From Thunnus maccoyii (lineage: Eukaryota; Chordata; Actinopteri; Scombriformes; Scombridae): a stretch of DNA of 64,000 bases. Positions within the stretch are counted from its first letter, which is position 1, and every line of letters starts with the position of its first letter. Below, piece by piece: positions 1 to 64,000 of this stretch. The notes below the pieces were generated by a model. It did no database searches. It was not told where the DNA came from and was given only the letters and a program-made list of their open reading frames with translations. The translations under genes and the position numbers were made by a program. The DNA is taken from assembly GCF_910596095.1 (NCBI RefSeq), contig NC_056545.1:27613067-27677066 (forward strand), written 5' to 3'.

Positions 1-3000
1 GGATCTTTCCTTCCAATCTCTTGCAAAGCTCTGGTGCTCTCCTGAGTAATGAAGCCACCTCCTCTACAGTGTCTGCAACATTCTGAATGGCGGGCACAGG
101 CATGCAGCGAATAATCCATATGTTAAATGCATATGGGTCACTTGGTGATAAAACCACTTGTGGAAACTCCTGCAGAATCCTGCAGGTAAGGTCTCGCATT
201 TTCTGACACATACTGCCTGTAACCAGATAAGTGAGTCCTCTGCAGTGCTCCATCCTCAGCCCCCACTTATTTCGTAACTCTGAGAGAAGCATGTAAAACA
301 GATTCTCTGCATCCACATCGCATGGTAGGAACCCAACGAGGTGCTTCTGTGGAAACCCAGCTACTGTGACTGACCTGATGAAAACTGGGATCTGATCCTT
401 TCCCTCTATACTTGTCACATCCTGAAGCAGAATGGAGAAGAATCGTGCCAATCTGAGGCTGTTTTGGATCTCCTCTCGCATGAGGTCCTCACCGAACTGG
501 AGGATTTCTTTCTTGTCAATTTTCTCCACACAGATACGATTGAGAGACTGCTGACCCCTTGCGCCTCCAATTGGCTCGTCAGTGTTGATGTTTGCACCAT
601 TGATGCTAAATCCGGTCAGTGCCAGGATTTCCTTGAAATAGACTTTAAGAGTCTCTTTTGCTTTGGAGGTGGCTACATCCTCTTGAGTTTGTTTATCATT
701 TTGCTGGTCAGGCGTTACACTGTTCTCTCCAGAATATTCTCTTGTCTCCTCAGTCACTTCTGGTGTTGCTGTGTTTTCTGATGGGAAAGAGAAAATACTA
801 ATTGAAAGGCTGAGATGATTTTTTGTAAAATCCCAAATTCTATCAGTGAATCAATATTAACAACAAGTGCTAATACTGTAACCAAAACCCAAGGATTTTA
901 AACCCTTAACCTCTCACCTCAAGATATCTGAATGAAAATGGGTTCTGTGGGCACCCACAAGTCTCCCCTTTACAGACATGCCCACTTTATACCAATCCCA
1001 TGCAGTTTTGGGCAAAAACCATGCAGTTCTTTGCATGCAATATAAGTGTATGCCTAATCTGAAAATGGTGTATTTGAAAATTTCGGCATACTGGGGTCCC
1101 TAAATTGCATAAATTGGGTCTGACCGGAAAGCTGAGACTTTTGTGGATCCATTGAGTCCAATTGTATTCATGAGTGATAATGTTAGTCCCCATAGTAGCC
1201 ATTTCATTATAGTGAGACCATTTTTGAAACTTGACCTCACAGTATAAAAATACCTATTATGATCTCATGAATTTTTACAACCCCAAACTAAAGACCTAGG
1301 GCATTCAGAGGATATATGGCTTTGCTCAGGTACATTGACAATAAAAGGGTTTCTGAGCAATCTTCAGAGCAGAAGTGCTCGCCATCCAATCGCCGAAAAA
1401 TGCAATTCTTATAGAAATCTCCAAATGTCAAATGTCTCTTAACAAATCACAGCATGAATTTTTCTATGGTGTTCCTCAAGGTCTTGGTGTGTTAAGGGGG
1501 GTATATTGGTAGGATTTTTGACCATTTTTATCAATTCTCAGGTGGTCAAAAATGGTTAGATTTTGCACCAAATCTGTGTAACAAAATCAACTCATAAATT
1601 GCTGCAACCACTTATGAGACCTAATTGAGCATAGGGACGGCCACCATATACTTCCATCATAATATTCCCAGCTTTGAGATGATGTTTACCATTTCTATGT
1701 GGCATATACTGTTGACCTGTCTCCCCCTAATGATCCCCTCCCCCCGTACAAAATGACAAAAATGGGTCTATGGAAGGAGGGGTGAGTGGAAGAGGTTAAA
1801 TGAGGGACTTCTTCACTAATAAATTGAGCCAGCCACTGTACCTTTTGTTTTCTTCACAGAAGCAGGTTCCTCTTCCGACTAGGTAGATGAAAAGGATAAT
1901 TACAGGTTTGCATTTATAGTGTTTTAATATCTGATAAAAAAGGACAAAGAGTAGCCATTTTAAGTGCCGAGTGACACACTTACAGGATCTCTAGCTCGTT
2001 TCCTGTTGTAGGTTGATTGATTATTCACAGGCGTTGTAAAGTCAAAGATTGTTGGAACAGCATCTTCCCTTAAGACACAACTGGAGGCACTCTAAAAGAC
2101 AAAAACAGCAGATCACACTTTCATGCTTAGCCTCAATATACTATAATGTACTATAATGTGTGAATTACCTATAAAATAGGTAATTCCACCTGAACAAGTT
2201 AGTGATAGTGGGATAGTAGGATTTAGAACTACATAGTAACAAAACTATTATCAGCACTTTGTACAGATGGAAAACCTTTTTTTTTTTTAAACAAATGTTC
2301 CATCAACAAACTCAACAAAATCAAGTGTTCTTGTTGGTTTAAAGATGTCATTATTTAAAAACTGAACCACATTGATACTGTTGATCAACAAAACATTTTG
2401 TTGCAGTAAACGATCAGTGTGATTTAGTCAAAGCATATTAAATGATGTCTTACTTACTGTATTGTAGTGGCCTTATATAATAACCTGCAGAATTATTTTT
2501 TCCCTTATGTACAGCACATTATCTATGCCACTGTGTGTTATACATTGAGTTCCATGTTTATCTGGTACACCTGTAGCTTACAATTTTCTCTTTTTGTTGA
2601 CATTGTATGAGAGTAGTGTTGACACAAATCTGTGGGATTTTTTGAAGCTGTAGCCATTGGTGGGGTTAACTGAATTGCATTACATTTAGCTGCAACAATT
2701 AGTCAATCAATCGACTAGTTGTCAGCTATTAAATTCATAACTTATAGCACTGGGCGATATGGACAAAATCAAATATCACAATATTTTTTTTAACAAATTC
2801 CTCAATATCGATATTGCGTCAATATTGTAGGGATGACTATTGGTACTTTCACAAAATATTTACACAATGAGATTTTTTATAAATAATCATCAGTAATCTG
2901 GATATAATGACTAAGTTGGTATAAGCAAATAACAAAACAGCTAGAACAGTCTGATAAGCTCAGAAAATTACATCACTTTACTGTAATGCAGCCTTTAAAA

Positions 3001-6000
3001 CCAGGAAAAGACTACACTTATATCCAAGAAACAGGATGGAAATGTATGTGTTTCTTTGAACATTATAAGATAAACAAAGATACGATTTATAACAAGGCTG
3101 TCGTATTAACTTGCATTTCATTGTACAGGTGTACCTGATAAACTGGTACTTCAGGTTATCCTAGAAGTTATGACAATAAGTGCTGTCGTTATTAGCCTGT
3201 AGTTTTAGCTCACAACAACAAAACAAGGGGAAAAAAAAGAGTTAATAAAAGTTAATATTGTTTTTATAACAATGTTCCTCACAAAGGGTAATAGGCAACA
3301 GATATTCTTCTTACCTGATGAGAGATCATAGAGGGCTCGAAGTGCTTCGCACAAAGTCTGTACAGCCTGTGCAGCTCTTCAGGAGGTTCTGATGCCAAAT
3401 CTTGGCGATGACAGTTGTTCAACCATTGTTCACAGCTGAAAAATACAGAAAAACTGCAGCATAAATTGTTGGGGTCGCATTCAAAGACTAAAACACTGCT
3501 AGTTATGATTCACCAGTTTAACAAGGTTGAGCATGGTGACCCCTTACATTAATAAAATGCGAGCATAGGTCTAAAAGGTTCATTATAGACAGAAACTGAC
3601 AGGACTGCTTGAGCTTGATTACTTTGTTGATATAGATTGTTAGATGACAACACATTAGTGGCTCAAAAAATTCATTCAACAATAGTTAATTACAGACTAA
3701 ATATAATTCAGTAACTAAAAAAGTGACACTTTTTTCTCATCTCAGAGAGTTTAACGTACTTACTATGTGAAAAAAAAATAGGATGTTAATGTTTTTATTA
3801 CAAGTGTGTGCAAATAGACACACAATTATTATATCGGTCCAAATCCATGTATAAGGTATTTGTTTTCAGTTGGCAACTGAAATCAATACCAATTGCTATT
3901 TTCACTGGGAAACTGAGAGATCAACTATACTTAAAGACAAACATAACATCCGTACACAAATCTGTGAGAAATGATTTTGATGCTTACTGCACATGCACAG
4001 TGATGGTATGCTATAAGAGGTCATGTCTGCAACAATTACATGAACTTGGCACAACCACTGACACACTTGACCAACCCAATCTGCTTATGTTAGCTGCATA
4101 TATAACACAACCCTGCCTCAGTTTTGGCAATGATGAGAAACCAAAATTGCCTTTATCATTTTGCATATCCCTTTATTTTTTTACTGTCTTCCATCCTACT
4201 TTTCTTTCATTCTCTCTCTTTCCGTTAATTGATTTTATTGATCCATGAACAGAATAGAGTGGTTAGATTTTCTCATGAGCAAATGAGATTCATTTCCCTT
4301 AATTTAACACAATATCAGGTGGGTGAAACCACAGGAAGAAAAAAGATAGCTGCAAGCAGCAATTTGCAGGTTCAAACCTATTTGCACTCAACAGAATGAA
4401 GCAGCTCAATTGGCCAAAAATAAAGCTGCAAGCAGCAGGTTTCAGGCTTCACAAAGGTGTGTAAAGTCACTACAGCTAGTTTAATTCTGTTTAGAGAAGG
4501 GAGACCAAGCACATACTTGTTTCATCGTTACAATGCATGCAGCATTTCAATAAGTGCAAAGGTTCCACCATTTGGCCCCCCTCATGGGATTTGAATGAAA
4601 CTTGAGGGATGTGTCCAGCGAGTTAAATCAGGATTGCTCAAAGGCATTTTGAGTTATGAGCAAATATGTGATAGGCCACACCCACTTGCACCAATCAATA
4701 TGGCACTTCAGATTTTGTTAATACCTGTCCCCAGAGCATGTTCACGAAAACTGGTGAAATTCTTTTTACTTGTATTTGAGGTACATGTTTTCGGCATTTG
4801 TGAGACCCCATATGGGTTGGGCTCAAAATGCTTTGGAGGACCTATTCCCTGTAACGGACTGAAGTTATCTACCGAGACTTATGATGACTGTACAAATGGT
4901 TAATGAGTTATGGCCGATTAAGCCCCGCCCTTTGTGAATATATTTTGGTTGATGGCAGCCATGTTGTTGGACCGATCTTGCTCGTATATAATAGAAATGT
5001 GTATCTCTCGCAATGCTGTACACTAAATTTGGCGTTGATAAAGTCAAAATCCAGAAAGTTGTATACACATTACTGTTATTCAAATTATGCAAATTAGTAA
5101 AAACAAACAAACAAAAAAACATCATGGCGGACTTTTATGGGTTTTTTATGGCTTTTTGTAGAGCACACTGAGCTGAACTAATGTGTGAAATTTCAAGTCA
5201 ATCAGACTCACTGTGTGGGTGTCCCTGCCTTTCAAAAAAAATGTTTGGGGAATGTGAATATAGCGCCACCACTTGGACGATAGCTGTTACGTTTCTTGTG
5301 AAGCACTTACACATCATTTCCAGTTATTGGGTAAAGTTTCATGTCTATAGTTCGTCCCAGCTCACGACAAAATGAGCCGCGGCAAAAGAAAATAAATAAT
5401 AATAATAGTAATTATAATAATAAAGCGAAGAGAGACAAGGCAAGAAAAAAAAACACACACACACACACACACTCACTGCAGGGCTGGACATGAAATATTT
5501 TGGGAGCCCGTGACCATCAGTAAGCAGTCTTTTCTTTGGCTTGCGGGTTACGCTTCCTGTCCACAGATACAGTACTGTGATTTACCAAGCGGGCTTGCAG
5601 CTGTGGTTCACTTTAAGTCTTTTATATTTAAATATTGTGAATTGGTTTTAAAGCAAGATAACATGACTTTACTTGCTAAATACTACCAGAACATAAATTA
5701 AAAAAACAAACAAAAAACAGAAAACACCGCCGGTTATGAAGCAACAGCAGCAGGACAGGAGGCGCTAGACCGTAATTTATTCACCTGTTAAAACGACGTA
5801 AATATAAGTTTATATTATTCACAATGGGCTGTCCTGCAAGATGACCGAGTAGTTTGTGCAGTTTTGTATGCAACAGCCACAACAATGCCAAACGGCACAA
5901 TCACTGAGGTCTATTCATTTTGCTAAGCTAACGTCAGTCCCACTAACGTTGCCACACCATTGAGACGGTAGGTGTCGTTTACCGATGGCGATTTAAATTA

Positions 6001-6397
6001 CTACACAAAAAGTTTTCAGCTAAGGTTTCTCTTGGTTTGTGAAATGACTGAACACAAAGATAAATTGATGGGGCCAATATCACACGCTATAGTCGCTCTC
6101 CGAGCCAGAATGAGTGAACGGAGTGTAATTCACACGGACTTTTCTTTCAAGAGTAACGTTAGTCTGCGCCATTTTCGACAGAGTTGTGTCACTGTTAGCC
6201 AACATGATGTGAAGCTAACATTGCTAAAGGCGGATAGCTAACACATTCATTTTGCATGCTCATTTATAATCCACATCTGAAGGAAATAAGCAGAACTCTC
6301 ACCGCTCCTGATCCAAAGGAAAGCTGAAAAGTGGAGCAGTCTTATCGGATTCCCCTTGTCGATAATCACAGTTGGCTGCGGCGCAGCAGTCAGTCAT
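1..6397 (-). CDS. thap12: THAP12-like gene, copy 1 (3' part outside window)
   Basis: Five coding exons on the minus strand: 6303..6397 (ATG at 6397), 3315..3435, 1984..2091, 1842..1878 and 1..777, the last cut by the window edge. Phase closes at every junction. Residues 1-72 form a THAP zinc-finger DNA-binding domain: the Cys pair near the start (DCCAAANC), the Cys-x2-Trp at the start of exon 2, and the final Cys-x2-His in YRLCAKHF. Exon 3 carries the DAVPTIFDF box typical of THAP proteins. The partial last exon (about 259 residues, open throughout) is a domesticated hAT-transposase-like region with QIPVFIR and KWGLRMEHCRG, matching the same region of the neighbouring copy. THAP12 (PRKRIR, p52rIPK) is known as a regulator of the PKR inhibitor P58IPK. 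Exon number, phases and the 37-nt fourth exon are identical to the copy at 10061..13494, so the two are tandem duplicates. Family assignment is firm; orthology to a particular fish paralogue is not resolved. Confidence 0.88.
2162..2186. repeat. Short perfect inverted repeat in thap12 copy 1 intron
   Basis: A 10-bp stem (GAATTACCTA) with a 5-nt spacer and its exact complement. It sits just upstream (in gene sense) of exon 3 of thap12 copy 1. No function is evident. Confidence 0.5.
2750..3020. repeat. Teleost dispersed repeat fragment (GGGCGATATGG family)
   Basis: Begins with the CACTGGGCGATATGGACAAA motif and runs through an ATATCGATATTG stretch into a ~200-bp body. I recognise this from memory as a very common non-autonomous repeat of percomorph fishes. 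Only one end is seen, so the copy looks truncated. It lies in intron 2 of thap12 copy 1. Confidence 0.55.
4345..5400. repeat. Probable dispersed repeat starting with AGCTGCAAGCAGC
   Basis: The motif AGCTGCAAGCAGC occurs at about 4348 and again near 4421, a signature I associate with an abundant teleost repeat family. The rest of the stretch is unique-looking DNA with short unsupported ORFs, ending in an AATAAT-rich tract near 5390. It lies in intron 1 of thap12 copy 1. The superfamily is not known to me. Confidence 0.35.
5447..5473. repeat. (CA)n microsatellite
   Basis: A short adenine run followed by about eleven CA dinucleotides in intron 1 of thap12 copy 1. Confidence 0.9.
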
Positions 6398-6745
6398 TTT
6401 GGACTGCAATGTAGCTAAGCTAGCAACTCAGCTAGCTTAGCTGGCGGTTGCAAGCTGGCAAAGCTACTGTGAGCAAACCTGCAGAGTCTACAGAGGCATG
6501 CCTTGGGCTAAACCTGCAGCCGGCACAGCTGAGTTTCACCCTTATTGTCGCTTAAAGTCTCTTTGGCAAACTAAGAACCGACTCATTCCATGCTTTAAAA
6601 GTTGATGTTGTCGTGGTGAACCAAGAGTCGCCGAAAGCGTGTTATCAACCAGGAACTGGACTGTGTAATACACCATGTCAACCAGCAGAGAGCACAATGG
6701 CCCCGGCAGGCCGGGCCAAAGAGCTTCACTGTCAAGATAGTTCAC
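6398..6745 (-). promoter_or_regulatory. Presumed promoter and 5' UTR of thap12 copy 1
   Basis: Sequence directly upstream of the copy 1 ATG. It is richer in GC than the surroundings and contains tandem GCTAGC/TAGCTAAGC motifs at about 6413-6445. No TATA box was recognised. The role is inferred from position only. Confidence 0.4.
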
Positions 6746-6800
6746 ATCCGACTCATGAATGTATTATAAGAGCTCTTATAATACATTCATGATCCGACTC
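6746..6800. repeat. Perfect palindrome flanked by 9-bp direct repeats
   Basis: Positions 6754-6791 are a perfect 38-bp palindrome with no loop, centred on GAGCTC. The 9-mer ATCCGACTC lies on both sides, at 6746-6754 and 6792-6800. This looks like a minimal foldback insertion with a target-site duplication, but no superfamily can be named from so short a core. Confidence 0.7.
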
Positions 6801-9500
6801 CTGTCTAACTGGCAAAAGCGGGCGACTGCCCCAGATGTCCAGGGGCCTCGAAAGCCTCAGGCTCCTGCGACTGCGTCAACTGGTTTGTGCTTTATATTAT
6901 ATAATTCCTTCACTTGTGTTTCTGAAACGTTCTTAATATATTTTTAGGAATCTTATATTTTTTTGTAGTTAAATTTGTTTAAATAATTCTACTAGTGCAC
7001 TGTTTTCGGTCTGGGAGAAACAGAATTTCATTTCAATGTATGCAAGTACTGAGAAATGATAATAAAGTAATCTTGAATATCATATGCCATGATAAGGGCC
7101 CTAAGGTGGGTCCTGCCTCACTGCTCTTGTCTTGAGGAGGGGCCCTGTGTCACCCTGGTTTCAAAAAAAGAAAACCTATCATTTGTTTGTTTTCCCACTA
7201 GCACATGAGCATCCAAGCTGTGTGCCTCCTCCTCCCTCTCTCTCCCTGTTCTGTCCTCTTTGTCCACTCTTTCCACTCAGGCTTCTCTGTACTGGTCCAT
7301 CGGCTGCTCTCATTTCCTTGGCTGTCGGTGCCATTTGGGTCTTCATCCTTCAGGAGATTCAGCCTGCCCTCTCTTCCTTCTGTGTATGTGAATGGTGTGA
7401 CATGAGTTTCCCAGCTGTGTGTGTGTGTAGTCTGTCCTCTTTCCAGGTCTGCATGGTGAGAGAAGGTTTTGTAGTTCACGTCCTATCTGTTTGGCGGCAC
7501 CATCCTCTTGATCAGATTTTTCATATATGTTATCAATTTATCTATAATTCTATCATCCTGTTTTTCCATACTGTCATTTTGCTATCTTGGTCTATTCTGT
7601 ACACACAATATCTATTGCATCTATCCTGAAAGAGGGATCCCTCCTGCTCCTGAGGGTTCTCTACATGTTTGAAAAATCAGAATGTAAACATCTTGATGCA
7701 CTGAGGAAATACAGTACTACAAACAGAAGTACAATAAGCACAAATATCAAATAAGAGGGTCTATGATGAATGTATTTATTTATTTGAATGCAGCTTTGTC
7801 TAGGATAGTCCCTGAAACACCAATGAAAGTTTGTTGGAAAGGTATGACTGTGCTGAATCAAAGCAATATATTATATGTAACTGTAGCAGGTATCCTACTA
7901 GGCTATATCTGGATCGAGGGTCTAAGGAGACAGGATGTTGTATACTGTACAGAATGTAAAGCCTCGTGCTACATGCTCTATCTTACTAAATTCATGTGTT
8001 AATGAAATACATGATAATAAAAGCATGAGAAACTTGCTGTTTAACGAATGAGCTTCAAATATAATTATATATATTATATAAATAAATATATAAATATAAT
8101 AATTTCTATTCATTGACTAATATATTGATGGATGGTAGCCTGGCAAATAGTTAAGAATCTTCATTAGTACTAATTGCTGATATTATAACTGGAATTTCAC
8201 AGGCAATAAACATGAATTTCTGATAAATATTTAAAGTTAATACATATAAATTTAGGCTCTGACAGCTCAGATAACATCTTTTCGGGCTGCCAAACGTCCT
8301 TTTCAGCAGGCAGCACTGCTCTTGTTTTGACTTCATACTCTCTTGGATTTGCAGCTTCCTCTTCTTCACAGTTTTTAAAGCAGATTCGGTTCATTTCATT
8401 CTCACTGATGCCCTCTATAGACCTTGGACGCACATCCTACCAGTCCTTTAGTAAACCATTTAAATCTCTCATCCTGTATTTCCACTTTAGTCCCAAATTC
8501 CCCCCCCACTCCCCCCCCTTTTTTTTGTCAATTTCAAATTAATCCATCAATCTTCATTACATGCTGTGCTCACAATCGGTCATCCATTAAATTACAGATG
8601 ATAAAAATGGTAATTACTATAGTGAGCAACTAGTGTGCAGTTAAAGATGTCTGTTTAATATACACATTTCTGATAATGAAAGCACACTTGCTGTTAACAC
8701 TCTATTTGTTCCTGTCAGTGTTGTTAGGATTTGAAATGTTTTTTGTAAATATGTAACTAAGTTTGCCTTTCATTCATTAAATGACAAGTGAAAAACAAAG
8801 AGAACATTGGCTGAAGCAATATTGCTTAATTGTTATTGCTTTGACAAGACACTTTGACTTGTCATACACTTGGCATTAATCACAGCTTTTGGGACAGCAG
8901 CAAGAAACCATTTAACTCAGAATATGACTTCATGGTGAAGGAGACATGGCTGGAAGGGTGTGGAACAGTGCAGGCAGGCTAAATTGTTTGACTCTTCAAT
9001 CATATCAGATTTCATTAACACCAAACACTATAGTAGAAATTTGAGTCTCAGGGTAGACGCTGACTCAGCTGTTTGTTCTCAAGCATACACTGCACTGTCA
9101 GTCATAATACCCCAAGTGCAAGATGGATAGTGATGCAGTAGATACTGGCACAGAGCAGCTAAGAATTATGGGCCTTATGCACACAGCAGAAGACTTAGAA
9201 GCATCACACTACCTCCAACCAATATGTACTGGAAAAAAACTCCATTAGAACCCAACACTTGAGTGATTAATTGTCAGGACACATCCCTAATACAAATATT
9301 TTAGGCGCTGCCCTGGTTGTTCTCATCCATCTTGCACCAGTGGTCCCTGTTCTGTCTTGAAAATAAATTTCTGTTTTAGTCTGAACAGAAGGAAAACAAA
9401 ATGTTCCTGCTTATTTGTGTCTCAAAAAACAGGGTTAAGAAAACAAAATATACATAAATTGAGAATAAGGACCAGAAAGGTTATCAAACCAAAGAGTCTA
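6801..9500. other. Gene-poor interval between the two thap12 genes
   Basis: No coding region is supported. A segment near 7010-7075 with GAATTTCATTTCAATG and an AATAAAG end resembles the 3' tail of a fish retroposon. The stretch 7590-7665, with GAGGGATCCCTCCTGCTCC, resembles another dispersed teleost repeat. A C- and T-rich low-complexity run lies at 8500-8526. AT-rich sequence fills 8050-8110. Short ORFs here overlap on both strands, have no recognisable domains, and are treated as chance. Confidence 0.45.
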
Positions 9501-9504
9501 CATC

Positions 9505-9510
9505 TTTATT
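9505..9510 (-). terminator. Candidate poly(A) signal of thap12 copy 2
   Basis: TTTATT on the plus strand reads AATAAA on the gene strand, about 550 bp past the stop codon of thap12 copy 2. It is the likely 3' end of that transcript, but other A-rich sites occur nearer the gene. Confidence 0.4.
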
Positions 9511-10060
9511 TACATTTTCAGAGAAGGATTTATAGCTAGTCCCCCTTACCCAATTATTAAAGGTCAGCAAATTCTTGAGTGACACAGCAAAAAACACTTG
9601 CTTACAAGAGTATTAACTCCAATGTCTAAAACATCAACAATTTGCAACTGATTTGAACGATGGAGTCAAAGAAAGGTGATGGGGGAGCTGGAATTTTTAG
9701 ATTTTTATGTTGTAAATTTACAGGGTGTTTTACAGGGAGTTTCAAAAGCTGGCTCACAAAATAGCATGAAAACAGCATAAAAAACAAAAAATAAAAGCAA
9801 AAACTCAAAAATGTCTGATACTCAATACATGACACTGCAGCCCAGATTCTCTTTCATCTACATTCTACATTTTAATTAAAAAAACAAAACAAAAAACAAC
9901 TAAATGGCCCACGAAAGACGCTACTTCAGTATGAGGATTATAAAGTGAAAAACAAGAACAACAAAAAAGATGCTTATTTCATCAAGATAACACAATTTGC
10001 AAATGTCCTATTAACAAAGCTGCGGATCACCTGCCTGGAGGTTTAACTACCACATCATAA

Positions 10061-13000
10061 CTAAGACACCTCCTCTGTGTCAGGGTATGTCTTCATGTAG
10101 ACTTCAACCATTGTATCCAGATCACACTCAACATCATAGTTCATGTTCAAAAGAGCGAGACTTTTTGATTTGAACTTGTCAGGTGTGTTCTCCATGTACA
10201 TCCTGAAGCGCTTATATGCATCATCACAGCTATCCTCCAGAGCCAAGGTAGGCAGGATGCCGATCAGTCTCAGGACTGCAAGCATGTTTGGGAAGAACTT
10301 CACGTCGGCTAGCTGCAGCGTTTCATGGAGACTAGAAGGAAAAGTCTCACCTTTGCCCTTTTTGCTCCATTTGACCCACCAACAATGCAGCTCAGCGGAC
10401 AGGGTTCCAGCATTGGGGATGTCATCTTTAAACAATTGCACGTTTTCTTCATCGGGTTCGGTGGACTTGTGCTGCTCTATGACTGCAGGCACTAGTGACA
10501 GACATCTCAGAGCCTTCAGGTGGTTCTCACAGAAGAGTTCATTCACTTCTTTGATGACATGGTTCACAACAGGAACAGACAAGTGCTCCTTGTAGTAACT
10601 CTCTGGCTGAATGGTTCCCGGTTCTGACTGATGCTTTCTCAAGAATGATCGAGGAACTGTGACTGGGATGTCCAGCGCAGCAGCAAGGTTACTGGCTTCA
10701 TCGTTCCAGAACTCATGATACACGTCGATGTTGTCGGACACTTCCTTCAGGGAGTGCAATACAGCTTTTAAGCTGTGTGCAGCAAAATGCACGTCTGTTG
10801 CTTTCCCTTGCATGTTCTTCCCAAATGCCCTTGTAAGTGTCATAGTGTTTTTCAGGACAACAAGCGCCATGATGAACTCAAAATCAGCCAGCGCTTTTGA
10901 AATCTCTAAGGCGTCGTGTGTGACTTGATCGTTCCACCTCAAGTCCTCGTTGTCATGTACGCTGTCCACACAGAGTAGCAATGCCTCTAGGATTTCCACA
11001 GCCACCTCAAACGCGTCATGACGTCTGGTCCAGCTGGTACGACAGATCTCCTTCAGTTCATTGGCTTTCTCCTCTTTCTCTGGGTAGAAAATCGAAATTG
11101 CGTGCTCCAACTCCAAATACAGTGAAGGGGTCTGACTGAAGAATGACTCAATCTTCTTAAGGGTACACATGACAAGCTGAACCCCTGACAAAGCCATACC
11201 ACCGGCCAGCGACATGTTCAAGGTATGAGTGGATCTTAGCGTAAGCACTGCCATTGGATACCTCTCCATCAGTTTGGCGGCAAATGTTTTTATTTTACTA
11301 AAATGTGCCCCAGAGCAGGAGTGGGCTTGACCTCTACACTGTTCCATATTTAAGCCCCATTTGTCTGTCATTTCAGAGAGCAGTTTCTCTGCCAGGGCAT
11401 CTCCATCTCCTTCAAACGACAAGAATCCAACAAACCTCTCCCGCTGGCAGTTTGACTGGTCCACAAAACGGAGAAAGACTGGGAGGTACCATTCTCCTGA
11501 GATCTTCACCAAATCATCAGTAATTAATGAGAAAAAGACGTTTTGTTTAACTTCCTCCATCAGCTTTCCGCGGATGCATTTCTCGCACACCTCAATCAAT
11601 TGACTCAGCTGAGCTGATGAGCAGCACTCCTTATTTGCATCGTGCCTCGTCTTTAGGACTTCATCTCCACAACTCATGCGATATTCTAACAATGCCTGAA
11701 AGTTGCTTGACCCAAGGCTGTCCTGTTTATTATCACCAGGCCCTGTCGGAGGAATGCCTTGGTCTGCCAACAGTACAAGAACTTCAAATAATGACTTGAG
11801 ATACTCTTTGTATTTCTCTTCCTCCGGGATTGTCTGGACATCTTCTTTATTTGTCTCTGCTTGAGACTTTTTGATTTCTACAGGGAAAACAGAAATGATT
11901 GAAAGCCAAATCAATCATTAATCTTGTGACAAATGTGGGTGTGAGATTCATTTGCTGCAAAAACAAGTGATAAACGTGTGTGTGCTGATATTTCTACTTA
12001 CTTTTTCTCCCCTTACTCTCCTTTTCATCATCTTTGGTCTACAATATAAAAAGGAAAAATTAAAATTTGGATTACATAGAATGACAAATTATCCTTATCA
12101 TTTAAAGTAATTAAGATTTAATTCACCCACCGTCTCTTTACTGCGTTTGACCTGTCCATTTTGAGGTTGGCTTGGTGCATCAAAGATAGTTGGAATGGCA
12201 TCATCCTTCAAGACTGTACTCTGAAAACAAAGTCAAGTCAAAACTGTTTATTGTACAGAACATATGGTGACTGAATCAATAATTACTTCAGTTTAACTTG
12301 AATACTCAAATATTCATAAAAAGCATACTATACTGTACTTTATATAATGTTACGTGACATAGGCTAATTTATGAAGCTGGTGTAGCCCCTTTTCACATTT
12401 TAAACTGATTAAAACATAATTATGAATATTATATTCCATTTTTGCTAAGTCTGCTCCACTAGATGCCACTGAACTCTACACACTGCAACTTTAAAGACTG
12501 GAAATGACATGGGGGAATGTCACACTGTCCTCTGTGGTTTGGTTCTAAGACCATGTGCAGCTTGAAGAAATAACTTACACTATCAGTGGAAGATGTTACA
12601 AAATGTTTCCCACAAAGTCTGTAGTATCTGTACAACTGGTTTGGTGATTTGTCGATGAGATCTTGCCGCTGGCATTTTTCAACCCACTTCTTGCACCTGT
12701 AGGGAGATATCAAACCAACATGTGAAAAAAGTTGAAAGTCAACAGAAATTTGGGTTTGGAGGTTATATTATGGTTACAGTCAATTCAACAAACTCACAAA
12801 TGTTTTCTTTTTCTTGAGATGTTATGAATATGCAAGGTATGATATATAAGCCAGCCAGTGAAAACCGTCTACAATAAAAAAAGGGGTTAAAATTGTGAAT
12901 AATCCTTTTAAGGTTATGAACTTTTCAGGAATAAAATACCGGGGCCGCAACATCCGCTGCAAGAGTCAGAACTAACGTTAGACGTTTACTGTCTGCCACC

Positions 13001-13494
13001 CAACAAGCTGCATTTTTAAACATCAGCTTTGCCAAAGCATTTTAACAACACGTACAAGGTCTCATGACGTGCGAGGCGTGTTTACTGTCAGCGGAAAGCA
13101 GGTGCACGTAATCCTGTCAAACGTCTGAATTGAGTTCCAGCGTTACAAAGAAAACAGCTCTAACCTTACATGTTCAATAAAGGAGGTACAACCGGGCGAA
13201 TTATGACGTTAGCCCTTAAATACTGCTTAAACGAAGCTTTGACATTTCAACCGTAATTAGCCGGTTTTGCAGGCAAAAATTGTTATGATGTCACCTTGGG
13301 TTCAGCAACATCAACAAAATTATTAAAAGAACTCTTCTTTCTGAGTAGGTTAGCTGTGGAGCTTCCTGTTTGCTTTAGCATCGCTGTTAGCATTAGTTAG
13401 TTGGTTACCTTTCTGGATCATGAGGGAACCTGAAGAGTGGCTGAGGGTCGGACTTGCCACTAGTGCAGTTCAGCACAGCGCATTGAGTCTGCAT
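10061..13494 (-). CDS. thap12: THAP12-like gene, copy 2 (complete)
   Basis: Exons: 13409..13494 (ATG 13494), 12579..12696, 12131..12220, 12002..12038 and 10061..11877; spliced CDS 2148 nt, 715 aa, against about 761 aa for human THAP12. Residues 1-68 are the THAP C2CH zinc finger (QTQCAVLNC, then CKKW, then YRLCGKHF). Exon 3 holds the DDAIPTIFD box. Residues from about 111 form the hAT-transposase-derived body, including YLPVFLRFVD, KWGLNMEQCRGQAHSCSG and a C-terminal hAT-type end (LALLNMNYDVECDLDTM). The protein is expected to be nuclear and DNA-binding, and is known in mammals as a repressor of the PKR inhibitor P58IPK. The start was chosen because it places the first zinc-binding Cys at residue 5, as in the family; an in-frame upstream ATG would add residues not found in THAP proteins. 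Protein identity to copy 1 looks low across the hAT part, so the duplication is old or one copy evolves fast. Confidence 0.93.
12330..12500. repeat. Partial copy of the CCAGTGTGTAG teleost MITE
   Basis: The segment from ATTATGAATATTATATTCC to CTCTACACACTGCAACTTT matches one end of the larger element at about 51400-52306. It lies in intron 2 of thap12 copy 2, and only that end is preserved. Confidence 0.55.
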
Positions 13495-14390
13495 TATAAG
13501 TTTATTATAAAGCAGGTAACTAAAGCGAGTTGCTTTTCGAGGATACCTAACTGCAGTACCAACGCTAGCTGTCAATTGACACGGAACATCGAGACGACTT
13601 CCGATTGTCGCTTTCAGAATAACATATTGTGTTTTGGCAACGTGTAATAATAACGTGCTTTTTAACAATACATCCGAAGAGTTTTACATTTTATTAGATG
13701 TAAGTACTTTTCCAAATTCCCCTATACCAACTAGAATACATTAGGTTGTTAAATCATAAATGTAAACCGCAAATGTTTACTCTGCTTACCAGACAGTTCG
13801 AGAGGATCCCTGCTGATGTTTTTGATCTTTAACTTTATAGCTTTATATCTCCAAATGGCCACAGTCTCGACACACAAACCATCTCCCGCCTTCACGATTG
13901 TAGTTTGGATTTTATTTTGAAGGCAATTCCGCTTGAAGTTTGGCGCGCTTAGTTTGTTTCCCATAATTCATAGCAGTCTTTTCAAACGGTTGAAAACAAA
14001 AACAACATGCTACGACATGTCTTTGCAAAATTCAACTTTATGATGAAACAAACACAGTCGTTGATTACTATAAGCCTATTTATTAAAACGTCAGCATTTG
14101 CACTCATACACTTGGACACATGACCTCTCTTTACTATTGTAAAGAGAGATCCTGTGTACATCGTAGTAACGTGATGCTATTGTAATGACATTAGATAACA
14201 TCACTCTGACCATTACAAGCGACCAGCGCATGCCCTGCAATGGGCGTGTGGCAGTTTGGATGGACCGGTATAAGTGGAATCCTATTTTCTTTCAAAATCA
14301 TTCAAACGTCAACTGATGAAAACATGAGGGCTGGACATGGGTGATGGATGAATGAAGCTAGTATTCTTCAATTCTCGTTCTTAGGTTTGA
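13495..14390. other. Divergent intergenic region, thap12 copy 2 / ckap2-like
   Basis: The two genes are transcribed away from each other. The left part holds the presumed thap12 copy 2 promoter and 5' UTR. No further gene is supported; short ORFs at 13420-13964 overlap on both strands and lack domains. Confidence 0.5.
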
Positions 14391-14394
14391 GTCT

Positions 14395-14460
14395 ATTGGT
14401 TAATATTGTTCTCTCGCGATACTAATGTAACCAATTGCAGCGCAGCGGCGCCACTTCAAA
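14395..14460 (+). promoter_or_regulatory. CCAAT-CHR cell-cycle type promoter of the ckap2-like gene
   Basis: An inverted CCAAT box (ATTGG, 14395-14399) and a direct CCAAT box (14431-14435) are 36 bp apart. TCTCGCGA, the core of the BANP-type TCTCGCGAGA element, is at 14412-14419. A CHR-like TTTGAA is present on the minus strand at 14455-14460. Paired NF-Y sites followed by a CHR are known for genes induced in G2/M under DREAM and B-MYB-MuvB control, which fits a spindle gene. Motif presence is seen; use is inferred. Confidence 0.55.
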
Positions 14461-14479
14461 TCGAAAGTTTTTTTCCGGC

Positions 14480-14583
14480 AGAGCCAGTACACCCATGAGC
14501 CAGTCAGGCGACCTGTTTTGAGTTGTGGTATTGCTGTTACGGGGGGATTTTCCTCGCATTTTATAACAAAGGAGCAGAGCAGG
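14480..14583 (+). other. Likely non-coding first exon of the ckap2-like gene
   Basis: A consensus donor (AGG|GTAAGT) at 14584 lies just downstream of the CCAAT/CHR promoter, and the next acceptor is the TTTCAG at about 15067-15072, before the ATG exon. The transcription start is estimated only. Confidence 0.5.
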
Positions 14584-15110
14584 GTAAGTTACCATAGATT
14601 TTATTAACTTAATATAAATATATGTATGAGTACAGTCCGTGCACAAGAGCAGAATTACAGCTAACGTCTTGCTTAATGTTTGTGTTTTGCTTGTGTCAAC
14701 GTGGGCGAACGATTCGCAGATCGCTGGAGTTTAGCGAACAATTTCTTTCATATTGATGAACATAACGTGCCTAAAGGTTGATGAAATCAGAGTCGCTGTC
14801 GTTGTATAACCCTAACTCTCGATGACATCTCCTCTAAACATAAAAATAGCACATATCAATATTCAATTACGTTACAGACACTCACCAGGCAAATCTCATT
14901 TTCACGAATTCACTAACGTTATAGCGTCATGTTACTTTAGGCGTAATAACTCGGCTTTACTCACAGAATATGCCAGGTATCCTAACATATTAGATAATGT
15001 CATGACCCTGTGTATGTGTATGTTATTTATTGCAACCGTGTTGGTGTATTTATTGCGTTGTTTACCTTTCAGAAATCTCCATTGATTTAACCGCTGATTG
15101 AAGCTTCACA

Positions 15111-17554
15111 ATGGACAACGTCGCGGTTTCAAGGAGAAAACACACCAATAAGAAAGTAGGTTAACGTTAATGAGCATCATATGATAACTTGTCATGTTGT
15201 GAAAAGTTACATTCAGAGAAGTCCAAATGTATCCTGCCTAATGGTTGTATTGTTTTAATTGCATTAGGGAAACAAGGAGAATGCTCAGCCTGCACATGGA
15301 AGCAAGTCCGTCATTAGAAGAGAGTTTTCTAAAACAACATCCGCTGCTCTCCTCCAACTGAAAAGAAACGAAAAAGAGGAGTCTCTGGGGAAAAGCGGTC
15401 CTCTTAAAGCTACAGCCAAACAGGCAGACACAAGGTCAACGTCTGGTGATGTTCTGAAAAAGATCAAGTCTGTGCAGAGAGATGGGAAAATAGCTGCTGC
15501 TGGTGATACCAAACAACGACAAACGCATAGCCAGGCCTTCCTCACTGAACAGGCTGTGAAACACAGAAAAATAGCTGCAGAAGCTCCAAAGCCACCAGCT
15601 GTTGTGCCATCATCGAAATCTGCTCCCGGCGCGTACAAAGGCAAGATTGTCCAGTCAAAGATTGGATCCATTTGGAAGTCAAGTGCCAAAGCGGGTGGAG
15701 CAGATCCAAAAGCACCCAAACCAGAGAGCCAAAGAGTTGGAAATTTCACAAAAAACAGGTCCAAATCTGTTGCTGACCTGCATGGGCGTGGCACACTAAA
15801 ACCTGCACCGACAAGGTCCAAGTCAGTGTCAGATGGACTTGCGCAGGTGTCCAAGCCCACCATCACCAGCCGTCCTCCTACTGCGTTCCGCTCCGCCCGC
15901 CCTCCTGCCAGAACCGTCCCAGCGACACTAACCAGTACCAGCTCCAGAAACACTACTGTGGCTCCCACCAAGAGAAGTGGGACTCAGAACTCAAAGCCAA
16001 ATATTTCAGTGACAGACAAGAAGGTCAACAAGCCTCCTGTCACAAGCACCCTCAGCCAATACAGATTTACTATGGAGACTGCCGAGGAAAGAAGGTAACA
16101 TTGTTTTTTACACACTTGATGTTTTTCTTGGTGTTACTGTACATCAGACATGTTCAAAAATGTTGTTGTGTTCCCCCTACAGAGCGAAACTGGCAGATTG
16201 GCTGGCCTCCAAGGGCAAGACTTTTAAGAGACCAGCCATGACAGCAGCAGCACCACCACCCAAAACCAAAGCACCGGTACCTGCAAAACCCAAAGCAGAT
16301 CTGAAACCCCAATCTCATGTTGAACCTCAGCCTGCTGCACAGTGTGACCCTGAACCTGAACCCAGTCTGGAAGCACAAAAGCCGGACTCTCCTGCTGCTC
16401 TCTGTGCAGATACCCAGGGAGCAGAACTAACAACACACAGCCAAACTCCAGTGATCATGAACACCACCCTGGACCTGCTGGAAATCTCAGATGTAGATCT
16501 GCCTGTTGACCCGCAGGACAGAGTTGATGATGTAAGGAAACTGTGTCTTGTGATGTTTTAGTTGGATTCAAAATATTACTGTTCACACTAACAAACTAAA
16601 ATCTCTTGTTTTCATTTTTTACAGATTGTTGTGAACCTGTGTGATGCATTGGATGCCATGGAGACGCCCTCTAAATGCACTGATGGTAAGTTCATCCTAT
16701 CTGCATACTATGATCTGTTTGGAGTAGAGTAAAATATTTTAAAATTAATATTCAATCTGCTGAGGTCACTGGCATTTCTGGTCTTAAAAAGAATAATAGT
16801 TGCAGTTGTTGTTGTTGCACTCTACACAGACGCTTCTATTTACATGAACACTTTTGTCATTTTTGTTTCCATAAGACGTTTCACAGGTGACAGATGAGTG
16901 CAGTAATGTTGAGATGGAGGACTGTAAGCTGAAGGATGAAGGTGAAAAGGTGGAGCTGAAGAATGAAATCCCTGAGGATGTCAGTGAGCAGCCGAAGGAC
17001 GAGCAAGTGAGGGATGGAGCAGCAGAAAGTGCTGAACAGAAGGTCAAGACAGATGATGTTGAGGAAGTAGAGAGTGATGATGATGAAGACGTGATGGAGA
17101 CCACGCCACAGATGGAGGATGCCTCAGTTGTAAAATACAGTGTTAAGACAACTCCATACTTGCAAAGGTGAGACCCTCTGCTTTCATTTGTGATACTAGC
17201 ATCCTCCTTTTCCTCATGCTTTCAACTGTTTCATTATGAAGCCATGAATTAAACTGTGGCAAATTATTTTCACTATCCCTCGTGTTTAGTGTAAAGAAGA
17301 CAATCGAAGACGAGGTCGGCACAAGCGGATCCAGGCGAAAGAGCAACATCAAAGATCTGAAGTTTCTGACTCCAGTGCGACGTTCCTGCCGCATCCAGCG
17401 CAAATCCTCCCGTCTGCCATCCATGCTGGTCGATCATGATCCCTGTGTGTCCTCACTGGCTGAACTGGTGAAGCTGGATGATGATCCCAACGCCTACATC
17501 TACAGAAAAAACCCTGCACTTCTGGAAGATCTGCCAGACCAGCCCAGGCAGTGA
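15111..17554 (+). CDS. Cytoskeleton-associated protein 2 family (CKAP2/CKAP2L)
   Basis: Six coding exons: 15111..15155, 15268..16094, 16183..16531, 16625..16685, 16876..17167 and 17290..17554; 1839 nt, 612 aa. The N-terminal half is basic, rich in Lys, Ser and Pro, and has a KEN box at residues 18-20 (GNKENAQ), a known APC/C degradation signal. From residue about 291 comes the family hallmark RAKLADWLASKGKTFKRP, then an acidic stretch (EEVESDDDEDVMETTP), and the conserved C-terminus VKYSVKTTPYLQ ... LKFLTPVRRSCRIQRKSSR ... YIYRKNPALLEDL. Family members bind microtubules, promote their nucleation and are needed for spindle assembly; levels peak in mitosis. The promoter has CCAAT and CHR motifs that fit such timing. 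The gene converges on stt3a. I cannot separate CKAP2 from CKAP2L by eye, so no symbol is given. Confidence 0.87.
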
Positions 17555-17813
17555 GGGGGACTCTAGATGGGCACCATTTTTTTTCTTTTTTTTTAAAAAA
17601 AGCAAAGAACTGTATGAATGTATGGGACTGGAACTAATGGACACTTTATACTGGTATTTTAAAATAGTTTAACTAATCTTAATGCATCTGTGCAAAGAAT
17701 TCACGTTTTTTATATTGGGGGAGGGACATACAATTCCTGCCTAAGTATTCTTTTCTGTTCTGAATATATTATTGACTTTCCCTGTTGTTGACATGTATTG
17801 CTGAATGCACTAC

Positions 17814-17819
17814 AATAAA
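17814..17819 (+). terminator. Poly(A) signal of the ckap2-like gene
   Basis: AATAAA about 260 bp after the stop codon. Cleavage would be expected within the next 10-30 bp. Confidence 0.65.
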
Positions 17820-17892
17820 AGGAAATATTATCTTACAGTTGTGCTTTGCTTTCCAATGTTGATAATGCAAAGTCCTGGAAAAAAAATGCATC

Positions 17893-17898
17893 TTTATT
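17893..17898 (-). terminator. Candidate poly(A) signal of stt3a
   Basis: TTTATT on the plus strand is AATAAA for stt3a, about 650 bp after its stop. If used, the stt3a transcript ends within about 20-50 bp of the end of the convergent ckap2-like transcript. Confidence 0.5.
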
Positions 17899-18366
17899 TT
17901 ACAGCCTACACATGAACAAAGATTTGGTAAAGCTTTAGTGAAGATCCAGGAGCATCTTGTGAATCTCAAGCTCATTTCGTGAATCGAGCCAGTTTCCATC
18001 ATCATGTCATACAGTAGCTGAACTAGGAGAGTGGGGAAGACCCACTAAAATCTAGTCTATCTTCACTGTAACAGGTAGAGAGTACAATTTCCCTCCCAAA
18101 TGTAGGTTTACTAAGTGTTTTGTCTACATCAAATTCATACAGTTCCCTCATCAGTTTATTATGAGCATTTTGAGAGGAAGAAAAACACAAATCATTTTCT
18201 TATGTTTAATCCCACTTTAATTGACCACACTGTAAAAATCCAAAGCGCTCTTAAATGAACACTGCTTTCTTTTAGCCGCTTCATGGCGAATTACACTTCC
18301 TGACAGACTGGACGTTTTGACACCCGCTCCCTCTGATCCCAGATGAGACATTTCATTATAACAATT

Positions 18367-18384
18367 AAAAAAAAAAAAAAAAAA
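18367..18384. repeat. Poly(A) tract in the stt3a 3' UTR
   Basis: A run of about 18 adenines on the plus strand (poly-U in the stt3a transcript). Confidence 0.85.
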
Positions 18385-18548
18385 GAAAATCATCCACACA
18401 CAAAAAAATCAAAATCTCTTTGATGCAAATTTCTTCCCCCAAACAAAAAGTATAAAAAAGTATTCTTTTCACAACTCATCCGCTGACCACAGGGGAACGT
18501 GTTCAGTGCTGTGCGCTAAATCTGTGTTTTCACTGCTGTCTGAAGGTT

Positions 18549-24723
<6,175 letters not shown>

Positions 24724-24756
24724 TTTGGCGAGGTTCAGGGACAGCTCACCGTACTA

Positions 24757-25560
24757 CCTGATGGGAGGAGGACAATCACCGCAAAACTCACAAAGAGGTA
24801 CAAACAGGACAGCTGTGGAGCAAAGCACAGCAGCGGCATCTTGTTCTAGTTATACTGTATGAATATAAGTTTAATTCTTAGAATAAACTCCTGCAAAGTG
24901 AGAAAATCTTTTCAGGTCTTCTGTTAGGAGTAAACTTCCATGTCCAGCCCAACCAGAGGAGGCCACGCACTAAGATGTGGCGTCAGGAAGCAGGAAGCAC
25001 CCACTCTGGGAAACCTCTGCAGCGGTTTGGAAGATGCCTGTCCTATTCACATTTTGCATTGAGTATTTTGTACACAGAAAACAAACTATCACGCTCACCA
25101 TAGCTCTAATTAATGCTAACTTTCAAAGCAGCACCAACAGAACGAGCCTGAACTGACAGTTAACCATCCAAGCTACAGCTAATATGTGTTAACCAGCTAT
25201 CAACACGTATCCTGTGCACATTTACAATTAAAGCAACATATATAAAACAGCCTCTTATGGCTTCTCGGCATCAGGCCGGCTAGTATTGATGCTGCTTCCT
25301 TCCAGTTTTAGCCTAAAGTGTGTAATGTTAAGCAGCTAGCTAGCTAGGCTAACCTGCTCGGTTAGCAGCTATATAATGAACAGTCAGGCCTTATATAGAA
25401 AATACAAGCGACTCCTTCACATATCAAAGTAGCATAACAGCCTAAAATAAAAATGGGTGCTTTATCTGACATACGAGGTTTAATATTTAATGTTCAATAA
25501 GACTCACCCCTGCTCCGCTGCTGTAACTCATACACTTTCTACGTACAACCTTCACTGTGA
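24757..25560 (-). promoter_or_regulatory. stt3a 5' UTR intron, first exon and promoter
   Basis: An acceptor (CCCATCAG) lies 34 bp before the ATG, so the ATG exon begins at 24757. A GC-richer block upstream has a good donor (GGG|GTGAGTC, exon end 25508), and is the likely non-coding first exon. Two inverted CCAAT boxes (ATTGG) follow upstream near 25599 and 25640. The transcription start is inferred. Confidence 0.5.
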
Positions 25561-26530
25561 ACTAATCCCGCCCCAACCACGCCATGGTACACGTTTATTG
25601 GTTGAGCGTCGGTCAAAAGTAATGCCACATAAATCTGATTGGTTCATTGCTTGTCATTCAACTTGAGTTCCCCACTTTGCCGCTGTAGTGTAGTGACGTG
25701 TCCTTAGTGAGGAGAGGCGAGGTGTCGCCCCCTTCTGGCTCAAAACTCATGCAACAATCAAATTTCATGTTATTTCGGTGGTTCCACTTCATGAAATGCA
25801 TAGATACAAAAACGGAAGGAAAACAGCAAATATAAACAGTTAATAACTATATGACAATGTAACATTAACAACAATTGATTCAATAGTATAAAAGCAATCA
25901 TTTCTAGTCTAGTTAGAGGAATATACTGCAGGACATAAAGTCTGCAGTCTCAACAGTGCTCCTTAGTTAATCTGTCACCTGTTAGCAAATGTAAGAGGCT
26001 ACACAACATACTGTATGTTTCTGAAAGTACATTTTGAGTGGAGGAAAATAATAACACTTTGTAGTTGTTCATTTACAAAAATAAGAGGTGTGCTGTCTGT
26101 TTCTTCTTGGGATCAGATCAGACTGTTTTTCCAGTAACCAGGCAGTGCAAACTTCACGAAGTGACCATCATAAGATTCACCATGTCATCATGTAAATTAA
26201 TTTCATGCTGCAACATAGATTTTGTGTACTTAACATGTATTGTGGATTGCACACCCACAATATCTGCTTAGTTTACAGTGAATGGCACAGATTTATTTTA
26301 AGTCGGGGATAAATGTAATACATTACACATATCAAATTTAATCACCTCCAGTTAAAACATTAATTCTTCTTTTTGTATATGAATTGCTTTTTCAGTGTGA
26401 CCATCATTTATGTGTGGTCTTACACCAACTCTAACTGCCCTCCTCCCATCTTCTACATCTTTTCACTGCTGAATTTGAAACGTCCCGTCAAGTCCTCCCC
26501 ACGGTAGCAAAACCCTGAACACAGTGATCA
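25561..26530. other. Intergenic DNA between stt3a and the ei24 3' end
   Basis: It holds the distal stt3a promoter, with a TGACGTGT motif near 25695 resembling an unfolded-protein-response element. The rest is unremarkable AT-rich DNA with no supported gene. Confidence 0.4.
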
Positions 26531-26550
26531 AATATTGAATACTGACCAAT

Positions 26551-26556
26551 TTTATT
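26551..26556 (-). terminator. Candidate poly(A) signal of ei24
   Basis: TTTATT on the plus strand is AATAAA for ei24, about 1.25 kb after its stop codon. The interval 26551-27801 is then the ei24 3' UTR. Confidence 0.45.
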
Positions 26557-27801
26557 GAAATTAGACATATTACTTTTACAAAACCTCACTCACAAATATC
26601 AGTCAGCACAAACACTTTGCTCCTCTTACAATAATTACACACCGTTTCAAAATTGTGGCCCCTCCCCAGGGCCATGAGCTCTGATGAGTGAGAGACAGAG
26701 AAGGTGGTGACAGGGGTCATTGCATGTTGGAAGGACATTCAGGATGTATTAATATTATATACAGCACAAAAAGCAAACAGCTGACTATCTTTAGGGACCA
26801 GTTATATTTGCTTCAGCTCTCTGGGGGGAAACTAGAGCAAGCAGGTCGAGGCTGATCACATATTTGTCAAGATATAAAGAGTTGAACTCCTCTCTATATT
26901 GCAGAGCTTAGCTTTTGTAGTGGTTGAAGTGAAATAAACAAAACATAGATGCAGCAATTTGGCAGTGTCATCTCACCTATCAACTACTAAATTCACACAG
27001 ACTGAAAACACTTAGACAGCTTTTCGGTTGCTGGTGTCACCTTGTGATTTGCAACATGTTCACTGGACAATGGAGTGAGATTTTAATTTGGGATGAGACA
27101 CCAAGCAAATCTCTCATAAGCACATGACAAGAGTGACACTGTTATTTGGTTTCCATTACTAAAGGTCACCAATCCTTTTTTATAGCAGCTCCTGGACTCA
27201 TTTGTAAATTCTCCTAAAAACACAGCTCTTAAAGAATAAAAAAGCCTCCCTTTTTTAACTGTACAAGGTCATTCTTGGAACTGCTAGGACATCATTTGAC
27301 AGAGAAACATATTCATGTGCAGGAAAGCATTCAATCTGTGAGGAAGGAATGTGACTTGCAACATCAAGAAAACACGTACTGTAGGTAAAACAAGACTGTG
27401 CTTTGCTCCTTAATGCAAACAAGCCCCTTCAAAGTTAAAAAAATTCCTTCGTTTAGCCACAAGTTTGTTTAAACATTGAAACTACATGATGTCTTGTGCT
27501 GTCATTTATTAAAGGAGAGTCACTCAAATGGCACATTATACAAAAAAAAAAAAAAAATTCACAAAAGAAAACAAGTCGAGAGCTGAGTATATAATGTGTT
27601 TTGAGTGTGAGGCACAGGGCAGTCAATTTGTGTGTCACACTGAAAATGTGTGTGGTGGGTGCAGCAAATGAATAATCAAAGGGCCAGAGATTATATTAAA
27701 AACATGTCCTAAACCGCATACCATCCCATAAGGGAAATCCTGGAAGAATCACTTTGTCACGTTGAGTGAAGCCACGCATCGATCTCCTTCAAGTGGGTCC
27801 A

Positions 27802-33625
<5,824 letters not shown>

Positions 33626-35042
33626 CTCTGGACCAGCTGCAGATCCATCAACTGCAGAAGGAGGGGGGGCTGGTGACCTGGTGGTCAGCTGTCATGGCAG
33701 GAAGAGGCTCACCCAGTAACCTGCCACAATCCAAAACCCAGCAAACAAAGTGAGGACAGGAGCAAGCAGCAAATCACAAAAATCTAAGTCAGATCTAAAC
33801 AGCAGATTCCTCACTTTGAATATGATTGCTTGGAGAATTTTCTTGCAATGTAAGTTTGATTGTGTTAACTAAATTTTTCCACTCTATACAATCTTTACTC
33901 AGTAGTAGAAATGAGCGCATTTGTACAAAATAATCACCCTACATGCTTTAAAGAGTTAAAAAAAATCTGCCCTATAAATTCTCTGACATAAGCAAGAGTA
34001 ATCTTGGCATCTCTACATTTGTTTTTTTTCACAGTTTTTTCTCTAAAAAGTTGTTCCTGTACAAGCATCAAACCCTCTAGTATCATGTTGTTATAATGTT
34101 ACTACAGTTCACAATGAGTTACATACATGACAAAAACTCATTTGGCATTACTGACACAGCATAACAAACAACTGTCACACTTGATTTATTTGGTAGCCAT
34201 TTTGTGCTCATTCATATTTGGTATACATTTATCTGTGTCTAAAAATACCAAACCAACCCGACAACTTCCGATAAAAAGTTCACGCTAATGGGAGTTTCCT
34301 CATTTCTTTCTGACATGTTGGTTCACTGTTTTTTACGTTTTAAAGTCTTTCCTCTGTCCTACGCAGCATGCTGTATGGTCCCTTGGGATGAAAATAAGTT
34401 GAATTTACAGAACATGAAGGAAAAGCACAAACTACTTAACTTACCAGCGTCATTAATACTGTAAAAAGGAGGTCTAACAGGAAATTGAAATTAGAAAAGC
34501 ACAGCTGATGCCTGTTTATTAAATTATACTTTTGTCATATATTTGTAAGAAACCCCTGACTTTGTAACGTTATCTAACAACACTGCGACCTCCCTCATTC
34601 TTAAACGGCCTGACTCTCGGTCAGTTATACATGATATATAAATTTTGTGAACATGGTGAAGGTGAAGCATTTATTTTCCTGTTCAAACTGTTTGTGTGAG
34701 TTAACGTTAGCAGGCTGACTCAGTGGGTTAGCTCAGATAGCGAACACTCAGTGTTAGCTGGCTCTCTCTGGCCTGTCGAAAAGTCTTAACAGTTTGATAT
34801 CTGAGGACACTATCTTTGTTCTCCTTTGCAGTCTGGTCAGCATGATTCCTCTGGTTTCATAAACAGTGACTTTCGGTGGTTTGTTTAGTTAACTTAGTGC
34901 TCTGCTAGCTCGCCTGTCTGTGCTAGCTAACTGTTAACGCTGAACAACTAATTTAACTGTTGTGTTTTTCGTCAAGACAACGCCTCAACACGCGAGTTAA
35001 GTCAGAGAGAAAGCACATAGTTAACCACAGTATCCTCCTTAC

Positions 35043-35290
35043 CTCATGCGACAGGCTCAGTGTTATACTAACTTCGTCAATTATGTCTTTTCCCCCCTTT
35101 ATGTGACAACAACAACACCAAACAGACACCACCACCAGCCAGGGCCGTGGAAAACATATTGCGCAAGCTCCAAATTCTAAGGAACATGGGAAGTGTAGTC
35201 CTTCTCTTCGGAGTCTCAAAGCGGGATGAGAAGAACATCTAATCTTTATTGTTTTTAACAGTGTAAAAACAACCACGGGAAACATTTGTG
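35043..35290 (-). promoter_or_regulatory. Likely ei24 first exon and promoter
   Basis: A good donor (CATGAG|GTAAGG) lies at 35043/35042 on the minus strand. The acceptor used would be the CTGCAG following a pyrimidine tract about 25 bp upstream of the ei24 ATG. Position between ei24 and the divergent glb1l-like gene supports a promoter. The start site is not defined. Confidence 0.45.
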
Positions 35291-35927
35291 TATGCTATGT
35301 GTGTAAAATATATCATATGTATCCAATAGAGAATATAAGATATGTAGACTAGAGTGATATTTTGTTTCTTATGCACCATACGACAACATTAATCTTTGTT
35401 GTCAGTTCTGAACACAATCATGAACAGTTGGCTACAGAACACCTTTTTTCTTTCTTCTTTAATATGATGGGCAAGTTCAAAATAAACCATGCAATATTTA
35501 GAAAAATGTCACCCAGTATTGCAGTTTTTAGAGATGTTGATACAGTAGTTTGCTACAATAATTTTCCATAGGTTTACATTTTGATCACTTCTATAGACAC
35601 TAGTCTACTCTTGAAGATAAGATAACATCAACTCTTTGTTGTTGTTTTAACTTTGTGTTTTAATAAATCAATGGCCAATTACTATCAGGAAAATATTGAA
35701 TGTAGTCATCTTGAATTAAGGTCATCCTCACCTATACAATTTTTGCAAAATAACACCGACCCACATGCAAACCTTGTTAATGAGGTGTGTTGGATCACCA
35801 TGGCTCTGCACAGGGGCACTCCCATGAGGCGGTGCGTTATTCATGCCAACATCATGCGTTCATCTGTGCTCAGATGCTGCTGTAAACTTAACCGGACTGT
35901 ACTGGAAGGGATCCTGACATCCTATCG

Positions 35928-38900
35928 ATGGTTGTCTTGAGGATAAGAAATGCGCACAAAAGGAAATATGCACTTATCTGCCTGTGCATTGCTGGCTTCA
36001 TCATGTACAGATATCTCGGGTAAGTCAAGTTCTGACCAACTTGTTGTTGAATATGTTTCCATTAGAGCTACTTTGAGACTGTTTGTGCTTACTAATGTAC
36101 CTTATAACAGTGAAATACAATGACCCGTTAATATAGCAATAGCAATAGCAAGCTCTTGTTTCTGCAGGGATATGGTTATACTGTTAGAGACAAAATGTGA
36201 CTGTACTTAAAAATGTGATGAAAAAACCTAAAGGCATTGGGGTGTCACAGACACACTATAAAATACACTTTTATAGGAATATTACAGGCTATTGAGGCTC
36301 ATATGAAGTGTAACAGTGTCACTGGATGCCACCATACGTCACACTGTATTAATTTCCCTTTAAGAAAATGAACAAAGAGTGACTTTAACTACAACATAAT
36401 GGATGTTATATGAAGAAAAACATTTTAAATTAACATTTATTTTGTAAAAGTTGATACAAAGGGCTAATCCCCTCAGTTAAAGTCTATCTTGCCTCTAAAT
36501 TCTGTTATGTTCCTGCTCCTTTGTGCTCATGTTTTCCAACGCAAGATGTCTGCAAATTCCTATCAAGCATGTCATGTGGTCAATTCAGGCACAATAGCCT
36601 ATGTGCCATATTATGTGAGTGTGACACAAATAAACTACTACTCCTCTCCTAGCATGCCAGCAGGGGGACGGAGGATGAGCAGGAAAGTGGGCCTGAGCGC
36701 CAACTCGTCCCAGTTCACCCTGGAGGGAGAGCCTTTCCGCATCCTCGGGGGATCCATCCACTATTTCCGTGTGCCCAGGGCCTACTGGAGGGACCGCCTG
36801 ATGAAAATGAAGGCCTGTGGCATCAACACCCTGACTACGTAGGAAAACTACTATGGATCCATTTTGTATCTCAAGCCTGGTCACCAGTTGAATGTTAACA
36901 GAGAACATCCTGCACCCTTGCAGGTACGTGCCGTGGAGTCTGCACCAGCCAGAGAGAGGGGTGTTCAACTTCCACACACAGCTGGATTTAGTGTAAGGAG
37001 TAGTGTGAATCTTACTTGACATGAATACAAAACACTCACACTGATTTTTTGCTTGTACAAGTGCTCTCTCAACATTAAACCAAACTCAGTACAATGCCAC
37101 TTCAGAATGCAACCACCTTGCACCACCTCTCTAGCTGTTCTGACAGTATCACCTGCTCTAATGTGGGTTGGTAATACTCTTCCTTTCCTTCTCATCATCT
37201 AAGCCCCTGTGCTCAGGGGAGACGCTAGAGGCAGAGCGTCCCACCTGACAACAGTGGCATCTCCACAACAACAGCAACTTATCAAGCAATTAACGACACA
37301 GTGGTGATAAGTCAAGAGGGATGTAAGGCCTGAGCCTACCGCTGTTGTTGCCAAGCACATTTCACACTTCTCAAACAATGAGATATGGGTTCTCAGTCAG
37401 TCTAAACTTTGTGTTTCTGCAGATAGGAACTGCTTATTGATTGCTTTCTCTGTCTCTGTTTCAGAGCCTATATCAATCTTGCCGCTGAATTGGGATTGTG
37501 GGTGATTTTACGTCCAGGGCCTTACATTTCCTCTGAGCTGGATCTTGGAGGACTACCAAGGTAAGTCATGGTGGATTCTTAACTTTTTTGGGAAAAAATC
37601 TGATTTTGTGTGGTGAAACATAGATAACTGTACATAGAAATCCAGATTTTCTTGTGTAAGCTACATGTATGTATGAAAGCAAGATGTCAGTTTAAACTCA
37701 AAGCTTGTGCACTACTTTTTTCACTGAGCTCTGAATAGTTTATGTCCCTGAATAAATGCAATTAAGTTTTAAGTGAATTTAAAGCAGCAGCACAGAAGCC
37801 ATTTGATCTGAACCACAAAGTACCATTTTTTTGTTGAGTGCAATCAGGGTGAAAAAGTCATATCTTGCTGTAAGGGAAGACTCGCCCAGTGTGTGTGAAG
37901 CTTTGTCCAGTATGTTCGACTTACTGTGCCCCCGTTGTTCTTGCAGCTCTGTGGCTTTAGTCACAACTAAGCACCTTGTTTTCTGTTTCTCTGCAGCTGG
38001 CTCCTCCGTGATGGCAGCATGAGACTGAGGACGACTTACCCAAGCTTCACTCAGGCTGTCAACACGTATTTTGACAAACTTATACCAAAAGTGGTTCCGT
38101 TGCAGGTAGCTTTTTGTCACTCGGCCTGAAAACAAGTCTGCGTGTAGCTGCAGCTACATTTAACTTAATAAAATGTTTGCTTGTGTTTTTTAGTTTAAGA
38201 AAGGGGGTCCTATCATTGCAGTGCAGGTTGAAAATGAATATGGATCATTTGCAAAAGATGAAAGTTACATGCTTTTCATTAAAGAGGTAATGTGATAAGG
38301 TTCCTTCGTTAAACAATCCTACGTGGACAAATACACATATACAAAACTGATCAGTCTGATGATGCTAATATCTTTTTGTTTTATTTTGAAGGCTTTACAG
38401 TCCAGAGGGATCAGTGAGCTTTTGTTCACATCAGACAACCACAACACATTAAAGTCGGGGGGTGTGGATGGAGGTGCAGTATTTATTATTAATACACACA
38501 CATATACACACACACAGAGGTGCAGAGATTAGCTTGTGATCTCCTGTCTTGTAGCCATCAGATCAGTGAAGCTGCAGAAGCTAAATCACAGAGACATCCA
38601 GGATCTCAGTGCTATCCAGGTTTGTATCTCCCCCTTACAGTCTGAATCTGAGGGTGTCAAGTAGACACATGATTATATTGCCGGACAATTATCAGCGTAA
38701 GTTAATAGTTTGGATTGTTTTCTGTTTGTCAGCCCAACAGCCCCACCATGGTGATGGACTACTGGACTGGCTGGTATGATGTGTGGGGTAACCTCCACCA
38801 TGTGCTCCCCCCAGAGGGTAAGGACGGTTCTCCTTGTTAGTGTTGGCTTTATAGATGAAACTGACACCTCTCTATCAATGCTTCCAGCCAGTGACCTTTG

Positions 38901-41900
38901 TTGCATATCATACCCTCTTTTCTCTCCACTCATTCCCTTCCTCTACTCTATCAATTATCTAAAAAAGGTGAAAATTATCCCCAAAAATCTGGGATACATT
39001 ACAACCTATATGTGATGAAATGTCTGATATTTAGAATTGATGGTGTTTCCCCTGATCACAGCTATTTGAAAAGAGCCTAAATAAACTGCAGTTAAATTGT
39101 GTTTAGTTTGCATGTTTCATCCTTTCATGAATTGCTCACATTTCTTGATATCGTATATGCTGCCGAGCACATTTCATTTATTCTGAAGTTCTTCGCAAAG
39201 TTCTCCTCAGTCTAAATGTTGCTTGAGGCTTTTTGACAGACTCTTTGACAGACTTTTTTTCTTTCTTTTAATTTTTTTTTTTTTAGCAATTTTTGACACA
39301 AAATTTACAGATGTTGGTAAAATCCAATTCTGTGCCAAAACTGAATGAAGATCCAGAGTCACTTTTTGTCCTTTGTCATAGATTAAACCTCTGACATCTC
39401 TTCATCAAGTTTTTATTTTTAGCTTACCCAGTAGCCATATTTAACCTTAAGCCACTCTGAATTGCTGTAAACAAATGCTTTCAATCTCACGCTGTAGTTT
39501 GTTTTAGTTATATTTTCCTACCTCTTTGCTTTTTTGCATGAGAAACGCCAGCTTCACACCAACAATGTAAATTTACATGTAAATGTTAAACCCACTTTTG
39601 TAGCTCCTGATGAGAAGTCAGCAGAGGATTTAAAATATTTCAATGACCTGACTTAAAAACTGCATTAATAAGTTATTTGTAAGTTTTTTTTTCCACTGCA
39701 GGGATTCTAACACTTTGACACTATGTTTCATAGGAGTCACTTTGTTCATTGTCAACATGTTTAATTTCTTGTCAGATATGGTGTCCACTGTGAGAGAAAT
39801 GCTGAGGAGAGGCATGTCTGTCAACCTCTACATGTTCCATGGAGGCTCAAGTTTTGGCTTCCTGAGCGGAGCTCTCACTGATCCTTCCTACAAAGCATTA
39901 GTCCCCAGCTATGGTTGGTTCCTCTGTGTCATGTGCATTGTCAAAAACAAACTAGTGGTGTCTTTGATGCAAATTTACAAAGATTTTATTATAATGATGA
40001 AGCACTCTTCCTGAATTGGAGAGGTTTCTTGCAGTCTACAGAACATTACCCTAAACAACCAGCAGATGGCAGCACATGATAGTTAATCTATGATGTTTGG
40101 CAGATTATGATGCTCCCTTGTCTGAAGCTGGGGAGTACACTCAAAAGTACCATCTCCTTAGGGATCTACTTTCTCGATTCAACAGTAAGTCAAACGATAC
40201 ATATAGATAACAATGAAGTATATGTGAGCATATGCTGTGACTGACTTCTTTGCCTGATCTTTCTGTGCAGGAGGGGAGAGTTTCCTGGACATGCCAGCCC
40301 TGCGTTACAGGGAGGCTTATGAACCAGCTATCATGTACCAGCACCTGTCCTTATGGGACGCTTTGAGCTTCACTGAGGGAGTATGTTTTTAGATGTAAGA
40401 TTGTCTGCATACATGTGATGTATGGATTGATGCTTTCTGTCAAGGAGGTCAATTTAATTATTTCAGTTTTCTCTATAGCCATTTAAATCATCTAAGCCAG
40501 TAAACATGGAGAACCTACCTGTTAACAACAAGAATGGCCAGTCCTATGGATACACACTGTATGAGACCACTATCACCAGTGGAGGCTTATTGAAGTCTGG
40601 AGACAATGTGCGAGACCGTGCCCTTGTGAGTCATCACTGTACATGAAGGCATGATCTCACTCTTTCTGACCTTATGCATTAGGGTGGGTGTGGATGCTTG
40701 ATTGCGTAATGTACAAATAATTTCATACATTATCTTTTTTGTAGTTGCTGAAACTAAACCAAAAGTTTAACATTAGTTTGACATTTTGTGAAATATGCTT
40801 ATTTGCTTTCATGCTGAGAGTTAGATGAGAAGATTCATACCACTCTTTTCTCTGTTAAATATGAATATGAATAGCTTAGCTTAGCATAACAACTGGATGC
40901 AGGGGGTTAACAGCTAGCCTGGCTCTGTCCAAATGGTAAAAATCTGCCTATCAGCTCTTCTGAAGCTCATTAATTAATATGTTGTATCTTCTTTGTTATT
41001 CCAAGCAAAAATCCAAGTATAGAAATGACAAGTTGTGGTTTTATGGGGTGTTGCAAGTGAGAGAATTTCTTGGCCAGGTGCAGTGACTTCCTAAAGTCTT
41101 CTTGTCAGCGCCAGACTTCAGAGGAGACTTCAGATATGAGATATAATACATTAATTAATGAGCATTAGATGTGCTGGTAAACTGAAAACACAGTACTGCT
41201 GTGGTGCTGCATCATATGACGTATCAAGTGCTGCCCCTAGCACATAGGAAGCTGAAGGGCGTTGATATAGTAGTTACCTGGATGTTACTCCAGTACTATG
41301 AGTACATTGCGGGACAATAAAATGCCATGGGTGAGTTGCCTATTGTAGTTTTCTATTTTTGATTAATAATTTGAAAAATAATAATCTGAGCAGTGAGATT
41401 ATGTCTTGAAAGCAGCAGATTAACCAACAATTAATTCATTTTTGCCTTGTAGATACAGACACAAGTGACATCGTTAAAACTACTATAAAAGAAAACAATA
41501 AACTAGTAAACAACGTCTTTAGTTGGGCCAACATTGTATTGAAGTACAAAACAGCTTTTTCTCTGAAAAAAAAGTGTTTTTTCAGGTCTGGCAAAGCTGG
41601 AAATAGGACAGTGGCGTGAAGTGTCACAGGGTGGCTCGTCAAACTATCCCCTTTATTTCAGTCATTGCTGTCAGTGGTCAGTCCATGTTGCTGTTACACA
41701 GTTCAGGAAATACAGCATATAGTGGATGTGAAAAAATGATGACTTAGTTAGCAAAATTAAATCTTTGAGATATTTCATTAAAATAAATGTGTATGTGTTA
41801 TGTACAATGATATAATTTATTTGTCAGCAATTCTTTTCCTTCCTAGGTGTTTGTAGACAGAAGCTACATTGGCCTTTTCAAGCGCCAGAGCCTGGAGCTG

Positions 41901-43250
41901 GCAGTTCCTGATGGTAAGGTATGGCATCAAGTTGGACACTGAAAGGAAATGTCCAATAAACATCATTTGCATTTTTCAGTGCTATGTTGAGGTGTTGCCT
42001 CAAATTTCCAAAAGCATAAAAAGTGATAACCCTACAGGAACGGCGAACCCTAAGTTTATTGGTAGAGAACTGTGGACGAGTTCACCAGGGAAGAGACCTT
42101 GACAAACAACATAAAGGTGATCGACAGACAATACGCAGTTCATTGTTATTCTTGCTATTAAATCACTCAAGCACTCAGTGGATTGTGTACAAGCCAATTT
42201 TGATCTGTGTTATTGCAGGCCTCGTGGGAGACATTTTATTAAACAATATTCCCCTGCAGGATTTTACAATATTCAGCCTGGATATGAAACCCAGCTTTAT
42301 TGATAGGTTTGTATGCTTTATTGAATATAAAGCACTGAATATCACTTTAATATTTCTGTAATAGCGTTTTCTTGTTTCAGTCTTTATCAGGCACCTTGGA
42401 AAACTCTCCCTGAAACTCCCAGCTTCCCAGGTTTTTTCATGGGGAGGCTGTTTGCATACGGGTATCCGAGTGACACATTTGTGAAGCTGCCAGTGAGTTT
42501 AAATGAAACGATTGATTTCTACACCATGTGCATGTTTCTGCATGTGTGTTTGTACGTGAACACATTTAATTGTCCCTGGGTCCATAGGGTTGGGAGAAAG
42601 GTGTTGTGTTTGTCAATGGGCTGAATCTGGGCCGCTACTGGTCCATTGGCCCCCAGCAGACTCTCTACCTACCTGGTCCCTTTCTCAACAGTGGAATCAA
42701 CCAGGTGCACAAACCAGCACTTTTTAAAGGAATAGTTTGACATTTAAGGGAATAGCTAGCTTGGCCCCCCTCTGATGGTAACAAAGCCCACCAACCAGCA
42801 CCAATAGAGCTCACTACTTAACACGTTTTATCTCATTTGTTTCATCCATGAACAACAACTTATCTTTTTTTACACTGTCCTTTTTTAAGTACGGATTGAG
42901 TCTTTATGCTACACTAAGCTAACTGGCTGCTGACTGTAGCTTCATATTTAACAGGCATGAAAGTTTTACCAACTTCTCAGTCAGAAAGCAAATGAGCATG
43001 ATAGAATGTCAAACTATTCCTTTAAAACGTTTTTTCCCCTTGCATTACAATGCAAAAGATTAATTTTACATTTACTACATGTGAAAACACAATCAGATTT
43101 TACTCTAAGAACTCTAACTCTCTCTTCTTTGTCTCTCACATGTTTTCCGTAAAAATAAATAAGGTGATTGTGTTTGAAGAGCAAGAGGCTGACTACAAGG
43201 TCCAATTTGAGGACATGCCTGATCTCGGCATGGCAGCAGACATCCAGTGA
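35928..43250 (+). CDS. Beta-galactosidase-1-like protein (GLB1L2/GLB1L3 type, GH35)
   Basis: Nineteen exons: 35928..36019, 36653..36838, 36924..36992, 37465..37560, 37997..38105, 38194..38286, 38392..38473, 38555..38619, 38733..38817, 39776..39913, 40104..40184, 40271..40380, 40479..40625, 41847..41918, 42038..42116, 42219..42306, 42381..42492, 42588..42704 and 43164..43250; 1908 nt, 635 aa (human GLB1L2 is 636). Residues 15-29 are a hydrophobic signal-anchor. The TIM-barrel begins with [20 protein letters not shown]; the acid/base glutamate is Glu199 (QVENEYGS). The nucleophile motif reads VMDYWTGW, with Asp273 where GH35 enzymes have Glu, and the motif normally YMFHGGTNFGF reads [11 protein letters not shown]. 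The C-terminal beta domains end with [18 protein letters not shown] and SGINQVIVFEEQ. Hydrolysis of beta-galactosides would be the family reaction, but the altered nucleophile suggests weak or no activity. Exon 2 was started at the CTCCTCTCCTAG acceptor because only that site keeps phase. The gene lies head-to-head with ei24. Confidence 0.93.
40770..41115. repeat. MITE fragment (AGTTTGACATT family) in glb1l-like intron 13
   Basis: Starts with AGTTTGACATTTTGTGAAAT and GAGTTAGATGAGAAGATTC, a sequence I recognise as one end of a teleost inverted-repeat element. The opposite end is missing, so about the left 60 percent is present. Confidence 0.6.
42722..43027. repeat. MITE (AGTTTGACATT family), both ends present
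   Basis: Terminal inverted repeats TTTTAAAGGAATAGTTTGAC at the left and its complement at the right enclose about 306 bp, including the family motif CTAAGCTAACTGGCTGCTG. It occupies most of the last intron of the glb1l-like gene and its right end lies about 140 bp before the last exon. Confidence 0.7.
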
Positions 43251-44480
43251 CTGTCATCATCTCCTGTATGGGCATTCTCTTTCTGTGTAAAATATGTGTA
43301 CAAAGTACTCACCACATCAGGCTGAGTCTTTAAAGTTGAGGATAATATCAGTGTTGTTATATCATAGTTACTAATATAACACCTTGATCAAATCTCTACT
43401 GCGCATACATACACAGTACAAAAAACACATACAGCCAAATATTTAGCTACATCAACTTATCAATCAAAGACAGAGAGGCATGATTGTATGGGAACAGTTT
43501 ATAGCTATGTACATACAGTACCTTTAGTTACAGTGACTCCTTAGACATAGAGCAGAATTACCAAGTATATCCTTTTACCCGTGGATTCCTAGTTAAAGAG
43601 TAACAATTTCTGTCTGGAGATGGCAGTTATATTTCATGTTGTTAGATTTGTATTGCTTGCGTGAATATTCTGCAGAATGTGTTGGGCAGCAGTTACTGAA
43701 CTGAACAGGTTTATGGGATAATATAAGTTGAGGCAGGACTGATGTGAACAGCTTTCAAATGAAACACAAGCAGCAGTGTGGCAACATCATTAAGTGAAAG
43801 TTCAAGGTTCTAGATGCTTGTCACAACGATAACTGACCAAACTTTTAACATTCACAGAGTCTGAGAGAACATTAGCATTTGTTAGCAGAGCCGCTGCAAG
43901 TCAATGGGGTATGAAATCATTACTTACAAGCCAGCCATCTGTGGAAGGAATAATTATACTGTGTAATACAGCTATTTGAAAGGATGTGCATCCAGTTTTT
44001 GGAGTAATGACTTCATATCCCATTTACTCTCACAAGCACAGCACACAACTAACAAGTGAATGGTACCAGATACTCTGAAACAATAAATAATTCTGCTGAG
44101 AAACCTTCATTTCACTCAGTGAGATCTTAATTAGCTGATGAGGAGGCCTGTGAAGTGGACAGGCCTCTGGGAATACTGAAAGTTCTCTTAAATAACAAAG
44201 ACCTCAGTAGAGTTACAGCATATGAGGAATAAACAAGAGCGTGGAGTAAATGACTGTAAGAGAGGACATCGCTGTTACATTATAATAAATCATTGCTCCG
44301 TGCATGTGTTTCTGTGTGCTCATTGTACGTAGTGTGACAGCGTGGTGTGTTTGTGTGTTGAGGAGTTACACGACTCCTAATTAGTGCTGGGTTCATGGTG
44401 CTATCTAAATAGCTCAGTGTTGTACAGTACAAGTGGTTAGGGTTCAGATCCCCTCAGTGCAGTCTGTCAGTCAGTGCTGA
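43251..44480. other. Downstream of the glb1l-like gene
   Basis: Probably 3' UTR and flank of the glb1l-like gene. No clear poly(A) signal lies close to the stop; an AATAAA occurs near 44084. No other gene is supported. Confidence 0.35.
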
Positions 44481-44499
44481 CTCACCTAAGACAAGGACC

Positions 44500-45000
44500 C
44501 TTTTTATTCCTCTGTGCAGCCCTGTGCCCGACAGCCAGCTCGCTTCAGAACAAAAGGGCCCTATAACTGCTGATTGGATGGTTGGCTGGTGTTGTCTGCG
44601 CTGAGAGGGCTCTTTATTGCTCGCCGTGCCATCTCTTCCTGCAGTTTAAATCGCCTAACATCCTTTGTCTCAGCTCTCCGAGGAGACCTCAGTGGGCAAG
44701 CTCCTTTTGGCAACTCCTTCCAGTGTCTCGCATCAGCCAGTGCTCCGAGCAGAAGAGGCTGGCTTGTTTTTGTGCAGTTGTGCTTTGATACTCTGTGGTT
44801 GTACAAGCACATGGCTTTGTGCTGCCGGGGTTGGACAGGTGTGCCTCCATTTCCAAGCTATGGTGAAGTACAGCTACCGTGCTGTGATAATATTTTTGAC
44901 CCTGGCCATTGCTTTATGGAGCTCTGAGGTTGGCTTAAATCCATGTAATCCCACGGAGAAATGCCTCCCCTGAAACCACAATAAATGTACAGTCAATAAA
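44500..45000. other. GC-richer block between convergent genes, nature unknown
   Basis: Unlike its AT-rich surroundings. On the plus strand it has a TATAACT-like box near 44560, an inverted CCAAT near 44573, a 37-codon ORF at 44860-44973 whose start (MVKYSYRAVIIFLTLAIALW) looks like a signal peptide, and two AATAAA hexamers just after the stop (about 44981 and 44995). On the minus strand it has TTTATT hexamers (about 44502 and 44612) that could end the b3gat1 3' UTR. Sequence alone does not decide between them. Confidence 0.3.
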
Positions 45001-45079
45001 GACAAACAGGGAAAAACAAGGCTTGTTACAAACCACAGTAACCATTTATAAACATGACTAACAGTCTGACCACAGCCAT

Positions 45080-46295
45080 GCTTGTGGTTCTGAGTCTAGT
45101 TAGCAGTGCGCTGAACTAAATGCTAACATCAGCATGTTCACAATAACAATGGTAACATGTTGATGTTGAGCAGATATAATGTTTACTATGCTTACCATGT
45201 TAGTTTAGTGTGTTAGCACACCACTATTTGCTAATTAGCACTAAACACAAAGTACAGCTGAGGCTGATGGGATTGTCATTAGTTTTGCAGGTATTTGGCT
45301 CTTGAGGTTGGTTGATTCAAAAATATTCCAGAGTAACACAGACTGTGTGAGCTGTGTGATTTGGGTGAAGTAGAAAGTGAGTCCCATTTTCTTTTGTACT
45401 GTACAAATTATGATGACTTAAGAGAGTTACTGTTCCATGAAATTGCTCAACAAAACCCTGTAATATTCTGGTGTTCAGATGAGCAAAAACTGGAATGGCT
45501 GTTAAATTCTGATACGTTTAAACTTGCTAACTTTATCTCAAAAGCCTGGAAAAGAAGGCGAGATAGATTGTTTCATTAGTATTTATTTTGATTTTTCAGT
45601 AATACATAGTAAGCTCCTGTCAGTGATTTAGGAGTTCTGCCCTACACAATGATGGTCTGAAGATCTGAAGGTGAAAGATGCTTCAGTTGTTTCTTTATTT
45701 TCTTTCTGCTGTTTGACAATGTATATGCTGTACTCTGGATTGTTTGAATATATGCTGTCTTGTAAGCCCATGTGGGCTGGGCATGCAATAGTATGCACTA
45801 CACAATAATAAAATTTATTTAATTTATTCATTCATTCATTCATTATTTGGTCATAATGGGCAAATGGAAATGTGGACGTGATGATGGTTGTAGAAGAAAA
45901 TTCAGGGGAAATTACAGATCATCCTAAGGGGAACATGAATGTTGTGTCAACATACAGGGCAATCCATCCAATAGTTATTAAGAAATTTCACTCAAAACCA
46001 CAAATGTCAACCTCAGGGTGGCGCTAGACCAAAAATCAGGGAATCACCATAGTTATTAAGATACATCATCTGGGAACCATAATGTTTACAAAATGTGCCA
46101 ATCCATCTGGTAGATGTTGAGATATTTCACTGCTTATGTTAACTTTAGATATCCCTTTGGGGAAAAGTCAGTCAAAGTCAGTAGTCTTCATCCTGATCCA
46201 TCCAACAGTTATTGAGATATTTCAGTCTGGACCTAAGTGGTGAACTGACCGACCAGTATTGCCATCCGTAGAGCAACGCAGTTAGCACGGTAAAA
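45080..46295. repeat. Long teleost dispersed repeat, interrupted by a LINE
   Basis: From the GCTAACATCAGCATG block through AGCTGAGGCTGATGGGA and the ATCCATCCAATAGTT blocks to the GACCGACCAGTATTGCC end, this matches from memory a repeat very common in percomorph genomes. It is split by the insertion at 45299-45843. It lies between the convergent ends of the glb1l-like gene and b3gat1. Confidence 0.65.
45299..45843 (+). mobile_element. 5'-truncated non-LTR retrotransposon (LINE) 3' end
   Basis: The open frame up to 45579 encodes the C-terminal end of a reverse-transcriptase polyprotein: a CELC...HFLLYC zinc-knuckle-like motif followed by WLLNSDTFKLANFISKAWKRRR and a stop. About 260 bp of 3' UTR follow, ending in tandem ATTC units. 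The 7-mer TATTTGG occurs on both sides (45292-45298 and 45844-45850) and is the likely target-site duplication. The clade (L2, Rex or L1-like) is not settled. Confidence 0.7.
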
Positions 46296-46499
46296 AAATA
46301 CTTGTGATAACCAAAACAAAAATGTTTGGCAGGAGACAATTGTGTTATTTAAAGGTAAGATATCTATTTAAAGTAAGGTCCCTATCTTATTTTGCACAGT
46401 GAACCAACTTTTGGACTATCCCCCAAAATAACCCATTTGTGGAAAAGTAGTAATTTGCATTTCTAAATCTCTGCTATTACCTGTGTCAGATGAAGTATG

Positions 46500-48381
46500 T
46501 CATATCTCCACATTAGAGTCTGTAAATCCTTTCTTGCCCTCATTTACCAGCACAGGCTTTTCCGTCCGTGTGTGCCATACTAATACCTGTGGAAAAGGAA
46601 GAAAGAAGAAAGGAAAGTAGAAATACAGTCAGTATGATGAAACACTAATACATACCTTTTGGCTGTGCAATAGTAATAAACCACATCGTACCCTCAACAC
46701 AGTGTTCAGAGGGAGAACCGTTTTAAATGAGCTGTAAGCATAAAGGGTTGGCTGTAAGCTGACAGTTTACTGACTTTAAGAACAAACTGTTATGACAGCC
46801 AAGGATCTCAAGATACATGCTCTTACACCAGCAGAATTTACAGATGCAGCTTGTTTTATTGCCAATTCACAGGGGTTGCACAGCATTTCAAACATTTTCT
46901 CACCTTAGTGCAGTTAGCAGCTTTAGGCTCCAGGTCGCTCAGGGTGACAAGCTCCTTTAATAAACTGCTCTCCTGATAACCTCCTTTCACCCCACGTAAC
47001 TTGAAATAAGCCTGAGGTTTAGACAGAATGAGGCGCAGGTTCACTGCAAAGCCAGCCATGTCGATAGCAAAAGGCCGATGTGGGTCGAATACCGTTTTCC
47101 AGCCGTACACTTTGCCCAAGGTGTTTACTTTAGGGGACTCGTACCGAAGGCCGCCCACAAAGGCCACAGGCCACACTGATACCTTTTTGGTGGATCGCAT
47201 CTGGTAGTTGGAAACAGAGACAGACACACTCACTCATGAGAGTCATTTTGAATTCCATAAATCCCAAAATGTAGCTAAAAACACACAACACAAGTAGGAA
47301 GAGTGTGAAAGGTTTAGGAGGAGGAGACATTGCATCATTTATGTTTTTGCTTTGAAATATATTTCCTCACCTCCTCAAACAGCTCCAGACTGTACGTGTT
47401 GTCATCATCTGCAAAGTAGACAATCCCCGGCTGGCTGTTGTTTACACTGAAGGTCTCCCGCAGCCACCGCAGGGCCAGGTTCCTCTGTATAGTGCCCCGT
47501 GGTATACGGGGGTCCCTTGTGTCCCCGCGTATCTTGTAGTTCCTGGGTGTCTCCACATTGAGGTGGGTGTAGTTGAGTCCCGTCTCCTGGAGGAGATGGC
47601 TGACCAGAGGGGTCCTCCTCTGGGAGTCCTCCACCAGGATCCAGTGCAGGTTGGGCACATGGAGCAAAGTGTTCGCCAGACGTGTCAGCTCTGCCTTCTG
47701 CACTGGCCGGCTGTAGGTGGGAGTGATGACATGGATGGTGGACAGGATGTCGGACCAGGGTGGAGGCCGGCTGTAGACATACTCTGTGCGCACCACCTCC
47801 ACGATGTCCCGGTTCTGCAGTGAGCAGGACTCCTTGAAAGCGAAAGTGTTCCTGGAGCGACCATCACGTCTGTCATCTAGGCAGGAGGGGAAATGATTAC
47901 AATGAGCCTCTGTGTCCTACATTCAAAGATGGATGGAACCTTCATTCTACTACATTAAGCTGCTGTATATTCAGATCCAGCTTGCTAGCTTGTTCTCCTT
48001 AATGAAACAATATGGACTGGATTTAATCTGTAGAGAGGTTGATGCTTAACTGTTATCTTGTAAGTTAGCAGACATAATCTTCTGTGCATTACACTCTGGC
48101 TTCATGGCATTTTATCAACATGTGACCTTTACTCTGAGATTAGAACATACTCACTCACATGCATGCTGTAAGTCACACAAACACCTTTCTGGTACACTGC
48201 TGTGATGAATATTAATGGCAAAAATGTCCACTATCACAAACCATCAACAGACTGTTAAGTACTTTTTACCCTTTCGTGTAGCAAGCAGTGGAGTGATGGT
48301 GCTTTGGTGCCAAACAGTGATGAGCAGTGTCCAAGGCAACACAATCAACACAATGGCGACGATGTCTCGTCTCTTCGGCAT
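46500..48381 (-). CDS. b3gat1: Beta-1,3-glucuronyltransferase 1 (GlcAT-P)
   Basis: Four coding exons: 48270..48381, 47371..47876, 46904..47200 and 46500..46586; 1002 nt, 333 aa (human 334). It transfers glucuronic acid from UDP-GlcA to terminal N-acetyllactosamine of glycoproteins in the Golgi, the key step in making the HNK-1 carbohydrate on neural adhesion molecules. Residues 1-25 are a short cytosolic tail and type II signal anchor (RRDIVAIVLIVLPWTLLITV), nearly identical to mammals. The GT43 catalytic domain starts at about residue 84 (TIHVITPTYSRPVQKAELTR); the metal-binding DDD is at 193-195 (YFADDDNTY), and the catalytic base is the Glu of GGYQESSLL at about 282. Sequon NCT is at 301. 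The stem is divergent, as usual. B3GAT2 is excluded by the N-terminus and the VLVWHTRTEKPVLVNEGKKGFTD tail. An acceptor at 48412 shows that the 5' UTR continues in an upstream exon. Confidence 0.96.
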
Positions 48382-48535
48382 CTCCAGGGTCAGACCTGAG
48401 TCATGTCTCTACCTGCAAGACATATATAGAGGATAGGACGCACAATCATAAGAAGCAGAGGGCTGTGAAATTAGCTTTTCCAATGACCATTTTAATATCT
48501 CACTATCTCGTTTTAAATGTTGTTGTGTATGCATA

Positions 48536-48814
48536 CACTCACCAGCCACTTCATTAGGTGCAATCTAATGCAATCCAATAATACAGCTCTGCCATAAATT
48601 CTACATGAGGGGATGGTGGTGTAGTGGTGTTCTTAATATTTTGTCCACTCTATTAACATACATGAGGGGAGCAAAATAGTAGGAACACTTTTCGATATAA
48701 TGCATGCCACTACACCACCACCCACTACCACCTTAATAATACATTTATGGCAGAGCTGTTGTATTGGATTGCATTAGTTTTGACAGGTGAACCTAATGAA
48801 GTGGCCGGTGAGTG
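48536..48814. mobile_element. Tc1/mariner-like MITE with long TIRs
   Basis: The left end CACTCACCAGCCACTTCATT and the right end AATGAAGTGGCCGGTGAGTG are inverted copies. Inner repeats around CAGCTCTGCCATAAAT pair as well, so nearly the whole 279 bp can fold. TA dinucleotides flank both ends, as for Tc1/mariner. The terminal motif matches the widespread CACTCACCGGCCACTTTATT family, which I recall from memory as Tc1-like. It sits in the b3gat1 5' UTR intron, about 120 bp from the ATG exon. Confidence 0.75.
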
Positions 48815-49474
48815 TATATGTATCATATCAAATAATATTAGTTTATTTTCCTTTAATTTTGCACATTGTATTATTTTTTTCTGCATTAAATTAAATAAAT
48901 TAAATTTTGAGGCATTTTATTATTTTATTCAATAAATAAAAAATTATATATTACAGTAACTGACCTTTGTAATTTAATGAGAGTGCTATCTAATTAGAAT
49001 TCTTTAGGTTGCTGCTGTTGTATAAGGTGGAGAAATTCAAAGTGTCTTTCACAAGACTCCATTAGGACTTATCATTTTTAAAGGAGACATTTGCTGCTTT
49101 CAGAGTTATATTTAGCACACTGTCTTCAGCCTGTGAATGGATAAGCTGGTTCACTGAGTTTCCAAATCCAATGGCCTGTCACTTCATTGCTCTGTGAATT
49201 GCATTTTGAAGTCCAAAGATGGTGGCCCTCTATTGAACATCGCCATACTGTAGCTGCAAGGCAGACACTACAAGTAAGGAGGCATTTTGTTCAGAAGCAG
49301 TGTCAGCCTGCTGGAGCTGCTGCACAACAGAAAATAGGTCAGAAAATGCTCCGAGCTTTCTTTTTGTCTCATTTGAAAGCGGACTGGTGTACAGAGAACA
49401 TTTGAGCTAATGATTTGAAGAGGGCTGCAGTGTGCCTGAAAGGGTCAGGCCCTCTTCTGCCTGTAAACAGTTGA

Positions 49475-49690
49475 CAAAGAATGTGTTAGAGGGTTGGTAG
49501 TTCCATCTTCGTGTCCACATGACAACGTACCCTTCAGCAAGACACTGAACCCCAAATTGCTCCTGCTGATTAAGCCAGTGCCTTGCATGTAACTTGCTGC
49601 CATCAGTGTGTGTGTGAATGGATGAATGAGAGGCAAATTGTAAAGACATTGAATGAGAGGCGAATTGTACAGTCCACTTCCATGTATCTT
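49475..49690. repeat. Dispersed teleost repeat fragment
   Basis: Contains CAAGACACTGAACCCCAAAT, CAGTGCCTTGCATG and GTGTGAATGGATGAATGAGA, which together match a common teleost repeat I know from memory. The ends are worn and the superfamily is unclear. Confidence 0.5.
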
Positions 49691-50429
49691 ACCTATGTTT
49701 ATAACTAACACACATGGTCGTTCCAAGGACAGTTACTGTGGGCTCTGTATAAAGAGGCCTGAAGAGGGAGACTGTGTGTATCAGTGGTTCAATTCAGTCG
49801 ATTATCCCTGCAAAGAGAAAACACAGCATGTAGTACTACTGTTTATTTGATACCCTTTTGTGTATCTCAGGATAGAAATGTAGATATGTAACAAAGTTTT
49901 CTGTCAATCAGTTTTGACTTGAGGTTACCTAGAATACTCTAAAGTCCAAACGTGGATAATTCTATGATTGGGTCCCTCAAGACTTACAGGATATGTGGGG
50001 CAAATATTTTACATCCAACGTGGAAGCGTAAACAACAGTTTCATCTACATTATTTGTGTGCTTTTGGTATAATTCATTATCAAAGGTCATCTTTGTTGTT
50101 GTGGTATGGTTCAAGCAGAATAGCATTCAGGCAGTTTTTACCTGGTTTAGCTGAAATGTGTTGGCTAAACAAGCTTTTGTGTGGATGAAGGTCACAACAT
50201 TCTCTTCAAAGAAATGCTGATAACAGACCTACTGCATCACACAGTGCACATGTTTATGTTTAGCTCACTTATTATCCTTTTGGTCAGCTGTTTCCTGCAC
50301 TCACTTACAGTATATCTCACAACAAAACAGGCCCCAAACGTGCAGCCACTTTTGTTTCCCTCTCTTCATGAAACGGATCCTCAGCTGGTTAATCACAAGT
50401 CTTTAGACATAATTAATCCTTGATTAAAA

Positions 50430-50640
50430 AGGATCAACCCCAGTCTGAGATCAAGGGTTGTGCTAGCTAATTACCACATCAGGATAGGTTTAATAGGGTC
50501 ATGTTTGAACAGCATGTCATTGATATAGACAGGCTAATTATCTAGGCACATCATGCTGAAAAGCCATGACTTGCTCTCCACATTCTCACTATTTTGCATC
50601 CCCATTTGAGGGTGGATAAGTTTCATGAACTGTACATGGC
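50430..50640. promoter_or_regulatory. Candidate non-coding regulatory block
   Basis: Unique-looking AT-rich DNA with TAATTA- and GATA-type motifs (GCTAATTACCACATC, GTCATTGATATAGACAGGCT). No repeat or coding signature. Suggested only by motif texture and position upstream of b3gat1. Confidence 0.2.
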
Positions 50641-51399
50641 TTTTATGGATAGATAGTGTTGGATCAAGGAATCCAGGGCAAACAAGATGTGTCTACACTT
50701 GACAGTTCAAGAGTTATGAGCAGAAATGTAAGCTTCCTTCCGCATCAAAAACTAATTGGCGTTTTCTTTCCATCAAATTTCATCTGCAAAGAAGCAGCAT
50801 CAATCTGCTACATAGGTATCCTATTAGACAACAACAACAACAAAAAAAAAAACAGACCAAAATAAAAAACAAAACCTTCTTGGTGGAGGTAATTAGTGAT
50901 GAAAATAAAACCACTGACAAGGCTGTCTCCCTGACAGAACACACAATTATCCCTGTCAGTCAAACTCAGTCAGCTTCCTGTCCTGAAGGTGCATGATCAC
51001 AGTCAGCGTGCAAACTGGATCACAGATTTTCACTGTGGGCTACATCCTGTTCTGCATGCACCAGCAACTGTCTGAATATCTGGTAGGTAGCAATAACTTT
51101 CTGTTCATCCAGTCACCTGAGCCCAAAACTGTGTTTGTGTTACATTAATGATAAATAATTGCAAAGAAATGGTCTGCTGGTTTACATTACAAAGGCATGG
51201 TGTTCACTGATGTTGATAATTACACTTTCCATAGACAAATCTTTGGGACAAATCCATAAAAGGATTGTTGATTTGCAAAAAATAGCGTGTAATTCACAAA
51301 TCACCCGCAAAAGGTGAAATGCACTGCAATCCATTCTTTGTGGGTCCACGTTTAAAGAATACAATCGGCACAAAGCTAATTGATAAATGTTAAAAGACT

Positions 51400-52306
51400 T
51401 AAAAGTCCAGTGTGTAGAATTAAGGGTGATCTACTGGCAGACGTGGAATATAATATTCCATTAAGTAAGTTTTAATAATGTTTTCATTAATGTATAATCA
51501 CCTGAAAATAAGAATCATTGTGTTTTCGTTACCTTAGAACGAGCCCTTCATATTGACATAGGGAGCGGGTCCTCTTCATAGACTATATATATATATGGAC
51601 GACGCGTCGCCACTTCCTACCGCTATGCAAAAGTTAAGCCTTTCCGGGAGCTGCCATCTTGCATGTGTGACGTCATTTGGAGCCAGCGTATGCGCAGTAG
51701 AGTCGGGCGGCGGGATGACGGCCTGCGGAACACGCCCCCTCAGCCGTCCCACTGCCTGACGGAGGTTTGAGAGCGGCTGTCACCGCTGTCAATCATGACG
51801 TCAGACCCCCTTTCTATATCGTCAAATAACTAATTAAAAACAAACTTACAAGAAACACGAGCACTTGAGCAAACATCAGCATGATATGAACTACCCTAAA
51901 TGAAAGAAACCATCTTTGAGAAAATTTATTTGACATGTACTTTGATTTTTTAGTTTGGCTCATGTCCCATCCACTAACATGGAGGGGGCGGGACTTATGA
52001 CCTATACTACAGCCAGCCACCAGGGGGCGATCGAGATGTTGTGGCTTCACTTTTGGGGCGCTGTCATGACATCCATCTTCATATACAGTCATGGTCCTCT
52101 TCCGTGGAGGCTGTCATGTTGCACCACCATGTTACTATAGTAGCCCAGAATGGACAAACCAAAAACTGACGCTAGAGAGGGCCTTCCGTGTTTTTCGCGG
52201 CCACTGTAGGTTCTTGTTCACGCTTGGAAGGGAAGGGGTACTCAGTTGGTTGCAATCTGCAACCTTACCGCTAGATGCCACTAAATCCTACACACTGGTC
52301 CTTTAA
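51400..52306. repeat. Teleost MITE (CCAGTGTGTAG ends) split by a nested element
   Basis: Ends AAAAGTCCAGTGTGTAGAAT and, inverted, CTAAATCCTACACACTGGTC. The outer sequence resumes after the nested insertion at 51578-52092. I recognise the outer family as very common in percomorphs. A partial copy lies at about 12330-12500. Confidence 0.7.
51578..52092. mobile_element. Nested non-autonomous DNA transposon with promoter-like core
   Basis: 515 bp flanked by the 10-mer GGTCCTCTTC on both sides (51568-51577 and 52093-52102). Imperfect inverted ends are ATAGACTATAT... and its counterpart ...ATATACAGTCAT. The core is GC-rich with a YY1-like GCCATCTT (51653), TGACGTCA at 51668-51675 and 51796-51803, and an NRF1-like GCGTATGCGCAG (51686). 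A duplication of 9-10 bp would fit a Mutator-like element, but the family was not identified. Confidence 0.65.
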
Positions 52307-52309
52307 ATA

Positions 52310-55080
52310 CAGGATTCCCTCCAAACCATGCTTGCTTTAAACAATCTAAGGAATTTCTCGTTTTAAATTTTGACCATACATCAGAGCAAAAAGGAAGCAG
52401 TGCAGACTTTACAAATTTAAGATCTGGATGTTGTTTCCCAGTCCCATTTTGTATTGTATGACAGAGATGGATCTTCAGCTGGCTGAGTCCTATTGCTGTT
52501 ATAAAATATTGCACCTGTGACTGCATAATATTTGATTTACATTTGTGATTTATATTAAAAACATACCCCTGATTAAAGTAAAACATCTGCATTGTTTCCT
52601 CATCCAATATGTGCTACCTGTGTTTTATAAGACTAATAATCAAACTGATGCAGGACCTCTATAATACCACTGTGAATCAGGCCTCATGATTTACTGCTTA
52701 TTCAACACACCATTATCTGCTGCAGGTGAGCTGCTGCAGGCAATACAGAGAAAATGAGTACAGGTTGCACTGGTAGAAGAACATGAAATTCTACCAAGCT
52801 TATACCTGCTCAGAGTGGCAAGAATAACTGATATAGTTGATGTTTAAAGCTAAATACAGTAAGTATGATGATTACAGCATGAGCCAGCCCTGATGTACTA
52901 TATGTCAACAACAAGAATAAAGCAATGGGGCACCACTGGGGTCACACTGTCACATGTGGAAATAACTCAAGTTAAGTTTCCTCAATACAACATTTTACTC
53001 TTTCTGAATGTAATAAAGAAGAATATTTTTAAGGGAGCATCTCAGTGTTGCTGAGCCAAGGTCACAACTTCCCTGAGCCAACCATTTGTGTAGGAATTTT
53101 TGATTAAAATCTCATCAGCTGAGAAAAAAATGTTTTAACATTCTAGGCTGCAACCCTCAGAAACATTATTTGTGGCCAAAATAGCTGACAAGGTGTTGAA
53201 CTTAATGGCGGCTTGCCAATTGATTTTTTTTTACTTCACTTATACAATGCAACATGAAATTTCACAGATGCCTGTGGCCATACACATCATTAACACAAAG
53301 GGTCTGCCCATATGTTAATGACCTCTGCAGGGGGTAGATGAGTGAGCATACTAATGCTAAGATTGCAATGCTAAGATTGATTTTTGCTTCTAAAGTTGGA
53401 GCCATAATTTATGGTAGATAGATAAACAAAATAATGATTTTTCCCAGTTTTATCCTGTTTTATTATGTATCTTATACTTGATAAGTTCATGAATGAATTA
53501 ATTTTGATCCATCTGAATAATACAGCATTGTTTTCTTCAGCTGTGCTAACTCAGCCGTAAACATGGCAATTTCACTGTGTGCAAGCACTGAACCGTGAAG
53601 CCAATTTAAGGGTTGCCTGTCAAAACACCAATCAACAATCTTTACACCCACAGGGCAAGATAATTCCCTTAAATGACACAAAACTAACGTATACACATTT
53701 ACTTGGCTTCAAATATTTGACTTTGACTACACAGCAAACTTGTGTCTGCTTGCGTAAAAGGCTCTGATTGTGCTCTCCAAAAGTGCTTTCTTTGGTACAA
53801 AGTGTGCAATGGCATCAAGCGTAAGAAATGATCACCATAACTAATCAGTGCAGGTACACATATGGACCTGGCAGTGAGACTTTACGGCTAGACTCTGGTC
53901 TACATCACAAACCTAATGATTCCAACCCAGTGCTCACTAATGATGGACCTTGGCCGGCTCAAAGAGCCAGGAGTGGAAGATGTTTCCAGCCTCTCTCAGC
54001 ACTTAAAAAAGATCGAAAGCTTCTTACCATGTGTTTAAAATGTATGGCACAGCTCATGTGGACTATAAATAGGCCTGTCTTGATATCGGACCTCTTAAGA
54101 GACGTGTCTTTTAAATCCTGTCTCAGTTGGGAAATCCATACTAATGTTGTCTGAGCTAATGACATGGCAAATGGCAGGGGCTGCTGGGGGCTATGAGGCA
54201 GATACAATCTGTAGGCAGACTGATGAAAGATCCTTGATTTAAAGGGTAACGAAAGACAGATAAGCCTATCATATGGGATTCATCTAAACAGTGTCAATGA
54301 TGCTGACCTACAACACTAATAACCACACCTTTGCATTTCTTATGTGTGTTCAACCTCAAACATACAGATCTGGCTTTGACAATGCAATCCTCATTACAGC
54401 AAAGCAGTTCCATGCACATCCTCCAGTCCCTCCAGGCAGGTGGCCGACAGAGTCACAAACAAAAACAAATTGCATTGTTATGCTCCCTTTGCAGTACATT
54501 TAATGGTATTGTCAGTGTTAGAAATATCACTTTGGTTGCAAATAAATCCACTGTAGAGGGAGCTTATCAGGAATTTAGGGGAACCGTATGTTGTGATATT
54601 CTTTCAACAAATCCTCATTACTGCCATCTGAATCCAGCCAAATGTTATCAATCCCTTAAATCTTAATTGTGACCTGTGCCTATGTCTGTATATGATAGAC
54701 AGCTGCTGGTAATCTGATGTTTTTATGTTATGTTTGCACTGTCCCTTTCATCTAGTTAGAAGTGTGAAAAGTGAGCGTGGTGCCTTAATGTACAGCTGGT
54801 TTGAAATTCTAATATTCAGATGCTCTGGGATTTTAGGGATTAGTCTCTCCAAAATAGTTTTTTTACTTCAATAATACATTTAATTTCAGCTTCTCTCCTT
54901 CAGGTGCTGCTGAAGTTTTGTATTTTGCTGTATTGTCATAACAGAGGGAAAGTTATTTATTTCCCCTGTCAGACAGTTGTTTAACAATCATATAACTGAG
55001 CATTAACTCTCAATTCAACTACAATACAATGTTGATTAAATAAAAACAATACAAATAATAAAGTGTAAGAGATGTATACT
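52310..55080. other. Gene-free interval upstream of b3gat1
   Basis: AT-rich DNA without supported genes. Short ORFs on both strands have no domains and no splice context. Confidence 0.5.
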
Positions 55081-55124
55081 TACAGAGATGATGATCCACT
55101 TTCATTTAATCCATAAAGTTTTCT

Positions 55125-55390
55125 TACTGGCGAAGGAGAGCGTGTTTGGCACACACACAAGCAGCAGAGTTGGGGTGACAACTAGCGGATTTCGTTCACA
55201 GCATCCGGTGGGTGCTATCCAATCCTCGGGTAGGGTCGCGTCCTCAGTGCCAGCCCCTGTGGAGACAGAGGAGGTCATCCCTCTGGAAGAATGCTGCTTC
55301 TCATTGCAAAAACAAAGGCTGGGATTGTCAAAGCTGATGGCCAGGGGACGGGGTGGAGGGGCAGCCATGGCCCGAGGACTCAGGACAATA
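55125..55390 (-). other. Candidate distal 5' exon or promoter of b3gat1
   Basis: A GC-rich island in AT-rich surroundings. On the b3gat1 strand a consensus donor (CGCCA|GTAAGA) sits near 55125, and a TCTCCACAG acceptor-like site near 55263. The b3gat1 ATG exon has a free 5' acceptor at 48412 needing such a partner. A minus-strand ORF runs through it but ends past the donor without domains, so the exon is more likely non-coding. Confidence 0.3.
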
Positions 55391-56270
55391 GAATAAATCA
55401 CATAAAAAATGTCACAGCCCCACAAATGGAATTCTTGCTTGGGGATGAAGCGGGATTTGAAAAATTGAGAGAGCCATGCATAATGTGGGGGTTGTTTATC
55501 TGAGGCATGAACAGCTATAGTCACATGGTCCACTAGTCAGACAGTAAGGGCATTTCTATTCATTTTGCTTTCATTTCCTGACAGGCATTATGAGAGGAGT
55601 GCATGCTGAATGGACTCCTGAGCTTGAAAACTCTAATAGTGGGATAGGATAAAAATATGCCTCTAATCTGGAGGACTCCACAGATGGAGAAGAGGCAGCA
55701 GTGTGAAAGGCAGTACAGCTCATATAAGCAATTAAGGAGGAAAGGATGGTAATCTTGTGGTATGTGACAAAGTGCAGTGCTGCTTGTAGCTTGTGGTTTA
55801 GATGAGTGACTATGACCGTTCAAACTTGTGGAAGATTAGATCAGTGGAAATCACACCTACTGCCTACTGTATTGTCCACCAATGTAAAAATAATTCAGGG
55901 GGAAGCAAACAGATGCTTCTCATGGCAGACATGACTTGTCATTGCAGGAAAGCCACAGGTGTAATGCTGTGATCACATCATATCGTTCAGACTATAATTA
56001 CTTGCAGCTGAGTAAAACCATTCATGCAAGCCTCCGACTTATTATTCAGAGTCAGAGATAAGGGAAATTTCTTACAGTCATCTGCTTTGGGAAATCAACT
56101 ATCATAGTGTCAACAAACTGGGCAACATCATTGTTGGCAGTTTGATCTAACCAATATTAGCACTAATAGAATAATTTCAGCTAATTCAATGAACCGCTAC
56201 AGAAATGTGACACAACCAGAGAAGAAAATTTATGACATTTATCTGTAGTGACATAACATTCTGTGGGTAC

Positions 56271-56942
56271 TAGAGATGTGCAGAGAGCCCAGTATTTGTA
56301 TTTGTATCTGTATCTGTATTTGTTGAGGCAGCAAAATTATTTGCATTTGTATTTGTATTTGTATTTGAGTAAAAGTGGAAAGAGGCTTAAAAATCCTGTT
56401 TTTGTTTTTATTACACTTTTAATTTTAGAAAATTAAAGTGTTACAATAAGCATTCATGAATAAACTACCTTACGAAGGAGGTCCCCACACCGGGTCTCTG
56501 ACTGGAGACAGCACAGCATGTAACGTGTAGGGAAAAACTTCAAAGGCAGTTATGGCTTTGCACTTTTCATTTATCGCCTATTATTACAACCTAACTTTGT
56601 GGAAAGGAGAAGGGGAACAACAGGTTATGGAAAATCCCTTGGGAGCACTTTGTGTGTGTGAGTAGCTCAGCTTTATCTCTGGCTGACACCCTCAACTCCA
56701 GGAGAGATGTCCAAATAAGGAAATGTGTGTCATGTAGCAGGTGGATGTGACACCCCCTGTTGAGACCTGTTGATAGAGGTAATAACAATGTAACCGACCT
56801 GCACGCTGGTATTTGACGTGTTTTTTTTTTTCTTCCTGAAAACAAATAATTTTTAAAATATTTGTATGAAACAAATATTCATTAAAAAAACCCACTATTT
56901 GTGCTTTGCCGAATAACAGATTTGTATTCGGGCACATCCCTA
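56271..56942. mobile_element. Non-autonomous hAT-like transposon
   Basis: 672 bp with inverted ends TAGAGATGTGC and GCACATCCCTA, flanked by a perfect 8-bp duplication GTGGGTAC (56263-56270 and 56943-56950), the hallmark of hAT insertion. Runs of TTTGTATTTGTATTTG near the left end and ACAGATTTGTATTCGGGC at the right are typical of this teleost family. It has no transposase frame. Confidence 0.82.
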
Positions 56943-57551
56943 GTGGGTACCATCTTGATGTGAACTCTCCTGAATCAGAGGTTTTCCTGTTCTTCCAGTT
57001 CTGCCCATATTCCCTCAATATAACATAAACTAATACTATTATTGAACCTGAAAGTAATTTAGCCATCATCAATATTATTAGTTACACCTGTGTTTGACAA
57101 GTTAAAATGTCTGTCATTAGAAAGATCTATTTTAAACATTAACAGTTTTCCAACAGTTATTGTGCGAGTGTCTAAAAAGTGGAGTTTGAAGATATTTTAG
57201 GAGGAAATGATCCTGAAGGGAAAACTCGCCATAAAGGGAATTTAAATCATACTATTCCAATTATTTTGGAGCGAAATCTATTATCTACAGACGCAGACGT
57301 CTGCACTTGAACCAATGATGGTCAGGTGACACTTCATACAGTTGATCCATTGATGCTGAATTAGTGCCTAACTCCATGCTCTCCTTGTGTTTCCAAACAA
57401 GTTTTATTTCAATATAGAGTTTCCAGCTGTGAGGCCAGAAATATCCACATTTAAGTTAATCACCATGACTGATGTCATGTCCTCAGAGTTGTATCATTAT
57501 TAACTTGCTATCTTTCTTTGAGGATGATCCAGGATTTGTCTCTATGTGTCA

Positions 57552-57922
57552 CTATCAAAAAAGTAAGACGTTTTGGGAAATATGCTTATTCAATTTCAGA
57601 GTTAGATGGTATCATGTCTGTATGGTCAATTTGAAGCTACCATCAGCAGCCCGTTACCTTAGCTGGAAACAGGGGAACTATCTGTATGGTAATAAAATCA
57701 GCCTAACATTAATAACTAAGCTTTAGATGTACTGAGAGGTGGATTTTGTTTCTTTTGGACGGAGCTGGGCTAGCTCTTTACTCCGGTTTCCAATTTGTGC
57801 TAAGCTAACTGGCTGCTACCTGTAGCTTGATATTTACGGTATAGAGATGTCAATCTTCTCATCTAACTCTCACCAAAAGAGCAAATGAGCATATTTCCCA
57901 AAAAGTCAAACTTTTCCTTCAG
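57552..57922. repeat. MITE (AGTTTGACATT family), near-complete copy
   Basis: Starts GACGTTTTGGGAAATATGCT and ends with AGCATATTTCCCAAAAAGTC, inverted copies of each other, with GAGTTAGATGG and ATCTAACTCTC pairing further in. It is the same family as the copies in the last and thirteenth introns of the glb1l-like gene, with a central CTAAGCTAACTGGCTGCTAC. Confidence 0.7.
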
Positions 57923-58037
57923 TTTTAGTTTCAGCAATTCCAAACACATCAAGGATAATAATGTATTGTTTTATGGTGAATTGTTCTCTTTAAGTGCCAC
58001 TAATAATTTTTCTTTATATTAACAGTGAATGAAATGA

Positions 58038-58066
58038 CTTCTGTATGTATAACGTACATACAGAAG
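58038..58066. repeat. Perfect 12-bp stem hairpin
   Basis: CTTCTGTATGTA and its exact complement are separated by five bases (TAACG). No known role; too short for a microRNA precursor. Confidence 0.5.
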
Positions 58067-58439
58067 ACGTTGCTGAAGTGTTGAACCTGAGAATTATTAC
58101 CCAACTCTGCAGTTCTACTCAACTTTTTAATCTTACACAGCACAGTTCAACCCACTGTATACCTGCTCAGAACAAACAGCTGATCAGCAGGTTAGTGACT
58201 AGCTGGTGAATATTGAACTGTTAGCAAGCTAAAGAGCCAGGCAATGGTTTGCTAACGTTAATGTGCTAATGTTTGCCATTGTGCCATGTGTCTCTGTTGT
58301 TTTAGAGCTGTTCTTTTCCGCTAAGTGATAAAAAAAAATCAATAAAAGCACATGTAAAAATATGTCAGCATTAATAACTCTCAACACTTTTTTTTTTTTA
58401 AATTTAAAATTTTTATTTTTTTTTACCAAACTAATGAAG

Positions 58440-60600
58440 TTGGCTTTTTTATAGATTGGCCATGTTTACAATATTGTTGCTTTCTATCTCTATACACAAT
58501 GTCCTTGATTGGTCAGTACACTGAAGTCCGCTGCTAAGCAACAGTATCTACATCAATATGCCAAATTATTACATTTTCTACAGGTTGGTTAGCTTATGTG
58601 AAATTGAATTAAATTCTGCCTCTTTCTTGTAGGGTTAGGCAACAGACTGCCAAATGTGAGACAGGATTCATCTTTAAACTTTAACCTCTCCTCTTTATTC
58701 TCTATTTCTGTTTACTCTCTCATGCGAACCTTCCTAACCTCAATTTCCCATTTATGTCTTTGTGTACAAGCACCATGATGTGTTATTATTATTATCCCAG
58801 TATCAAATTATTCAAATCATCTAAAATATTTCTTAGATAGTATTTGAATTTGTATGCATCTGATGACCTCTTTGAGTTTTCATTGTCTGTGTGAGTCTCA
58901 TTTTCCTCTGGAAATCCCCTGTTTATTCATGTATATGTTATTGGGTAGCAGAATGAGATAGTGCTTATAAACAGCCTTTCATGACTGAGAGCATTAGCTG
59001 CATTATGATCTGCAGTGCTATTTGAAATCATATGCATGTAAACAGACTCATTGTAAAAGAATAACAGCCTCTCACCTCAATACCTCTTCCCTGACTGGTG
59101 TGCACGTATCCAGCAGAAAACACCTGCTGTTGGCCCGGGGAATCATTTCTAAACAACTTGTCACGTCTTGTCTTAACATGACTCAGAAGAAAAGAGAAAT
59201 TTGATAATAAGGAGAAATGATGAGTTGATCCAGAAATTTGGACTCAAAAGAAACAAAGTAGGATGATTTTTATATGGCACACCCCACTTTGAAAGAATGT
59301 AACATTATCCTCTGATAGTTCTCCTTGTGCTCTCACTCTTCTGTTATTAAATCACTTCCATCTATATTCTATCTGCATCTATTTATATGCCAAGGCTCAG
59401 AGAAATGCCATTCAGTGTTTGACGAGATGGGTGATTAACGAGATGGTGATGCAGTTTCAAAGGTGTCACATACAGAAAGAAGTGTAGGTGTGCCATTAAA
59501 ATGCAAATCATTATTCTCAAAATGAATGAATTAATAGTTTCTGCTCTCTGTGGCAATACTGATGTTTATATGAAGAGAACACTGTGATACATATCTCCTG
59601 TATTTTCCAGTGTGTGGTGATAATTAGTGGCTTTTCAGTAGAACAGTTCAATCTTTGCAGGTGTAATTTCTCTCACTTGTTTTGTATTTAGTAGATACAC
59701 AAACACAGAATATAAAACAACATATAAAATGATGCTTTCAGAACCTGGCTTCAATAATACAGGAAGTTGGCATTCGAGGGGATCTGATCATGTGTGCTAC
59801 ATTTGGAATTCAGATCTACATTTGGCAACAATACCAAAACTACAACCACAACACACCTACAGTATAAGATGACCATGTAATGCATGGATAACTACATTTT
59901 GTGACATTCCCAAACTCCAGTCACACTGTCAGTCAATTAAATACGGCCCGTAATATTCTTCTGTTTAAGTCTCAAGCTTTAAAGTAAGAATTTGCAACTT
60001 CTGGAGAAAGAAATTGCACATTCTTGTAGCTAATGTTAGCTAACATTAGCAATTTTTTTTACAGATATTGCTGCATGACAGTATTCGTTACAGGTGTTTC
60101 AGCATTTACCGATATCCTATTGTCACATGTGACCACAGTAGCTGCTGTTTAGAAACTGGATTTATTACCACTGATGTACCTTGAGAGAGAAGCTTGGATT
60201 TGCTAATATGGTAAGTATTAGTACTAGGTCCTGTGAGTACAGTATGTGATGTGCTATCCTTGTCTGGCATCAAGCAAGTTAATTACTGAATTAACTTGTC
60301 AATCAAACAGTAAATGTTCAGAGAGGAGGAGTAGTCCATATTTGAAAACCTTCCTGTGTTTTGAGGCAGCATTGTCAGACTGTTAAACATCCTTCCATTT
60401 CTATAAGGAATGAGGATGTAGTTGTTGTAAGTTAAACAGGGAGCAAGCAAAACAAGGAGTATTTGATGATGCATTCAGTGAGTTTTTGGCAAGGCTACTG
60501 ATGCAACAGAAAGGTTGACACTGATGTCAAACATCATGATGCTTAGAAATCTAGCAAGCTTTAACTGATCAGTTGCAGCAGCATCAAACTGATCTCAGCC
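58440..60600. other. Gene-free AT-rich interval
   Basis: No coding region is supported. The stretch 59985-60120, with TAGCTAATGTTAGCTAACAT, resembles a common fish repeat; the rest has no recognisable structure. Confidence 0.45.
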
Positions 60601-60644
60601 CAGGGCCGCTGCTAACCATTTGGAGGCCCTAAGCATAATTGGTC

Positions 60645-60740
60645 ATGGGAACCCTGAGTCGAGTCTGAGTCGAGTCCCAAGATGGGCTCCAGTGCTCCAA
60701 TCTGGCACAGTCAAGTCGAGTCACGAGTCCTTTTTATAGA
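60645..60740. repeat. GAGTC-rich repeat remnant
   Basis: Repeated GAGTCGAGTC units (GAGTCGAGTCTGAGTCGAGT and CGAGTCACGAGTCC) around a short spacer, resembling a fragment of a dispersed fish repeat. Confidence 0.45.
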
Positions 60741-62455
60741 TTAGGTAAAAACATATAATTTGCCTGAATTGAGTGATAGGGTACATACAATGAAAAAACC
60801 AATGGTTTCAGCCTGACTTCGATGATGAATGCACCTTTATACACTTGTGTCAGGCCCCACCACGCTCTCCTCCACACACACACACAAGATTAGCTGGTAT
60901 TCCCAGCATGTCTCATTTGTCAAGAGGATAATCCAGAATTAATCTATTTAAATTTGTTATCAGCAGTCATCATGCAGTGACATGTAAATATGAAATTACT
61001 AAACTCATATCAAGAAATGTGATATTCGGTGTTCAGATTCACACTATCACAGTTTATGGGTGGAATGTGGGTAGCGAACAGTAAAACTTTGCTTTAAAAT
61101 GTAGCTACTTAGAGAGAATTGAATTTTTAAGAATTTTAAAAATTGTAAGTTTTTACAGAAAAACAAAGGCACTGTGAGATGGTTAAATCATTTAACAATA
61201 CTGATATCTAATAAATAATTAATGTGGGTGTATGCAGTTACAGCTTTTTACAGTTAAGATGTTTACAAGTACAGACGGTGTGAAGTCTAACATTTCAGTG
61301 GAAGTGTTAATGAGTACTGGATAACACAGTGCCAACAATGCATTTCACAGCTCCAAGTGGGAAGATGTTCCCACTTACAGCACAGTTTGCATTGGCAATG
61401 AAGATATTATTGTGCATATATTGGCTTTATTTAAAAAACAATGACCACTGAACCATATCCAATATAATGGACACATCACTGGCTACTTTGTATTCTGTAG
61501 CACAGTCAGAATGAGAAAGATTGTGCTGGAGGAACATTTTGCTTTTGGAATAGAGGTTCAAATAATAATCTAAAACAGGACTAAGTAGTTTTTGAGAGGA
61601 AGAAACAACTTATTCTTCTTCTTCCAAATAAAATTTGAATGAGTAAGCAATAAAATAAACTGTTGCTCAGTTCAGTACATACAGGGGTTTTGCTACAGTT
61701 TTACTTGGTCTGGTCTGACCAGTAGCTTATTGTGGCAAATACTAGCTCATTTTAGCTAACTTTAGATAGAATTTGCTGTATAATGGGCATTACTGTGTAC
61801 TCTATGACTCTTCTACTGTTACAATAGCTTAGTATTTTAATTTAATGTAAAACCATACCTAAGCATTTTGCACTATCCCATAGCTGTTTGTAGCTGCAGC
61901 AGCTGCTGTTCAGCAAAAATTAATTCAATTGAAGCACAAATGTGAGGCCAAATTAAAAAGACCAGGAAAGAGAACATTTAAGCTCAATGAGGCCTGTAGC
62001 TCTTGGCACAAGTTTGTTTGACCAGCAACTGAAAAGTACTGTGTCTAATCATGCTTAGCCTACTGCCAACCTCCTCATCAAGCAACATACTGCCAATAAA
62101 GCCCAACAGGCTTTCACTTATGTCAGCTCAGTTACTCTAGATGTTTTGTGTACATTTGCCAACAAAAACATGTCATCCCTTTTATTGATATTCATATTAT
62201 TGTATACAAATAGCATAATACTATAAATAATCAAATTTGACTACTGGCAACAGATAAATGGTTGGTGAAAGGTTTACAGTCTGTCTTACATTTTGCATTC
62301 TCGCAGTAATGTATGGATGTATTCCAACATAAATAGGACAGTTTTGGATGTCACTCCCCACACGTAAATTAGAGGAGAGAGAGAGAAAATGACAGTTTGT
62401 ATTCTATCTGTGTTGGTAGGAATGTGACAATGTACCACCTTTATATATCATATTC

Positions 62456-62700
62456 TGTCATCGTCCCATTATAATAATAATAATTATAATGATAATCTTT
62501 ATTTGTAGAGCACTTTTCAAAATCCCTGTGACAAAGTGCTTCACAAAGGCAGCAAAATAAAACAGACAAAACATAAAATCATTAGGTTTTAAAAAACAGA
62601 TAAAAAACAATTTAGTGTAAGATAAAACAAGAATTGTTAAAAGAAATAAAAACAAGTAAAAGACATTTCAAAGAAAATAAAAACTAAAGTATAATCAGGA
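62456..62700. repeat. Dispersed repeat with (ATA)n start
   Basis: An ATA-rich tract followed by CTTTATTTGTAGAGCACTTT and CAAAGTGCTTCACAAAGGCA, then A-rich sequence. I recognise this as a frequent teleost repeat; the class is not assigned. Confidence 0.5.
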
Positions 62701-62929
62701 AAGGCTCTCTGATAAAAATATGTTTTATGAAGAGACTTAATCATATTAAATACTTATGTGGTGGCCTTGACAAACAGTCTTGATAAAAAAAAAATACCTT
62801 CCAGTGATTTATGCAACAACTGGATTGAAATGTGCACTTAAATTGTTGTCTGATTGATTTGGTAACTTCTCCTCAGCTTATAAACAGAAACTGCACAGTA
62901 AAGTTGTGTGTATCCTTGAATTCAAGCAA

Positions 62930-63190
62930 ATGTGTTGAGTGTATTTTCCCTCATAAAACACCTGCAAAGACATTTTGTTGGGAATATTTTACATTGTGCA
63001 ATGTTTGCTAGCTTGTAGTCTTTTTTTTGTTGGCGCATGACAACGTGCCTTTTCATGTTAACGCCATCAACTGTCGATCAGTTGAATAGCTTGAAACCAT
63101 GTGTGCATGGTACAAACTAATAAAAACTCATAAAAACATTGCTCCATAGTGCTACCACTGGTCAAAAACTCCACATGGTACCTTTAGTAA
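62930..63190. repeat. Probable dispersed teleost repeat
   Basis: Contains GTTGGCGCATGACAACG and CTACCACTGGTCAAAAACTC, which I have seen in repeats of other fish sequences. Boundaries are approximate. Confidence 0.35.
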
Positions 63191-63399
63191 AATCTTCTTT
63201 CACTGTCAGATCCACTTCACTGTTAAAGGGTAGGTTAAAGCTATTTTAATTTTATGTCACACTTACAGAACTTATTTCAAACTTTAACCATTGTTCATAA
63301 ACAGAAGATATACTATTAAAAAAAATAATCATGAGCACTGTCTGCACCCATTCTCATTGACTGGTTTTGGTTATGGGCACTCTATGATCTAATTACCAC

Positions 63400-63990
63400 A
63401 TCCACTTGGAGTTTGAGAATAATATGATCAAGCTGTTCCCCCAGCTAATATTCCCATTTTCATGCTATTTTGCATTCTGGATTTGTTGATGGAGTAAATA
63501 ACTTTGCCCTTGTTTCCCTTGAGGCAATCAACATTCATCAAAATTAATGTCTTATCGCAATATTGAATTCACTAAATATGACCATAATCAAAGTAATAAT
63601 TATATTAGGATGCTTATATGACCATGTAGTAATTGCTGCATTCTTATGATAGAATTCAATTAAGCAGCCAGAGGCGAATGACAATCAGTTCCATCAAAAC
63701 TCACTGTGTACATGATTGCTGAGCACAAGTTTAATAATCTGCTGGGCATATAATTAGCTTAATCCAATTATTCTCATGATCAAAGCGAGAAACAATAATC
63801 CTGTGCAAGTGGTCACAGTTAATGGAGTAGCTTCTTGTTTTGCCTTGAAGAGACCTCTTGTCTCTATTTGAAATAAATGTGGAAATGCTTATAATTGCAG
63901 CTGGTAAGCAATATAAAATCAACAAAAGTGTCTTTTTAAATATTATATGATTAGGTAGCATACAACGGAGACTTTGCCTTGACTTCAAAA
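63400..63990. promoter_or_regulatory. Candidate conserved non-coding enhancer block
   Basis: Unique-looking AT-rich DNA dense in homeodomain-type TAATTA/AATTA cores (CTAATTACC, ATAATTAGC, CCAATTATT) and a TCF/LEF-like ATGATCAAAG. No repeats or coding signal. Its texture resembles vertebrate developmental enhancers; conservation was not tested. Confidence 0.25.
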
Positions 63991-64000
63991 ACAACTGGTA

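Follow-up and report, generated by a model that had tools for sequence, protein, structure and literature searches.

A candidate GH35 pseudoglycosidase with aspartate at the nucleophile position in Thunnus maccoyii

A GH35 gene of the GLB1L2/GLB1L3 type was found in the window, the whole 64-kb stretch of Thunnus maccoyii DNA that was analysed, and its product carries aspartate (Asp273) at the position of the GH35 glutamate nucleophile. Glu stands at this position in all 66 bacterial relatives compared and in both paralogues on contig C6; judged from its sequence, the protein therefore belongs to GH35 by descent and domains but departs from the canonical enzyme of the family. It has probably ceased to cut sugars in the normal way. 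The best explanation, which we hold at a probability of about 0.55, is that the gene is a duplicate whose product would have lost hydrolysis, or most of it, and retained galactoside binding, that is, a predicted pseudoglycosidase.

The gene is intact. Its spliced model has 19 coding exons for 635 aa, every intron is GT-AG, and neither an internal stop nor a frameshift occurs across the exons. The Pfam domain Glyco_hydro_35 (PF01301) was matched at 355.5 bits against a cut-off of 27, and the C-terminal all-beta domain PF21317 (73.9 bits) and galactose-binding domain PF21467 (73.7 bits) also scored above their cut-offs. The GH35 acid/base signature of 13 protein letters, as quoted in an excerpt of PMC3103743, is present as a 15-letter stretch with Glu199. 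The length, the 19 intact exons and the kept acid/base Glu199 reported in the preliminary description were borne out by the spliced model, in which VENEYG begins at residue 196, and the interval singled out there, 38733..39913, is bounded exactly by exons 9 and 10 (Table 1). The hydrophobic stretch of exon 1 reaches a Kyte-Doolittle maximum of 1.79 over 17 residues from residue 16. It is likely a type II membrane anchor or an uncleaved signal, from which we infer the topology. The Rfam scan of the 64-kb window matched no family.

Table 1. Positions of the GH35 gene, its active-site exons and the neighbouring GT43 exon in the window
Feature	Positions	Strand	Basis or remark
GH35 (GLB1L2/GLB1L3-type) gene	35928..43250	+	Spliced model; Pfam PF01301, PF21317, PF21467 above cut-off
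Exon 1: basic N-terminus, then hydrophobic stretch	35928..36019	+	Gene model; Kyte-Doolittle
Exon 3: 12-residue motif; Ser98 = GLB1 Asn87, Gln101 = GLB1 Glu90	36924..36992	+	
Exon 4: 12-residue motif; Ser138, Ser139 and Leu141 replace Cys127, Ala128 and Trp130; Glu140 = Glu129 kept	37465..37560	+	
Exon 6: VENEYG with acid/base Glu199 and Asn198, both kept	38194..38286	+	
Exon 9: nucleophile motif VMDYWTGW (residues 271-278)	38733..38817	+	
Codon GAC = Asp273, GH35 nucleophile position (GLB1 Glu268)	38757..38759	+	
Exon 10: 11-residue motif (from residue 311) and VPSY; Tyr311 kept	39776..39913	+	
Exon 11: carries on a 12-residue motif, kept	40104..40184	+	
Exons 17-19: C-terminal galactose-binding-like domain (77 bits)	42381..43250	+	Pfam PF21467
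GT43 (B3GAT1-like) exon	47335..47916	-	PF03360; convergent with the GH35 gene, 4.1 kb downstream

The Asp that had been proposed at the nucleophile position was recovered: Asp273 lies opposite Glu268 of human GLB1. The window protein matched 27 PDB sequences in phmmer, and in all three alignments printed (4mad, 8fa5 and human GLB1 3wez) Asp273 faces Glu with no gap near. Glu also stands here in all four other GH35 genes found in the Thunnus maccoyii genome and, we presume, in mammalian GLB1L2/3. The search word containing the nucleophile was present in 0 of the 66 bacterial loci. A sequencing or assembly error at this codon (GAC for GAA or GAG) would need one base, the distance between Asp and Glu codons. 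It is nevertheless highly improbable, for independent departures occur in exons 3, 4, 9 and 10 of an otherwise clean gene. Because several codons in these four exons depart, a single base-call error is unlikely as the full explanation, and assembly error was rejected as the sole cause.

Replacement of Glu by Asp shortens the side chain and usually cuts the activity of retaining glycosidases strongly. The match found in a literature search on nucleophile Glu to Asp changes concerned the acid/base residue and not the nucleophile; the size of the effect expected here is therefore presumed. Among the matches listed for GLB1L2/3, GLB1L in fish, GH35 pseudoenzymes and Glu to Asp changes, the substitution was absent from the titles and abstract openings. 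To look for a bacterial GH35 that shares the Asp, 395 genomes from a single phylum were searched for DNA encoding D[FY]WxGW[FY][DE], a small survey that adds little. The single match was rejected, lying inside a non-GH35 frame of 504 aa which we take to be an outer-membrane efflux-type protein. The matching Glu pattern occurred in 6 of the 395 genomes, and the match in G001, the one of the six looked at, lies within a GH35 match.

The change in the active site reaches beyond the preliminary account, because several additional pocket residues are altered. Human GLB1 (PDB 3THC, 3WEZ) aligns over residues 47-614 of the window protein, and besides Glu268>Asp the near-invariant pocket residues differ by Asn87>Ser, Cys127>Ser, Ala128>Ser, Trp130>Leu, Thr312>Ser and Thr329>Pro (GLB1 numbering). 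Both C6 paralogues, c6m and c6p, retain the equivalents of Glu268, Asn87, Cys127, Ala128, Trp130 and Thr329. Ser317, Ser318 and Pro336 in exon 10 correspond to Thr312, Asn313 and Thr329. The reported change of YMFHGGTNFGF is present (GGTNF>GGSSF), but it is weaker evidence than had been implied, because the second Ser also occurs in c6p and Ser is found at each position in 2 of the 66 bacterial rows. Mammalian GLB1L2/3 presumably read ICSEM where the window gene reads ISSEL; therefore, Ala128>Ser and the loss of Trp130 may be features of the clade rather than specific to this gene. The Ser replacing Cys127 could still hydrogen-bond O4.

The departures from conserved columns are concentrated in the window protein. 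At the 52 fully invariant columns, with the search-word stretch excluded, it differs at 4 and c6m and c6p at none (4/52 versus a pooled 0/104; Fisher p = 0.011). At the 78 columns conserved in at least 95%, departures unique to one fish protein number 8 in the window protein, 1 in c6m and 0 in c6p (one-sided binomial p = 0.016 against end-branch lengths). The search word MVTSYDYD is held by 61 of the 66 bacterial loci and fixes the Thr329 column; therefore, Thr329>Pro was dropped from the final invariant-column count. With this stretch included, the comparison is 5/56 versus 0/56 in a single paralogue (Fisher p = 0.057). Thr is also found at the 329 position in the five bacterial loci found otherwise, in the GH35 genes on C2 and C11 and in the three printed PDB alignments.

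In contrast to these neighbours, the residues that contact the sugar are kept. Tyr83, Glu129, Asn187, Glu188 and Tyr306, reported as contacts in GLB1, are retained, likewise Trp273, Tyr331 and Tyr333, giving eight known or likely galactose contacts. Some residual activity is possible, because Asp still supplies a carboxylate and the acid/base Glu remains in place. The protein might even still be an enzyme, with Asp273 acting as nucleophile on a repositioned sugar; hydrolysis would then be slow, with more transglycosylation or a changed substrate, and the pocket changes would fit the shorter side chain. The kept Glu199, the adjacent Asn198, Trp278 and the aromatic platform agree with this, as does the charge preserved by Asp273, and several pocket changes occurring together could be compensation. 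An aligned nucleophile can also mislead in GH35 relatives, since in archaeal GlmA the real one lies elsewhere, according to an excerpt of PMC6566704. However, Asp occurs here in 0 of 66 bacterial relatives, 0 of the 4 other GH35 genes of the genome and 0 of the 3 printed PDB alignments. The acidic residues gained in the barrel of the window protein only (259, 328, 359 and 368) are at least 7 residues, counted along the sequence, from any catalytic or altered position. Continued catalysis of this kind is therefore considered rather unlikely.

Five GH35 genes, including the window gene, were found in the Thunnus maccoyii genome. The two on C6 form an inverted pair, 65% (c6m) and 64% (c6p) identical to the window protein in amino acids. 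The exons recovered for them match those of the window gene in order and phase, with exon 1 of c6p not among them. A b3gat1-like match (C6:10138232-10138675), 90% identical to the GT43 exon of the window, lies near this pair and supports duplication of the block; c6m shows the same convergent layout. Because the gene order around b3gat1 is mirrored, the window gene is apparently the counterpart of the canonical C6 pair in a duplicated chromosome block. The window gene resembles GLB1L2/GLB1L3 in its GH35 domains and its convergent B3GAT1-like neighbour, which we take to be the human order at 11q25. It differs in the Asp nucleophile and the altered pocket.

The preliminary description had suggested dN/dS as a check, and omega on the window branch was 0.111, a value of purifying selection on a branch that also spans time before the Asp change and is near saturation (t ~4.6); fixing omega at 1 costs 53 log units. 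The end branch of the window protein is the longest of the three (0.37 versus 0.24 and 0.15). General relaxation was rejected as the sole cause, as barrel omega is about equal (0.114 versus 0.122 in the paralogues, both averages over older history) and Tajima relative-rate tests on all sites were not significant (window-only to other-only 26:16 and 27:15; chi-square 2.4 and 3.4). Early pseudogenisation, in which function is being lost and active-site changes accumulate first, would agree with the long end branch and the excess of conserved-site departures over the paralogues. It is improbable given the intact frame and splice sites and the low omega values, averaged as they are over older history, and sugar contacts retained while their neighbours change are unlike random decay. 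The proposal of a non-catalytic or altered function rather than decay was upheld in part, as to intact structure, purifying selection over the history of the gene and loss of the canonical nucleophile; the function itself is a reasonable prediction.

As expected of a pseudoglycosidase, the protein combines an intact, constrained fold with a missing catalytic residue, although Glu to Asp is a conservative replacement and the constraint spans time before it. The carboxylate of Asp273, one carbon shorter, would attack the anomeric carbon inefficiently, and the altered pocket would add to this defect, so that ordinary beta-galactosidase turnover would be very low or absent. The N-terminal hydrophobic segment probably anchors the protein so that it faces the lumen or the cell exterior, where, by analogy with other pseudoglycosidases, its ligand would be a terminal beta-galactoside or a protein partner. 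Klotho belongs to GH1. The klothos and YKL-39 (GH18) have a glycosidase fold without catalysis and bind glycans or sugar-mimicking motifs, as described in an excerpt of PMC7828330. The window protein shares the fold and, as predicted from sequence, the lost catalysis; it differs in GH family, in the charge kept by Asp and in that its binding is predicted.

The Asp273 change is known here from one fish species and might be recent and restricted to Thunnus maccoyii. That the b3gat1-GLB1L block was duplicated, probably in the teleost whole-genome duplication, and one copy then became a fixed fish GH35 pseudoenzyme, a membrane-anchored galactoside-binding lectin, is a tentative proposal, possible rather than probable. 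We know of no earlier case of a GH35 pseudoenzyme, and a dedicated literature search found no paper on one. A long-standing, ordinary feature of one fish GLB1L2/GLB1L3 orthologue group, present in databases and unremarked, is very improbable, even though four or five invariant-column departures suggest a long history and GLB1L2/3 catalysis in fish was undiscussed among the literature matches listed. This reading is about how old and how new to science the change is more than about its mechanism, and it is compatible with the other readings.

A mouse triple deletion including GLB1L2 and GLB1L3 left male fecundity normal, as stated in an excerpt of PMC6688925. The Asp273 gene is relevant to the question of what GLB1L2/GLB1L3 do, which is poorly understood. 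If Asp273 holds across fish, GH35 would join the glycosidase families with pseudoenzymes. A natural Glu to Asp nucleophile variant would then stand beside canonical paralogues in one genome, and therefore loss of hydrolysis could be compared directly with retention of sugar binding.

The preliminary description placed an aspartate at the catalytic nucleophile position of this GH35 protein, in the motif VMDYWTGW, and this was borne out. In the phmmer alignments to the three sequences printed of 27 matched PDB sequences, Asp273 stands opposite the glutamate of human GLB1 (3wez), 4mad and 8fa5, and there is no gap near it. The chain numbering of 3wez is the literature numbering plus one, and the positions given here were obtained by counting residues in the alignment. 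The GLB1 nucleophile is named as Glu268 in PMC7504770 and PMC6566704. The acid/base residue, Glu188 of GLB1, corresponds to Glu199. The nucleophile column holds Glu in 66/66 bacterial relatives. It is free of search-word bias because PKMVMEYW was found in none of the bacterial loci. The interval of the preliminary description, 38733..39913, runs exactly from exon 9 through exon 10.

The pocket was compared among the window protein, two paralogues on contig C6 of the same genome, c6m (636 aa) and c6p (a 612-aa model lacking exon 1, which was not found), and the 66 bacterial relatives (n = 65 where one row is gapped). Present in the window protein and in neither paralogue are Ser98 (GLB1 Asn87; Asn in 65/65 bacteria), Ser138 (Cys127; Cys in 65/65), Ser139 (Ala128; Ala in 64/65), Leu141 (Trp130; Trp in 65/65), Asp273 (Glu268), Ser317 (Thr312; Thr in 64/66) and Pro336 (Thr329; Thr in 66/66). 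Gln101 is also present in 8/65 bacteria, and Ser318 is also present in c6p. Mammalian GLB1L2/3 presumably read ICSEM opposite residues 137–141, and therefore the Ser139 and Leu141 changes may partly be features of the GLB1L2/3 clade. Judged from the alignments, the deviation is broader than first described, as further putative pocket residues are altered besides the nucleophile. In GLB1, Cys127 touches the axial galactose O4 through its thiol, and Ala128 touches O3 through its main chain (PMC6566704, the latter in section 4.1). T329A is listed, together with R442Q, among alleles in fibroblasts from GM1-gangliosidosis (PMC6981736).

Conserved columns were counted if both C6 paralogues and 60 or more of the 66 bacterial sequences held a letter there; the bacterial sample is redundant and reduces to 23 representatives at 70% identity. 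At 56 invariant columns, the window protein departs five times and each C6 paralogue never. The search word MVTSYDYD is present in 61/66 bacterial loci, so that this stretch is invariant by construction. With residues 334–341 left out, 52 invariant columns remain and the departures are 4, 0 (c6p) and 0 (c6m). At 95% conservation (78 columns) they are 11, 3 and 3, and those unique to one fish protein are 8 in the window protein, 1 in c6m and 0 in c6p. With end-branch lengths of 0.37, 0.24 and 0.15 taken into account, the one-sided p for at least eight of nine unique departures is 0.016.

In Pfam, the window protein matches Glyco_hydro_35 and two beta-galactosidase domains, the first all-beta one and the galactose-binding one. 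Its basic N-terminus is followed by a hydrophobic stretch, suggestive of a type II anchor. In the 782 Mb genome (54 contigs), GH35 matches occur at no fewer than four places, counts being lower bounds: the window contig C13, C6 (an inverted pair of genes), C2 and C11. On the last two, the genes show the canonical states EFYTGW, CAEW, GGTNF and TSYDYD. The modelled C-terminus of c6p is longer than that of c6m.

Features of the window and of contig C6
Feature	Position	Strand	Remarks
GH35 gene	window 35928-43250	+	19 exons, 635 aa, introns all GT-AG, spliced by hand
GT43 (B3GAT1-like) exon	window 47335-47916	-	convergent with GH35 gene
Match to GT43 exon	C6:10138232-10138675	+	90%
Inverted GH35 pair (L009-L011, L016)	C6 ~10152915-10185060		nucleophile Glu, 74% identical
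617-aa stop-to-stop frame	window 10061-11914	-	uninterrupted; DUF4371, 42.8 bits; as in hAT-like transposon proteins
276-aa open frame	window 15268-16098	+	Lys/Ser/Pro-rich; no Pfam match; presumably resembles microtubule-associated protein exon
Several short exon-like frames	window 28654-32400	-	no Pfam match on two short pieces tried; presumably resemble EI24 exons

The C6 match to the GT43 exon and the 3' end of c6m (minus strand) are some 14 kb apart, and weaker matches are on C14 and C22. By their strands c6m and the B3GAT1-like gene converge on C6, as the GH35 gene and its neighbour do in the window. Because C6 repeats this convergent layout, the two regions look like duplicated blocks. 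From one shared neighbour, we infer that the duplication would date to the teleost genome duplication. A tree built from the three fish proteins plus 12 of the 66 bacterial sequences did not settle the branching order of the window protein, c6p and c6m.

Selection was assessed with a codon model (own script; three fish genes, 602 codons), in which branch lengths are near saturation. Omega was 0.111 on the window branch vs 0.165 on the other two (barrel, 0.114 vs 0.122; C-terminal part, 0.120 vs 0.224), and fixing the former at 1 lowered lnL from –5291.5 to –5344.6. A separate window-branch omega gave no significant gain over a single one (–5291.5 vs –5293.1). That branch reaches back beyond the replacement of Glu by Asp and may include some of the C6 stem. 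What the estimate shows is thus constraint on the gene as a whole, over a branch that began before the change. Of the sites identical between c6p and c6m, 46/243 in the barrel and 45/189 in the C-terminal part have another residue in the window protein. Tajima tests with three bacterial outgroups (L023, L024 and L026) were not significant.

Besides Glu199, the window protein keeps Tyr94 (Tyr83), Glu140 (Glu129), Asn198 (Asn187), Trp278 (Trp273), Tyr311 (Tyr306), Tyr338 (Tyr331) and Tyr340 (Tyr333). Trp273, Tyr331 and Tyr333 are likely galactose contacts of GLB1. Tyr83, Glu129, Asn187, Glu188 and Tyr306 are ligand contacts (PMC7504770, PMC6566704), and W273 and Y333 are marked as catalytic-site variants (PMC7012745). 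Kept contacts, changed neighbours and a changed nucleophile would be more expected of a binding protein than of a gene in random decay. The main rival is a slow or altered enzyme. A literature search, with most subscription papers outside its coverage, found no GH35 pseudoenzyme; pseudoglycosidases are known in other families (PMC7828330). Most likely, the sequence is that of a GH35 paralogue that is dead or crippled as a catalyst and would have retained binding.
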